NCBI GenBank assembly: GCA_905182275.1
Contig: CAJJAU010000031.1
Coordinates: 1 to 59,663, forward strand
Length of the DNA: 59,663 bases
Source: a gamma proteobacterium HTCC2207
Lineage (GTDB): Bacteria > Pseudomonadota > Gammaproteobacteria > Pseudomonadales > Porticoccaceae
Direction: 5' to 3'
Shown here: one piece after another, positions 1-59,663 of the stretch
Numbering within the stretch: position 1 is the stretch's first letter
How the letters are laid out: every line of letters begins with the position of its first letter
Made by a program: the position numbers and the translations under genes
Notes under the pieces: model-generated
What the model was told of the DNA's origin: nothing
Databases searched by the model: none
The model's input: only the letters and a program-made list of their open reading frames with translations

Positions 1-1
1 T

Positions 2-292
2 ATCCCAGTTGACCTAGCTCCTAGTGAAAACAAAAACACACTTTACCAAGCAATTTTTCAGAATTGGCCAGGATCTATAGGTGGTACAGGGTGGGCCAAG
101 GTGGAATATACTATCACTAAACTAGGCGTGACTGCTGATCTTAAAGTCATTGATGGGTCCCATAGATCAGCTAAAAGATCACTATTAAATGTTGTGTCAG
201 AGTGGCGTTTTATACCGGCTTATGTTGAAGGGAAGGCGGTGGATACGACGGGTGTAGTTGCCAAATATCGCTGGAAGGTCCACAAGCGTTAG
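2..292 (+). CDS. TonB-type C-terminal domain protein, 3' part only
   Basis: The reading frame is already open at the left edge and ends with TAG at 290-292, so this is the last ~96 residues of a protein that begins outside the window. The visible part matches the TonB C-terminal fold: WAKVEYTITKLG, a DLKVIDGS strand, then SEWRFIPAYVEGKAV, the usual W-R-F-x-P-A signature, and a final basic strand. TonB-like proteins carry proton-motive energy from the inner membrane to outer-membrane receptors through this periplasmic domain. The membrane anchor and proline-rich linker are not visible, so it could be TonB itself or another protein with a TonB_C tail. The internal ATG at 101 is not a plausible start because it cuts the domain. 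Confidence 0.72.
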   Translation: MPVDLAPSENKNTLYQAIFQNWPGSIGGTGWAKVEYTITKLGVTADLKVIDGSHRSAKRSLLNVVSEWRFIPAYVEGKAVDTTGVVAKYRWKVHKR

Positions 293-306
293 CATATAAG
301 TGGTAA

Positions 307-948
307 TTAGCTATTAGGTGGCCAGCCACCTAATTCTTTCCAACGATTAACAATGCCACAAAAAAGCTCTGCGGTTTTGATGGTGTCATACAGCGCACTG
401 TGCGCATCACGATTGTTGAAATCGATTCCTGCGGCTTTGCAGGCTTTGGCTAATACGGTTTGACCGTAGGCAAGGCCACCTAGACTAGCGGTATCAAAGC
501 AAGAAAACGGATGAAAGGGACTGCGCTTTATATCGCAACGATTAATCGCAGCATTGACGAATCCAAGATCAAAGTGGGCGTTGTGCGCGACCATTACTGC
601 ACGTGTACAGCCAGTGATCGACACTTCTCGACGAATAGGTTGGAATATCTCTCGCAACGCTTCACCTTCTTCCTCAGGATCTCTCTCTGGGTCGTAAAGA
701 TCAATACCAGTAAATTCTAGAGCGGCATCTTCAACTATGGCACCGGGAAAAGGTTCAATATTTTTGCTATAGCTCTCTTTAATTTGTAAGTTGCCCTGAC
801 CATCCATTTCCAGAATAACCGCGGCAATTTCTAGTAAGGCATTTCTATGGGAATCAAAGCCCCCAGTTTCCACGTCGACCACCACCGGCAAAAAGCCACG
901 GAAGCGTTTGGCCATAAATGTATCGGTGGTTTCATTGAGAATATCCAT
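307..948 (-). CDS. rnt: Ribonuclease T
   Basis: 213-residue DEDDh-family 3'-5' exoribonuclease that trims the 3' ends of tRNA and other stable RNAs. The catalytic acids are visible: D25 and E27 in DVETGG, D127 in AHNAHFDLGF, and H183/D188 in HSALYD. The RFRGF-PVVVDVETGGF start closely resembles the E. coli enzyme, and the length is normal (about 215). Its ATG overlaps the last base of the pyrC stop codon (TAATG), so the two are probably translationally coupled. This pyrC-rnt order also occurs in pseudomonads. It ends close to and convergent with the TonB-like gene; no strong terminator is seen in the 14-base gap. Confidence 0.96.
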   Translation of the reverse strand: MDILNETTDTFMAKRFRGFLPVVVDVETGGFDSHRNALLEIAAVILEMDGQGNLQIKESYSKNIEPFPGAIVEDAALEFTGIDLYDPERDPEEEGEALREIFQPIRREVSITGCTRAVMVAHNAHFDLGFVNAAINRCDIKRSPFHPFSCFDTASLGGLAYGQTVLAKACKAAGIDFNNRDAHSALYDTIKTAELFCGIVNRWKELGGWPPNS

Positions 949-1982
949 TATTCCACCAGCTTCCAGTTGAGTGTGGTGCCCGCGCCCAACGGAATGACCT
1001 GAGTATCTTCAAACGGCACACTGTCGGGCAATTGCCATGGCTGCTTTTTCAATTCAATGGTCACTGGATTGTACGGCAAGCCATAAAAGTCAGGTCCGTT
1101 GGTACTAGCAAAAGCTTCTAGTTTGTCCAGTGCGCCGGCTTGCTCAAACACTTCGGCATATAGCTCGATGGCGGCATGATGACTAAAGCAGCCGGCACAG
1201 CCACAGGCGCTTTCTTTATCGCCCTGAGCGTGGGGTGCTGAATCAGTGCCGAGAAAAACCTTGTGACTGCCACTGGTGGCGACACGTATTAGCGCTTGCT
1301 GATGGATATCGCGTTTTAAAATAGGCAGGCAAAAAAGATGCGGGCGAATACCCCCAACCAACATGTCATTACGGTTGTGCAGCAAATGCTGAGGGGTAAT
1401 GGATGCGGCGACATTATCACCCGCACTCAATACAAACTCGGCACCTTGCTTAGTAGTGATGTGCTCCATGACCATCTTTAGTCGTGGGAACTTTGCCACC
1501 AGAGGGCGTAAATGACGTTCGATGAATACGGCTTCGCGATCGAAGATATCGATATCGGGGGTGGTAACTTCACCATGCATTTGCAGAACCATCCCCACCT
1601 CTTGCATGGTTTCAAAGACTGCATCCATGTTGTTGAGATTGGTCACCCCAGAGTCAGAGTTCGTGGTGGCGCCGGCTGGGTAGTACTTACAGCCGTAGAT
1701 AAAGCCGCTGTTAGCCGCCGCAATAATGTCATCAGGGCTGGTATTGTCAGTAAGGTACAGCACCATCAGTGGCTGCCAGTCTGAACCCTCAGGACGTTGA
1801 GCTAGAATGCGCTCGCGGTAATCACTAGCGCGGTTGACGTTAGTCACTGGAGGTGTAAGGTTTGGCATTATAATACCGCGACCAAAGCCTCGGGCAGCTG
1901 CTGGGACCGTGGTCTTCAAGGCCTGATTATCTCGCAAGTGAAGATGCCAGTCATCAGGTTGGATCAGAGTTATTTTATCCAT
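948..1982 (-). CDS. pyrC: Dihydroorotase
   Basis: 344 residues; converts N-carbamoyl-aspartate to dihydroorotate in pyrimidine synthesis. The class II dihydroorotase metal centre is visible: H13 and H15 in DWHLHLRD, the lysine that becomes carbamylated (K99 in YGCKYYPAG), H136 in MHGE, H174 in MEHIT, and the catalytic D247 in LGTDSAPH. Length and motifs fit the E. coli-type enzyme (~348). The start ATG at 1982 is preceded by only a weak purine-rich stretch. It is the first gene of a leftward pyrC-rnt pair and is divergent from the formyltransferase gene at 2088; the 105-base gap should hold both promoters. Confidence 0.96.
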
Positions 1983-2087
1983 TAGAGAGGGTCCGCTGTT
2001 ATGGAGTGAATGCTACCGTAAATGGTGGCTGCATAACAGGTTTTGTGAAAAACTAAGCGTAATCAATTAGCCATTAGAACTGTTGAT

Positions 2088-2861
2088 ATGAATATAGCAC
2101 TATTAATGAACCGCGATTTAGCTAGTCATTTGGCGTTGACCTATCTCAGCAAGATACTCAGAGGGCATAGGGTTTCGGTTTTTCTCTCAGAAAAAGTCGG
2201 TGCGGAGCAGGAATTACCCTTTGCATTAGCCGAACTGACGGCCTTTGAGCGTGAGGTGATTGGTAATGGAAGACCTAGTTTTGCGCAACTAGCAGCGCAG
2301 TTGGGGTGCAAACTTCAAGACTTTACTGATTGTGATAATCAAATTAATAGCCCTAGGGGATTAAAAAAAATAGCGCTCTGTGAACCGGATTTAATAATCT
2401 GTGTGCGTTTTGGTTTAATTCTTCAGCAACCGATTATTGATCTGCCCAAGCACGGAGTGATTAACCTCCATTCTGGCCTATTGCCGGCTTATCGTGGAGT
2501 GATGGCCACTTTTCGTGCGATGCTTAATAATGAGGCCGAGATGGGTTCGACACTTCACTACATTAATGATTCTAAGATCGACAGTGGAGTAGTCATTGCA
2601 GTGGCAAAGGCCCCTTTAAACGTATCCGCCTCCTACACGTTGAATTTACTCAATATGTATCATCTGGGCTGCGTTAATATTGCCGTTGCGGTGGCTCAAT
2701 TGAGTCACGGTGATCAGATTGAAAAGACAATGCAGGCGACAGGCGGACATTATTACAGTTTCCCAACTGATGCTGAGCTGTCTGATTTCCATTTTAGGGG
2801 CTATAAGCTGTTCAATCGATCAGAAATCGACGCTGTTAACAGGTTATATTCGCAATTGTAG
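2088..2861 (+). CDS. Stand-alone formyltransferase-domain protein
   Basis: 257 residues containing a formyltetrahydrofolate-dependent formyltransferase fold. The catalytic Asn-His-Asp arrangement appears intact: N and H in VINLHSGLLPAYRG (HxSLLP-type motif) and D in SKIDSGVV. Methionyl-tRNA formyltransferase is about 60 residues longer and has a C-terminal OB domain, which is absent, and PurN lies elsewhere in this window. The substrate is therefore probably not initiator tRNA or GAR; family members of this size often formylate amino-sugars or other small amines. The first ~90 residues are less typical. It sits alone between divergent pyrC and co-directional argG. I do not recognise a specific gene name. 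Confidence 0.7.
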   Translation: MNIALLMNRDLASHLALTYLSKILRGHRVSVFLSEKVGAEQELPFALAELTAFEREVIGNGRPSFAQLAAQLGCKLQDFTDCDNQINSPRGLKKIALCEPDLIICVRFGLILQQPIIDLPKHGVINLHSGLLPAYRGVMATFRAMLNNEAEMGSTLHYINDSKIDSGVVIAVAKAPLNVSASYTLNLLNMYHLGCVNIAVAVAQLSHGDQIEKTMQATGGHYYSFPTDAELSDFHFRGYKLFNRSEIDAVNRLYSQL

Positions 2862-2930
2862 ACAAACAGTGAATCCCCACCGAGCTTAGGTTAATATTGC
2901 GGGCTAATTCAATATCTAAGAGGTTATTGC

Positions 2931-4145
2931 GTGTCAGCAGTTAAAAAAGTGGTTTTGGCCTATTCAGGCGGTTTAGATACTTCGGTCATTGTAAAATGGC
3001 TACAAGAAGAATATAACTGCGAAGTCGTTACCTTTACCGCCGATATTGGCCAGGGTGAAGAGGTAGAACCAGCCCGGGCAAAAGCCGAGGCTCTGGGTGT
3101 TAAAGAAATTTATATTGATGATCTGCGTGAAGAATATGCACGGGATTTTGTATTTCCGATGTTCCGCGCTAACACTATTTACGAAGGTGAGTATCTATTA
3201 GGTACTTCCATTGCACGGCCCCTCATAGCCAAGCGACTCATTGAAATTGCTAACGAGACGGGTGCCGAAGCTATATCGCATGGCGCTACAGGTAAAGGTA
3301 ATGATCAAGTACGCTTCGAACTGGGTGCCTACGCCTTAAAGCCGGGTATCACTGTCATTGCACCTTGGCGTGAATGGGATCTGAACTCACGTGATAAATT
3401 GATGGAATATTGCGAAATGCACAATATTCCAGTGGAAATGAAACGTGGTAAAAAGTCCCCCTTTTCTATGGACGCCAACCTTCTGCACATCTCCTATGAG
3501 GGCGGTAATTTGGAAGATCCTTGGTCTGAGGCCGAAGATGATATGTGGCGCTGGACAGTCTCGCCAGAGGAAGCGCCAGATCAGCCTACTTATATGACAA
3601 TTAGTTATGAGAAGGGCGATATTGTCGCCATTGACGGTACACCTATGTCGCCAGCAACGGTTATCGAATATTTGAATACTGTCGCTGGTGCCAATGGTAT
3701 TGGGCGATTAGATATTGTCGAGAATCGCTATGTCGGTATGAAGTCTCGTGGATGCTATGAGACGCCAGCCGGTACCGTGATGATGAAGGCGCACCGTGCT
3801 ATTGAGTCATTGACGTTGGATCGAGAAGTTGCCCATCTCAAAGATGAACTCATGCCGCGTTATGCCAAGCTTATTTATAACGGCTATTGGTGGGCCCCAG
3901 AGCGTGTGATGTTACAGACTGCAATTGATCAAAGTCAGGATGTAGTCAATGGTGATGTCCGTATTAAACTCTATAAAGGCGGTGTTAGTGTGGTCGGGAG
4001 ACAGTCTGATGACAGCCTGTTTGATGCCAATATAGCGACTTTTGATGATGATGGCGGTGCCTATAATCAAGCCGATGCTGAAGGCTTTATTAAACTTAAT
4101 GCACTGCGCATGCGTATCGCTGCTAACGCTGGGCGAAAATTTTAA
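2931..4145 (+). CDS. argG: Argininosuccinate synthase
   Basis: 404 residues; joins citrulline and aspartate with ATP to form argininosuccinate in arginine synthesis. The N-terminal PP-loop AYSGGLDTS (residues 9-17) binds ATP, and the citrulline/aspartate-binding stretches [13 protein letters not shown] and [13 protein letters not shown] are present. Length is typical of the ~400-residue form. The start is GTG at 2931, supported by AAGAGG seven bases upstream; the family always begins just before the [10 protein letters not shown] segment. It is followed by a short hairpin and T-run at 4177-4197, so it is probably transcribed alone. Confidence 0.97.
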
Positions 4146-4176
4146 GTTTCACTAGTAGACTAAATGTATCGCCGCC

Positions 4177-4197
4177 AAGGGGATGGACTCCTTTTTT
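4177..4197 (+). terminator. Probable argG rho-independent terminator
   Basis: A six-pair stem (AAGGGG with CTCCTT, one G-U pair) around a five-base loop, running directly into six T residues. It lies 30 bases after the argG stop. The stem is short, so strength is uncertain. An ATG at 4183 lies inside the loop, which argues against that ATG as the start of the next gene. Confidence 0.45.
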
Positions 4198-4236
4198 GAT
4201 AGGCGACTGTGGCTCAATTTAGTAAAGGATAGATCA

Positions 4237-5187
4237 ATGCCAATCAGTATTGCTGATGTAAGAGACGCGCATACACGCATCAAGCCTTACATTCATTGCA
4301 CGCCAATGCTGCAAAGCTCGCAACTGAACAAGCTATTGGGTTGTGAGCTGGTTTTTAAAGCCGACAATATGCAAAAAGTGGGCGCCTTCAAAGCTCGCGG
4401 TGCGTGTAATGCGGTGTTTTCCATGGATCAAGATAGTCTCAATAAAGGCGTAGTCACACATTCTTCAGGTAATCATGGTGCCGCCCTAGCTTGGGCTGCC
4501 GCTATGCGCAAAACACCCTGTACCGTCGTCATGCCCAATAATGCCCCGCAAGCTAAAAAAGATGCGGTGATTAGTTATGGGGCAACGGTGGTCTACTGCG
4601 AACCGACCATGACAGCTCGTGAAGCGACGGTGGCGAGTCTGATGGACAAACATAATGCCCGCCTTATTCATCCCTATGACGACGACTTAATTATTGCCGG
4701 TCAGGGTACCGCCGCCCTGGAAACCTTGTCTCAGATTCCACAGCCTATCGATATTCTCATGGCACCGGTGGGTGGTGGCGGTTTGCTGGGTGGCTCTGCA
4801 CTGGTGGTAAAGCAATCTTCAGGGTTCGACACGATACAGGTCATAGGCGCTGAGCCAGAGATGGCTAATGATGCTTGGCAGGGCTTCAAGTCGGGTGTCA
4901 GAGTGGCGCAATTTGTTCCCAAAACCATTGCCGATGGTTTACGTGGCACCCTGGGGGTGCGTAATTTTGAAATTATAACCGAGCATGTCGATGATATTTT
5001 ATTGACCTCCGAAGCGCGTATTGTAGAGGCTATGAAACTTATTTGGAGCAGGCTAAAAATTATTGTTGAGCCTTCAGCAGCAGTTCCAGTGGCAGCAATA
5101 ATGGATCAGCCTGAGCAATTCAAAGGCAAGCGTATTGCCATTATCCTCAGTGGCGGCAACCTAGATTTGGATGATCTACCTTGGTGA
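4237..5187 (+). CDS. Threonine/serine dehydratase-like PLP enzyme (serine racemase family)
   Basis: 316 residues, fold-type II PLP enzyme. The PLP lysine is K52 in VGAFKARGA, the substrate loop is SSGNHG (76-81), the phosphate-binding loop is APVGGGGLLGG (glycines 179-182), and an SGGN motif near the C-terminus contacts the pyridine nitrogen. There is no C-terminal ACT domain, so it is not the isoleucine-regulated biosynthetic IlvA but a short form: catabolic threonine/serine dehydratase, serine racemase or hydroxyaspartate ammonia-lyase. The start at 4237 follows AAAGGA at a good distance; an upstream ATG at 4183 lies within the argG terminator hairpin and is rejected. The next gene, a PhzF-like isomerase, starts 27 bases later. 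Substrate cannot be decided from sequence. Confidence 0.85.
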   Translation: MPISIADVRDAHTRIKPYIHCTPMLQSSQLNKLLGCELVFKADNMQKVGAFKARGACNAVFSMDQDSLNKGVVTHSSGNHGAALAWAAAMRKTPCTVVMPNNAPQAKKDAVISYGATVVYCEPTMTAREATVASLMDKHNARLIHPYDDDLIIAGQGTAALETLSQIPQPIDILMAPVGGGGLLGGSALVVKQSSGFDTIQVIGAEPEMANDAWQGFKSGVRVAQFVPKTIADGLRGTLGVRNFEIITEHVDDILLTSEARIVEAMKLIWSRLKIIVEPSAAVPVAAIMDQPEQFKGKRIAIILSGGNLDLDDLPW

Positions 5188-5214
5188 TTCTTACCTAGAT
5201 TAAAGGGATCTCAG

Positions 5215-6111
5215 ATGGACTATTGTTACTTTATTTGTGATGTATTCACCAAGCAGCGCTTTAGTGGTAATCCTTTAGCCGTGATACCCGAGGCCCAAGG
5301 GCTCTCCGATTCTCAAATGCAGCAGATCGCTCGAGAGTTTAACTTTTCGGAGACGACTTTTGTTTTTCCTGCACAACTGGGTCATACGCGACAGGTACGG
5401 ATATTTACGCCAGTTCGGGAAATCCCCTTTGCCGGCCACCCCAATATTGGAACGGCGTTTGCTCTGGCTCAAGATGGCGCTTTTGGCAACCTTGATAACA
5501 GCCTAGAGGTGGTCTTTGAAGAAGCCGCAGGACTTGTTCCGATTAGTATTAACAAAGATCACCAAGGGCTGATTAGCTGCGAATTAAGCGCGCCAGAACC
5601 TCTGTGGTTAGGCAAAACTGTATCCAAAGTTGTTATTGCTAATATTCTGAATTTGGATGCGAGCGATATTCTAAGCACCACCCACGAGCCTCAAGAAGCC
5701 TCTGTGGGTCTAGAGTTTTTATTCGTAGAAATTGTCTCATATGAGGCGTTGCAAAAAGCGCGAGTTAATCTAGAAGCGCTGACTGCACTGTCAGATCAGG
5801 GAGTGATTGCACATATTCATTTGTACTTTCAAAGTCATGACGAATTTGATGTCAGAGTCAGAATGTTTGCTCCTCTTGATGGTGTTCCGGAAGATCCAGC
5901 AACGGGAAGCGCCAACTGTGCCCTTGTCGCTTTACTGAGTCACTTCAATAGCGCTACTGAGGGTGACTTTAATTGGCTTATATCTCAGGGCAGTGAAATG
6001 GGTCGGCCGAGTATTCTAAATGGCCGAACAGAAAAGCGTCAGGGTCATGTTACTGGAGTCTGGATCTCTGGAAATAGTGTTTTAGTCAGCGAAGGTATGC
6101 TCAAAATTTAG
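5215..6111 (+). CDS. PhzF family isomerase/epimerase
   Basis: 298 residues of the PhzF/diaminopimelate-epimerase fold. Two half-domains are recognisable: the first carries the catalytic glutamate E46 in EFNFSET and PFAGHPNIGTA (H75), and the second carries EDPATGSANCALVALL near residue 226. Family members isomerise or rearrange small acids; PhzF itself acts in phenazine synthesis, but no other phenazine gene is here, so the name describes the fold, not the pathway. Length is typical (about 280-300). It lies 27 bases downstream of the dehydratase-like gene and is probably co-transcribed with it, which hints at an amino-acid-derived substrate. Confidence 0.88.
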   Translation: MDYCYFICDVFTKQRFSGNPLAVIPEAQGLSDSQMQQIAREFNFSETTFVFPAQLGHTRQVRIFTPVREIPFAGHPNIGTAFALAQDGAFGNLDNSLEVVFEEAAGLVPISINKDHQGLISCELSAPEPLWLGKTVSKVVIANILNLDASDILSTTHEPQEASVGLEFLFVEIVSYEALQKARVNLEALTALSDQGVIAHIHLYFQSHDEFDVRVRMFAPLDGVPEDPATGSANCALVALLSHFNSATEGDFNWLISQGSEMGRPSILNGRTEKRQGHVTGVWISGNSVLVSEGMLKI

Positions 6112-6247
6112 CGGTCGCAGGTTGGTTGAAATTTACCGAGTTGAGCCTTACTATGATCGCGGTGGTTATTTCAGCTGTCCGAACAGCGCGAAGGATGTTT
6201 GTCCACCAACACAACATTATTAGCAGACACAATAATAAGGAGTAGTT

Positions 6248-6628
6248 ATGTTCAGTCACATTATGCTCGGTGCAAATGACATCGATGAAGCAAAAGTATT
6301 CTACGACGCCACATTGGGTGCCATTGGCCACAAACCAGGCATGATCGACCCTAAAGGTCGCTGTTTATATCTCGCCGATGGGGGCATCCTCCTTCTGACC
6401 AAACCCATTGATGGTGAACCTGCCAGTCACGGAAACGGCAGTACTATGGGATTTGCAGTGGAGAGCCCAGAAGCAGCAGATGCCTGGCATGCGGCGGGTA
6501 TCGCTAATGGCGGAACGGCCTGTGAAGAACCTCCAGGTGTTCGTGACGGTGGTCCAATGAGTATGTACCTGGCTTACCTGCGTGACCCTTCAGGCAATAA
6601 GATTTGTGCTCTATACAGAATGCCGTAA
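6248..6628 (+). CDS. VOC family protein (glyoxalase/dioxygenase-like)
   Basis: 126 residues with one vicinal-oxygen-chelate module. The start HIMLGANDIDEAKVFYDATLGAIGHK is the usual first beta-alpha unit, and the end YLAYLRDPSGNKICALYR carries the conserved D-P-x-G-N-K and the metal-side strand. Small VOC proteins of this type are often annotated as lactoylglutathione lyase relatives, but function is rarely known. AAGGAG at 6237-6242 sits five bases before the ATG. The preceding 136 bases after the PhzF gene hold no recognisable gene. A long inverted repeat follows at 6656-6697. Confidence 0.82.
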   Translation: MFSHIMLGANDIDEAKVFYDATLGAIGHKPGMIDPKGRCLYLADGGILLLTKPIDGEPASHGNGSTMGFAVESPEAADAWHAAGIANGGTACEEPPGVRDGGPMSMYLAYLRDPSGNKICALYRMP

Positions 6629-6655
6629 CGGCAGTTCAAAGCACCACCTAAGGGC

Positions 6656-6697
6656 GCACTCTCGACAAATATAGGTTTTATAGTTTGTCGAGAGTGC
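6656..6697. repeat. Perfect 14-bp inverted repeat between the two VOC genes
   Basis: Arms at 6656-6669 and 6684-6697 (GCACTCTCGACAAA and its exact reverse complement) flank a 14-base AT-rich loop. It starts 27 bases after the first VOC stop and ends 34 bases before the second VOC start. There is no T-run after either arm, so it is not a standard rho-independent terminator. A transcript stabiliser, a rho-assisted terminator or a regulator binding site would all fit. Confidence 0.75.
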
Positions 6698-6731
6698 TAC
6701 TCTAACCCACTTATAAATACGCTTAATTATC

Positions 6732-7178
6732 ATGTCAAATCCAGGGCAACCTCGTTTCCATTTAGCCTTTCCGGTCACCGACTTAGAGCAGGCGCGAAGC
6801 TTCTATGTTGAGACATTGGGCTGCTCAACAGGCCGCGAGTCTGATCGCTGGATTGACTTCAACTTTTTTGGTCACCAACTTGTGGCGCATCTGGTTTCGC
6901 CTGAAGATCATCCTGCGGCGGCAACCAATGCGGTAGATGGTCACGCAGTACCAGCATCGCATTTTGGTGTGATTTTAGATTGGGCTGTGTATGAAGAATT
7001 TGTGGCTCGGTTAGAGACTACAAAAGTTGAGTTTGTCATTGAGCCCTATTTGCGCTTTGCGGGACGCAGAGGAGAGCAGGCCACATTATTTATTCGTGAT
7101 CCCAGTAACAACTATCTGGAGTTCAAAGCCTTCCGTGATCTCGATATGCTGTTCGCTAAGGATATCGATAGCGACTAA
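6732..7178 (+). CDS. VOC family protein, glyoxalase/dioxygenase type
   Basis: 148 residues. The N-terminal FHLAFPVTDLEQARSFYVETLGC and C-terminal LFIRDPSNNYLEFKAF stretches show a single VOC unit; an internal HFGVILDW strand supplies another candidate metal histidine. It is not closely similar to the VOC protein at 6248, so this is not a recent tandem copy. It resembles the uncharacterised family often labelled as dioxygenases. The ATG has no clear Shine-Dalgarno sequence. It converges on rnfE, with only ten bases between the stop codons. Confidence 0.82.
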   Translation: MSNPGQPRFHLAFPVTDLEQARSFYVETLGCSTGRESDRWIDFNFFGHQLVAHLVSPEDHPAAATNAVDGHAVPASHFGVILDWAVYEEFVARLETTKVEFVIEPYLRFAGRRGEQATLFIRDPSNNYLEFKAFRDLDMLFAKDIDSD

Positions 7179-7188
7179 ACAGCACTAC

Positions 7189-7902
7189 TTAGCTAATATG
7201 CCCGGTCGTTCTAACCCTTTTTGCGCCTTTAACAGACTTTTCTCGCCCTGCGTCTGCGCGATGCCTAGCTATGTCATCGATCATATTCTTTAAAGCAATC
7301 AGCAAACCTGTGACCAGAAATGCGCCGGGGGGCAACACAAATACTAAAAAGCTATAGTTCTCACCAAAGGGTTGGATGAGCCAGTTGGAGGCCGCGGGGC
7401 CAAATAATAGGTTCATATCGATGAACAGAGTACCTTGCCCCAGCAACTCTCGGGTTGCTCCCAAGACGACCAGGACGAGTAAAAAGCCTAAGCCCATCAT
7501 CAATCCATCTAGCGCGGCCAAGCCAACAGGGTTTTTACTGGCGAAGGCTTCGGCCCGGCCAAGAATGGCGCAGTTAGTGACGATCAGGGGAACAAAAATA
7601 CCGAGTATTTGATACAACTCATAGGTATAGGCTTTCATGAGCATTTCAGTGCAGGTAACAAACGACGCGATAATCATCACAAACACCGGTAGTCTCACGG
7701 CATCACTGACATGATTACGAATGAGAGACACGATGGTGTTTGAGCCTACCAGCACCAGCAGAGTTGCCAGGCCTAACCCCAGAGCGTTGGCAACCGTAGA
7801 GGTGACTGCCAATAGCGGGCAGAGGCCAAGTAGTTGCACCAGCGCCGGGTTGTTGCGCCAGACACCGTTAGCGGTTATCTCCTTGATAGTTGATTGGCTC
7901 AT
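7189..7902 (-). CDS. rnfE: Electron transport complex subunit RnfE
   Basis: 237 residues with about six hydrophobic segments; an inner-membrane subunit of the Rnf/Rsx complex that moves electrons between ferredoxin and NAD(H) or drives reduction of SoxR. The start [23 protein letters not shown] is the family signature, with a conserved cysteine, and [13 protein letters not shown] is the matching second half-site. RnfE and RnfA are paralogues of inverted topology, and the same LGLCP and TNCA motifs appear in RnfA here. ATGA overlaps the end of rnfG. It is the last gene of the operon; the nth gene that follows it in E. coli is absent. Confidence 0.95.
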
Positions 7903-8549
7903 TTTTGACTCTGTATTAAAGGCGGTTGATCTAAATTTAGCAGTCGTGACTTATCTTGCTCAAAATAATTGAGGGTACTCACTAGTTGATTTATAACCGC
8001 TCTGGGGGTAATCGTGGCTCCGGTAAACTGATCGAACTCGCCACCATTTTTCTTAACGGCCCATGCTGAGGTTGCCGTATTTTTCAGAGAACGGCCATTA
8101 AAGTCGAGAATCCACTGACTTTTACGCAGGTCAATTTTATCACCTAAGCCAGGAGTTTCGCGGTGGTTAACGACCCTGACCCCAGCAATACTGCCATCAG
8201 CATTCACACCCACAATCATGGCGATATCACCGCTATATCCATCGCGACTAATGCTGGGAATAATCGCTGCTATAGGCGTGCCATTGCTTCGGGCAATATA
8301 GATATCAGCACTCTCATCCAGGCCTAGTAGTGGCCAGAACCGCTCAGGAATGGGCCGAGTATCCATAAGAAGATCATTGTCATGCCGATCCGGGGGTACG
8401 ATCTCAAGAAGTGCTTTCTGCGCAACTATTCTCTCTGCATTGGCAATACGGTCAGCGGTAAGGCTATTAACCGATGACAACACTAATGCGGTTATTAGGG
8501 CAAACAAAGCCAGGGCAAGCGCATTTTTACGAACTGACTGCAAGATCAT
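7899..8549 (-). CDS. rnfG: Electron transport complex subunit RnfG
   Basis: 216 residues from ATG 8549: one N-terminal membrane helix (about 8-28), then a periplasmic FMN-binding domain. The TGAT motif at residues 176-179 is the site at which FMN is attached covalently to the threonine. [19 protein letters not shown] context and an earlier [11 protein letters not shown] segment are typical. A longer frame extends 46 codons upstream into rnfD, but its sequence is arginine/cysteine-rich and unlike the family. ATG 8549 overlaps the rnfD stop as ATGA, like the other junctions here. Confidence 0.93.
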
Positions 8550-9613
8550 TCGCTCGTCTCCTTGTCGGTTGCGCGGCGACTTTGGCCGTGCCCATAGGTT
8601 CGTGGGACGGTGTAATTGTCGATAAAGGGTGCGGCAAAGTTGCCTAGAAGCACTGCAAATGCCACTGCATCGGGATAGCTCCCCCAAGCGCGGATAACAT
8701 ACACAAGGAGACCAATCAAAGCTCCATAAATCAAGCGGCCACGATTACTAACGGCTGAGGAAACGGGATCGGTGACGATAAAGAAGGCGCCTAACATAGA
8801 GGCCCCGCTAAATAGATGCATAAGCGGTGACCCTGGGCTATTGGAGCTGCCGCCATCCCAAAATAGCATGGACATTAACGCCAGGGTGCCGAGCATGGCC
8901 ATTGGGGCATGCCAGGTAAAAATACGTGCCTTGAGTAATGCTAAACCGCCGACTAAAAATGCCACATTAGCCCATTCCCAGCCAACTCCGGCAAAGCTAG
9001 CAGCGCTAAAGAGGCTGTTGTTCTGATAGATTTGCTCAACCAGCAAGCCATCACTATGCTTGAATAGATCTAGTGGCGTTGCTCCGGTGACGCCATCCAC
9101 CGGGCTGTTACCGGCGAACACAATGGCCAATGATTCTAGGAGTCCTGGGTGGCTGACATCAGCTGCAAGAAGAGATACAGGTGTGACCCAAGTCGTCATC
9201 TCTATAGGGAAAGAAATTAGCGCAACAACGTAGCCCACCATTGCTGGGTTAAAGGGGTTGGAGCCAAGGCCACCGTACAGCTGTTTTGCGATAACAATTG
9301 AAAACACCGTCGCTACCACCACTAACCACCATGGCGCGAGTGGTGGTAAGGCGAGACCTAGCAGCACTGCGGTGACCACTGCACTGTAATCACGCAGATA
9401 AAACTCGATGGGTCGATTACGTAATTTAAGAATTAACGCCTCGGCAGAAATAGCGGAAATAGTGGCTATTAGAATATTGATTAACAGTCCCCAGCCAAAT
9501 TGATAACTAAGTACTAACAAGCCCGGTAAGGTCGCCAGGAGCACCAATTGCATGATCTGACCGGTACTCTGCCGAGCATGACTGTGGGGTGAACTTACCT
9601 GTTTGAAGGCCAT
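8546..9613 (-). CDS. rnfD: Electron transport complex subunit RnfD
   Basis: 355 residues, a multi-helix inner-membrane subunit of Rnf. The FMN attachment motif is TGAT at residues 176-179 (DGVTGATPLDLF), and GGLGSNPFNPAMVGYV is the conserved loop before it. The C-terminal helices include FIVTDPVSSAVSNRGRLIYG, typical of RnfD/NqrB proteins. Length matches E. coli RsxD (about 352). The start codon overlaps the last base of the rnfC stop (TAATG) and its end overlaps rnfG, consistent with tight translational coupling of complex subunits. Confidence 0.95.
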   Translation of the reverse strand: MAFKQVSSPHSHARQSTGQIMQLVLLATLPGLLVLSYQFGWGLLINILIATISAISAEALILKLRNRPIEFYLRDYSAVVTAVLLGLALPPLAPWWLVVVATVFSIVIAKQLYGGLGSNPFNPAMVGYVVALISFPIEMTTWVTPVSLLAADVSHPGLLESLAIVFAGNSPVDGVTGATPLDLFKHSDGLLVEQIYQNNSLFSAASFAGVGWEWANVAFLVGGLALLKARIFTWHAPMAMLGTLALMSMLFWDGGSSNSPGSPLMHLFSGASMLGAFFIVTDPVSSAVSNRGRLIYGALIGLLVYVIRAWGSYPDAVAFAVLLGNFAAPFIDNYTVPRTYGHGQSRRATDKETSE

Positions 9614-11346
9614 TAGTGACTTACCTCAGTCAGCCGCTGTGCGGTCTGTTCAACCTTACGTTTTGCGGCTTCAACACTGGCTAGTTGTTGTGTTTGTTGG
9701 TCTGCACTGCCATTAGTTGTCGCCTGAAGGAGTCGTTGTTGAGCCTCTTTTAGACGCATTTCTGCCGCCATTAATGTGCGCTCTAATTTGGCTTTTTGTT
9801 GCTCCGGCGACGCCTGTCTAGTACTGCCGCGCAGTTGAGCTGCTTTTATGATGTCGGCAGCTGATGATCCACTGGATTGGGTTGTCGTCGGAGATGTTAT
9901 CTTTGCTTGCTCAGTAGCTAGCCGCCGAGCTTCTCGCTTAGTCTCTCGAACAGTATCCGCTTTCTCTAGTCTGACTTGCCGAAACTCAAAACGTTCACGA
10001 GCAACAGCAGCAGTGGCTTTGGCAGTCCGCGCATTGACGATATCCCCTTTGCTGCTGCGATAATATTGTACTAGAGGGATATTGCTGGGGCAGACATAGG
10101 AGCAAGCTCCACACTCGATACAGTCAAAAAGATTGTGCGCTTGAAGACGTTCATGGTCGTCTGCTCGTGCGTACCAATATAGTTGTTGAGGCAGTAATGA
10201 TGCTGGGCAAGCTTCAGCGCAAAGGCCACAGCGAATACACGCCTGCGCGGGGTCTCCGTCAGGTATTTCAGTATGACTTGGTGCCAAAATGCAGGTGCTG
10301 GTCTTGACCAGCGGTACATCACTAGAGGTCAGACTAAAGCCCATCATTGGACCACCCATAATGAGTCTGCTACAGAGATCTGGATTAAATGCATTTTGCT
10401 CAAGTAGATGGCTTACCGGAGTGCCGATTAATATTTCATAGTTACGATTAATGTCGCAAGCCTCACCGGTGAGGGTAGTGATTCGTGAGATAAGTGGCTC
10501 ACCATCGATTACCGCACGCTTGATGGCAAATGCAGTGCCGCTGTTTAGGCAGACCATACCAAGGTCAGCCGGCAATTGCCCACTGGGGACCTCTTTACCG
10601 GTGAGAATATAGATCAGTTGTTTTTCACCGCCAGAGGGGTACTTAGTCGGAAAAGACACCACCTCAATACCAGTGCCTTGGCACTGCTGATTAAGCGCAG
10701 CAATGGCCTCGGGTTTGTTATTTTCGATACCAATTAAAATAGTCTTTGGTGTTCCCAATAAATGACTAATGATCTCAATGCCTTGAATAATTTGATCAGC
10801 GCGCTCACGGATGAGTATATCGTCAGCGGTGATGTAGGGTTCACATTCAGTGGCGTTAATAATCAAGGTGTCCACCGGCATGTGTGTACCGCGATCAAGC
10901 TTGGCTGCCGACGGGAAACCCGCACCACCCAAACCTGCAACGCCGGCATCGGCGATAAGATTGCGCAGTTGTAGGGGAGTTGCCTGCTTATAGTCGGGAT
11001 AACCCATGCATTCTATCCAGCGATCTTCACCATCACAGGTAATCTCTATGCAGGGCGCTGACATGCCTGATGGATGAGCTACGGCGCGTTCCTCAATAGC
11101 CGTTATCCAGCCAGAGCTAGGTGCGTGAATAGCAGCGCTAATACTGGCGCTAGCAGAGGCTAATTTTTGACCTTTGAGTACTTTTTCACCCACTGAAACA
11201 CAGACTTTTGCGGCGCCGCCAACATGCTGAGTAAGCGGTAATATTAGTTTTTCAGGTAACGGTAATTGACCTATACCGGAAGTCAGTGACTGCGCTTTAT
11301 TGTCCGGAGGATGTACCCCACCAGGAGTGTCCCATATGCGTCTCAT
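9613..11346 (-). CDS. rnfC: Electron transport complex subunit RnfC
   Basis: 577 residues from ATG 11346 ([14 protein letters not shown]). It is the soluble NADH-binding subunit of Rnf. The central part carries the NADH/FMN region [14 protein letters not shown], and two 4Fe-4S clusters are supplied by [12 protein letters not shown] (370-380) and [12 protein letters not shown] (409-419). After about residue 450 comes a charged Ala/Lys/Glu/Gln-rich tail, probably helical, which varies in length within the family. An apparent 25-residue extension upstream overlaps rnfB and is rejected, because ATG 11346 overlaps the rnfB stop as ATGA. Confidence 0.94.
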
Positions 11347-11951
11347 GCGGCATCCTCGTGCATACCGGAGGCCGTTGTAGCAATTAAATCTATAGGGTTT
11401 GGCGGTGCAGGCCATTGCCATTGACCAATATTTTCTACAATGGGTAACATGTCTATGCAGTCGACAGGGCAGGGTTCAACACAGAGATCACAACCGGTGC
11501 ATTCCTCTGCAATGACGGTATGCATTAGTTTTGCTGCGCCTAATATTGCATCTACAGGACAGGCTTGAATACACTTAGTACAGCCGATACATTCGTCTTC
11601 TCGTATATAGGCAACGGTTCTAATTTCTTCTTCACCATGTGCTTCATCGAGACTCGGCGCGGTGACATCGAGTAAATTGGCGATGGCGTTAATGGTCGCT
11701 TGGCCCCCGGGAGGACATTTGTTGATGGCGTCTCCATCGGCTATCGATTGAGCGTAGGGACGACAGCCAGGAAAGCCACATTGGCCACATTGGGTCTGAG
11801 GTAAGAGCTCATCGAGTTGTTGAACAATAGGATCGCTGCCGACTTTAAATCGTTCAGCGGCGTAGCCAAGCAGGCCCCCAAATAGAGTGCCGAGCCCCAC
11901 TAGTGCGATTAGGGCGGCGAGCATCGTATTATCAGTGAGTAGGGTAATCAT
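11343..11951 (-). CDS. rnfB: Electron transport complex subunit RnfB
   Basis: 202 residues. An N-terminal membrane helix (8-30) is followed by a four-cysteine cluster (C55, C58, C63, C80 in CGQCGFPGC and KCPPGG) and two ferredoxin-type 4Fe-4S motifs, C121-C124-C127-C131 and C151-C154-C157-C161. RnfB passes electrons between ferredoxin and the membrane subunits. Length is close to E. coli RsxB (192). It starts directly after rnfA with no intervening base and overlaps rnfC. Confidence 0.95.
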
Positions 11952-12527
11952 TCAAACGAGCCCACTAAAACCCATGAATGCCAATGACATTAAGCCCGCG
12001 GTGATCATGGCAATCGCTGCCCCCTCAAAGGGGCGCGGTATATCAGCAGCGGCAAGTCGCTCGCGCATCGCTGAAAAGAAAATGAGTACCAGAGAGAAGC
12101 CAGCGCCGGCACCAAAACCATATAGGGAGGACTGCATAAAATTGAGGTCTTTATTGGCATTTTGTAGTGCGACACCTAACACCGCACAGTTGGTAGTTAT
12201 CAGCGGAAGAAAAACGCCCAGTACGCGATATAACAGAGGGCTGGTTTTTTCAATAAACATCTTAGTGAATTGGACCACTGCAGCAATCACCAAAATAAAA
12301 GCGATGGTGCGCAGGTAAATTAAGTCCAAAGGCATCAATATTAATTCATTGACGATATAGCTGACCATTGCAGTAAGGGTCAGTACAAAGGTGGTTGCAG
12401 CTGACATGCCAATGGCAGATTCAAGTTTTTTCGACACGCCCATGAACGGGCATAGTCCTAGGAACTGCACCAGAACGTAGTTGTTGATCAGAATAGAGCT
12501 GACCAGAATGACGGCGAATTCTTGCAT
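11952..12527 (-). CDS. rnfA: Electron transport complex subunit RnfA
   Basis: 191 residues, about six membrane helices; first gene of rnfABCDGE. The family start [20 protein letters not shown] and the mirrored [15 protein letters not shown] carry the two conserved cysteine sites shared with RnfE. Length equals E. coli RsxA (193). A TATAAT-like box lies at 12534-12539 on this strand, only six bases before the ATG, so a transcript from it would be nearly leaderless; no good -35 box or Shine-Dalgarno sequence is seen. metG lies upstream on the same strand, 144 bases away, so read-through is also possible. Confidence 0.95.
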
Positions 12528-12671
12528 GCTCTTATTATAGTGCCTGTTTTCGACCCCTATTATTATGGAAGTGATCGATGCTAGTTAATATGTATAACCA
12601 GTGCAGCGGGCTTTTTGCCAATAACACTTACACCAGCATAAGTAGGCGTCTTTCAGTAAGGCTGTGCGCTA

Positions 12672-14702
12672 TTAGGTTACGCGCTGACCCGGCTGAGCTC
12701 CGCTATCAGGTTCTAGTAGATAAATACCCTTCTTGTCTGCCGCCGCGAGCACCATGCCTTCAGACATTCCGAAACGCATTTTACGCGGTGCTAAGTTGGC
12801 TACCAAAACAGTTAACCGTCCTTGTAAAGATTGTGGCTCATAGGAAGATTTTATTCCTGAGAAAACCTGACGTGTCTCCCCTCCAATGTCCAAGGTCAAC
12901 TTGAGTAATTTGTCTGCGCCCTCAACATGCTCGGCTTTGACAATGAGTGCAACCCGCAAGTCGACTTTAATAAAATCATCAAAACTGATTTCATCAGCCA
13001 ATGGCTCATCGGCTAAGGGACCACTGATTGTGTTTTCAATAGCCTTGGGAAGATCCTGCACACTGGCTTCAACCATAGCGTCAACTCTCTCTTTTTCTAT
13101 TCGCTGCATGAGTGGTTTAAATGGATTTATTTGATGCTCAACCAGTGGCTGATTAACACTTTTCCAGCTTAAACTGTCATTCAAGAATGCCTCACCAGCC
13201 TCTGACATGGCGGGCAATACCGGCTTCAGATATGTCAGTATTACTCTGAACATATTGATACCCAAGGAGCAGATGTCCTGTACCTTTTGTTTTTGGTCTG
13301 GATCTTTATTGAGCTTCCAAGGTTCCTGGGCCGCTATATATTCATTGGCTGAATCCGCCAATGCCATAATTTCACGAATGGCCTTACTAAAATCCCGGTT
13401 CTCATAGTGGTTGGCAATACTGTCTCCAGCTCCACTGACTTGATCCCACAGCGCTTGATTTTCGATGGTTGCTGAAAGAATGCCATCATTACCGTTGGTA
13501 ACGAACTTGGCACAGCGGCTGGCGATGTTAACTACCTTGCCGACCAAGTCGCTGTTGACCTTCTGAATGAAATCTTCCAAATTAAGATCAATGTCTTCAA
13601 CTGAACCGGAAAGCTTGGAGGCGTAGTAATAACGTAAATACTCTGGATTCAGATGGTCCAGATAACAACGTGCATTAATAAACGTGCCACGAGACTTAGA
13701 CATCTTTTTGCCGTTAACCGTAACAAAGCCATGAACACACACCTTTGTGGGAGTGCGATATTCGGCGCTCTTGAGCATGGCTGGCCAGAAGAGTGCATGA
13801 AAATTAACGATATCTTTACCAATAAAGTGATAAAGCTCGGTGGGACTATTCTTGTTCCAAAAATGATCAAAATCTATTGATTCGCGATCACAAAGGTTTT
13901 TAAAGCTGGCCATGTAGCCGATAGGTGCATCCAGCCACACATAAAAATACTTACCCGGCGCATCGGGAATTTCAAATCCAAAATAGGGGGCATCACGGCT
14001 TATGTCCCATTCTTGCAAACCACTGTCCAGCCACTCGCCCAGCTTGTTGGCAACTTCTTTTTGAACGGTGCCACTATTCACCCATTGTTTTAGAAAGTCA
14101 GTGAACTCGGGTAATTTGAAAAAGTAATGGACAGATTCTTTTTCGACGGGCGTAGCGCCAGATATAACAGATACAGGGTTAATGAGATCAACCGGTGAGT
14201 AAGTTGCTCCGCAAGCTTCGCAGTTATCGCCGTATTGATCTTCAGTTTTGCACTTCGGGCAGGTACCTTTAACATAGCGGTCGGCCAAGAACAGTTTCTT
14301 TTCTGGGTCGAAGGCCTGGGTGATAGAGCGCTGTGCAATGTGGCCATTGGCCTTTAAGCGGTTGTAAATTAACTCTGAAAAAACTCGGTTTTCTTCCGAG
14401 TGAGTAGAGTGATAGTTATCAACACCAATTAAAAAGTCTTTAAAGTCAGCCTCGTGAATAGTGCGCATGGCAGCGATATGTTGCTCTGCAGAAATGCCTT
14501 TTTCATCAGCCTTTAGCATTATGGCCGTGCCATGAGCATCATCAGCGGAAACGTAGTAACATTCATGCCCGCGCATTTTTTGAAAGCGAACCCATACATC
14601 AGTTTGGGTGTACTCTAAGATATGCCCAAGATGTAACGCAGCATTGGCATAGGGTAGGGCGTTAGTAACCAGAATTTGACGTTTTGACGACATTGTAGGC
14701 AT
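12672..14702 (-). CDS. metG: Methionyl-tRNA synthetase
   Basis: 676 residues; charges tRNA-Met with methionine. HLGH (24-27) and KMSKS (333-337) are the class I ATP-binding signatures. The zinc knuckle has four cysteines, C148, C151, C161 and C164. The C-terminal ~110 residues ([25 protein letters not shown] onward in part) form the tRNA-binding/dimerisation EMAP-like domain. Length matches E. coli (677). ATG 14702 and ATG 14693 are both possible starts; neither has a clear Shine-Dalgarno sequence, and a TATAAT box sits at 14715-14720 on this strand. Divergent from mrp. Confidence 0.97.
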
Positions 14703-14824
14703 CTTTTAGCGTTTATTATAAAGACGCAAGTATAGCGATTTTATGCTAACTTTTCATCGGCAATTCAGTTGCCATGATGAGTTTAGCGACTTATTTAGAA
14801 ACAGTAAAAAGTTGGAGTATTTTT

Positions 14825-15628
14825 GTGTTAAGCCAAGTAAAAAAAATTATCGCAGTTGCATCCGGCAAGGGCGGTGTGGGCAAGTCAACCACCGCAGTTA
14901 ATTTGGCGCTGGCATTACAGCAGGGCGGTCAGAGAGTGGGGCTTCTTGATGCCGACATTTATGGCCCCAGTATTGCCATGATGTTAGGTGTTGCAGAAAA
15001 TACTCGCCCTCAGGCAGTTGATGAGAAATATTTCCAACCGATACAGGCTCACGGTCTGGCGACGATGTCGATGGCTTATTTAGTGACGGATAAAACCCCT
15101 ATGGCATGGCGCGGGCCAATGGCGGCCGGTGCATTACAGCAGTTACTGCAACAAACCGCATGGGGTGAATTGGACGTGTTGGTGGTAGATATGCCACCAG
15201 GCACTGGTGATATTCAGTTAACACTGGCGCAAAAGGCCCAGGTGGCCGGCGCAATTATTGTCACCACGCCTCAGGATATTGCTCTGCTTGATGCGCGGAA
15301 GGGTATCGAGATGTTTCTGAAGGTTAATATTCCGGTATTGGGTGTTGTTGAGAATATGGCAGTTCATATCTGCAGCCAATGTGGCCATGGAGAACATATT
15401 TTCGGCGATGGCGGCGGAGCGAAAGTTGCGGCTGATTATGGTACTAAATTATTAGGTAGTCTGCCTTTAGACCTTGCGATTAGACAGCAGGGTGATCGCG
15501 GTATCCCCGCTGTATCGGCACTTAAAGATCATGCGATTGCCCAGCAATATCGAGATATCGGAAACTTGGTCATGACTGAATTGGCGGCAATGGACAGTGA
15601 TACTGGACCAGAGATTGTCTTTGAATAA
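14825..15628 (+). CDS. mrp: Iron-sulfur cluster carrier Mrp/ApbC (short form)
   Basis: 267 residues, P-loop ATPase that binds and transfers Fe-S clusters. The deviant Walker A SGKGGVGKSTT lies at about 13-23, the D-A-D-I-Y-G-P-S switch follows, and a C-S-Q-C motif near residue 180 is the cluster-binding CxxC. I chose GTG 14825 because GGAG stands seven bases upstream; ATG codons at 14774/14777 lack one. The ~100-residue N-terminal MIP18-type domain found in E. coli and Pseudomonas ApbC is absent, and the 122-base gap to metG leaves no room for it. Placement beside metG and dcd matches Pseudomonas. Confidence 0.93.
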   Translation: MLSQVKKIIAVASGKGGVGKSTTAVNLALALQQGGQRVGLLDADIYGPSIAMMLGVAENTRPQAVDEKYFQPIQAHGLATMSMAYLVTDKTPMAWRGPMAAGALQQLLQQTAWGELDVLVVDMPPGTGDIQLTLAQKAQVAGAIIVTTPQDIALLDARKGIEMFLKVNIPVLGVVENMAVHICSQCGHGEHIFGDGGGAKVAADYGTKLLGSLPLDLAIRQQGDRGIPAVSALKDHAIAQQYRDIGNLVMTELAAMDSDTGPEIVFE

Positions 15629-15744
15629 TTGAGCTTAAGATTGAAGACTGGCCTTGCTGAAAGACTGTAAATGCGTATCATACCGACTACATTTAGAAGC
15701 AGGTACTAACTGCACCCGATGGCCCAACTGAGAGAAAGTAATTC

Positions 15745-16311
15745 ATGAGCATCAAATCAGATAATTGGATACGCAGAATGGCCGAGAGTCAGCAAATGAT
15801 CTCGCCGTTTGAGCGTGAGCAGGTAAGATATTCCGGAGACGAACGAGTTATCTCCTACGGTACGTCAAGTTATGGCTATGACGTCCGATGCGCCAATGAA
15901 TTTAAAATTTTCACAAATGTACATTCTAAAACTGTTGATCCTAAGAACTTTGATGAAGATTCCTTCGTTGATGTTTCGGGCGACTACTGCATTATTCCGC
16001 CAAACTCATTTGCCTTGGCAAGAACGGTTGAATATTTCAAAATACCGCGTTCGGTATTAACTATCTGTTTGGGTAAGTCGACCTATGCTCGCTGCGGGAT
16101 TATTGTCAATGTGACACCGCTTGAGCCGGAGTGGGAAGGACATGTCACCTTGGAATTTTCTAACACCACGAATCTTCCTGCCAAAATATATGCGAATGAA
16201 GGGGTTGCACAGATGTTGTTTTTTGAATCTGACGAAGTTTGTGCTACCTCCTACGCGGATCGAGGAGGCAAGTACCAAGGTCAAACTGGCGTAACCTTGC
16301 CTAAGACCTAA
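15745..16311 (+). CDS. dcd: dCTP deaminase
   Basis: 188 residues; deaminates dCTP to dUTP for thymidylate synthesis. The conserved [33 protein letters not shown] (catalytic Glu in the LEPEWEG turn) and [10 protein letters not shown] segments are all present, and the C-terminal [10 protein letters not shown] lid is intact. Length is that of the homotrimeric bacterial enzyme (about 188-193). It follows mrp by 116 bases that contain no recognisable gene, and converges on the DUF3014 gene 29 bases downstream. Confidence 0.96.
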
Positions 16312-16340
16312 GTGCAGGTGAGGTTGTCGAGTGTTTGGTT

Positions 16341-17189
16341 CTAGTTATCACCAGCTGGGTTAAGTAGGGCGTTCTTCAGTAGCAACGCCTGCTGCTGGAG
16401 TCTTTGCGTATTCTCCGGGCCACTGCGTACTAACTGTTTTTGCAGTGGTGATAGCGACTCTAGCTCTGGATCGGCAAATTTGAAGGCAACAGACTCTCGA
16501 GTTAGTCGGATGGGTTCAACAATAACTGGAGCCGATAAAATTTCTTCTAAGGCGGTTAAAATAATGCCATCCATTTGCCGAGGTTGATAACCTAGTTCTG
16601 AGAAAGCTCGCTCTATCAGCGGTCGAGAAAAATGAAACATTTGGGCCATCAGTTTCATATCTATTGAACTCAGAATTAAGATTGTCGAGTTGTAGCGCTC
16701 ATAATTACCTGCATTTAACCAGATTACGTTGCCATCACGATGGGTAGTAAATTTTCCCTGCGGCGGACTTAAGGGGAAGATTTTAGTCAGGATAACTCCC
16801 CGAGCGAGGCCATCCAGATAGCTGGCCGTTCGGCGCAGCAAATCGTCTGTAGCTAACCAGCCCTGTAGATTCTCTTTATTGCTCATTAGTGACACTCGCG
16901 TGCGAACGAATGGATCGCTATCATCCAGCGAGGGAAGTGTCGGTTTACTTTGAGCGACTTCAGTAATTTCAGTGACGGCGCTGACAGAATCAGGTATCGA
17001 TGCTTCAGGCACCATTGCCTCATCGGTCGCGGTGACTGCCGTTTGCTCGGGTATAGCGAGAATTTCTTGATCGACTAAACTATCATTTTGCGCCTGATAC
17101 AAAATCCCACCGACAATAATAATTGATGCCAATGTGCCGAGCACAAGTATAAATTTACTAGCATTATTGGAAGTTCGAGGTGCCGTCAT
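16341..17189 (-). CDS. DUF3014 family membrane-anchored protein
   Basis: 282 residues. A single hydrophobic helix near residues 13-30 precedes an acidic, low-complexity linker (about 40-90) and a globular periplasmic domain beginning LPSLDDSDPFVRTRV. The arrangement, together with WLATDDLLRRTASYLDGLARG and the PPQGKF segment, matches DUF3014, a conserved proteobacterial family without assigned function. Its start overlaps the stop of the DUF3108 gene (ATGA), and both follow purN on the same strand, an association I also recall from Pseudomonas. No catalytic motif is visible. Confidence 0.78.
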   Translation of the reverse strand: MTAPRTSNNASKFILVLGTLASIIIVGGILYQAQNDSLVDQEILAIPEQTAVTATDEAMVPEASIPDSVSAVTEITEVAQSKPTLPSLDDSDPFVRTRVSLMSNKENLQGWLATDDLLRRTASYLDGLARGVILTKIFPLSPPQGKFTTHRDGNVIWLNAGNYERYNSTILILSSIDMKLMAQMFHFSRPLIERAFSELGYQPRQMDGIILTALEEILSAPVIVEPIRLTRESVAFKFADPELESLSPLQKQLVRSGPENTQRLQQQALLLKNALLNPAGDN

Positions 17190-17968
17190 AACTCGTTCTC
17201 TTGGGTCATTTTCAAAGGGGCTATATCGCGGCCGGCGACTTGCCCACGGGTAATATTAAGTTGGTGGTTGTCACCATTTTCACGATGAGATAATTTTACT
17301 ATAAGATACGACCAATCGTCAGCCAACCAAATGATAGTCTCGCGCTTTTTATCCGGATTGACAACTCTTCGTAATTTCGTGGTGTTTAAAGCGCCTAATG
17401 CAGTCGTTAAAACTTCCGTAGCGAGTACTTCATAGTCATATTGTTTGGCTCTACCACGAGACATCACTGGGTAGGAAAAAGTGGTTTTCCCCGCTTCCAG
17501 GTCTCGCCGAATTTGCAATTTATGGGTAATTAGATCTAGAGAGCTTGGAGCTAGGGGAATAATTTTTTGAGTCCCATTCTTTGTGTAAGTGAGTTGGTTA
17601 TTACTCCAGTCAAATAATTGCTCCTCGCGTCGAGAAACCCCCATTAAGGATCTTTTGTAATGATAACTTCGCGGGATTATTTGACCCAATGTATTTAATT
17701 CAAATTGCGCCTTTTCAGTAATTTTACCAAAAACACTCTTGGCCTCAGAAGTTTCAATATAGTCGCCAGAGTCGAGCTGTTCTAATTGGTGCTTGGCGAC
17801 GATATCCATACCGTTGTAATTAGCACTATAGCTGGCGGTGTAGCCGGGCAAATCTGAACCGTTTGCAGAGGTCAAAAACATTACGGCAAGGATGAATAGA
17901 AATGTACGGACGAAGTCTAAAAATTTCAGTGAAGAAACTTGATTGACGATGTTTTTAAGGCTAGTCAT
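17186..17968 (-). CDS. DUF3108 family exported protein
   Basis: 260 residues with an N-terminal hydrophobic segment (about 18-36) that could be a signal peptide or anchor. The mature part begins LPGYTASYSANYNGMDIVAKH and continues as repeated beta-strands (RRVVNPDKKRETIIWLADDW), the DUF3108 pattern. Family members are predicted periplasmic or outer-membrane-associated beta-rich proteins of unknown role, structurally reminiscent of lipoprotein carriers. It lies 58 bases after purN and overlaps DUF3014 downstream, so the two DUF proteins are probably made together. Confidence 0.8.
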   Translation of the reverse strand: MTSLKNIVNQVSSLKFLDFVRTFLFILAVMFLTSANGSDLPGYTASYSANYNGMDIVAKHQLEQLDSGDYIETSEAKSVFGKITEKAQFELNTLGQIIPRSYHYKRSLMGVSRREEQLFDWSNNQLTYTKNGTQKIIPLAPSSLDLITHKLQIRRDLEAGKTTFSYPVMSRGRAKQYDYEVLATEVLTTALGALNTTKLRRVVNPDKKRETIIWLADDWSYLIVKLSHRENGDNHQLNITRGQVAGRDIAPLKMTQENEL

Positions 17969-18026
17969 TTTGCTCCTCAGCGCACCAAATACGTTAGACG
18001 TTGTGGAATTAGAGTATTAAAGCTTG

Positions 18027-18701
18027 TTAATGTTCAATTTGGTTAGAAAATAATAGCCCGCTCTCACCGACTTCAACACTATCATGGAAAACCATGCCTT
18101 TATTCATAAAAACACGACCCTGACAATGCCACTGTGCCACTAGTGGGTAAATTTTATGCTCTTCGATCAATACTCGGGCAGCCAGCTCAGTTGGGGTGTC
18201 CGTCGATAATACCGGAACCTCTACTTGCAGTATGGCTGGTCCGCCATCTAGTTCTGGAGTAACAAAGTGAACAGTGGCGCCAGCCACTGAATCACCAGCC
18301 TCAATTGCTCTTTGATGAGTATTAAGACCTGGATAGGCAGGCAGTAAAGAGGGGTGGATATTGATGATTTTGCCGACAAACTGATTGACAAAGTCGTCGG
18401 TGAGTATGCGCATAAAACCAGCTAAAACAATCAAGTCAGGCGTAAATCCGTCAATTAGATCAGCGAGATACTCATCAAAATCTTCTCTTGATTGAAAGGC
18501 ACGGTGGTCAGCTACTATACTGGGTATACCGGCGACTGATGCTCGTTCAAGCCCCTTAACACTTGGCCTATTACTGATAACAGCCATGATTTTTCCATCT
18601 ATACGACCTTCTTTACAGGCATCAATTAATGACTGCAAGTTGGAGCCGCTACCTGAAATAAGTACTACGATTCTACTGAGTGGCTTATCGCCAACCTTCA
18701 T
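18027..18701 (-). CDS. purN: Phosphoribosylglycinamide formyltransferase
   Basis: 224 residues; transfers the formyl group from 10-formyl-THF to GAR, step three of purine synthesis. [12 protein letters not shown] binds the phosphate, GFMRIL precedes the catalytic N-I-H-P-S-L-L-P motif, and D in [10 protein letters not shown] completes the Asn-His-Asp set. The first few residues before RIVVLISG vary; ATG 18701 overlaps the purM stop (ATGA). Length is slightly above the E. coli enzyme (212) because of a short C-terminal tail. Confidence 0.96.
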
Positions 18702-19753
18702 TGACTTAGTCCAAGAAGTTGAACCTGCTCATCGCCTGCAGACATTGGCTGAATGTCACCCAGAATGAATGCTACTTCCCCACTGGCAGAGAGTTTTTCA
18801 AGCGTATTATCGACCGAAGATGCAGGTACGCAAATAACCATACCTACCCCGCAGTTTAGCGTGCGATGCATTTCATGCTCATCGATATTACCGCCTTGTT
18901 GTAACCAGTCAAAAATCGCTGGGCGTTGCCATGCATTGACATTGATTATGGCCTTTGCATTGTCAGGCAGTACACGGGGAATATTTTCTAGTAGACCGCC
19001 GCCAGTAATGTGAGCAAGGGCATGTACAGGTGATTCGGAGATAAGTTTGAGCAGAGACTTTACATAAATTTTGGTTGGGGCCATCAGTAAATCAATCAGC
19101 GGTTGACCGTCAAGTTGTGTGGTAGCCGGGTTGGTTCCTGTTACTTCGAGAACTTTGCGAATAAGAGAATAGCCGTTGGAATGGGGTCCACTTGATGCAA
19201 GCCCAATCAACACGTCGCCAGTGGCGACTTTACTACCATCGATGATTTCAGATTTCTCTGCAATACCGACGCAAAACCCTGCAAGATCATAGTCTTGATC
19301 TTCGTACATTCCGGGCATCTCTGCGGTTTCTCCACCAATCAGTGAGCAACCAGATAGTTCACAGCCATCGGCAATACCATTGACGACAGCGGCAGCAGTG
19401 TCTATATCAAGTTTGCCAGTCGCGTAATAATCGAGAAAGAACAATGGCTCGGCACCGCAGACAATAAGGTCATTGACACACATGGCGACCAGATCGATAC
19501 CGACCGTATCATGTCTACCGTAATCTAGCGCGAGGCGCAGCTTGGTACCAACCCCGTCGGTACCTGACACCAGTACGGGTTGCTTATAGCCAGTTGGTAG
19601 CTCAAATAATGCTCCAAACCCACCTAATCCGGCCATTACCTCGGAGCGACGTGTGCGCTTAGCAGCGCCTTTTATTTTTTCGATTAAAGCATTGCCAGCA
19701 TCAATATCAACACCTGCATCTTTATAGCTCAACGATGGTTTATTTTCGGCCAT
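18698..19753 (-). CDS. purM: Phosphoribosylformylglycinamidine cyclo-ligase
   Basis: 351 residues; AIR synthetase, step five of purine synthesis. [20 protein letters not shown] at the N-terminus, [26 protein letters not shown] and the C-terminal [16 protein letters not shown] are the standard PurM signatures for ATP and FGAM binding. It leads the purM-purN-DUF3108-DUF3014 operon. Divergent from the DUF2066-hda pair; the 156-base gap holds an AT-rich palindrome. Confidence 0.97.
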
Positions 19754-19823
19754 GGGGGAAACGTCCTATTTGAAAGCAGACATTTTAGCGCGGCTGACAT
19801 ATAGGCGCTATTTTTTAATTGAT

Positions 19824-19839
19824 GTTATTTTAAAATAAC
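19824..19839. promoter_or_regulatory. AT-rich 16-bp palindrome between purM and the DUF2066 gene
   Basis: GTTATTTTAAAATAAC is an exact palindrome in the middle of the divergent intergenic region. It is surrounded by AT-rich sequence that contains TATA-like and TTGAT-like boxes on both strands, so it lies where both promoters must be. It does not look like the PurR operator known from E. coli. It could be an operator or simply a low-complexity palindrome. Confidence 0.35.
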
Positions 19840-19909
19840 GATATTTTTATCAATAAGGCTAATCGGGATGAACGGCTGTTACAATACTCGAAGTTCAGGC
19901 GGAGTGATG

Positions 19910-21007
19910 ATGTTAAGAAAAGTATTAGTCATATTATTATGTATTAGCAGCCAGCTAAGCATTGCCGAAGAAGTTGAGAATCTTTATGTGAGTTTGGTCG
20001 CTGTTGCAGATCAAAGTGCAGAGTCTAAGCAGGGAGGCATTAGTGAGGCGCTTAAAAACGTATTAGTAAAATTGACTGGCAATGGTGAAATTTTGCAATT
20101 AAGCCGTTTGAGTCCGTCGTTTGATAATGCTAGCACCTATATTGACGCCTTGAGTTTTCAAGATTTACCTGCAGCAAGTAACCGAGCGTCTCAAGACTTG
20201 ATTGACACACCAATTGGTTTACGCGTGTCTTTCTCCCGATCGGCTATTGACGAACTCATTCGTAACAACCAGCTACCAGTATTGCCGTCGAACAGGCCAA
20301 AATTATTAGTCTGGGTAGTCATAGATGATTCAGCAACTGGGCGAGAGTTTTTGGGTCAAGATTCTTCGAGCTTGGCAGACAACAATATAGGCGCCGATAT
20401 TATCACCGAATTGTCTGAGGTCATGACAGAGCGGGGTATCCCTTATATGCTCCCAACCTTTGATCTCGAAGATCAGCTTGCTCTCCCTATTGAGTCAGCT
20501 TGGAACCTTCAGGCAGACAAGATTCAATCAGCGTCACAAAGGTACAGTGCGGACGGTTGGGTCGCACTGCGTTTTTATCGAACATCAAGTGGAGATGTTC
20601 GCGGAGCTTGGGTCTATCAAGTTGCTGGCCGACGGCAGTTAGGTGACTTTAATGCCGAGCGCGATCAGCCTCTTATCACCTCTGCGGTAAATAATATTCT
20701 AAATAGTTTAACGGGCTCCTTTAGTTATATCCCTAGGGGCGATATCAACTCACTCCTCGTCGAAATCACAGGTATAAATACCTACAGTGACTACCAGCGG
20801 GTTAATGAGCAGTTTAAGAAGTTGGAGATAGTGAGTTCATTTGACTTATTTTCAACTAGAGAAAGTCAAATTACCTTATCCGTATCTGCCGAAGGTGGTG
20901 CCGCACTGCTCCATAAGGCTTTGGTGCGCAGCGGCTACTTTCGTAGCCGCAGTGTTAACTTACCCAATGAGAGTGAATATCTTGTTTTTGACTGGACTGC
21001 AAAATGA
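19910..21007 (+). CDS. DUF2066 family exported protein
   Basis: 365 residues from ATG 19910, chosen because GGAG at 19901-19904 stands five bases upstream and because a clear signal peptide (MLRKVLVILLCISSQLSIA, cleavage near residue 19-20) begins there. The mature protein contains EALKNVLVKLTGNGEI and PKLLVWVVID, typical of DUF2066. The family is conserved beside purM and hda in pseudomonads; no enzymatic motif is known to me. A likely role at the envelope is inferred only from the signal peptide. The stop overlaps the hda start (ATGA). Confidence 0.8.
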   Translation: MLRKVLVILLCISSQLSIAEEVENLYVSLVAVADQSAESKQGGISEALKNVLVKLTGNGEILQLSRLSPSFDNASTYIDALSFQDLPAASNRASQDLIDTPIGLRVSFSRSAIDELIRNNQLPVLPSNRPKLLVWVVIDDSATGREFLGQDSSSLADNNIGADIITELSEVMTERGIPYMLPTFDLEDQLALPIESAWNLQADKIQSASQRYSADGWVALRFYRTSSGDVRGAWVYQVAGRRQLGDFNAERDQPLITSAVNNILNSLTGSFSYIPRGDINSLLVEITGINTYSDYQRVNEQFKKLEIVSSFDLFSTRESQITLSVSAEGGAALLHKALVRSGYFRSRSVNLPNESEYLVFDWTAK

Positions 21008-21705
21008 ACCCTACTGAGCAACTGAGTTTGGCTATTGCGTTAGATGATCAAGCCACATTTGATAACTACTATGCGCCCAATGGCACGCCTCAGCACATGG
21101 CGACTTTTTTACTCAAAGATGATGCTCGCAAATTTGCTTATTTTTCTGGCGGTAGCGGTACTGGATTATCCCATCTGCTTCAGGCTATTTGTCAAACCAC
21201 TGCACTGAGTAAAACCACAGGTAGCGTTTATTTACCACTAAAAGACCTACATAGTTATCCTGCAAGTCAAGTATTAGAGGGCTTAGATAAGGCACCTTTG
21301 GTTTGCATTGATGATTTGCAATTAGTCGCTAGTTGCGAAGATTGGCAGGTACCACTATTTAACCTATTTAATAATTGTCGCGACTCTGGAGCTCGTTTAG
21401 TGATTGCCGCACATCAACCTGCTGATCAATTAGATGTCCCTCTTGCCGATTTGTTATCGCGGCTAAAATCGGGCGTCTCCCTGCATTTACCAGCCTTTAG
21501 TGATGCTGACCAACGGCGACTACTACAATATAGATCTAATCGGCGAGGGCTATATCTGTCTGATGAGGTGGCTCTTTTTCTACTGCATCGATTGCCCAGA
21601 GATACCCATACTCTAATGCAGGCGCTAGAAACGTTGGATAAGGCTTCGTTGCGTGAGCAGCGTCGATTAACTATGCCATTTGTAAAAGGCACCTTGGACC
21701 TCTAG
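21004..21705 (+). CDS. hda: DnaA-related regulatory protein Hda
   Basis: 233 residues; binds the DNA polymerase sliding clamp and stimulates hydrolysis of DnaA-bound ATP after initiation. The N-terminal QLSLAI is the clamp-binding motif. The AAA fold follows with a P-loop-like GGSGTGLSHLL (49-59), a Walker B VCIDDLQL, an arginine-finger context LLSRLKSG, sensor II RDTHTL and the family's ending MPFVKG. The invariant P-loop lysine is leucine here (L55); E. coli Hda already has arginine. Length is normal (about 233). Coupled to the DUF2066 gene. Confidence 0.93.
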   Translation: MNPTEQLSLAIALDDQATFDNYYAPNGTPQHMATFLLKDDARKFAYFSGGSGTGLSHLLQAICQTTALSKTTGSVYLPLKDLHSYPASQVLEGLDKAPLVCIDDLQLVASCEDWQVPLFNLFNNCRDSGARLVIAAHQPADQLDVPLADLLSRLKSGVSLHLPAFSDADQRRLLQYRSNRRGLYLSDEVALFLLHRLPRDTHTLMQALETLDKASLREQRRLTMPFVKGTLDL

Positions 21706-21755
21706 CGCAAACTTAAGGCGAAATTTGTCAATGTAGCGACTGTTGGTTAACGAAC

Positions 21756-23312
21756 TTATTTGGGTGAGGACTTCGTCTCATTTTCCGACATCAGTTGTTG
21801 AATAACCCCCTGACTGTGCAAGTTTAGAAATGCTTCGGTGACTTTTGGGTCGAACTGCGTACCGCTCTTAGATTTGATATATTGAATCGTATCTTCTATC
21901 GACCACGCCGCTTTATAGCAGCGTACGTTGACCAGTGCATCGAATACATCAGCAAGGGCTACAACACGTGCGGGTAAAGGCGTTTCCTCAGCCACTCGTC
22001 CCTCGGGATAACCTAATCCATCCCAATGTTCATGGTGACTGAGGGCAATAGTTTGGGCCAAATCCATACCATACATATTACCTAAAATGGCTGCACCAAT
22101 AATGGTGTGTTGGCGCATTGTATCAAATTCGTCCGCCGTCAGTTTTCCGGGTTTTAGCAATATACTGTCAGGAATTGCCATCTTGCCGACATCATGCAGT
22201 CGAGAAGCTTGACCCCATTTTGAGGCGGTGTTCGCGGAGTGACCCATTTCAACAGCGACTCTTTCAGTATAAAGGGCGATACGACTGATATGCTCGGCGG
22301 TGTCTTTATCTTTGAATTCAGCTATCTCCGCTAGAGTATCAATAGACTTTTGGTAGGCTTTTTCAAGATTAGTGTAGAGTTTTATACTCTCAAGAATACT
22401 GCTGCATTGACTTAAAAATACTTCTAATAATGATCGTTCAGATGGCGCTATTGCGATGTTATTCTCTGCGTAAACAAAGGCAGCAGTCTTGCCATCAATG
22501 TTGAGAGGAATTAGTATCTTCTTAGAATGTAGGTCGATAGGCTGCGATTTTTGGTATGTTTTATTATGATATTTTTTGAGCAAACTCATCATATTGGCTG
22601 AGGTTGGGTCAAATTTAAGAAAGCTTCCTGTTGCATGCTCGATCTTGGCACGGTCGCCATCCACACTTGCAATGAGCGTGTTAAGAGTGCTCCCGTTCGA
22701 GTGTGGTGGAAAAAATAAGACGACTTGATTCAGCACAGCTTCAAAAAATAGTAATTCTGATTGACGTGCCAAAGCGTAAATTTTAGGGACTTCTGATAAG
22801 ACCCGGCGCAATCCATTACGATTCTTCTGAAGCTCATTTAAATCACGGTAGCCTTTAATGGCAAGGCGCAACTTTGCGTAAAGATTTTGACTGGTTAACT
22901 CAGTTTTAGTGAGATAGTTGTCAATATCGTAATTATCAATAACATAGCGCTCTGGTGCGAGGCCAGGTTGTCCAGTACTGATAATTATTCTAGATATTTG
23001 GTTACGCATTGTATCGCGGATATATTCAACTAAATGTAACCCTGCATTATCTGTCTCCATAACGACATCGACAATGAGTACAGCAATATCATCATGTTCA
23101 TGGAGAATTTCGGTTGCCTGCGCTGCGCTATTGGCTTCCAGAATGTTTAGGCCCAATCCGCAAAAATTAAAATTCCGCAAGCTTAAGCGGGTAACTTGAA
23201 TAATGTCTGGATCATCATCTATCAGTAAAACCTTCCAATAGGGTCCATCCTCTTTTACTCTAGATTGCTGTTTGACGAGATTATGGTGTACTTCGGATGA
23301 TATTAATTTCAC
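21756..23312 (-). CDS. Response regulator with HD-GYP phosphodiesterase domain
   Basis: 518 residues from GTG 23312. Domains in order: receiver (about 26-150, acidic D32-D34, phospho-acceptor D82, lysine K135); a middle DUF3369/GAF-like sensor (about 170-310); and HD-GYP (about 325-500) with H341, H373-D374, H402, HH at 426-427 and the GYP triplet at 434-436. HD-GYP domains hydrolyse cyclic di-GMP, so this is probably a phosphorylation-controlled c-di-GMP phosphodiesterase. GTG 23312 is preceded by AAGGAG at ideal spacing; the longer frame to 23348 overlaps the kinase gene and is rejected. The kinase lies immediately upstream. Confidence 0.92.
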   Translation of the reverse strand: MKLISSEVHHNLVKQQSRVKEDGPYWKVLLIDDDPDIIQVTRLSLRNFNFCGLGLNILEANSAAQATEILHEHDDIAVLIVDVVMETDNAGLHLVEYIRDTMRNQISRIIISTGQPGLAPERYVIDNYDIDNYLTKTELTSQNLYAKLRLAIKGYRDLNELQKNRNGLRRVLSEVPKIYALARQSELLFFEAVLNQVVLFFPPHSNGSTLNTLIASVDGDRAKIEHATGSFLKFDPTSANMMSLLKKYHNKTYQKSQPIDLHSKKILIPLNIDGKTAAFVYAENNIAIAPSERSLLEVFLSQCSSILESIKLYTNLEKAYQKSIDTLAEIAEFKDKDTAEHISRIALYTERVAVEMGHSANTASKWGQASRLHDVGKMAIPDSILLKPGKLTADEFDTMRQHTIIGAAILGNMYGMDLAQTIALSHHEHWDGLGYPEGRVAEETPLPARVVALADVFDALVNVRCYKAAWSIEDTIQYIKSKSGTQFDPKVTEAFLNLHSQGVIQQLMSENETKSSPK

Positions 23313-23322
23313 AGAGAACTCC

Positions 23323-24843
23323 TTAATCGCTAACCAAGACGGCGTCATGGTGTTTTTTCATGTCCACCTGAAGAGGAAATTTAATCAAAAATTTTACGCC
23401 TTGATTTTCAGTGCTCTCGCACCTAATAGTCCCACTGAGGTCCTGAGTCACTATGGAGTGACAAATGTAAAGTCCCAATCCAGAACCCCCGGTGCGTTGG
23501 CCGGTAAAAAATGGTTCAAATATGTGGTCGAGAATGGCTTCGGCAATACCAAGACCATCATCTTGATAATTGAATATAATATTTTGATTGTCACTATCTA
23601 ACATCCAATCTAAATTGATTTTGCCACCTTTATCTGGAAAGCCATGGGCTAGGCTATTAGTGATTAAGTTAGTAATTAGTTGCTCAATCAGGCCTGGTCT
23701 TCCATCCAGAATCAGGTGATCTGGACAGTTAGTTTGCACTGTTACAGATTTATTCTTTAACTGATGGCTTAGGTTATAAACGGTATCTTTTGATAGTTTT
23801 TTTAGGTTGAACTCGCGCGTCAATTCGCTGTGCCTATCGATAGAGCTCTGTTTAAAATTTTCTACCATGCGCCCAGCGCGAGCCAGATTATTTGCTGCCA
23901 GTCCTGCGGTCTCGTTCAACTTTTCAGCATTAACCTTTAGACTCTCTACGTTTATTACGTTGATATTTATTTCATAAGTAATTCTATCTGCAGCCTCTTG
24001 CATCTGACTCACGGCACTCACCGCGATACCTATGGGGGTACTTAACTCATGTGAAAACCCTGATACCATGCGCCCTAGTGATGCAATTTTTTGGCTCTTA
24101 ACTAATTCAGTCTGTGTGCTCTTTAGTTCAATAACTTTTGCTTCTAGGGTTTGGGTCTGTGTTTCTAGAGAGAAGAACTGTTGTGTGATTGTTTTGATCA
24201 TCGGTCGAAAAATAAAATATGCCTCTAACATAAGAATAATTATCGTCGACATCCAAAGCAGTAATTCAACTTGGGCCATTTTTTTGAGGGCATTTTCTGA
24301 CTGCTGCACATGCGCCTTTACTACAAGATGCATATCATTTAATAATGTGTCGGTCCGATCAATAAAGCTAGAACTGAGTATAGGTTTTTCATCTAATTCT
24401 TGATCACTTAGTGACAGCAGCGTGCGAGCCAGCGCCACATAATCTGAAATCTGCTTATTCAGTTGCACTGGCTCCTCAAAATAAAGGGCACGCACGGCAG
24501 GGATCATTTCGCCGCCTAAATTTTGTGATTCCTCTCTATCTAGAAGCGCTTGATGATTGGTTTCTAATGCGGTTGCCGCGTCCGAAAGCTTTTTATGAAA
24601 AACTGCCTGACGAGCCTCACCTCGATAAGCTAAGTAGGCTATGTGATACGCTTTTATGGTCTCCAGTAGCAAACGTTCGTCGCCAGCTCTGTCAATCGTA
24701 CTGGATGCGTATCTTTCATCTGCAATTATTTTTTGAAAACTAAAGGTGGACGCAGTGACTAAAAGGGCGATTAGGGTAAGGGCAAAAAGATATCGTAGGG
24801 AGAGACTTCTATGACTTAAATTATCCCTTAATGACTTAAACAT
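23323..24843 (-). CDS. Sensor histidine kinase
   Basis: 506 residues. The first membrane helix is at 18-36, a mostly helical extracytoplasmic sensor spans about 40-190, the second helix is at 194-213, then comes a coiled-coil linker (about 220-255). The phospho-accepting histidine is H265 in SGFSHELSTPIG, followed by the ATPase domain with NLITNSLAHGF, DDGLGI, FEPFFTG and GSGLGLYI. The sensor belongs to no family I can name. Its stop codon TAA forms part of the AAGGAG ribosome site of the next gene, so the two partners are tightly coupled. The signal is unknown. The 227 bases upstream, to sppA, hold its promoter but no gene. Confidence 0.92.
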   Translation of the reverse strand: MFKSLRDNLSHRSLSLRYLFALTLIALLVTASTFSFQKIIADERYASSTIDRAGDERLLLETIKAYHIAYLAYRGEARQAVFHKKLSDAATALETNHQALLDREESQNLGGEMIPAVRALYFEEPVQLNKQISDYVALARTLLSLSDQELDEKPILSSSFIDRTDTLLNDMHLVVKAHVQQSENALKKMAQVELLLWMSTIIILMLEAYFIFRPMIKTITQQFFSLETQTQTLEAKVIELKSTQTELVKSQKIASLGRMVSGFSHELSTPIGIAVSAVSQMQEAADRITYEININVINVESLKVNAEKLNETAGLAANNLARAGRMVENFKQSSIDRHSELTREFNLKKLSKDTVYNLSHQLKNKSVTVQTNCPDHLILDGRPGLIEQLITNLITNSLAHGFPDKGGKINLDWMLDSDNQNIIFNYQDDGLGIAEAILDHIFEPFFTGQRTGGSGLGLYICHSIVTQDLSGTIRCESTENQGVKFLIKFPLQVDMKKHHDAVLVSD

Positions 24844-25070
24844 TCCATGTACTCAGTGAGTCAATCGTTGTGGTTTATCTATGTAGCTGGGTGACAGGGT
24901 CTAGGCGAATTAACTGTAAACACTGCAAACACTATGCTTTAAGGTATAGACCATAAATATTGAAGAGTAAAGCCAGATCTAAGACCTTGGCTTTAGCTAT
25001 GATGGAGTAACGTTGAGTGGGACACAGTCTGAGACGGTTACGCAGTAATCTGGAGGCCTAGGCTAGTGCT

Positions 25071-26933
25071 TTAAAGAGGACATTTTTCGCAATATAAATA
25101 AATATGTTTAGGATCATTTAATGTATTAATGAGGTTTAAAGGCGCCAATATTTTTTTGGCGTAACGACCAAGATTGTTATCAGATATTGAGCTCTCTATG
25201 TTTGATGTCAGCCCGAGTACTTGCAAGGAAGCTGCAACATTACTGTTTAGGCCAGTTAATAAGGCTTCAATGGGAGTCATTTCTTTGCGGCGGTAGTCGA
25301 CCTGATAGTTATCTAAATCAGCGATTTCAGCAGCCACTAAGATGGCATCATTGAGATCGCCTAACTGGTCGACCAAACCATTGGCCAACGCTTGATTCCC
25401 CGTCCACACACGACCTTGAGCGATTTTATGCACCTCTGCAGGTGTTGAGTCTCGACCGTTGGCGACTAGCGTGATGAAACGGGTGTAAATATTATCTACA
25501 CCGGCCTGAATAATAATTTTGGTTTGTTCGGTGAGAGGACGATCGAGTTCCATCATTGCTGCAATGTCTGTGGTGCCAACACCATCTGAATAAATACCTA
25601 ACTTTGCTAGAGATTGGTCAATAGTGGGAACAACCCCCCATACGCCGATAGAGCCGGTGATAGTTGTTGGCATTGCTAGTATTCTGTCGGCTTCTGCGGC
25701 GATCCAGTAGCCTCCTGATGCAGCAGCGCTGCTCATCGAAACCACTACAGGAATGCCTTGATTTTGGATAGCATTAATAGAGTCTCGAATGATTTCAGAG
25801 GCGAAAGCACTGCCACCGCCACTATCAACTCTCAAGACCACCGCTTTGACATTCTCATCTTCGCGCAATTCTGTAAAAATCGCCGCTAGGGTATCACCAC
25901 CGATGCTGCCTTCCGGTTGCTGCCCGTCCATGATGGACCCACTGGCTACTACAACGGCGATCTGATTTTGACCGTTGGAGATCTGCTTATTGGCAAGACG
26001 TGTGTTGGATAAATAGCTGTCCATGTTAATGCTGATAACATCATCATCTTCGCTGGCTATATTTGCTATCAAATATTGATGAATACCTGAGCGACTGGCA
26101 ATTGTATCGACCAGTCCCGCGGCCTTGGATAGGGCCGCACTGTCACCTTTATATTGTTCAAGCGAAAGATGTAAGTTATTAGCATAATCGTTGACAGAAC
26201 CTTCATCTAGGCTCCGTAGGTCTTCTATTTCAGAGCTGTAGGATTGCCATAGGTCATTGAGTAAAACGCCTGTTTCATCGCGCACCTGAGGAGACATACT
26301 ATTGCCCATCAATGGCTCCACGGCACTTTTATATTGGCCGACGCGGAAAATATTCATGGTAATATTTAGCTTATCTAGGGCGTCTTTAAAGTAGCTTCTG
26401 TATGAGCCAAAGCCGGTTATCATTACTCCGCCCAAGGGGTTAAGTATTATTTCGTCGGCGTGTGCGGCGAGAAAGTACTGTGACTGGGTAAAATAATCTG
26501 CAACTGCAATAATGGGTTTGTCAGTCGCTTTAAAGCGGCGCAGAGCAGCGCCTATTTCTTGTAACTTGCTGAGACTAGCGCCAGCCATATAGTCTGTATC
26601 TAGCAGTAAATGGGTAATTCTGCTGTCGTCTCTGGCAGTATCAATAGCTTCCACTATGTCGCGCACTAGCGTTTCAGTATTCTGCTGACTACCCTGCGCT
26701 AGAACTTGGGCAAGCGGGTCAACATAACTTTTTTGATCCACTAGAACACCCTGTGGCGCAAGATATAAGGCACCTTCCTCGGGCACAGGTTGGATATTAC
26801 CTACAAACATACCGCCAATGACCGAGAACAACACAATCACAATCAATAAGCTAAAAGCATAGCGTATCCCCGTCAATATACTGCCGATAAACTTAAAAAT
26901 CCGACGTATTAAACCTGGTTTTTTGTCAGTCAC
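25071..26933 (-). CDS. sppA: Signal peptide peptidase SppA, long form
   Basis: 620 residues; membrane-bound serine-lysine protease that degrades cleaved signal peptides. The membrane helix lies at about 25-45. The tandem peptidase domains of the long (67K) type are visible: the N-terminal half gives the general-base lysine K202 in GQYKSAVEPL, the C-terminal half the nucleophile S406 in AASGGYW, and VLRVDSGGGSAFASE lies just before. Length matches E. coli SppA (618). The DUF2069 gene lies 29 bases upstream on the same strand and is probably co-transcribed. Confidence 0.95.
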   Translation of the reverse strand: MTDKKPGLIRRIFKFIGSILTGIRYAFSLLIVIVLFSVIGGMFVGNIQPVPEEGALYLAPQGVLVDQKSYVDPLAQVLAQGSQQNTETLVRDIVEAIDTARDDSRITHLLLDTDYMAGASLSKLQEIGAALRRFKATDKPIIAVADYFTQSQYFLAAHADEIILNPLGGVMITGFGSYRSYFKDALDKLNITMNIFRVGQYKSAVEPLMGNSMSPQVRDETGVLLNDLWQSYSSEIEDLRSLDEGSVNDYANNLHLSLEQYKGDSAALSKAAGLVDTIASRSGIHQYLIANIASEDDDVISINMDSYLSNTRLANKQISNGQNQIAVVVASGSIMDGQQPEGSIGGDTLAAIFTELREDENVKAVVLRVDSGGGSAFASEIIRDSINAIQNQGIPVVVSMSSAAASGGYWIAAEADRILAMPTTITGSIGVWGVVPTIDQSLAKLGIYSDGVGTTDIAAMMELDRPLTEQTKIIIQAGVDNIYTRFITLVANGRDSTPAEVHKIAQGRVWTGNQALANGLVDQLGDLNDAILVAAEIADLDNYQVDYRRKEMTPIEALLTGLNSNVAASLQVLGLTSNIESSISDNNLGRYAKKILAPLNLINTLNDPKHIYLYCEKCPL

Positions 26934-26962
26934 TGAACTTCCTTTTAGTTACTAAATAAATG

Positions 26963-27307
26963 CTACAGAGTATTTTTTTGTCTAAGTCGCGCATTCCATG
27001 TTGCTGCGACAAACAATACAACAATTAGTGCGAGCTCCGCAATATCTAGCGGCCTAGGATCTGGAACACTCAACTTATAAGTCGCTATGGCAAAGTAGAG
27101 AAGAAGTACAAAGCACAACCAAATAAGTGTGCGCAGCCTAACTTTGATAATGCCTGAAATAAATACCACCAGCGGTGCAAGGGACATAAAGTAGATGACC
27201 AAAGGTGCACTTTGCAACCACAGGTTAACGGTTAGCGTAATTAACAAAATGAAAAAACTATACTGTATTGCTAGTTTTGAAATAGCTATTTTTAGTTCGA
27301 CCTTCAC
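26963..27307 (-). CDS. DUF2069 family small membrane protein
   Basis: 114 residues with about four hydrophobic helices and a short basic C-terminus. The SLAPLVVFISGI segment and the RPLDIAELALIVVLFVAATW ending fit DUF2069, a conserved inner-membrane family without known function. In Pseudomonas this gene also follows wrbA, as it does here (27 bases between them), so the arsC-wrbA-DUF2069 order is conserved. No catalytic or binding motif is visible. Confidence 0.8.
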   Translation of the reverse strand: MKVELKIAISKLAIQYSFFILLITLTVNLWLQSAPLVIYFMSLAPLVVFISGIIKVRLRTLIWLCFVLLLYFAIATYKLSVPDPRPLDIAELALIVVLFVAATWNARLRQKNTL

Positions 27308-27334
27308 CGATACCTTCCCAATATTCTTAGTGGA

Positions 27335-28287
<953 letters not shown>

Positions 28288-28497
28288 AGTGGTTTAGTTA
28301 TATACCCTTTTTTGGAAGCCTACATTGTAAGGCTAATGAGTTGAAACAGGAAGAATCTTAAATACCCTATGATTAAGGAGGCACTGCCTTTAATTAGGAT
28401 CAGTTTTGGTCAAAATTTCGCGCAAAGTGCGCTATGCTATGGGACTGACGCTAATGGGTATACCGCCAGCTTAAATCGGTTGGCATAAGGACTAAAA

Positions 28498-28926
28498 ATG
28501 TTTAAAAAATTATTTATCATCGGGTTGCTTTTGGTTGGATGTTCCTCAGACAATGGCTACCCAACATTAGACGGAACATCTATTGATGTAACTGCGCCAG
28601 GAAAGCTGTTGGTCATTAATTATTGGGCGGTTTGGTGTGCACCTTGTCGCAAGGAAATTCCTGAGTTAAACGAACTTGCGGCACATCATGCTGATAAGTT
28701 GACCGTGTTGGGGGTTAATTTCGATGATTCACAAAATGACATATTGCGCAGTGAAATTACTAAGCTAGGCATTCAGTTTCCAAGTTTTATTAGAGACCCA
28801 AGACTTACCTGGGGACTGGAGCCGGTATCGATACTGCCTGAAACCTTGATCATCAGTCCTGAAGGTAAACTTTTACACAGATTGATAGGTCCACAAACAC
28901 TAGCGACCTTAGAGGCTTTGCTATAG
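28498..28926 (+). CDS. TlpA-like thioredoxin-fold lipoprotein
   Basis: 142 residues. A lipoprotein signal peptide ends in LLLVGC (C15), so the protein is probably lipid-anchored facing the periplasm. The thioredoxin active site is WCAPC with C47 and C50, followed by the cis-proline region SILPETLIISPEG. Such proteins keep periplasmic thiols reduced or serve cytochrome c or metal-site maturation; nothing nearby identifies the client. It is separated from the aldehyde dehydrogenase by 85 bases. Confidence 0.88.
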   Translation: MFKKLFIIGLLLVGCSSDNGYPTLDGTSIDVTAPGKLLVINYWAVWCAPCRKEIPELNELAAHHADKLTVLGVNFDDSQNDILRSEITKLGIQFPSFIRDPRLTWGLEPVSILPETLIISPEGKLLHRLIGPQTLATLEALL

Positions 28927-29011
28927 CAGGTTCCCCTGATAGGGTATAGACGATTGCCTGGCAGATTCGTACAGTCGCCCCATTAAAATGAAAACTCTTG
29001 TAGAGGTAATT

Positions 29012-30430
29012 ATGAAAGATTTACGAAAATTTTATATTGACGGTCAGTGGGTCGATCCCATTCAAAGTAATGACCTGCCGGTTGAAAACCCAGCTAATGA
29101 AGAGCTAGTGGCAACCATATCACTGGGTGCTGCGGCAGACGTAAATCTTGCTGTAGCTGCTGCTAGGCGAGCATTTCTAGGTTTTTCTCAGACCTCAGTG
29201 GATGAGCGAATTGCCCTGATGGAAAAGCTACTGCAAATTTATATAGATCGCTACGATGAAATGGCGGTGGCTATCTCTATTGAGATGGGAGCGCCTATTT
29301 CTTTTGCTACTGCTGCCCAGGCAGATTGCGGCCGTGGTCACATCAATGCGGCTCTTGAAGCCTTAAAGCAATTTGAATTTGAACGACAGGTTGGCAATAC
29401 GCGAATTGTCAAAGAAGCTATCGGCGTCTGTGGGTTTATCACGCCGTGGAATTGGCCCATCAATCAAATCAGCTGCAAGGTAGCTCCCGCATTAGCAACT
29501 GGTTGTACCATGGTACTTAAACCGAGTGAAATTGCTCCAATCTCAGGTTATTTGTTCACTGAAATGATGGACCAGGCAGGTTTCCCTGCTGGGGTTTACA
29601 ACATGGTTAACGGTGATGGGCCCAATGTAGGTTCAGTAATTGCTAGCCATCCTGAAGTTGATATGGTGTCGTTCACCGGGTCAACTCGTGCCGGAATTTT
29701 GGTTGCTAAGGCTGCTGCTGACACGGTTAAGCGTGTGACTCAAGAGCTGGGAGGAAAGTCACCGAACATTATTTTTGAGGATGCTGATCTTGAGAAGGCA
29801 GTAACTGCCGGAGTTACTCACATGATGGGCAACACTGGTCAATCCTGTAATGCGCCATCGCGCATGTTAGTTCAGTCATCTGTGTATGGTAAAGCTCTGG
29901 CTATCGCAAAACAGGCCGCCGCGAATGTAGCTGTGGATCAACCGACTAAAGAAGGTTGGCATTTGGGCCCGCTCTCTAGCCGCGTACAGTTTGATAAAGT
30001 TCAAGGATTGATTCACACAGGCATCGAAGAAGGTGCAACTCTAGTAGCAGGAGGCCTTGGTAAACCAGAGGGTCTAGAAACCGGTTATTTTGTTAAGCCG
30101 ACGATTTTTGCTGATGTAAATAATGACATGACGATTGCTCGTGAAGAAATATTTGGGCCTGTTTTAACGATGATCCCCTTTGATAGTGAAGAGCAAGCTA
30201 TTGAAATTGCTAATGACACGCCATATGGGCTGTCGGCATATTTCAGCACTGGCAGCGAAGAGAGAGCCGCGCGAGTAGCGGGGAAATTACGCGCAGGTAT
30301 GGTTAGCATCAATAGTGCCTCTCAGGACTATGCCGCACCTTTCGGCGGCTACAAGCAGTCTGGCAATGGTCGTGAGTGGGGTGAGTATGGTTTTGACGAT
30401 TTCCTAGAAATCAAAGGTATTACAGCATAG
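29012..30430 (+). CDS. NAD(P)-dependent aldehyde dehydrogenase
   Basis: 472 residues of the ALDH superfamily. Catalytic residues are N147 in TPWNWP, E245 in QELGGKSPN and C279 in GQSCNAPSR; FTGSTRAG is the cofactor-binding turn. The GYFVKPTIF and EEIFGPVL motifs are standard. The start at 29012 has AGAGG five bases upstream; an in-frame ATG at 28988 lacks support. The substrate is not clear: no choline, gamma-aminobutyrate or alcohol dehydrogenase partner is adjacent. A hairpin separates it from the convergent permease gene. Confidence 0.92.
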   Translation: MKDLRKFYIDGQWVDPIQSNDLPVENPANEELVATISLGAAADVNLAVAAARRAFLGFSQTSVDERIALMEKLLQIYIDRYDEMAVAISIEMGAPISFATAAQADCGRGHINAALEALKQFEFERQVGNTRIVKEAIGVCGFITPWNWPINQISCKVAPALATGCTMVLKPSEIAPISGYLFTEMMDQAGFPAGVYNMVNGDGPNVGSVIASHPEVDMVSFTGSTRAGILVAKAAADTVKRVTQELGGKSPNIIFEDADLEKAVTAGVTHMMGNTGQSCNAPSRMLVQSSVYGKALAIAKQAAANVAVDQPTKEGWHLGPLSSRVQFDKVQGLIHTGIEEGATLVAGGLGKPEGLETGYFVKPTIFADVNNDMTIAREEIFGPVLTMIPFDSEEQAIEIANDTPYGLSAYFSTGSEERAARVAGKLRAGMVSINSASQDYAAPFGGYKQSGNGREWGEYGFDDFLEIKGITA

Positions 30431-30442
30431 TACTCTGATAGA

Positions 30443-30472
30443 TAGCTGCCCAGATTCTTGTCTGGGTAGCTA
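30443..30472. terminator. Hairpin between convergent genes, likely bidirectional terminator
   Basis: A 12-pair stem (one G-U pair) with a six-base loop; the arms contain GCTGCCCAGA and TCTGGGTAGC. It lies 12 bases after the aldehyde dehydrogenase stop and 17 bases from the permease stop on the other strand. Neither side has a long T-run, so it may work with rho or as a transcript end-protector. Confidence 0.5.
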
Positions 30473-30489
30473 GTAACATCTAGACTACT

Positions 30490-31788
30490 TCATTTCTTCA
30501 GTGTATCCATTTTAATCGTCAACAAATACATGATGCCCCCGGCGACAATAATGGCTATTCCCATCGCCCCCTCTTGAGGTCTGGAGACTAATACATAGAT
30601 TAGCGTCCACAGCGTGACGGCCAAATAAATCAATGGCGCTGCTGGGTAGCCAAAGGTTCGGTAAGCCCCTTCAATGTTGAGCTTTTTAAAGCGCAGTATA
30701 AAAACGCCAACCACTGAAAATAGCGTATTGATACCAAGCACAAAACTTGAAAAAACCAGTACAGATTCGAAGGTAGCACTGACAATAAAAATAATCGCTA
30801 GCGAGCTTTGAAAGATGATGGCTGTAGTGGGGATACCGTTAGCGTTAACCTGACTTAAGCGTTTAAAAAACGTAAAGTCCTCGCCGATCACTTGCAGGAC
30901 TCTTGGTCCAGCCATCGTCATCGCACTGACAGTGGAAACAAGAAGTAGCGCTAAAATAGCGCCCATGGTTTTGCCTGCAGTGTCTCCAAGGGCATGGTCG
31001 GCAACAATAACTCCAACCTCTAATTTTCCCTCTAGCAGAGATAAGGGTGCAGCGCTTAAAAAAGTAAAATTAAGTAACAGATAAATCAGCATGACAGACA
31101 CAGTACCCACCATGAGTACGATCGGTAAGTTGCGCTGCGGGTCATCTAATTCGCTAGTGACATAGGTCACTGCGTTCCAGCCAGTATAGGCATAGTTTAC
31201 GTAAATCAAAGACACTGCAAAGGCGCCACTAAATAATAATTTCTCATCACCTGCGCTAGGCATTAGATTTATTGCCTGTGGTGTGGTCCCCCAGATAAAA
31301 ATTGTAAGGCAAAACACTAAAATTAAGATGACTTTGAGAGCCGTAAAAACTTGCTGAAAGCTACTACTGGCTTGTCGTGATAAGCAGTGAATACCGGTGA
31401 GAACAACAACCAAAATAACCGCGGAACTGGTTCTTGGAAGTTCTGGAAAAACCGCTGATAAGTAGGCGCCAAAAGTCATGGCGGCAAGTGCGACAGGCGC
31501 AGCAAAACCAACTGTCGCAGACACCCAGCCTGAAATAAAACCGGCGCAGGGGTGATAGAGCCGGCCAAGAAAATTATATTCACCGCCTGAACGTGGTAAA
31601 TTCGCGCCAAGTTCAGCGTAAGTGAGCGCCCCGCAAAGTGCAGTTAAGCCGCCAATTAACCACAACATCATCAGTGCAAAGTAAGACTGAATACCCAGTA
31701 ACTGAAACCCCAGGCTAGTAAAAACGCCGGTCCCTATCATATTGGCAACGACCACTGAGATACCGGTCATTTTAGAAAACTTTTGCAT
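30490..31788 (-). CDS. APC-superfamily amino-acid permease
   Basis: 432 residues from ATG 31788, with about twelve hydrophobic segments. The first helix MTGISVVVANMIGTGVFTSLG contains the G-x-G substrate-backbone motif of APC transporters, and GGEYNFLGRLYHP is the typical loop after helix 3. A longer in-frame start at 31941 would add ~50 polar residues unlike the family; ATG 31788 with AAGG nearby is preferred. The transported amino acid is not predictable. It is divergent from the DUF3604 operon, with 243 bases between them. Confidence 0.87.
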   Translation of the reverse strand: MQKFSKMTGISVVVANMIGTGVFTSLGFQLLGIQSYFALMMLWLIGGLTALCGALTYAELGANLPRSGGEYNFLGRLYHPCAGFISGWVSATVGFAAPVALAAMTFGAYLSAVFPELPRTSSAVILVVVLTGIHCLSRQASSSFQQVFTALKVILILVFCLTIFIWGTTPQAINLMPSAGDEKLLFSGAFAVSLIYVNYAYTGWNAVTYVTSELDDPQRNLPIVLMVGTVSVMLIYLLLNFTFLSAAPLSLLEGKLEVGVIVADHALGDTAGKTMGAILALLLVSTVSAMTMAGPRVLQVIGEDFTFFKRLSQVNANGIPTTAIIFQSSLAIIFIVSATFESVLVFSSFVLGINTLFSVVGVFILRFKKLNIEGAYRTFGYPAAPLIYLAVTLWTLIYVLVSRPQEGAMGIAIIVAGGIMYLLTIKMDTLKK

Positions 31789-31965
31789 AGTAGCCTTAGG
31801 CAGTAAGATGATTTTTCCCAGCACTTTACCCCAGCGCTTAGTATTGTGCAGTAAATTCTCAAAATCATTGAAATGGCAGTTAGCATGCCATAAGCTGATG
31901 TCGCGAGTTGCGAGCAAGCAGGCCGTGCCATGAGATGGCAATTGGTTCCATCCAGATATAACTAT

Positions 31966-31994
31966 TTGACGTGTTTGCTTTACAATACTAAAAA
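31966..31994 (+). promoter_or_regulatory. Candidate promoter of the DUF3604 operon
   Basis: TTGACG at 31966-31971 and TAAAAA at 31989-31994 are separated by 17 bases. The -35 box is good and the -10 box is moderate. The next start codon with a strong ribosome site (AGAGGGAG) is at 32032, leaving a leader of about 30 bases. Other AT-rich -10 choices lie a few bases downstream. Confidence 0.4.
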
Positions 31995-32031
31995 TAAAAT
32001 ATTATAAATGAAGTTAGAGGGAGCTGTAATA

Positions 32032-33903
32032 ATGAAGAAAATTATCATCATGCTATGTGCAATGGCGAGCGCAATGGCCAGTGCAGAGGCAACCAAAAAC
32101 GTCTATTTTGGTGACACGCACCTGCATAGTTCTTACTCCTTTGACGCATTTTTAAATAATAATCACAGTGCGGACCCAGATGCAGCGTACCGCTGGGCGA
32201 AAGGCCAACCTGTTATACACCCTTATAATCGAACCAGAGTCCAGATAGGCACACCGTTAGATTTTCTTGTGGTATCAGATCATGCTGAGATGCTCGGTGT
32301 TATGAAGGCAGTGCGAGAAGATACCATGATAAAAGAAGATCTTGGCTGGATCGGAAATATCAAGAGATGGTATTCCTTTCGACTGATGAATGAGGCTATT
32401 GATACTGATACTGGGTTACAGTTTTTCGGGCAGTTTTTGCCCAAAATTTCTATGGATAATGGCCATAATGATCCGGTAAAAAATTCCAATAATAATATTT
32501 CCACGGTGGATATTTTTGGCGATATGACAAAAACATCAAAAATAGCCTGGGATGATATTGTTGAGAGTGCAGAGCGCCATAATGATCCAGGAACCTTTAC
32601 TAGTTTAATCGGTTGGGAGTGGAGCTCGATTCCCATGGGAGCTAATTTACATCGCATTGTTATAACCCCGGATGGTGCCGATAAAGCCAAGCAGTTCTTG
32701 CCTTATGGATCAGATAAAAGTCAGTATCCAGAGGATCTCTGGCAATGGTTAGATGAGACCCAGCAACGTACTGGAACTCGATTTATTGCCATTCCCCATA
32801 ACTCGAACATCTCTAAAGGCTATATGTTTGATAATACTACTTTGCGTGGAGAGCCTATCGATGCTGATTATGCTCGCCGTCGGATTAAATGGGAGCCTAT
32901 TGTCGAAGTTACTCAGATCAAAGGCGATAGTGAAACGCGCAGCGATTTTTCTCCGGATGATGAGTTCGCAGATTTTGAGAACTACGACCACTATATCCAA
33001 CAGGGAAAATCCGAATATAAAGCGTCTACCGCAGATTATATTCGACCGGCATTAAAAAAAGGGCTAGCGATTGAGCAAGATATCGGCGTCAATCCCTACA
33101 AGTTCGGACTAATTGGGTCGACCGATGCTCACTCTGGCCTGTCCTCTGCCGAAGAAGGCAATTTTTGGGGGAAAATGGCAAAGGACTCAACGCCTGAAAC
33201 GAAAGAACGCTTTGGAAGTATCAGCTCTTCTAACGGTTGGAATATGTCGGCATCTGGGCTGGCTGCAGTCTGGGCTGAAGAGAATACCCGTGAGGCAATC
33301 TATGCCGCCTTCAAACGCAAGGAAGTGTATGCCACCTCAGGGCCTCGCTTGCGGGTTCAAATGTTTGCCGGATGGGATTTTCCTGAAGGTGCTGAGACGA
33401 GCGAGAGCTTTGCTCTGATTGGCCGTCAGTACGGCGTGCCCATGGGTGGTGACTTAGTGGCTAATGATAACGACGGCAAAGCGCCGGTGTTTTTATTGCG
33501 AGCAGTAAAGGACCCTGCGGGCGCTAACTTAGATCGGTTTCAGGTGGTCAAGGGATGGATTGATAATGCTGGGCAGCAGCAGGAAAGGGTCTATAACGTT
33601 GCTTGGTCTGATGGGCGCCAATTAGATGCGAGTGGTAATTTGCCACCGGTGGGCAATACAGTCGATGTTAGCTCTGGCCGCTATACAAATACTATTGGGC
33701 AGCCTGAATTCTCACTGACCTGGGCAGATCCAGATTTTAATCCGCAGCAATCTGCATTTTATTATGTTCGAGTGTTGCAAATCCCAACGCCGAGAAACGG
33801 TTTACTGGACAGCTTGGCATTGGAGCTGGATCAGCCACCAAGAGGACCAAAAACGATTCAGGAACGAGCCTACTCTTCGCCTGTTTGGTATAAGCCCCAA
33901 TAG
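32032..33903 (+). CDS. DUF3604 exported PHP-like putative metallohydrolase, copy 1
   Basis: 623 residues from ATG 32032 (AGAGGGAG upstream). A signal peptide (MKKIIIMLCAMASAMASAEA) should send it to the periplasm. Potential metal ligands recur as in PHP phosphoesterase-type barrels: FGDTHLHS (D28, H30, H32), VVSDHAE (D83, H84), AIPHNSN (H256) and GSTDAHSG (D365, H367). This is the DUF3604 pattern; the substrate of this family is unknown to me. About 60 percent of positions look identical to the next gene by eye. The C-terminal ~170 residues (VFLLRAVKDPAGANLDR, YYVRVLQIPTPR) may form a beta-rich accessory domain. First gene of a likely four-gene operon. Confidence 0.83.
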   Translation: MKKIIIMLCAMASAMASAEATKNVYFGDTHLHSSYSFDAFLNNNHSADPDAAYRWAKGQPVIHPYNRTRVQIGTPLDFLVVSDHAEMLGVMKAVREDTMIKEDLGWIGNIKRWYSFRLMNEAIDTDTGLQFFGQFLPKISMDNGHNDPVKNSNNNISTVDIFGDMTKTSKIAWDDIVESAERHNDPGTFTSLIGWEWSSIPMGANLHRIVITPDGADKAKQFLPYGSDKSQYPEDLWQWLDETQQRTGTRFIAIPHNSNISKGYMFDNTTLRGEPIDADYARRRIKWEPIVEVTQIKGDSETRSDFSPDDEFADFENYDHYIQQGKSEYKASTADYIRPALKKGLAIEQDIGVNPYKFGLIGSTDAHSGLSSAEEGNFWGKMAKDSTPETKERFGSISSSNGWNMSASGLAAVWAEENTREAIYAAFKRKEVYATSGPRLRVQMFAGWDFPEGAETSESFALIGRQYGVPMGGDLVANDNDGKAPVFLLRAVKDPAGANLDRFQVVKGWIDNAGQQQERVYNVAWSDGRQLDASGNLPPVGNTVDVSSGRYTNTIGQPEFSLTWADPDFNPQQSAFYYVRVLQIPTPRNGLLDSLALELDQPPRGPKTIQERAYSSPVWYKPQ

Positions 33904-33922
33904 CTTGTTTTAGGAGATCGTT

Positions 33923-35791
33923 TTGAAAAAGTGCCTTAGTGTAGTGTTCAGCACCTCAATATTTTGCTCTTTGCCTATTTTGGCAGAGACAGAAACGAAG
34001 GTGCTTTTCGGTGATACCCACCTCCACTCTGCCTATTCCTTTGATGCATTTCTCAATGACAACGATTCTGCATTTCCTGATGACGCTTATCGTTGGGCTA
34101 GGGGACTGCCCGTTATACATCCTACTAACCGAGTTAGAGTGCAAATTGAGACGCCTTTAGATTTCTTGGTGGTATCAGATCATGCCGAAGTTCTTGGTGT
34201 GATGACTGAGTTGCACTCAGATCGAAGTCTATTGGCAGATATGGGTTTTTGGGGAAACTTTAAACGTTGGGTTAGCCTCGAAATTGCGGACTATTTAATT
34301 GATAGCGGCCGTGCTGAGCTGCTTTTCACTTACGGGCTGCCAAAGCCCCCGGTGGGATCTGGCCATGATCCAGTGGCCGATGAAAATGGCGCTGTATTAG
34401 ATGCTGGCTTCGGTGATACCACAGCCATTCGTGGGCATGTGTGGGAAGATATTGTGGGTGCAGCTGAGCGTCACAATCGTCCAGGAACCTTTACAAGTTT
34501 AATAGGTTGGGAATGGACATCAACGCCGACTGGCGCCAATTTACACCGAGTGATATTGACACCAGATGGTGCTGAAAAGGCCTCTCAATTTTTACCTTAT
34601 GGTTCAGATGAGAGTCAGTATCCTCAAGATCTTTGGCGTTGGTTAGAAAAAACCGGCGAACGAACAGGTACACGGTTTTTATCGATTCCTCATAACTCCA
34701 ATTTATCCAAAGGCTATATGTTCGATGACTTAACGTTGGAGGGAAATCCTATCACCGCTGAGTACGCATCCACGCGCATGGCGTTTGAGCCAGTTGTTGA
34801 AGTCACTCAAATTAAGGGTGACAGCGAATCTCTTCCAAATAGTCCAGCAGATGATTTTGCGGATTTTGAAACCTATCAATATTATTTGCAGGCTTATGGA
34901 ACAGATTATCAGCCGCAGGCGGGTGATTATGTGCGCTCCGCCTTAAAAAGGGGGCTCTCTATTGCCGAAGATATTGGTGTAAACCCTTACAAATTTGGCA
35001 TGATTGGGTCCACTGATTCGCATACTGGCTTAGCTTCGGCAGAGGAGGGCAATTTTTGGGGAAAATACCCCAATGACTCAACGCCCGAGACTAAAGATCA
35101 AGCGATTATCGGCGATTCTGATAACAGTGGGTGGTCTATGTCAGCTTCAGGATTAGCGGCTGTCTGGGCTAAAGAAAACACCCGAGAAGAGATCTACGCT
35201 GCATTTAAACGCAAAGAAGTTTACGCCACCACCGGACCAAGATTGAGGCTGCAGATGTTTGCTAGCTGGGCATTCCCCGAAAATAGTGAAGACAATAACA
35301 ATCTGGCTGAGATTGGTTATGCCTATGGTGTGCCCATGGGCGGCGATTTACTGCGCCAAAATGAAGGGGGAGCACCGCAGTTTTTGCTCCGCGCGGTAAA
35401 AGACCCAGTCGGCGCTAATTTGGATCGAGTTCAAATTATTAAAGGCTGGCTCGACCAAGCGGGCAGGCAGCAAGAGAAAGTTTACAACGTTGTATGGTCC
35501 GATGATCGGACTCTGGATAAGGATGGAAGGTTACCGTCAGTTGGCAGCACCGTAGATTTAAATACGGGTCGCCACATAAACAGTATTGGCACGGCTGAGT
35601 TATCGGTGCTGTGGGAAGATCCAGATTTTAATCCTGGCCAGCGCGCATTTTATTATACTCGTGTTATGCAGATACCTACCGCGCGACATTCTCTATATGA
35701 CGCTATCGCGCTTCAGGCGATGGATCTTGATAACGGGCCGAATACTATTCAAGAGCGAGCCTATAGTTCGCCTATCTGGTACACGCCCTGA
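33923..35791 (+). CDS. DUF3604 exported PHP-like putative metallohydrolase, copy 2
   Basis: 622 residues. Start is TTG at 33923, supported by AGGAG six bases before it and by a signal peptide (CLSVVFSTSIFCSLPILA) that begins directly after. All the candidate metal motifs of copy 1 are kept: FGDTHLHS, VVSDHAE, SIPHNSN and GSTDSHTG. The two copies differ most in the segment after VSDHAE (about residues 90-165) and in the stretch near ETKERFG/ETKDQAI, which could shape substrate choice. It follows copy 1 by 19 bases. The tandem arrangement suggests an old duplication with divergence rather than a recent copy. Confidence 0.82.
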   Translation: MKKCLSVVFSTSIFCSLPILAETETKVLFGDTHLHSAYSFDAFLNDNDSAFPDDAYRWARGLPVIHPTNRVRVQIETPLDFLVVSDHAEVLGVMTELHSDRSLLADMGFWGNFKRWVSLEIADYLIDSGRAELLFTYGLPKPPVGSGHDPVADENGAVLDAGFGDTTAIRGHVWEDIVGAAERHNRPGTFTSLIGWEWTSTPTGANLHRVILTPDGAEKASQFLPYGSDESQYPQDLWRWLEKTGERTGTRFLSIPHNSNLSKGYMFDDLTLEGNPITAEYASTRMAFEPVVEVTQIKGDSESLPNSPADDFADFETYQYYLQAYGTDYQPQAGDYVRSALKRGLSIAEDIGVNPYKFGMIGSTDSHTGLASAEEGNFWGKYPNDSTPETKDQAIIGDSDNSGWSMSASGLAAVWAKENTREEIYAAFKRKEVYATTGPRLRLQMFASWAFPENSEDNNNLAEIGYAYGVPMGGDLLRQNEGGAPQFLLRAVKDPVGANLDRVQIIKGWLDQAGRQQEKVYNVVWSDDRTLDKDGRLPSVGSTVDLNTGRHINSIGTAELSVLWEDPDFNPGQRAFYYTRVMQIPTARHSLYDAIALQAMDLDNGPNTIQERAYSSPIWYTP

Positions 35792-35819
35792 AGATGTATG
35801 AACTTGCATTATTGAACAA

Positions 35820-36737
35820 ATGGTATCGCCTATGAAATTTTCTTACCGCCAGTTACTTAAAGAGCCCTTGGTACAATTTATGGCCATCGGACTGTTATTG
35901 TTCGGCGGTGAACGATTATTGAACTCGGATGATTATGCAGATAGCCAGAACAACATACTGGTTGATGACAAAGTGTTAACTCAATTTCTACAACAGCAAG
36001 CGAAAAAGTTCAAACCTGAGCAGGCCAAAAAGGCCTTAGCGGCGATGAGTGATGATCGGCGGCAGAGACTCGTAGATGACTATGTTCGCGGAGAGGTCCT
36101 TTATCGAGAGGCACTGGCGCTAGATTTAGATCGCAATGACCCTATTATTCGCCGTCGACTCATGCAAAAGATGGACTACCTCGCTCAGGGCTTTTATGAC
36201 GAAATAGAGCCTCTCACAGAAGATGACTTAACGGCCTTTTATGAGGCGAACAGGGAAGACTACAGGAAGCCTGCAAGCGCGACCTTTACGCATGTTTTTG
36301 TCTCCAGTGAAAAACGCGGTTCTGAGGAGAGTAAAGTTCAGGCTGAGAGTTTACTCACAATGATTAATCAGACTGGAGTACCCTTTGAAAAAGCCGGACG
36401 GCATGGTGAGCGGTTTTTATATAATCGAAATTATGTCAACAGAGACAGTCAAGAGATAGCCAGTCATTTTGGGCGGTCATTTGAGCAACAATTATTCGCT
36501 TTAAACCCAGTCCTGCCAGATGCTGAGTCGCAGTGGCAGGGTCCATTGCTGTCAAGTTATGGATGGCATCTGGTGCTGCTGACCAAAAACATTGAGTCTT
36601 TTATTCCTCAACTTATTGAAATCAGTGGAGTGGTTTTGGCTGATGCACAGCGGCAGCAACAGGGTGAGCTCAAGCGCTTGGCTGTTGATGCGCTTCGCGC
36701 CAAATATCAGATTACCAAAAGAGTTCAGGCCAATTGA
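35820..36737 (+). CDS. Membrane-anchored peptidyl-prolyl isomerase (PpiC/SurA type)
   Basis: 305 residues. A single N-terminal helix (LVQFMAIGLLLFGG, about 17-30) anchors it in the inner membrane, followed by a helical chaperone-like part (RQRLVDDYVRGEVLYREALAL) and a parvulin-like region (about 140-260: PASATFTHVFVSS through LLSSYGWHLVLL). The parvulin core is divergent, so isomerase activity is uncertain and a holdase/foldase role is equally possible. ATG 35820 and ATG 35832 are both possible starts; neither has a strong ribosome site. It overlaps the next gene by four bases and follows the DUF3604 pair by 28, so it probably helps fold those exported proteins or the HupE-like partner. Confidence 0.82.
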   Translation: MVSPMKFSYRQLLKEPLVQFMAIGLLLFGGERLLNSDDYADSQNNILVDDKVLTQFLQQQAKKFKPEQAKKALAAMSDDRRQRLVDDYVRGEVLYREALALDLDRNDPIIRRRLMQKMDYLAQGFYDEIEPLTEDDLTAFYEANREDYRKPASATFTHVFVSSEKRGSEESKVQAESLLTMINQTGVPFEKAGRHGERFLYNRNYVNRDSQEIASHFGRSFEQQLFALNPVLPDAESQWQGPLLSSYGWHLVLLTKNIESFIPQLIEISGVVLADAQRQQQGELKRLAVDALRAKYQITKRVQAN

Positions 36738-37729
36738 TTAGAGCTGCCTTAGCCTTTTTGTGTCTATTTGTGTTTATGTCGCAGATCACCGCCGATGAGG
36801 CTAGGCCGGTCTATGTAGAAATTGATCAGGTGTCGCCTTTAAAATACTCGGTTAGGTGGAAGATTCCTCCAGTCATGGCCGAGGGAGAGGAACCGCGAAT
36901 TAGTTTAGAACATGCCAGTTGTAATTTGGCAATGGATCAGCCGTCAGCCGGTTTGCTGGGGCGTGCGTTGTATGAGTGCAGTGAGACTGACTTAAAATTT
37001 GATATAAGACTGATTTATCCTGTGGGTAACCCAGCGTTAACGTCGCTGGTTGTGTTCAAAGGTTTATTCTCCGATCCTCAGCAAATCTTCTCGGGACCTG
37101 AAGTTACCACCATTACATTGGGTGCACTCGATGAGCCGCTAGATGTCAGCAAGCAATATCTTTTTGCCGGTATAGAGCATATTTTGGTTGGATCAGACCA
37201 TCTTTTATTTATTGTGTGCTTAATTGTGATTGCGCGCAGTTTTAAGCGGTTAGTTCTTACAGTGACGGGCTTTACTGCAGCGCATTCGATCACCTTGAGT
37301 CTGGCAACCTTAAATATTGTGCAAGTCAGGACTGAGTTGGTCGAGCTGCTTATTGCACTGAGTATTCTTTTGCTGGCTGTTGAGATTATTAAGCATTACC
37401 GGATTAAAGATCACACCAGCTTTACATGGCGTTATCCGATAACAGTATCTTCTGTCTTTGGTTTACTTCATGGGTTTGGGTTTGCGGTGGTGTTACAAGA
37501 GCTGGGGCTACCGCAGTCAATGAAAATTCATGCACTGTTGTTTTTTAATATTGGCGTCGAAATTGGCCAACTACTATTTATTGCCGCAGTTATGGCCGTT
37601 TCCTTATTGGCAATAAAATTGATCCCTGCTGTGGGTAAAAGTCAGGCGATGATTACTCAATTATCTATCTATGTTATCGGCAGTTGCAGTGCTTACTGGC
37701 TTTTCGAGCGGACTATCTTGTTGCTGTAA
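36734..37729 (+). CDS. HupE/UreJ family membrane protein
   Basis: 331 residues from TTG 36734, which overlaps the previous stop (TTGA). A signal peptide (MIRAALAFLCLFVFMSQITA) leads into a ~110-residue extracytoplasmic domain with two cysteines (C63, C82), then about six membrane helices. The helices carry FAGIEHILVGSDHLLF (H149, D155, H156), a conserved H184 in GFTAAHS, H246 in GLLHGFGF and E276, the HupE/UreJ pattern linked to nickel or other metal transport. Neither urease nor hydrogenase genes are present, so a metal-supply role for the DUF3604 enzymes is my inference only. Last gene of the operon; converges on suhB. Confidence 0.82.
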   Translation: MIRAALAFLCLFVFMSQITADEARPVYVEIDQVSPLKYSVRWKIPPVMAEGEEPRISLEHASCNLAMDQPSAGLLGRALYECSETDLKFDIRLIYPVGNPALTSLVVFKGLFSDPQQIFSGPEVTTITLGALDEPLDVSKQYLFAGIEHILVGSDHLLFIVCLIVIARSFKRLVLTVTGFTAAHSITLSLATLNIVQVRTELVELLIALSILLLAVEIIKHYRIKDHTSFTWRYPITVSSVFGLLHGFGFAVVLQELGLPQSMKIHALLFFNIGVEIGQLLFIAAVMAVSLLAIKLIPAVGKSQAMITQLSIYVIGSCSAYWLFERTILLL

Positions 37730-37759
37730 ACCCTGCTCCGAGCTCTCAGAAATTCAAGC

Positions 37760-38563
37760 TTATTTAATGTGTCCCAAGTGTTTGGCGATAACTTTTAGGG
37801 ATGGTTTAAACAATTTGGGTGTGCAAGCAATAATATGGCCAGTGTCCAAAAATGATTCTCCACCTTGAAAATCACTGACCATTCCGCCAGCTTCTCTGAC
37901 AATAAGAGCACCAGCTGCTATATCCCAGGGTTTTAAATGCATTTCCCAGAACACATCCATTCGCCCAGCAGCCACATAGGCTAAGTCAAGAGAGGCTACC
38001 CCTAGGCGTCTAATACCCGAGGAGTTGTCAGCAAATTCATGCATGCATGCTAGGTAATTTTTCATCTCACTAAAGGAGGGGTCACTGAAAGGGATTCCGG
38101 TTGCGTAAAGAGCACCTGCTTCCTCGCGGCGGCCTGATACTCGAATTCGGCGGCCATTCAGTCGAGCGCCGCCGCCGCGGCTGGCAGTAAATTCTTCGCG
38201 TTTAAAGGGCTCTAAAATGACGGCATGCTCAAGACGTCCCTTTACCCGACAGGCGATCGAAACAGCCACATGGGGTATGCCTCGTACAAAATTAGTGGTG
38301 CCATCTAAGGGGTCGATTATCCACTGGAAATCGCTGCTCTTGTTGCCACTAGAGCCGCCTTCCTCACCAAGAAAACAATGATCTGGATAGGCTTTTTTAA
38401 GTTGCTCAATAATCATTTCTTCAGAGCGTCGATCAACTTCAGTGACAAAGTCATGACGACCTTTTTCATCGACTTTGACTAACTCTAAGTTGTCGGCAGC
38501 TTTTACTATCATTTCGCCGGCCTGACGGGCAGCGCGGAGTGCGATATTGACCATCGGTTGCAT
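37760..38563 (-). CDS. suhB: Inositol-1-monophosphatase SuhB
   Basis: 267 residues from ATG 38563, the exact length of E. coli SuhB; an upstream frame extension to 38638 is rejected. Metal-site motifs are LGEEGG, DPLDGTTNFVRG and WDIAAGALIVREAGG. Besides inositol phosphatase activity, SuhB joins the rRNA antitermination complex in E. coli. It is divergent from trmJ, as in Pseudomonas. The two promoters appear to overlap completely at 38597-38628. Confidence 0.95.
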   Translation of the reverse strand: MQPMVNIALRAARQAGEMIVKAADNLELVKVDEKGRHDFVTEVDRRSEEMIIEQLKKAYPDHCFLGEEGGSSGNKSSDFQWIIDPLDGTTNFVRGIPHVAVSIACRVKGRLEHAVILEPFKREEFTASRGGGARLNGRRIRVSGRREEAGALYATGIPFSDPSFSEMKNYLACMHEFADNSSGIRRLGVASLDLAYVAAGRMDVFWEMHLKPWDIAAGALIVREAGGMVSDFQGGESFLDTGHIIACTPKLFKPSLKVIAKHLGHIK

Positions 38564-38596
38564 AAGAGATTTCCAAGTGATGTTTAGACGGCGCGC

Positions 38597-38628
38597 ATTG
38601 TACCAGAGAACCTTGATTCTGATACACT
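38597..38628. promoter_or_regulatory. Overlapping divergent promoters of suhB and trmJ
   Basis: On the plus strand, TGATACACT (38620-38628) is an extended -10 box facing trmJ. On the minus strand, TGGTACAAT (38605-38597) is an extended -10 box facing suhB. With 17-base spacers, each -35 region falls in the other's -10 region, so RNA polymerase could hold only one at a time. Both -35 boxes are weak, which is usual for extended -10 promoters. Confidence 0.4.
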
Positions 38629-38688
38629 CGCCACCCAATTTTTAACTGAACAATAAAAGAGTGTTAAAACACACTTGAGAGGTAGTTT

Positions 38689-39435
38689 GTGTCAACTGTA
38701 GAACGGCAATCTAAAATTCGCATGGTTTTGGTTAATACCACACATCCCGGTAACATCGGTGGTGCGGCTCGGGCGATTAAAAATATGGGGCTAACAGAAC
38801 TCTATTTGGTCCAGCCACGCGAGTTTCCTGCGCCTCGCGCTGTATGGCGTGCGGCGGGTGCGCGCGATATATTAACGAACGTAAAGGTTGTTGAATCCTT
38901 GGATGAAGCGATCGCAGGCTGCGGCTTGGTCGTCGGAACCAGTGCTAGAGAACGTCGTATACCTTGGCCATTAATTAATCCTCGAGAATGCGGAGAAAAA
39001 ATCTGGAGCGAAGCGGCGAGTCATGATGTTGCATTGCTGTTTGGCCGTGAAGATCGAGGTTTAACCAACTCTGAACTGCAAAAATGTCATTATCATGTGC
39101 ATATTCCCTCTAATCCAGACTATAGCTCTCTCAATTTGGCAACAGCAGTTCAGGTGCTTGCTTATGAAGTGCGCATGGCGAGCTTGCAGGATGAAAATGG
39201 CGTATTGCCCTCCATGGATGAGTGGGATCAACCGTTAGCCACCGCTGATGAGTTAGAGCTATTTCATCAGCATTTAGCTGAAACAATGGCCACCTTGAAG
39301 TTTTATGATCCAGATAATCCTAAACAATTACTCACCCGTATGCGTCGGCTTTTTAACCGCACCAGAATGGATAAAATGGAAGTTTCGATGCTACGTGGTC
39401 TGTTGACTGCAGCGGGTCGTAATAGACAAAGTTAG
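38689..39435 (+). CDS. trmJ: tRNA (cytidine/uridine-2'-O-)-methyltransferase TrmJ
   Basis: 248 residues; SPOUT-class methyltransferase that 2'-O-methylates position 32 of several tRNAs. MVLVNTTHPGNIGGAARAIKNMG is the family start, and the knot region LLFGREDRGL and SLNLATAVQVLAYE bind AdoMet. A helical C-terminal extension (about 165-248) is present as in the E. coli enzyme. The start is GTG at 38689, following GAGAGG. Its partner in Pseudomonas, cysE, is missing from the following 103-base gap, which instead holds the iscR promoter. Confidence 0.95.
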   Translation: MSTVERQSKIRMVLVNTTHPGNIGGAARAIKNMGLTELYLVQPREFPAPRAVWRAAGARDILTNVKVVESLDEAIAGCGLVVGTSARERRIPWPLINPRECGEKIWSEAASHDVALLFGREDRGLTNSELQKCHYHVHIPSNPDYSSLNLATAVQVLAYEVRMASLQDENGVLPSMDEWDQPLATADELELFHQHLAETMATLKFYDPDNPKQLLTRMRRLFNRTRMDKMEVSMLRGLLTAAGRNRQS

Positions 39436-39455
39436 TCGTTAGCGTCCCCCTTATA

Positions 39456-39488
39456 TTAGTTGACTAAATTACTAGGGTATTGGATAAT
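39456..39488 (+). promoter_or_regulatory. iscR promoter overlapping an IscR type-1 site
   Basis: TTGACT (39460-39465) and GATAAT (39483-39488), 17 bases apart, form a strong sigma-70 promoter. The 25 bases at 39456-39480 match the E. coli IscR type-1 consensus, as I recall it, at 22 positions, including GACT, the AT centre and the GGGTAT end. Holo-IscR should therefore block its own promoter when Fe-S clusters are plentiful. Confidence 0.72.
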
Positions 39489-39538
39489 TCGCCTCTAAAA
39501 AGAGCGCCCACCATCTGTGGTGCCGAAAGAGAGGAACT

Positions 39539-40015
39539 ATGCGACTTACTACTAAAGGACGCTATGCAGTGACGGCCATGTTAGACCTGGCGTTACATGC
39601 ACAAGGAAGGCCGGTTTCGCTTGCTGAGATTTCGGAGCGGCAATCCATTTCGCTCTCCTACCTAGAACAGTTATTTTCTCGGTTGCGACAGTCGGGGTTG
39701 GTGGCAAGTGTAAGAGGGCCTGGTGGCGGTTATCGGCTAGTTGAGCCCAGCGCAAATATTTGGGTTGCTGAAATAATTGATGCAGTAAATGAGTCGGTAG
39801 ATACCACTAACTGCCAAGGCAAAGGTGATTGCCAAGGTGGAAGCATTTGTTTGACTCATGATTTGTGGGATGACTTGAGTCAGCAGATACATAACTTTTT
39901 AAGTAGCATTTCGCTGGCGGATTTAGTCGCCAAGCGCAATGTGCAAGAAATAGCCCATCGTCAAGTTACACAGCTTTTGACTTTGGATGAAAACATGCGG
40001 GCAAGCGCCTGCTAA
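39539..40015 (+). CDS. iscR: Fe-S cluster assembly regulator IscR
   Basis: 158 residues, Rrf2-family repressor. Winged helix at about 1-65 ([32 protein letters not shown]); the 2Fe-2S ligands are C92, C98, C104 and H107, the same numbering as in E. coli. The holo form represses the isc operon; the apo form activates other targets. GAGGAA precedes the ATG. A small stem (CACCA/TGGTG) occurs in the leader at 39509-39522. First gene of iscRSUA-hscBA-fdx. Confidence 0.97.
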
Positions 40016-40028
40016 TTTGGAGTAGTAA

Positions 40029-41243
40029 ATGAATCTTCCGATTTACCTAGATTATGCGTCAACAACCCCAGTTGATCCTGTGGTTGCAGAAAAGATGATG
40101 GAATTTATGACCCCCGCTGGTCATTTTGGAAACCCTGCGTCACGTTCGCACATGTTCGGTTGGCAGGCAGAAGCGGCTGTTGAAGATGCGCGCCAGGACG
40201 TTGCTACCCTAATTGGTGCGGATCCTAGAGAAATTGTGTGGACCTCCGGTGCGACTGAGGCTAACAATCTTGCTATTAAAGGTTGCGCTCATTTTAATCA
40301 GCGTAAAGGCAAACACATTATTACTTCTCGAATCGAGCACAAGGCTGTTTTGGACACTTGTCGCCAGTTAGAGCGAGAGGGTTTTGAGGTGACTTACCTT
40401 GACCCTGATAGTAACGGTTTGATTCAACCAGAAATGGTTGCAGACGCCATCCGTGAAGATACAACGGTCGTGTCGATTATGCATGTTAATAATGAGCTTG
40501 GCACGCTCAATGATATAGCAGCCATCGGTAAAATTTGCCGAGAAAATAAGGTATTTTTCCACGTGGATGCAGCTCAAAGCGCAGGCAAGACCGCTATTGA
40601 TGTTGAAGCAATGTTCGTTGATATGATGTCGTTTTCAGCGCACAAAATTTATGGCCCAAAAGGTATTGGAGCACTCTTTGTGCGGCGCAAGCCTCGGGTG
40701 AGAATTGAAGCTCAAATGCATGGTGGTGGACACGAGAGAGGTATGCGTTCTGGTACTCTGCCGACCCATCAAATTGTAGGTATGGGGCAAGCATTTAAAA
40801 TTGGTTTTGAAACACTGGCTACTGAAGACGCGCGCATTGAGGCATTACGAACCCGTCTTTGGGAAGGTGTGACCGATATGGAAGAAGTGCATCTGAATGG
40901 GTCAGAGGACCAGCATGTACCCGGTATCGTCAATATAAGCTTTGCCTTTGTAGAAGGGGAGTCATTGATGATGTCGTTGCGCGACCTAGCGGTTTCATCG
41001 GGTTCTGCCTGTACCTCTGCGAGTTTAGAGCCATCCTATGTTTTGAGAGCTCTTGGGCTCAACGACGAGATGGCACACAGCTCGATCCGGTTCAGTATCG
41101 GTCGTTATACTACCGAAGCTGATATCGACGCGGCTATCGCGCAAGTAAGAGTGGCGGTTGAGAAACTACGCTTGCTTTCCCCTCTTTGGGACATGTTTAA
41201 AGCCGGTATCGATTTAAGTACTGTACAATGGTCAGCACATTAA
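40029..41243 (+). CDS. iscS: Cysteine desulfurase IscS
   Basis: 404 residues, PLP enzyme that takes sulfur from cysteine and loads it on IscU and other acceptors. PLP lysine K206 in [13 protein letters not shown]104 in SRIEHKAV, and the persulfide cysteine C328 in [12 protein letters not shown] agree with E. coli numbering. Length equals the E. coli enzyme. It starts 13 bases after iscR. Confidence 0.97.
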
Positions 41244-41296
41244 GGGCTCGACATTTTAGAGCTATAGATTTAGGTTAATTAATAGGAGTCATTGAT

Positions 41297-41680
41297 ATGG
41301 CTTACAGTGAAAAAGTTTTAGATCATTATGAAAATCCGAGAAATGTCGGTCAACTTGATGAGAATTCCAAAAATGTCGGGACTGGCATGGTTGGGGCACC
41401 TGCCTGTGGGGACGTTATGCGTCTACAAATTCGGGTCAATGATCAAGGTATTATTGAAGATGCTAAATTCAAGACCTACGGGTGTGGGTCAGCCATTGCA
41501 TCAAGTTCTCTTTTGACTGAATGGGTCAAGGGCAGGCACTTAGATGACGCAGAGCAAATCAAAAATACTGAAATTGCTGAAGAGCTGGCCTTGCCGCCGG
41601 TTAAGATCCACTGCTCTGTGTTGGCGGAAGACGCAATTAAAACTGCCGTCCGTGATGTAAGAGCAAAGCAGGGGCTTTAA
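41297..41680 (+). CDS. iscU: Fe-S cluster scaffold IscU
   Basis: 127 residues. The cluster is built on C37, C63 and C106, with D39 in PACGDVM favouring transfer. LPPVK at 99-103 is the recognition site for the HscA chaperone. A normal scaffold with no missing ligand. It lies 53 bases after iscS and 9 before iscA; a ribosome site AGGAG precedes its ATG. Confidence 0.97.
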   Translation: MAYSEKVLDHYENPRNVGQLDENSKNVGTGMVGAPACGDVMRLQIRVNDQGIIEDAKFKTYGCGSAIASSSLLTEWVKGRHLDDAEQIKNTEIAEELALPPVKIHCSVLAEDAIKTAVRDVRAKQGL

Positions 41681-41689
41681 GGTTTCTCG

Positions 41690-42013
41690 ATGAGTATAAC
41701 CATGACATCAGCTGCACAGCAGCACGTAAGCAAGCATCTAGAGCATCGTGCTAAAGGATTGGGCGTCCGCCTCGGTGTGCGCACAACTGGGTGTTCTGGT
41801 TTGTCTTATGTCTTAGAGTTTGTCGACGATGCTGCGGCTGGTGATGAAATCATCGAATGCGGTGATGTAAAGTTGGTGATTGATCCTAAAAGTTTGTTAT
41901 ACCTTGATGGTACTGAGTTGGACTATGTCAAAGAGGGACTAAATGAGGGGTTTGAATTTAGGAACCCCAATGTGAAGGATGAATGTGGTTGTGGAGAAAG
42001 CTTCCACGTCTAG
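41690..42013 (+). CDS. iscA: Iron-sulfur assembly protein IscA
   Basis: 107 residues, A-type carrier of iron or clusters. The three conserved cysteines are C35 (TGCSGLSY), C99 and C101 (ECGCGESF). Length is that of E. coli IscA. Placed between iscU and hscB as in the standard operon. Confidence 0.96.
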
Positions 42014-42055
42014 CTTGCATACCTTTCAATGTAAAATAGTCAGAGTGAAGGCCCA

Positions 42056-42586
42056 TTGGATTTTTCTAGTAATTTCTTCGATGTTTTTTCTATTCCCGTA
42101 GCCTGGGATGTAGATCTTAATGGTTTAGGCATCCGTTATCGCGCTCTGCAACAAGAATTCCATCCCGATCGTTATGCGACCAAAACAGAGGTTGAAAAAC
42201 GTCTTGCGGTACAATCAGCGTCACTGATCAATCAAGCCTTTGATACCTTAAAGTCGCCACTAAAACGGGCGCAGTACCTTCTAGAGTTAAATAACGTCAA
42301 CGCTAACCAGGAGGCACATATAACCACCGATAGTGGATTTTTAATGCAACAAATAGAGCTTCGTGAAGCTCTGGCAGGTGTTTCAAAAACACAGGATCCC
42401 TGGGTTGAATTAGAGCGCTTAAAATATGAGATAGAGCAGACTTATATAAAGCTTCAAGGTGAATTTCAGCACTTTTTTTCCACTGATGCGTTGAAGCTTG
42501 CTTTTAATACAGTGGCCAAGATGCAGTTTTTTGCCAAATTACTGACCGAAATAGAGCACTTAGAAGATGAACTGGATGACGCTTAA
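42056..42586 (+). CDS. hscB: Co-chaperone HscB
   Basis: 176 residues. A J-domain at the N-terminus carries the HPD triplet (36-38 in FHPDRYAT) that stimulates HscA; the C-terminal helical bundle (about 95-176) binds IscU. The start is TTG at 42056 with GAAGG about six bases upstream; the family starts with the same Y/F-F-D-V-F-S pattern. Only three bases separate it from hscA. Confidence 0.94.
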   Translation: MDFSSNFFDVFSIPVAWDVDLNGLGIRYRALQQEFHPDRYATKTEVEKRLAVQSASLINQAFDTLKSPLKRAQYLLELNNVNANQEAHITTDSGFLMQQIELREALAGVSKTQDPWVELERLKYEIEQTYIKLQGEFQHFFSTDALKLAFNTVAKMQFFAKLLTEIEHLEDELDDA

Positions 42587-42589
42587 CTA

Positions 42590-44458
42590 ATGGTTCTTTT
42601 ACAAATTTCAGAACCCGGACAATCGCCGCAACCTCATCAGCGCAAACATGCTGTCGGAATTGATTTGGGAACAACTAATTCACTGGTCTCTGCAGTACGC
42701 AGTGGCATGCCTGAAACCTTGCCGGACAAGCAGAATCGCCATCTACTGCCATCGGTTGTGCATTACTCTGAGCAGGGCGCCAGCGCCTTGGGTTATGAGG
42801 CGATGGACTTCAGTATCAGCGATCCGCTCAATACCATATCGTCTGTGAAGCGATTGTTGGGGCGTGGGGTGAGTGATCTAGTGACACTTGGCGACCAACT
42901 TCCCTATGAATTTATTGATGTTGATGGCGGTATGCCAAAAATCAAGACCGTCAGCGGAGCAGTCAGTCCCATCCAAGTGTCCGCTGAAATCCTTAGAGCG
43001 CTAGTGAACCGTGCTGAAGAGTCACTCGATACCATGATCGATGGCGCTGTTATTACTGTCCCGGCTTATTTTGACGAGGCCCAACGACAAGCCACAAAGG
43101 ACGCCGCCACTCTTGCTGGCATCAAGGTTTTAAGATTGCTCAATGAGCCTACAGCCGCAGCTATTGCCTACGGTTTGGATGAGGCATCTGAGGGTGTAAT
43201 AGCCATCTATGACTTGGGCGGTGGCACTTTTGACATCAGTATTTTGCGACTCTCGCGTGGGGTCTTTGAAGTGCTTGCTACCGGTGGTGACTCTGCCTTG
43301 GGTGGAGATGATTTCGATCATGCCATTGCCCAATGGTTGCGTGACGAAATTGGTATGACTGCATCGTTAAATCCGATGGAGCAGAGAATTCTTTTGGAAA
43401 CTGCCAGAGCGGCTAAGGAAGAGCTCACTGAGTTAGACCAAGTAGAGATAGAAATTTTAGACTGGCAAGGTGTTTTGTCTCGACAAATGATGAATAGTTT
43501 GATCGATGGACTAGTGACTAAAACCATGCGCTCTTGCCGCCGCGCGCTGCGCGATGCCGGTGTGACTATTGATGAAATTGATAATATTGTACTGGTTGGC
43601 GGGTCAACAAGAGCGCTGTTGGTACGAGAAAAAGTAGCTGACTTCTTTGGCGTTCAGCCGATGTGCACTCTTGATCCTGATCGTGTTGTAGCCATGGGGG
43701 CTGCAGTTCAGGCCGATATCCTTGTGGGAAATAAAACTGGCGATGAGATGTTATTGTTGGATGTTATCCCTTTATCGCTTGGTATAGAGACTATGGGCGG
43801 GTTGACTGAAAAAATCATTCATCGCAATACTACTATACCGGTCGCCAAGGCTCAGGAATTCACTACCTTTAAAGATGGCCAGACGGCGATGGTAATTCAT
43901 GTGCTGCAAGGTGAGCGAGAATTGGTCGATGACTGTCGCTCCCTAACCCGATTTGAATTGCGTGGCATACCACCAATGGTAGCCGGAGCTGCACAAATCA
44001 GAGTTACTTACCAGGTAGATGCTGATGGCCTACTTAATGTCACTGCGCGTGAGCTCACCAGTAACGTAGAATCTAGGATAGAAGTAAAACCTTCTTATGG
44101 CTTGGCTGAGAACGAAATTACTCAGATGCTGCAAGATTCATTTAGCTATGCACGCGATGATATGCAAGCAAGGGCATTGCGCGAGCAGCAAGTGGAAGCA
44201 GATAGAATGATCGAAGACCTGCTCGCAGCCTTGGCAAAAGATGCAGCTGAACTGCTTGATGAAGACGAAGTCCAATGTTTACAGCTTGCCATTGAAGAAT
44301 TACAGCAGTTACGAGAAGATACATCGGAGCATCGTGTGTTGGCGAGGCAGATCGAGGCGGTTGGGAAAATGAGTGAAAGTTTTGCGGCTCGGCGTATGGA
44401 TGCGTCGATCAAGAGCGCCTTAAAAGGACAAAGTCTTGATGAAATTGAACGCGGTTAG
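42590..44458 (+). CDS. hscA: Hsp70-family chaperone HscA
   Basis: 622 residues. The ATPase domain begins [14 protein letters not shown] (residues 22-35), with [14 protein letters not shown] and [15 protein letters not shown] further on; the peptide-binding domain starts near residue 390 ([15 protein letters not shown]) and ends in a helical lid. It uses ATP to release clusters from IscU. Length is close to E. coli HscA (616). Confidence 0.97.
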
Positions 44459-44491
44459 CGCAACATTTATAGGAACAGGAATTAATTAACA

Positions 44492-44830
44492 ATGGCTAGA
44501 ATAGTTTTTTTACCTCACAAAGAAATGTGCCCAGAAGGCGCAGTGATTGAAGCTGAGAAGGGCGAATCTGTGTGTGAGGCTGCACTGCGTAATGGGTTGG
44601 ATATTGAGCATGCTTGCGAAATGTCATGTGCATGCACTACCTGCCATGTGTTTGTTCGTGAAGGCTTTGACTCTCTGCCCGAAGCGGATGATTTAGAGGA
44701 GGACTTTCTTGATAAGGCATGGGGTGTTGATCCTGATTCGAGACTGAGTTGTCAGGTTATTGTTGAAGATCAAGATCTGGTGATTGAAATCCCCATGTAC
44801 ACGATTAACATGGTATCTGAGCGACACTAA
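44492..44830 (+). CDS. fdx: Isc-type 2Fe-2S ferredoxin
   Basis: 112 residues. The 2Fe-2S ligands C42, C48, C51 and C87 (ACEMSCACTTC and RLSCQ) have the same positions as in E. coli Fdx. It supplies electrons for cluster assembly. It ends the core isc operon; an exported hydrolase gene starts 12 bases later, where iscX would usually follow. Confidence 0.96.
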   Translation: MARIVFLPHKEMCPEGAVIEAEKGESVCEAALRNGLDIEHACEMSCACTTCHVFVREGFDSLPEADDLEEDFLDKAWGVDPDSRLSCQVIVEDQDLVIEIPMYTINMVSERH

Positions 44831-44842
44831 ATAGAGGTGGCA

Positions 44843-45820
44843 ATGCAGCAACTAAGGGCAATTCAACCAAAGATATACCCGCGTATTTGCCTGATCCTCC
44901 TGTCTTTTCTCTGTGCGTCCTGTGTTATTTCTACTGACCCAGTTAATCACTATTCTGATGAAGTTGTTAATACTGCACACATTTCACCGAAGAAACATAC
45001 GGTCATCTCTGACAGCCATCCCATGGCGTTGTGGGAGAAAAGTCATGATAACCCCAAAGGTATTATCCTTTTTGTCCATGGCAGAACATGGAGCGCTCTT
45101 CCAGACTTTGATTTACAGGTTGATGGGGAAGAACTGTCGCTGATGGATGGCATGCTGGAAAAGGGCTACGGCACCTATGCGATTGATTTACGTGGTTACG
45201 GTGAGACGGCAAGAGACAAGAGCCAGTGGCTTTCGCCGACGAAGGCCGCTGCGGATATAATCAATGTCACTCGCTGGATTTCTGAGCGCCATCAAAACAC
45301 CCCAATTCATGTATTTGGCTGGTCCTATGGTTCAGTGATTTCACTGTTGGCCACTCAAACTGATCCGAGTAATATTGCCAGCTTGACGTTGTTTGGCTTT
45401 TGGTTGGACTTAGACAGTGACGTTGTAAAAGATGCTTCTAATAAGGCCCTAGAGAGACGCATAAATACCGCTGAAGCTGCTGCAAGTGACTTTATTGTAC
45501 CCGGCAGCATAAGTCAGTGGGCTATTGACGGTTACGTCGAGGCCGCTTTAGCGGCTGATCCGGTTAGGGTTGATTGGCGCAATGAACACGAATTTTTATC
45601 TATCGATCCCAGTCGCATCGACGTTCCTGTGTTGCTGATGCAGGGAGAATTTGATCCGATTGCGCCAACTGCGTTTCAAGCGAAATTATTTATTCGACTG
45701 AAAACTGCGGATAAAAGTTGGATGGTGATTTCTGGGGGTGACCATGCCGCCTTTATGGAAACGCCACGGCCCTACTTTATTAGTGGGTTTAGCGACTTTA
45801 TCGACCGGTTTAATCCATAA
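44843..45820 (+). CDS. Alpha/beta hydrolase, probable lipoprotein
   Basis: 325 residues from ATG 44843 (AGAGG five bases upstream). The N-terminus is basic then hydrophobic and ends LCASC (C27), a near-lipobox, so the protein is probably exported and perhaps lipidated. The catalytic set is S161 in FGWSYGS, D271 in GEFDPIAP and H301 in GGDHAAF; FVHGRTW forms the oxyanion loop. It resembles serine esterases or lysophospholipases; the substrate is unknown. Its position between fdx and iscX is not part of the usual isc operon, although spacing suggests co-transcription. Confidence 0.85.
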   Translation: MQQLRAIQPKIYPRICLILLSFLCASCVISTDPVNHYSDEVVNTAHISPKKHTVISDSHPMALWEKSHDNPKGIILFVHGRTWSALPDFDLQVDGEELSLMDGMLEKGYGTYAIDLRGYGETARDKSQWLSPTKAAADIINVTRWISERHQNTPIHVFGWSYGSVISLLATQTDPSNIASLTLFGFWLDLDSDVVKDASNKALERRINTAEAAASDFIVPGSISQWAIDGYVEAALAADPVRVDWRNEHEFLSIDPSRIDVPVLLMQGEFDPIAPTAFQAKLFIRLKTADKSWMVISGGDHAAFMETPRPYFISGFSDFIDRFNP

Positions 45821-45872
45821 TAGGACTTACTGGCAGCCTATTATCAGGGCGCAATAATATGAGGTAGTAGCA

Positions 45873-46070
45873 ATGCTTAAATGGACTGATGTAAATGATA
45901 TCGCTATAGAATTAATGGAAAGTCATCCTGATGTTGATCCGCAATATGTCCATTTTGTAGATTTACGGAATTGGGTGATGGCGCTGGAAGATTTCTCGGA
46001 TGATCCTGAGCGTTGTGGTGAAAAAATACTTGAAGCGATTCAGATGACTTGGATCGAAGAGTTGGACTAG
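45873..46070 (+). CDS. iscX: Isc accessory protein IscX
   Basis: 65 residues, a small acidic protein that binds IscS and iron and tunes cluster assembly. LKWTDVNDIAIELMESHPDV, the VRFVDLR-like HFVDLRNWV and the ending EAIQMTWIEEL are characteristic. Length equals E. coli IscX (66). Separated from fdx by the inserted hydrolase gene. Confidence 0.94.
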   Translation: MLKWTDVNDIAIELMESHPDVDPQYVHFVDLRNWVMALEDFSDDPERCGEKILEAIQMTWIEELD

Positions 46071-46122
46071 TGTCATGTGTCGACCTAGAAAACTAAAATA
46101 GACCGTAAGAGAGGGATAAGTT

Positions 46123-47598
46123 GTGAAACGGATTTTTAAAATTTTGGCTTTAAGTCTCCTGACATTACTGGTTATTATTGTCACTCGAGCACTTCTTCAT
46201 ACCCCAGAAACAACCAGTCTGCAAGAGACGGTTGACTACTCTCTCGACGAAGATCTGATGCTAGCCCATTTATCAGAGTCTATTCGATTTCAGACTATAT
46301 CCCATGAGAGCTCTCAAGACTTAAATGCGGACGCCTTTGATAACTTTCAGGCCTGGGTGAGTCAAACATACAGCCAATTGCATCAGACTCTAGAGCTAAA
46401 AATGTTCAATGGCACCATGCTCTACAAGTGGGAGGGAACAGACCCCACATTAAAGCCTATTTTAGTCACAGGGCACTATGACGTAGTGCCGGTTATTCCG
46501 GGTACCGAATCTCTATGGCAGCAGCCACCGTTTTCTGGAACGATTAGCGATGGCTTTGTTTGGGGTCGTGGCGCGCTTGATGATAAAAGCGGTGTCATTG
46601 GTATTTTAGAGGCAACCAGTTATTTGATCGCGGGTGGGTATCAACCAAAAAGGACAATTTATCTCAGTTTTGGGCATGACGAGGAAATAGGAGGAGCCAA
46701 AGGCGCGGGCTTGGTCGCTGATTATCTAGAAGCTAGTGAGGTACAGCTAGCCTGGTCACTAGATGAAGGCTCTTTTCTGCTGGATGGATTTTTGCCGGGG
46801 GTCGATAAGTTAGTGGCATCGGTTAATGTCGCAGAGAAGGGGTCAACAACCCTACAAATAGTAGGTAAGGGCGCCGGCGGCCATTCGTCTATGCCACCCA
46901 GTCAAACCGCAGTGGGCGTTTTAGCTGAAGCGATTACCAAGCTCGAAGAAAACCCGATGTCTGGGGGCTTAGATGGTTTGGCTCTAGCCATGTTTGATAC
47001 AACCAGTCGAGAAATGCCCTTCACTTTAAAGATGCTGTTCGCTAATAGATGGCTCTTTAGTGGCTTGATTGAAGCCATATTGGCCAAGGATCCAGCGACC
47101 AATGCAATGCTGCGTACCACTACTGCGCCAACCATGTTGTCAGCTAGTGTTAAAACCAATGTATTAGCTATCGAAGCCATAGCCACAGTCAACTTTAGAG
47201 TGCATCCCAGAGACACTATTGGCGGTATCTTTGATCATGTTAGTGCGGTCGTGGAGAACGATAATGTTGAGGTTAGGCCAATGGCATGGGATGGGTTTGG
47301 TTTGGGTCAGCCGGCATCTAAAGTCTCAAGCTGGGAATCAAAAGGTTATAAAAATATTGAACAATCGGTGAAAAATATATACGGGAATGTCATTGTCGCT
47401 CCAGGACTAATGGTGGCGGCGTCTGACTCACGGCACTATGGCAGAGTGGCCGATAATGCTTATCGATTTAATCCCTTTCCACTGACTAGAGACCAACTAG
47501 CGGGCTTTCATGGCACGAATGAGCGTATTGGGACAGACGATTTTGTACGTGGCGTAAAAGTATATATTCGCCTTCTTGAGTTAGGGTCAGGTCAATAA
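46123..47598 (+). CDS. M20-family peptidase (PM20D1/carboxypeptidase S-like), membrane-anchored
   Basis: 491 residues from GTG 46123, with GAGGG upstream. A single N-terminal helix (about 6-24) anchors the enzyme facing the periplasm. The two-metal site is complete by motif: H118 and D120 in GHYDVV, D153 in GALDDKSG, E187/E188 in HDEEIGG, D214 in SLDEGS and a C-terminal histidine in GFHGTNERIG. KGSTTLQIVGKGAGGHSSMP marks the dimerisation domain. Related proteins act on N-acyl amino acids or dipeptides. It is inserted between iscX and ndk relative to the Pseudomonas order. Confidence 0.88.
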   Translation: MKRIFKILALSLLTLLVIIVTRALLHTPETTSLQETVDYSLDEDLMLAHLSESIRFQTISHESSQDLNADAFDNFQAWVSQTYSQLHQTLELKMFNGTMLYKWEGTDPTLKPILVTGHYDVVPVIPGTESLWQQPPFSGTISDGFVWGRGALDDKSGVIGILEATSYLIAGGYQPKRTIYLSFGHDEEIGGAKGAGLVADYLEASEVQLAWSLDEGSFLLDGFLPGVDKLVASVNVAEKGSTTLQIVGKGAGGHSSMPPSQTAVGVLAEAITKLEENPMSGGLDGLALAMFDTTSREMPFTLKMLFANRWLFSGLIEAILAKDPATNAMLRTTTAPTMLSASVKTNVLAIEAIATVNFRVHPRDTIGGIFDHVSAVVENDNVEVRPMAWDGFGLGQPASKVSSWESKGYKNIEQSVKNIYGNVIVAPGLMVAASDSRHYGRVADNAYRFNPFPLTRDQLAGFHGTNERIGTDDFVRGVKVYIRLLELGSGQ

Positions 47599-47778
47599 GT
47601 CGTTGCCAAGGTCAGCCGAAGATATCGCCTTGGGTGGTGCGCCGGATGTGATTTTTCAAATTAATGTAACGCGCCATTGTGGTTTTTAATGCCAGCCTAG
47701 GGTTTTGTACTAGCTGAACGTTTTGGCAATGACCTGCGGTACGAGAAAGTATTCCTTTGCTGGGGTTAGATAAACCAG

Positions 47779-47807
47779 TTGTTACCCTGCCTATTGATAG
47801 GTAGAAT
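47779..47807 (+). promoter_or_regulatory. Candidate ndk promoter
   Basis: TTGTTA (47779-47784) and TAGAAT (47802-47807) with a 17-base spacer, followed by a leader of about 45 bases to the ndk ATG, which has GGAG upstream. The 260-base gap between the M20 peptidase and ndk otherwise holds no supported gene. Confidence 0.5.
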
Positions 47808-47858
47808 TCGCGCTCGATCCACCCTGAGATACAATTTTACTGACTTTGGAGAATTTGC

Positions 47859-48284
47859 ATGGCGTCTGAACGCACATTATCGATTATTAAACCTGATGCA
47901 GTGGCAAAAAATGTTGTAGGCCAAATTTTGGGCCGTTTTGAAACTGCAGGACTGCACATCGTTGCGTGCAAAATGATGCACCTGAGCCGCGAACAAGCCG
48001 AAGGCTTTTATGCTGAGCACAGTGAGCGCGGGTTCTTCAGTGATTTGGTAGGCTTTATGACGTCTGGTCCTGTCTCTGTACAGGTACTTGAAGGCGAAAA
48101 TGCTATCATGACCAACCGTGATTTAATGGGTGCAACTAACCCAAAAGAGGCAGCAGCAGGCACTATTCGTGCAGACTTTGCAGAATCAATAGATGCGAAT
48201 GCCGCACATGGTTCTGACTCTGCTGAATCTGCAGCCAGAGAAATCACCTACTTTTTTGCTGATGACGAGATTTGTTCTCGTTAG
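47859..48284 (+). CDS. ndk: Nucleoside diphosphate kinase
   Basis: 141 residues; exchanges phosphate among nucleoside triphosphates through phospho-histidine H117 in NAAHGSDS. The start [14 protein letters not shown] and GFMTSGPV are standard. Length matches the bacterial enzyme (about 141-143). Co-directional with rlmN 22 bases downstream, as in Pseudomonas. Confidence 0.97.
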
Positions 48285-48306
48285 AGGCTAATAATATAGG
48301 ACGTTT

Positions 48307-49473
48307 ATGTCCCAAGAATTAGCAACAATAGTAATAGACGAGCAGCCCCGGAAGGAGAAAGTTAACCTTTTGGGGTTTTCTGCGTCTCGTCTCGGCGAGT
48401 TTTTTGAAGAAATTGGCGAGAAACGGTTCCGAGCGACGCAGGTCATCAAATGGATTCACCAAGAGGGTGAATGCGATTTCAACGCAATGACGAATATTTC
48501 AAAAGACCTGCGTGCTAAATTGAATGATGTTGCTGAGATAAAGCTGCCGGAAGTCGTCAATTATCAAGATTCTGTTGATGGTACGCGAAAATGGCTGATA
48601 CGGGTTGATGGCGGCAGTTGTATTGAAATGGTCTACATTCCAGAGCGTGAGCGCGGTACCCTTTGCGTGTCCTCTCAGATTGGTTGTGCTCTAGACTGTA
48701 GTTTTTGTGCCACGGGCAAGCAGGGTTTTAATCGAGATCTCACCGCTGCCGAAATAATTGGTCAGCTCTGGATTGCTGCAGACTCCTTTGATCAGTTCAA
48801 GCCTAAGGCTAAGCGCAGGGTTACTAACGTTGTAATGATGGGGATGGGCGAGCCCTTAATGAATTTCGATAATGTCGTGGATGCGATGGGTATTATGCTA
48901 GAAGATAATGCTTATGGGTTGTCAAAGCGCCGAGTAACGTTGAGCACCGCTGGGGTTGTTCCTCAGTTGGACAAGTTAGCTGATGTTAGCGATGTTTCTC
49001 TAGCGATCTCTTTGCATGCACCCAATGATGAGCTCCGCAATCAATTGGTGCCGATTAATCGCAAGTATCCACTGGCTCAGTTTATTCAGAGCGCAAAAAA
49101 CTATATTGAAAAAATGCCCGATAACCGGCGCAAAGTAACGGTCGAGTACACATTGATGGACCAGGTTAATGATCGGTCGGTCCATGCGCATGAATTGGTT
49201 GAGTTATTAAAAGATTTACCCTGCAAGATCAACCTAATTCCGTTCAATTCATTCCCCGGGTCAGGCTATAAAACAGTCACAAATACCGCGCTAAACAGGT
49301 TTCGGGACATTCTTATAGCTGGCGGTTACACTGTCATGGTAAGAACGACAAGAGGTGATGATATAGCAGCGGCCTGCGGGCAGTTGGCGGGTGAAGTAAA
49401 TGATCGAACCAAGCGTCAGGCGCGCTACAAAAAACGCCTCAATGAAATTCAGCCGCTCAATATTATGGAGTAA
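48307..49473 (+). CDS. rlmN: 23S rRNA/tRNA adenine-C2 methyltransferase RlmN
   Basis: 388 residues, radical-SAM enzyme that methylates A2503 of 23S rRNA and A37 of some tRNAs. Cluster ligands C127, C131 and C134 (CALDCSFC) and the second methyl-carrying cysteine C357 in [10 protein letters not shown] are present. The [13 protein letters not shown] and STAGVVPQ motifs follow in order. Length is close to E. coli RlmN (384). Confidence 0.97.
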
Positions 49474-49543
49474 ATACGCTAATTTGTTGAGCCGTTATAA
49501 GCTGTGATCAGCTCAATTAAACAATCAACGTTAAAGGGACTTA

Positions 49544-50338
49544 ATGATGATGAAAATGACGCTAAGAAAAAGTCGTTTGGTGGTCGCAGTTGCGGTGGTG
49601 TTTATACTATCTGGCTGTGCGAGTACTGGCAGTACCACAGCAAGTGCTTCTGGAAATAATCAAACTGCTTATCAACAGCATGTCAATTTAGCAAAGCAGT
49701 ACATTGGCCTGAATAAGAGAGATTTAGCTCGGTTACATTTAAATAAAGCTGAACAGCTACATACTAAGTCTGATATTAAAGAGTTATCCCAGCTATATAA
49801 TGGTTATGCGCTGCTCTACCAGATTGAGCTGGAAACGGATTTAACTGAAACCTATTTTTTGAAGGCTCTGGATAGTGATCCAAGTGATTCAGTAGCGAGA
49901 TATAATTTCGCAGCGTTTTTGTTTAATCAAGAACGCTTTGCAGAATCCTTGGAGCAAATTACACGGGTATCGAAAGATTTGAATTATCCGCGTAGGCCCC
50001 AAGCGTTTTATATTGCCGGTTTAGCGCAGAAAAAATTAGAAGATAGCGTGGCTGCGGTACACTCATTTGAGCGAGCCATAGAATTATCGCCTCGGTTTAA
50101 TCTGGCGTATTTAGAGGTGGCAAAAGCGTACTTTGAGCAGCAGCGATATTTGTTGGCGAGGGACGCGGTAGGTTATTATATTGCTCTGTCAGGTGATACA
50201 GCAGAAAGTTTGTGGCTGCTGGCGAGAATAGAATTCAAGATGGGCAATGCTCAGGCAGTGTCGACATCTGGCGATCGGCTAAACACATTGTTCGCCGACT
50301 CTGAAGAAGCAGGTAGGTATCGAGCGCTAGTGCAGTAA
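49544..50338 (+). CDS. pilW: Type IV pilus biogenesis lipoprotein PilW/PilF
   Basis: 264 residues. The lipoprotein signal ends ILSGC (C25); several TPR-like repeats follow (LAKQYIGLNKRDLARLHLNKA, ARYNFAAFLFNQERFAESL, YLEVAKAYFEQQRYLLA). In Pseudomonas the homologue PilF pilots the PilQ secretin to the outer membrane. AAGGGA lies five bases before the ATG. Usually rodZ comes next, but here ispG follows after 53 bases. Confidence 0.88.
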   Translation: MMMKMTLRKSRLVVAVAVVFILSGCASTGSTTASASGNNQTAYQQHVNLAKQYIGLNKRDLARLHLNKAEQLHTKSDIKELSQLYNGYALLYQIELETDLTETYFLKALDSDPSDSVARYNFAAFLFNQERFAESLEQITRVSKDLNYPRRPQAFYIAGLAQKKLEDSVAAVHSFERAIELSPRFNLAYLEVAKAYFEQQRYLLARDAVGYYIALSGDTAESLWLLARIEFKMGNAQAVSTSGDRLNTLFADSEEAGRYRALVQ

Positions 50339-50391
50339 TCATTAACGTGCGACGCCTCTTTATTAGGTGATTAAATTAAAGTGAGAAAGTT

Positions 50392-51519
50392 TTGAGTTTT
50401 AGTGAGTCACCCATTGTAAGACGAAAGTCCCGGCAGATTATGGTCGGAGACGTTGCAGTGGGCGGAGATGCGCCCATCTCAGTCCAAAGTATGACCAATA
50501 CGCCAACCTCCGATGTTGATGCAACTGTCGCGCAAATAGAAAACATACAGCAAGCCGGCGCAGATATTGTGAGAGTGTCAGTACCCTCTTTAGCGGAAGC
50601 TGAAGCCTTTGGCGAGATTAGAAAAAGAGTGTCAGTTCCACTGGTGGCAGACATTCATTTTGATCATAAAATAGCCCTCCGTGTGGCAGACCTTGGGGTA
50701 GATTGTCTGCGTATTAATCCTGGCAATATTAGCCGAGAAGACCGCTTGCGAGAGGTCATCGCTAAAGCTAAAGATCTCAATATCCCCATTCGCATTGGCG
50801 TTAATGCTGGGTCCTTGGGTAAAGATTTATTGCGTAAGTATAGTGAGCCAACTGCTGAAGCGATGGTCGAGTCTGCTATGCGTAATGTAGATCTACTAGA
50901 TAAATATGATTTCCAGAACTTTAAAGTCAGTGTCAAAGCCTCAGAAATCTTTATGGCGCAGGCCGCTTATCGAGATCTGGCTAAGCGCATTGAGCAACCA
51001 CTGCATCTGGGTATTACAGAAGCCGGTGGACTTCGCTCTGGAACGGTAAAGTCGGCCATTGGCCTCGGCGCCTTATTGCTCGACGGTATCGGTGATACGA
51101 TTAGGATATCTCTGGCTGCCGATCCTGCAGAGGAAGCACGAGTGGCTTGGTCTATGCTGCGCAGCCTAAGACTTAGATCTAAAGGCATAAATTTTATAGC
51201 CTGCCCGAGTTGTTCGCGACAAAATTTCGATGTTATCTCTACAGTTAATGAGCTAGAGGCGCGACTCGAAGATATTACGGTCCCTATGGACGTATCAATT
51301 ATTGGTTGTATTGTGAACGGTCCTGGGGAAGCCAAACTATCTGACTACGGTCTTACCGGAGGCTCGCCCGCTAATTTGGTTTATCTTGACGGCATGCCAG
51401 ATCACAAAATAAGCCAAGAGCGTTTGGTCGATCAGTTAGAAGCTGGAATTCGCGCCAAAGCGGCTGCCAAGGAAGCGCAGATGGCGATTGATGCTGAACA
51501 AATTATCGCTAGAGGCTGA
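50392..51519 (+). CDS. ispG: 4-hydroxy-3-methylbut-2-enyl-diphosphate synthase IspG
   Basis: 375 residues; converts MEcPP to HMBPP in the MEP isoprenoid pathway. [15 protein letters not shown] and CLRINPGN are conserved, and the 4Fe-4S cysteines lie in ACPSCSRQ and GCIVNGPGE. The best start is TTG 50392 ([13 protein letters not shown]); a nearby GTG at 50381 stops after four codons. Spacing to hisS is 13 bases. Confidence 0.95.
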
Positions 51520-51532
51520 TAGGGTAATTATA

Positions 51533-52807
51533 ATGAAAATTCAATCCTTGCGCGGTATGCATGATCTTCTTCCCGACCAGTCGACGACATGGCAATACCT
51601 TGAAAAAACCGTAGCCGACATACTAACCCGTTACAGCTACAAAGAGATCCGCTTCCCTATTGTTGAGCAAACTGAGCTATTTAAGCGCTCGGTTGGCGAG
51701 GCGACTGATATTGTTGAAAAAGAGATGTACACTTTTGAAGATCGCAATGGTGACCAACTGAGTTTGCGCCCAGAGGGGACTGCCGGCTGTGTGCGAGCCT
51801 GCACGCAAAACGGCCTTTTGCATAACCAGACTCAGCGCTTGTGGTACGCCGGACCTATGTTCAGACATGAGCGGCCGCAAAAAGGCCGGCAGAGACAATT
51901 TCATCAGATTGGAGTTGAGGCGTTCGGGCTGTGTGGCCCTGATATTGATGCTGAATTATTGTTGTTAACCGCGAGATTATGGAAAGCCTTAAAAATCGAT
52001 CACGTGGTGAGTTTACAGATCAATTCTTTGGGCACCTCTGAGGATCGTAAAACGTATCGTGGCGAATTGGTAAAGTACCTCACTCAACACCATCAATCGT
52101 TGGATGAAGATAGTCAGCGGCGGTTATTGACTAACCCGATGAGAATTCTAGATAGCAAAAATGCCGACGTGCAAAAAGTACTCGAGAAAGCGCCAATCCT
52201 AAGCGATTATATTGATGAAGAATCTCGTCAGCATTTTCAACAGCTTTGCTCCATTTTGGATGCGGCAAACATCAACTATGAGCTTAATCCAAAATTGGTT
52301 CGAGGTTTGGATTACTACTCCAAGACGGTTTTTGAATGGGTAACATCGAGTCTTGGGGCTCAGGGCACCATTTGCGCCGGTGGCCGTTATGATGGGCTGG
52401 TTGAGCAGCTTGGCGGAAAACCCTGCCCTGGTGTCGGTTTTGCCATGGGGATGGAAAGGCTCGCTCTGCTGCTTGACGAGTTAAACACTGTCCCCGATAG
52501 TGTCGCCCAAACTGTGGATGTCTATATAGTGGCCGTAGGCAATACTATGGCTGATGCAATGGTGTTGAGTGATACCCTGCGCAGCCAATGTCCGACCCTG
52601 CGTTTTGAGAGCCATTGCGGCGGCGGTAGTTTCAAATCGCAAATGAAAAAAGCAGATAAAAGTGGCGCTGATATTGCTATTATTCTGGGCGAGGAAGAGA
52701 TCGCTAATAAAACTGGCGGAGTAAAGTATCTCCGAAAAGAACATCCGCAAGAAACTGTTGTCCAAAATAAATTGGCTGACTTATTAAATACATTTTTTAT
52801 TGATTGA
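51533..52807 (+). CDS. hisS: Histidyl-tRNA synthetase
   Basis: 424 residues from ATG 51533 ([14 protein letters not shown]), matching E. coli HisRS length. Class II motif 2 [15 protein letters not shown], histidine-specific [14 protein letters not shown] and GGRYDGL are present; the C-terminal ~95 residues form the anticodon-binding domain. An in-frame extension into ispG is rejected. Nine bases separate it from yfgM. Confidence 0.97.
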
Positions 52808-52816
52808 GGCACACCC

Positions 52817-53551
52817 GTGGCAGAAGAGCGTACTGAAGAAGAGTTAATCGAAGCATTAAAAATTTGGTGGCAAGAGAATGGTTTTAAAGCCATTGCGGCC
52901 ATTGTGCTAATTGTAGGCGGCTATTTCGGTTGGCAGTCCTGGCAACAAAACTTAGCGGTCCAGTCAGAGGAGGCGTCAAATCTTTGGCAAGCCAGTATGG
53001 ACGTTGTCATGACTCAGCAAGCTGGACAATCTCTTGATACGGCGCAGCAAAAAATTGTCAACGATAATGCGGATAAGCTAAAAGCTGACTTCAGTGGCAC
53101 GGCCTATGCGCACTTAGCGGCGGCATTAAAAGCCAAGTTAGCGGTAGAGGGTGGGGATTTAGATACTGCTGCAGACGAATTACAGTGGTCTTTGGATAAT
53201 GGATCCTCAGAGGCGGCCAAAATTCTTATGCGTTTGCGCTTAGCGCGAGTGGAAGCTGCTCGAGGAAATGTTGAGATGGCACTAGAGATGCTTCAAGGTG
53301 TTAATTCCGGCGCCCATAAATCTTCTTATGAGGAAGCCAAAGGTGATTTCTATCTACAGCTAGGCAATACAGAAGCGGCTTATTCAGCTTATGATGCAGC
53401 AATAGTGGCTAACAAATCCACAGATCAAATCGTAGGTAATGTCTTAGAGTTGAAAATTGGACAGGTACGCCCTGCTCAGAAGCCAGAGGTACTGCCAAAC
53501 TCTGACGAGGCTAGTGTGGCCACAGACATGGCCAGTGAGGGCGGCCAATGA
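52817..53551 (+). CDS. yfgM: YfgM-like ancillary SecYEG translocon subunit
   Basis: 244 residues from GTG 52817 (GAGG upstream). A short cytoplasmic start (EERTEEELIEALKIWWQENG), one membrane helix (about 19-38) and a TPR-containing periplasmic part match YfgM, which in E. coli pairs with PpiD at the translocon. It is longer than the E. coli protein (206) because of an acidic C-terminal tail. Its stop overlaps the bamB start (ATGA). Confidence 0.92.
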   Translation: MAEERTEEELIEALKIWWQENGFKAIAAIVLIVGGYFGWQSWQQNLAVQSEEASNLWQASMDVVMTQQAGQSLDTAQQKIVNDNADKLKADFSGTAYAHLAAALKAKLAVEGGDLDTAADELQWSLDNGSSEAAKILMRLRLARVEAARGNVEMALEMLQGVNSGAHKSSYEEAKGDFYLQLGNTEAAYSAYDAAIVANKSTDQIVGNVLELKIGQVRPAQKPEVLPNSDEASVATDMASEGGQ

Positions 53552-54690
53552 AGAAGCTGAGTTTACTCCTTTGTACGCTCGCTATTTCAGGCTGCAGTTG
53601 GTTTAGTAGCGAGGACGATATCGCCATTACACCAGCTGAATTGGTCGATTTCACGGCTGAGGTTTCTATTACCCGCAGCTGGTCCGCCAACATTGGCTCG
53701 GGCACTAAAGACTACTTAATCAGCCTTCGTCCCGCGGCCGATGGAGACACGATTTTTGCTGCCGATTATTCCGGTCAGGTTACGGCACTGAATCTCAGTT
53801 CGGGAAAACAAATATGGCAGGTTAATCTCGACACAATGGTGACTGGAGGCGTTGGCTATGGTTCAGATATGGTCATGGTTGGTACCATTGAAGGGGTTGT
53901 TTATGCTCTCAACGCCTCTGATGGATCCACCTTATGGACTAGCCAGGTAAGCTCAGAAATACTCTCGAGCCCTAAAACTAACGGCAAGGTGGTAGCCGTC
54001 CACAGCATTGATAATCAGATGGTCGCACTGGATGCGAAAACAGGTGAGGAGTTATGGAGACATGACGGGGACGCACCAATCTTAAGTGTTCGCGGTACCA
54101 GCGAATCAGTGGTCACCAGCAATATGGTTTTATCTGGATTCGACTCGGGTAAATTGATTGCCTTTAATCCCAACAATGGTTCGGTTACCTGGGAAACGCG
54201 AGTCGCTCTCCCGAAAGGTCGTACAGAACTAGAACGTATGGTGGATATTGATGGAGAGCCGTTGCTGGTAGGTGATGTTATCTATGCAGCGACTTATCAA
54301 GGTCGTCTTGGGGCTATTTCTCGCGGTACTGGAAGAAATCTTTGGTCACAGGATACGTCCTCACATCATGCCCCGGCTCACCGTTCAGGAAAGATATACG
54401 TCACTGGTGACGAAGATACTATCCAATCATTCCGTTCGGGCAATGGCCAGCAAGTGTGGACTAATGACCAGCTATTTTTACGTCAAACAACCGGTCCAGC
54501 TGTGCTTGGAGGTACTATTGCGGTGGCCGATGCTGAGGGCTATTTGCATCTACTAGATGCCGAAGATGGGCATTTTGTGGGTCGAATTAAAGTCGATGGA
54601 AGTGGCGTGCGTGCACCGCTGTTGAGCGTTGGAAACAGGCTTATTGTGCAGGCCAATAATGGCAGTGTTAGCGCATATCAAATTCAATAG
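53548..54690 (+). CDS. bamB: Outer-membrane assembly lipoprotein BamB
   Basis: 380 residues. Lipobox AISGC (C16); the rest is an eight-bladed propeller with PQQ-type repeats such as YALNASDGSTLWTS, VALDAKTGEELWRH and LIAFNPNNGSVTWE. BamB supports BamA in inserting outer-membrane beta-barrels. Length is close to E. coli (392). It is followed by a hairpin with a T-run before der. Confidence 0.95.
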   Translation: MKKLSLLLCTLAISGCSWFSSEDDIAITPAELVDFTAEVSITRSWSANIGSGTKDYLISLRPAADGDTIFAADYSGQVTALNLSSGKQIWQVNLDTMVTGGVGYGSDMVMVGTIEGVVYALNASDGSTLWTSQVSSEILSSPKTNGKVVAVHSIDNQMVALDAKTGEELWRHDGDAPILSVRGTSESVVTSNMVLSGFDSGKLIAFNPNNGSVTWETRVALPKGRTELERMVDIDGEPLLVGDVIYAATYQGRLGAISRGTGRNLWSQDTSSHHAPAHRSGKIYVTGDEDTIQSFRSGNGQQVWTNDQLFLRQTTGPAVLGGTIAVADAEGYLHLLDAEDGHFVGRIKVDGSGVRAPLLSVGNRLIVQANNGSVSAYQIQ

Positions 54691-54715
54691 CGAAAATTCT
54701 TGTTAATTGCAGTAG

Positions 54716-54746
54716 AATGCCGCACTTAAACCATGCGGCATTTTTT
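54716..54746 (+). terminator. Terminator-like hairpin between bamB and der
   Basis: A nine-pair stem (AATGCCGCA at 54716-54724 with its exact complement at 54734-54742), a nine-base loop, and a run of six T residues (54741-54746). It looks like a rho-independent terminator for bamB, but ends only five bases before the der ATG, so it also occupies the place of the der ribosome site. Confidence 0.7.
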
Positions 54747-54751
54747 ATTCT

Positions 54752-56143
54752 ATGATTCCTGTTATCGCCCTAGTGGGCCGTCCCAATGTAGGAAAATCTA
54801 CTCTATTTAATCGACTCACTCGTAGTCGAGACGCGCTGGTGGCCAACTATTCAGGACTTACCAGAGATCGTAAATACGGTGATGGTGAAATGTTTGATCG
54901 GCGCTTTATGGTCATCGACACTGGCGGTATTAGTGGAGAAGAAGAAGGTATTGATGCTGAGATGGCTGAACAGTCCCTGCTGGCTATGGATGAGGCGGAT
55001 ATTGTTCTATTTATCGTCGACTGTCGAGCGGGGGTGACCTCAGCAGATTACATGATTGCTGAAAAGTTACGCCGTAAAAACCGTAAGGTATATTTAGTCG
55101 CCAACAAAATTGATGGGTTGGATCCTGCCGCTGCGCTCGCTGATTTTTATCAGATGGGTTTCTCTGGTATGTATCCAACTACGGCAACCCATGGCCGCGG
55201 TGTGCGCTCAATGATGGAGGAGGTTCTAGAGCCTTATCCGGAGTATGTTGAGCCTCAGGACGATGGCTCTAATAGTATAAGAATTGGTGTTGTTGGCCGT
55301 CCTAACGTAGGTAAATCGACTCTAGTGAATCGCCTGTTGGGTGAAGACCGCGTAGTGGTTTTTGACGAGCCAGGGACCACTCGGGATAGTATCTACATCG
55401 ACTATGAGCGCCACGGCCAAAACTACACATTGATTGACACAGCGGGCATTCGAAAGCGCAAAAATGTGAAGCTGGCTATTGAAAAGTTCTCGATTGTAAA
55501 AACGCTACAAGCCATTGACGATGCCAATGTGGTTATTTTAATGGTCGACGCCCATGAAGGCTTGGTAGACCAAGATCTTCATCTAATGGGCTCTGTCATT
55601 GATGCTGGTCGTGGCCTAGTGATAGGCATTAATAAGTGGGATGGGCTTGATCCCGATAAGAGAGAACACATTAAAGTTGAGATAAAACGTCGTCTGCAGT
55701 TTGCTGATTTTGCTGAAGTCCACTTTATCTCTGCACTACATGGAACGGGTGTTGGTAATCTCTACGATTCCATCGGCGCCGCCTATCGAGCGGCGACTGA
55801 CGCACTAAGCGCCTCGCGCCTGACCAAAGTATTAGAAGGGGCTGTTGAAGAGCATCAGCCACCATTGGTGCATGGGCGACGAGTCAAATTGCGCTTTGCT
55901 CATGCTGGAGGTCGCAATCCTCCGGTTATTATCATTCACGGCAATCAGACAGATGCAGTGCCTGCACAATATACTCGCTACCTCGAAAAGATTTTCCGTC
56001 GAGAATTAGGTCTGCAGGGAACCCCGGTTAGAATTGAATATCGAACCGGAGATAATCCCTATAAGAACAAGGCTGTTACTACCAAGGATCGTGCAGGAAT
56101 GAAACGTAAGAAGATTGTTAAATACAGTAAAAGAAACGACTAA
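54752..56143 (+). CDS. der: GTPase Der (EngA)
   Basis: 463 residues, ribosome-assembly GTPase with two tandem G domains. Each has GRPNVGKST (first at 9-17, second near 180-190), a switch DTGG or DTAG, and N-K-x-D (NKIDG, NKWDG). The C-terminal KH-like domain (about 355-445) and a basic tail are present. The start at 54752 fits the family exactly ([12 protein letters not shown]), but no Shine-Dalgarno sequence stands before it; the hairpin and T-run abut the codon. Confidence 0.96.
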
Positions 56144-56155
56144 TCTGCTCGTCAA

Positions 56156-56638
56156 CTACTTGATATGGTCTAGAGGTAGTTCAGTACGCTGAACTATCTT
56201 ACGCAGCACAAAGCTGGTTTTAATGCTTCTTACACCGTCAACTAGATTGAGTTTTTTTAGTAAAAACCGCTGGTAATAGTCCATATCAGGCATGACTACC
56301 TTCAATAAATAATCTGCGTCGCTACCGGTAATTAGTGAACACTCGACTACCTCGGGCCAGGCACTGATGCAACGGTCAAAATTCTCCAATCGTTTAGAGT
56401 CCTGATTCTCAAGACACACCATGACATAGATACTGATCGGTAAACCTAGCTTTTCCTGATTAAGTAACGTTATCTGCCTATCTATAATTCCCGAGTCTTC
56501 AAGCATCTTCACGCGACGAGCGCAGGGCGATGGCGATAACCCAATACGTTCAGATAAATCCAAATTGCTCAGGCCACCATCAGCTTGAATCTCTTGGAGA
56601 ATTCGTCGATCAATACGGTCAAGAGTTGGTATTGGCAT
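56156..56638 (-). CDS. Lrp/AsnC family regulator
   Basis: 160 residues. A winged helix at about 5-60 (LDRIDRRILQEIQADGG, LDLSERIGLSPSPCARRVKMLE) is followed by the RAM ligand-binding fold with TGSDADYLLKVVMPDMDYY. It is divergent from the methionine gamma-lyase gene, the arrangement of mdeR-mdeA in Pseudomonas putida, so it probably senses methionine or a related amino acid and controls the lyase. That role is inferred from position. Confidence 0.9.
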   Translation of the reverse strand: MPIPTLDRIDRRILQEIQADGGLSNLDLSERIGLSPSPCARRVKMLEDSGIIDRQITLLNQEKLGLPISIYVMVCLENQDSKRLENFDRCISAWPEVVECSLITGSDADYLLKVVMPDMDYYQRFLLKKLNLVDGVRSIKTSFVLRKIVQRTELPLDHIK

Positions 56639-56677
56639 ATATAGCTTCTTATTACGATTAAATTACATTTAGTCGCT

Positions 56678-56737
56678 ATTATACGGTTATTTTAAGGTTT
56701 TATAAGAGAGAAAAAGCTCAATTTGTGGGGATATAAT
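56678..56737. promoter_or_regulatory. Divergent -10 boxes between the Lrp-type regulator and the methionine gamma-lyase gene
   Basis: ATTATA at 56678-56683 reads TATAAT on the minus strand, facing the regulator; TATAAT at 56732-56737 faces the lyase gene. The 133-base gap is strongly AT-rich. -35 boxes are weak on both sides, as expected for genes that need an activator such as an Lrp protein. Confidence 0.45.
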
Positions 56738-56771
56738 TTATTCTTTGTAGTGTCTAGCCGAGTAAAATTAA

Positions 56772-57965
56772 ATGACCAAAAACAATAAATTAGCCTTTTC
56801 TACCAGAGCGGTGCATAGCGGCTATGATTCATCGTCAAGCCATGGGTCACTCAATCCACCGATCTATATGACATCAACCTTTTGCTTTGACACCGTAGAG
56901 CAGGGGGCAGCTCGCTTTTCTGGTGAAGCGCCGGGCCATTTTTACAGTCGGGTATCCAACCCAACGCAAGCGATTCTTGAAGCACGTCTAGCGGATCTTG
57001 AAGAGGGGGAAGCTGCTTTAGCAACTGCTTCGGGAATGGGTGCGATTAGTGCAACTTTTTGGACAATAGTGTCTCCGGGTGACCATGTGCTGGTCGATAA
57101 AACGGTCTATGGCTGTACGTTTTCTTTTATGGAGCATGGACTCAAAAAGTTTGGTATTCAGGTAACCTATGTGGATTTCACCAATATTGATGAAATCAAA
57201 GGTGCGTTGCAGTCTAATACTCGTGTGGTGTATTTTGAGAGCCCTGTTAACCCCTCCATGCGCATACTTGATATTGAACAGATCAGCAGTTTAGTTAAGG
57301 ACTACTGCGCTGACATTCATGTTGTGATCGACAACACATACTGTACGCCAGCTTTACAGAGGCCGCTTACTATGGGGGCAGATATAGTGGTGCACTCAGC
57401 CACAAAATACCTAGGTGGCCACGGTGATTTAATCGCTGGAGCGGTGGTAGGTCAAGCGGAGATGATGGAAAAAATAAGACTCTATGGCCTCAAAGATATG
57501 ACCGGAGCGGTTATTTCTCCTATCAATGTATTCTTAATTTTGAGAGGCGTTAAGACCTTGCAGTTGCGGATGGAGAGGCACTGTCAAAATGCACAGGTGA
57601 TTGCGGAAATGCTTGAGGCTCATCCGGCGGTTGAAAGTACCTACTACCCTGGCTTATCCAGTGATCCGGGTCATCAATTAGCGAAGCGCCAAATGGACGG
57701 CTTTGGCGGCATGATTGCCTTTGAGCTTAAAGCGGGATTTGGAGCTGCATCTAAGATGCTCAATAGACTCAATTTAATTAAGCGGGCGGTTAGTTTGGGC
57801 GATACAGAAACACTGATTCAGCATCCCGCTAGCATGACCCATTCTACTTACACTCCAGAAGAGCAAGCTAAACATGGCATTACGCAGGGGCTGGTTAGGA
57901 TTTCTGTAGGTCTTGAGTGTGTAAACGATATATTGGCAGATCTTAAACAGGCGTTAGACGCATAG
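56772..57965 (+). CDS. mdeA: Methionine gamma-lyase
   Basis: 397 residues, Cys/Met-metabolism PLP family. It cleaves methionine to methanethiol, ammonia and 2-oxobutanoate. PLP lysine lies in [11 protein letters not shown] (K212), phosphate ligands Y58 and R60 in FYSRVSNP, Y113, and the active-site cysteine C115 in VYGCTF, which separates gamma-lyase from cystathionine enzymes. Length equals the P. putida enzyme (398). The methanethiol product would connect it with sulfur cycling in marine bacteria. Confidence 0.88.
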
Positions 57966-57977
57966 GGTCATGGCCCG

Positions 57978-59342
57978 TTATATTGTGGAAAAATCAGTTT
58001 TAGTGGTTTTGGTGACTTCAATGTTAAGTTCGCCATCGATCAGGCTGGCTCTAAGATTCTCTCCCGGGGTCACGGAGGCAACACTCTTAATCACCTGATT
58101 TTTATCGTCGCGAATAACGGAGAAGCCGCGGCTGAGTATTTTAAGAGGACTGACAGCATCCAGTAGGTGAATTGTTTGCTCTGTGTGGCTCACTTTTTCT
58201 TTCAGTTGTCGACTAGCCGCTTTAGATATTTGATTGATGGCATCATTCAAGCGCTGTCTTTTATACGCTAGGGCATCTCGAGGGTGCTGACGTAGCAGGC
58301 GGTCTCGGCTCAACGTCGCTCGGTGTCGACAGAGTTGAACCATAGCCTGGATAGAGCGTCTCAAGCGAATATCTAAATGGTCAAGATGCTGAGCCTGTTC
58401 TTGAAGCTTTCGCCCCGGGTGTTGCAGTCGATTGCGCAAGTCGTTGGTTTTTTGTTCCAATCTTTGCAGTCGTCGGCTCATTGCGTCGCTCAACAACGTT
58501 TCTAGCCCGCTAAGTTGTGCGGCTATTTCATCGCCATTAGGGCTAATTAATTCTGCCGCGGCGGACGGTGTGGGTGCTCGAAGGTCGGCAACAAAGTCGG
58601 CAATGGTAAAGTCAATTTCATGACCCACTGCACTGATGATTGGAATTTTGCTGTGGAATATAGCGCGAGCCACGGCCTCTTCATTGAATGGCCATAAATC
58701 TTCTAGAGATCCGCCACCGCGGCCGACAATTAAAGCGTCGCATCGACCATCTTGATTAGCGTTTGCTATGGCCTCTACAATTTGCCCTGCGGCCTGATCG
58801 CCCTGAACAGCGGTAGGAAAGAGCGTTACTTTGATGCTCGGGAATCTGCGATTAAGGACAGCTAAAATATCTTTGAATGCCGCGCCTGTCGGTGAGGTTA
58901 CAACGCCAATGTGATTCGCGGATGTTGGCATGGGCTGTTTGTGGGCCTGATCAAACAAACTCTCATTAGCTAGCTTTGCTTTGAGTTGGTCAAATTGCCT
59001 TTGTAATGCGCCAAAGCCAGCTTCTTCCATATGTTCTATGATGAGCTGATAGTCTCCGCGACCCTCATATAAACCGACTCGGCACCGTACCAACACCGAA
59101 ATTCCGTTTGCAGGTTTGAAGCTAACCCGCGCATTACTGTTTTTAAACATAGCGCAGCGAACCTGCGCCTGTTGATCTTTGAGGGTCAGATACCAATGGC
59201 CAGAGCTAGGGCGAGCAAAATTGGAAATTTCACCCTCTACCCACAACAGGGGAAGGGTACTTTCAAGTAACTGGCGAACAGTGCGGTTGAGTTCACTGAC
59301 GGTGAAAACCTGGCGATTATGATTATCTTTAGACATTCGCAT
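57978..59342 (-). CDS. xseA: Exodeoxyribonuclease VII large subunit
   Basis: 454 residues. OB-fold DNA-binding domain at about 10-105 (VSELNRTVRQLLE, LWVEGEISNFARPSSGHWY), catalytic domain with GVVTSPTGAA, DALIVGRGGGSLEDLW and AVGHEIDFTIADFVADLRAPTPSAAA, then a long coiled-coil (about 265-385). Length matches E. coli XseA (456). Starts at 59342 or 59336 are both possible. Divergent from guaB, as in Pseudomonas; the small subunit gene is not in the window. Confidence 0.96.
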   Translation of the reverse strand: MRMSKDNHNRQVFTVSELNRTVRQLLESTLPLLWVEGEISNFARPSSGHWYLTLKDQQAQVRCAMFKNSNARVSFKPANGISVLVRCRVGLYEGRGDYQLIIEHMEEAGFGALQRQFDQLKAKLANESLFDQAHKQPMPTSANHIGVVTSPTGAAFKDILAVLNRRFPSIKVTLFPTAVQGDQAAGQIVEAIANANQDGRCDALIVGRGGGSLEDLWPFNEEAVARAIFHSKIPIISAVGHEIDFTIADFVADLRAPTPSAAAELISPNGDEIAAQLSGLETLLSDAMSRRLQRLEQKTNDLRNRLQHPGRKLQEQAQHLDHLDIRLRRSIQAMVQLCRHRATLSRDRLLRQHPRDALAYKRQRLNDAINQISKAASRQLKEKVSHTEQTIHLLDAVSPLKILSRGFSVIRDDKNQVIKSVASVTPGENLRASLIDGELNIEVTKTTKTDFSTI

Positions 59343-59481
59343 ATTGTAGTGAAACGAGCAGCGGAAGGTAACTAATTTAAGATGTATATTTCAACACCTG
59401 TTAATTCCTGAGGAGTTAAAAAAATATTAAAATCAGTGCTTTATCATCATTTAGTCTATCCAAGCCAATACCAAATAAATG

Positions 59482-59510
59482 TTTACCTTATAGTGCCTGA
59501 GGCCTATAAT
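59482..59510 (+). promoter_or_regulatory. guaB promoter with GC-rich discriminator
   Basis: TTTACC (59482-59487), a 17-base spacer and a perfect TATAAT (59505-59510) lie 67 bases before the guaB ATG. The bases just after the -10 box are GCGCCGC, a GC-rich discriminator typical of promoters turned down by ppGpp, which is known for guaB in E. coli. Confidence 0.65.
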
Positions 59511-59577
59511 GCGCCGCTTACTTTTTAAAATCCAACATGTATTCGCTCTTTAGAGCATACCGAGGTAGGCGTTCTTT

Positions 59578-59663
59578 ATGTTACGAATCTCTCACGAAGC
59601 ACTGACCTTTGACGACGTTTTACTCGTGCCTGGGTATTCTGACGTCACTGCAAAAGATGTGGC
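59578..59663 (+). CDS. guaB: IMP dehydrogenase, 5' part only
   Basis: The gene runs off the right edge after 28 codons. The visible start MLRISHEALTFDDVLLVPGYS is the invariant opening of IMP dehydrogenase, the first committed step to GMP. GAGGT lies about eleven bases upstream. Catalytic loop and CBS domains are outside the window. Divergence from xseA and the promoter at 59482 agree with the assignment. Confidence 0.93.
   Translation, partial: MLRISHEALTFDDVLLVPGYSDVTAKDV

Follow-up and report, generated by a model that had tools for sequence, protein, structure and literature searches.

How Sec-exported metalloenzymes obtain the right metal is not always clear, as discussed in PMC10550928. 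This question is raised by four consecutive genes in the window, i.e. the whole analysed stretch of 59,663 nucleotides from a SAR92/Porticoccaceae genome. They code for two DUF3604 proteins (D1 and D2), a membrane-anchored parvulin of the PpiC/SurA/PrsA type (PPI) and a HupE/UreJ-type membrane protein (HUP). A sequence-only reading had proposed that they form an exported hydrolase system which depends on metal and brings along a foldase and a metal or product transporter. Recurrence of the set outside close relatives had been fixed beforehand as the main test.

Gene layout and encoded proteins

All four genes lie on the plus strand. D1 (32032..33903, 623 aa) and D2 (33923..35791, 622 aa) are open reading frames matching PF12228 over nearly their full length with 777 and 743 bits, respectively, far above the cut-off of 20.4 bits. 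The D1 start at 32032 is preferred, as GGGAG precedes it; no ribosome-binding site is visible upstream of an in-frame ATG at 32008, which would yield a longer D1. D2 starts with TTG and has AGGAG upstream. PPI occupies 35820..36737, with a second possible start at 35832, and overlaps by four bases (TTGA) with HUP at 36734..37729. Direct reading of the sequence gave spacings of 19, 28 and -4 bases, which together with open reading frames and Pfam matches bear out the layout described before. The divergent amino-acid permease gene noted upstream of D1 was confirmed by its open reading frame and Pfam match (AA_permease_2, minus strand), but it is part of a synteny local to Porticoccaceae rather than of the module. 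Promoter and terminator scans (11 versus 10.6 and 7 versus 5.9 in shuffles) were rejected as operon evidence, because the counts fall inside the shuffle spread.

D1 has a Sec-type signal peptide, as judged by eye. PHP-like metal motifs had been reported for both DUF3604 proteins and are indeed present: H30, H32, D83, H84, E196, H207, H256, D365 and H367 in D1, and the same set in D2. H32 is kept in 40 of 41 aligned DUF3604 rows, the other eight residues in 41 of 41. We take these residues to be PHP ligands, arranged in what is presumably the PHP order. A like ligand order (HxH, SDH, E, H, DxH) is found in CehA/McbA (NF038032), although DUF3604 is much longer. CehA/McbA proteins are carbamate/ester hydrolases. 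Their profile matches 29 of the 41 DUF3604 proteins weakly (best E 8.4e-5); D1 and D2 reach 13-16 bits, the cut-off being 80. No PHP family was matched in a Pfam search of DUF3604 and no chain in a PDB profile search. The motifs and the weak CehA/McbA matches suggest that DUF3604 is a PHP-like metallohydrolase, and a putative metal pocket is indicated at the level of the conserved ligand residues. Open-licence literature on DUF3604/PF12228 yielded one incidental mention and nothing beyond.

D2 shares 62% identity with D1. In a tree computed without the window's own D1 and D2, the D2-type copies from five relatives form one clade. The same genome also has a diverged DUF3604 copy that begins 5 bases after a HUP gene. 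Another DUF3604 gene of this genome sits among FAD oxidoreductase-like and GcvT-like genes (names by eye).

PPI comprises an N-terminal hydrophobic segment, read by eye as a membrane anchor, and a PF13145 Rotamase_2 domain at residues 133-260 (33.8 bits, cut-off 27). Its profile matches solved parvulin chains, with 8sot as best (6.6e-10), and SurA (3.7e-7), PrsA and cell-binding factor 2 among the others. The rotamase domain is shared with SurA, PrsA and PpiC, whereas PPI represents a separate subfamily, tied to HUP and DUF3604 and carrying the N-terminal anchor. A score gap from 226.8 to 75.4 bits delimits this subfamily in the phylum sample; in the order sample, the scores run without a clean gap. 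Two histidines are presumably the parvulin catalytic-type residues. The C-terminal His 250 is kept in 32 of 33 proteins. His 158, the first of the two, is kept in 22 of them and replaced by Gln in 10, and PPI may therefore act as a chaperone only.

HUP consists of a signal peptide, a non-cytoplasmic domain in an Ang-1-like position (36794..37156, plus strand, by eye) and a HupE_UreJ_2 membrane domain (37157..37615, plus strand). PF13795 is matched with 150.6 bits at residues 142-294, and PF04955 is matched as well. The membrane domain contains H184, H246 and a motif which we take to be named HX5DH (H149, D155, H156); these three residues are invariant across 31 aligned rows. HX5DH and the PF04955 match are shared with the HupE/UreJ nickel permeases encoded in clusters for hydrogenase and urease. 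A PDB profile search with HUP matched no chain. The predicted mature N-terminus is DEARP (cleavage site and signal peptide by eye). Asp occupies this position in 28 of the 31 aligned HUPs, window included, and HEGRP is found in L032, L037 and L039.

The architecture of signal peptide, non-cytoplasmic domain and PF13795 is shared with the Ang-1-HupE/UreJ-2 proteins ("anglerases", 2025; PDB 9GCE), which are also present in Pseudomonadota and are described as binding Cu and Ni (PMC12537917). The same source cites HupE as a nickel importer. In Ang-1 anglerases, an N-terminal His is reported as 100% conserved (PMC12537917), in contrast to the Asp predicted for the window's HUP. The main text of this source mentions neither DUF3604 nor an isomerase.

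Recurrence of the gene set

DUF3604 and PPI are tightly linked and co-occur near-obligately. At cut-offs of 115 bits (PPI) and 400 bits (DUF3604), chosen after the lists had been seen, the phylum sample (Pseudomonadota) has the PPI subfamily in 21 of 21 genomes with full DUF3604 and in 1 of 278 others. This sole exception, G281, harbors a DUF3604 remnant adjoining its PPI-HUP pair. A HupE_UreJ_2 gene occurs in all 21 full-DUF3604 genomes versus 47 of the 278. In the order sample, PPI was present in 36 of 40 DUF3604 genomes versus 5 of 105 others (G011, G081, G084, G098, G137); of the DUF3604 genomes, G015, G027 and G082 lack strong PPI, and G031 has a weak one. The distances of DUF3604, PPI and HUP correlate over 43 trios with r 0.72-0.84, a value which, like all Mantel and Fisher values here, is uncorrected for kinship.

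The set is spread far beyond close relatives: the order sample shows it in 19 families and the phylum sample in 11 (f1 and f20 common to both). It was seen in SAR92, Ruegeria, Pseudoalteromonas and rhizobial plasmids, named plasmids included. The usual unit is one DUF3604 gene with PPI and HUP. The tandem DUF3604 pair seen in the first reading is real in the window but atypical, being found in 5 of 58 related loci. Gene orders vary (D-PPI-HUP, PPI-HUP-D, HUP-PPI-D, D-HUP-D-PPI), yet the set persists. In 28 of 40 order-sample genomes, HUP and DUF3604 are no more than 6 kb apart, and 30 of 33 pairs share a strand.

Twenty-six of the related loci show DUF3604 alone. For 21 of them, the genome carries a PPI of at least 115 bits elsewhere, and every such PPI is followed, roughly 1 kb downstream, by a HUP match in the same orientation. 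The remaining five belong to genomes without strong PPI: no match was obtained for L054, L058 and L059, and L034 (111 bits) and L055 (67 bits) stem from assemblies of 1.3-1.4 Mb broken inside DUF3604. PPI is present without adjoining DUF3604 in G360, about 41 kb off, and in G392, on another contig. G003 and G047 gave 26 and 25 DUF3604 candidates at first look (8 scored and matched in each) and one strong PPI each. An annotated Salipiger plasmid encodes DUF3604 with the partners absent within 6 kb; an annotated Microvirga plasmid encodes PPI-HUP, and DUF3604 is not among the genes listed up to 6 kb away.

Beyond Porticoccaceae, no further cluster of neighbours reaches a comparable recurrence. 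The amino-acid permease, aldehyde dehydrogenase, SuhB-like, TrmJ-like and Isc-like genes form a block within Porticoccaceae only and were rejected as module parts. Some trios adjoin TonB receptors (L107, L148) or, in Ruegeria THAF33, an ExbBD-TonB set.

At loci without DUF3604, PPI-HUP or lone PPI sometimes adjoin calcineurin-like phosphoesterases, MBL-fold proteins, alkyl sulfatases or PHP-motif proteins. The single annotated neighbour in G081 and G137 is an IMP dehydrogenase. Metallohydrolase enrichment beside HUP was rejected as proof, 6 of 8 adjacent matches having been queries themselves. A blind tally comprised 85 proteins adjoining HUP at DUF3604-less loci, PPI present or not (88 minus one duplicate and two very long ones). 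Pfam assigned DUF4198 to 6, Metallophos to 3, and Lactamase_B, 5_nucleotid_C, DUF3500 and Cation_efflux to 2 each. In a control of 88 random distal proteins of 221, none of these six was among the 25 families listed of 151, a list in which single-member families would mostly be missing. Comparison of PHP-motif neighbours with DUF3604 by hhalign covered 22 columns round HxH (probability 23%), and their kinship is therefore at motif level only.

A proposed maturation module and alternative readings

Since PPI is present in nearly all sampled DUF3604 genomes, the set looks like a widespread folding and metalation system for exported metalloenzymes. We give an even chance to a conserved three-part maturation module, in which the DUF3604 exoenzyme, the membrane-anchored parvulin and HUP act together to fold and metallate a PHP-like hydrolase. 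Sec would export DUF3604 unfolded, and the parvulin would fold it at the inner membrane. HUP would hand over or move a transition metal to the outer face of that membrane, enabling a correct filling of the PHP site and hydrolase activity of DUF3604. The genome of the window would harbor this module with a duplicated enzyme gene. Export or hand-over as the direction of metal movement by HUP is an assumption; the cited role of HupE as a nickel importer counts against metal delivery by HUP, as import into the cytoplasm would leave a periplasmic enzyme unfed.

A comparable arrangement is described for TerC proteins, which load Sec exoenzymes with metal and are co-purified with SecY, SecDF and PrsA (PMC10550928). 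The likeness to MeeF/MeeY of Bacillus subtilis lies in an integral membrane metal protein with a parvulin-type foldase, by which Sec-exported enzymes are metallated (PMC10550928); by analogy, HUP and PPI may have a corresponding role. However, MeeF/MeeY belong to PF03741, whereas HUP matches PF13795/PF04955 only and has a periplasmic domain. In addition, the module genes go with a single client family, unlike those of MeeF/MeeY. The genome of the window yielded no TerC match.

The sequence-only reading had found no urease or hydrogenase beside the genes, and neither urease alpha nor NiFe hydrogenase was found in the genome (91% complete), in contrast to the setting of the HupE/UreJ nickel permeases. 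A nickel enzyme was therefore rejected as client in this genome. The system proposed at the outset is partly supported: the set itself recurs widely, but a nickel client is unsupported.

Metal scavenging is rather unlikely. Here, DUF3604 would act outside the inner membrane and cleave an organic metal ligand or a metal-binding ester, HUP would import the freed metal, and the parvulin would only fold one or both. HupE/UreJ-2 is described as a nickel permease domain and Ang-1 has been proposed to catch metals for uptake (PMC12537917); the TonB receptors by the L107 and L148 trios and the ExbBD-TonB set of THAF33 point in the same direction. However, TonB neighbours are not general among the module loci, and scavenging needs no dedicated parvulin. 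The many DUF3604 candidates per one strong PPI in G003 and G047 are easier to reconcile with a maturation service than with a single uptake route.

It is improbable that PPI-HUP serves the envelope in general, as a metal or folding pair for which DUF3604 is just one frequent neighbour. The 5 of 105 order-sample genomes with PPI but without DUF3604 agree with it, but in the phylum sample strong PPI is absent wherever full or remnant DUF3604 is absent. About equally doubtful is a catabolic operon, in which DUF3604 would cleave a nutrient (an ester, lactone or phosphoester) and HUP would carry the product across the inner membrane: the oxidoreductase-like and GcvT-like surroundings of the other DUF3604 gene and the nearest characterised relatives, CehA/McbA (weak profile match; taken to be carbamate/ester hydrolases), would suit it, but HUP retains His/Asp motifs typical of metal permeases in its membrane domain and PPI-HUP pairs also adjoin unrelated hydrolases, so that HUP is unlikely as a product carrier.

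The maturation module may have a wider counterpart, which is put forward tentatively as a possibility. In Gram-negatives, sets of a parvulin and a HupE_UreJ_2 permease with a metal-binding outer domain might each be dedicated to one family of exported metallohydrolases, which the two partners would fold and metallate together. The main set would have DUF3604 as its obligate client, sister sets would be devoted to exoenzymes of calcineurin, MBL and other PHP type, and exchange of the N-terminal His for Asp in HUP would retune which metal is delivered.

To our knowledge, the metal supply to Sec-exported enzymes in Gram-negatives is largely open. Combining a single client family with a single foldase and a single metal permease, the module offers a compact test case for exoenzyme metalation. 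DUF3604 gains a first functional frame, in which its activity may depend on PPI and HUP.

The four-gene locus and its proteins

Two tandem genes for DUF3604 proteins (PF12228), D1 (32032-33903) and D2 (33923-35791), encode products with 62% identity. They are followed by PPI (35820-36737), a membrane-anchored PpiC-type parvulin (Rotamase_2, PF13145), and HUP (36734-37729), a HupE_UreJ_2 protein (PF13795). All four lie on the plus strand, are spaced by 19, 28 and -4 bases and match their Pfam families above cut-off. Coordinates, spacings and family identities agree with the four-gene cassette described in the sequence-only reading, which is confirmed. Downstream, the region 39539-42586 has the look of an Isc cluster, with IscR, IscS, IscU, IscA and HscB named by eye. 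The source genome (2.0 Mb, 91%-complete) has its nearest relatives found in SAR92/Porticoccaceae assemblies (L007, L055; protein identity 89-91%).

Among 41 aligned DUF3604 proteins, taken from the fetched loci plus the window, putative PHP-fold metal-binding residues are kept in 40 or 41, including D1 and D2. Weak matches to the CehA/McbA profile (29 of 41 proteins) point the same way as the conserved ligands. Sequence comparison found no solved structure matching DUF3604. At its N-terminus PPI has a single hydrophobic segment, identified by eye, and its parvulin domain matches the structures of SurA and PrsA. The last catalytic-type histidine is kept in 32 of 33 aligned rows, the first in 22. 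In HUP a signal peptide, judged by eye, and then a roughly 120-residue domain precede the PF13795 membrane domain, which carries H149-x5-D155-H156, H184 and H246.

Ang-1 ("anglerase") domains are fused to PF13795 permeases, and their fully conserved N-terminal histidine binds Cu and Ni, according to a 2025 study (PMC12537917). The window's HUP differs in having an aspartate there by eye. At this position DEARP is read in 28 of 31 aligned rows (window and SAR92-type relatives) and HEGRP in the remaining three, from outside relatives (both by eye). Pattern matching of 59 further PPI-linked HUP rows, some of which may share organisms with the named loci, gave H in 30 and D in 14, with 15 unread. 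Because D replaces H in many rows, the histidine appears not to be required in this subfamily.

The same genome harbors a third DUF3604 protein of 656 aa on contig C10 (L065:10033-12003), amid FAD oxidoreductase-like and GcvT-like genes (by eye). Neither PPI nor HUP was found near it on that contig, and it may be served in trans. A HupE_UreJ_2 gene truncated by the start of contig C18 is followed 5 bases downstream by a diverged DUF3604 of 768 aa that scores 97 bits (L066:2-3135), possibly a second, paralogous set.

Recurrence from close relatives to the phylum

Among 58 genome_contigs loci encoding a D1 relative, 32 hold DUF3604, PPI and HUP together. DUF3604 stands alone within the fetched stretch in the other 26, three of which (L034, L038, L055) have contigs ending inside the gene. 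Genome-wide searches detected the PPI subfamily (at least 115 bits) in 21 of these 26 genomes, named Haliea, Parahaliea and Pseudoteredinibacter strains among them; in every case PPI is followed, about 1 kb further along the same strand, by a HupE_UreJ_2 match. Two genomes scored below this threshold (L034, 111 bits; L055, 67 bits), and those of L054, L058 and L059 gave no PPI match. At least four of the 26 (L035, L048, L052, L056), judged by coordinates, are also in the order sample. Two Porticoccaceae loci (L013, L015) carry a D1-clade DUF3604 with no PPI or HUP within the fetched stretch; a PPI-HUP pair lies elsewhere in both genomes.

The tandem arrangement is present in the window as first read, and is a local variant seen in 5 of 58 related loci (L009-L012, L040). 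A tree of 63 DUF3604 proteins, from which the window's own D1 and D2 were left out, places the second copies in one clade (support 100/100) beside Porticoccaceae first copies (joint group 95/97). A single old duplication, retained by some lineages, is therefore likely.

DUF3604 occurs in 40 of 145 genomes of the order sample. In 28 of the 40, DUF3604 has a HupE_UreJ_2 gene no more than 6 kb away, and the two are co-oriented in 30 of the 33 pairs. In fetched stretches PPI is located between or beside the two, in varying gene order. The HUP-linked PPI subfamily (at least 115 bits) is found in 36 of 40 DUF3604 genomes versus 5 of 105 others (Fisher 4e-24, uncorrected for kinship), and at 80 bits in 37 versus 5; general parvulins, which occur in nearly all genomes, score lower, and this sample shows no clean score gap. 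The 36 genomes span 19 of the 21 families having DUF3604.

No PPI score in the phylum sample (Pseudomonadota, 299 genomes) falls between 226.8 and 75.4 bits. Above the gap are 22 genomes. Twenty-one, spanning 11 families, are exactly those whose DUF3604 counts as full at more than 400 bits, a threshold set once the list had been seen; in the 22nd, G281, a DUF3604 remnant adjoins the PPI-HUP pair. Counting all DUF3604 matches, strong and weak, a strong PPI occurs in 22 of 26 genomes versus 0 of 273 without DUF3604. The four exceptions (G015, G173, G260, G347) all have weak or diverged DUF3604 matches. HupE_UreJ_2 genes are present in 21 of 21 full-DUF3604 genomes versus 47 of 278 others. DUF3604 is not always adjacent; the PPI-HUP pair lies about 41 kb away in G360 and on another contig in G392. 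Recurrence of the gene set beyond close relatives is borne out in both samples, which overlap (DUF3604 genomes G000, G015, G019 and G093 are common). Over 43 trios, Mantel r between the three proteins was 0.77, 0.72 and 0.84, with 0 of 1000 permutations as high.

The conjugative plasmid pWSM1115_3 of Sinorhizobium medicae shows the window layout, DUF3604-DUF3604-peptidylprolyl isomerase-HupE/UreJ. DUF3604-PPI-HupE occurs in Rhizobium johnstonii pRlX2, Ruegeria THAF33 and Pseudoalteromonas donghaensis; Salipiger CCB-MM3 has DUF3604 with the partners absent nearby. PLSDB yielded 78 records with DUF3604 and 89 with HUP relatives at the limits used.

Other neighbours of PPI and HUP

PPI, with or without HUP, has other hydrolase-type neighbours at some loci from which DUF3604 is missing. 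Calcineurin-like phosphoesterases adjoin PPI at L129 and L163, the latter PPI having no adjacent HUP. An MBL-fold protein adjoins it at L167, the locus with the DUF3604 remnant, and an alkyl sulfatase at L171, where PPI is weak (72 bits). PHP-motif proteins adjoin PPI at L162, whose contig ends after PPI, and at L166, whose genome has DUF3604 elsewhere. These proteins (L162:5426-7474, L166:3892-5907; 670-680 aa) have signal-peptide-like starts and HxH, GHS, HVE and SDWH motifs, lack a Pfam match, are divergent from the PPI genes and perhaps represent an undescribed PHP-type family. Several of the hydrolase genes are divergent or convergent to PPI, not co-oriented. No hydrolase-type gene was among the one or two annotated neighbours at L161, L164 and L165. 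DUF1254/DUF1214 proteins adjoin the trio or PPI-HUP at L152:3709-5403, L156:3454-5112 and L222:7031-10155; these loci belong to two genomes from a different class and to a Microvirga plasmid.

HUPs without PPI adjoin DUF4331 plus TPR, DUF3500, purple acid phosphatase, 5'-nucleotidase and cation diffusion proteins. At L126, L127, L130, L131 and L133 such genes come after a protein of 362-423 aa, assigned to TPR by Pfam in L126, and lie near a DUF4331-type protein, recognised by Pfam in L130 and by similarity in the others. No paper on DUF4331 was found in open-licence literature. DUF4198 was the commonest family in a blind tally of HUP neighbours; it is also reported near Ang-1 in the anglerase study (PMC12537917).

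A proposed maturation set for exported DUF3604

The three kinds of protein, and how closely they co-occur, are consistent with a maturation set. The DUF3604 enzyme would be exported by Sec, the membrane-held parvulin would act in its folding, and HUP would supply metal by export or hand-over. This last step is one we infer, since HupE proteins are otherwise regarded as importers. The main rival explanation is that DUF3604 frees a metal, which is then taken up. Both the association across the phylum and the correlated divergence of DUF3604, PPI and HUP show coupling, not direction. A periplasmic metal-dependent hydrolase with its own foldase and metal transporter, as proposed from sequence, holds in outline; the upstream permease and the nickel-client idea were dropped. 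No report of the linkage was found in open-licence papers. The closest mechanistic parallel to the maturation set is TerC in Bacillus, which supplies metal to exoenzymes as they are secreted and is found to co-purify with SecY, SecDF and PrsA (PMC10550928).
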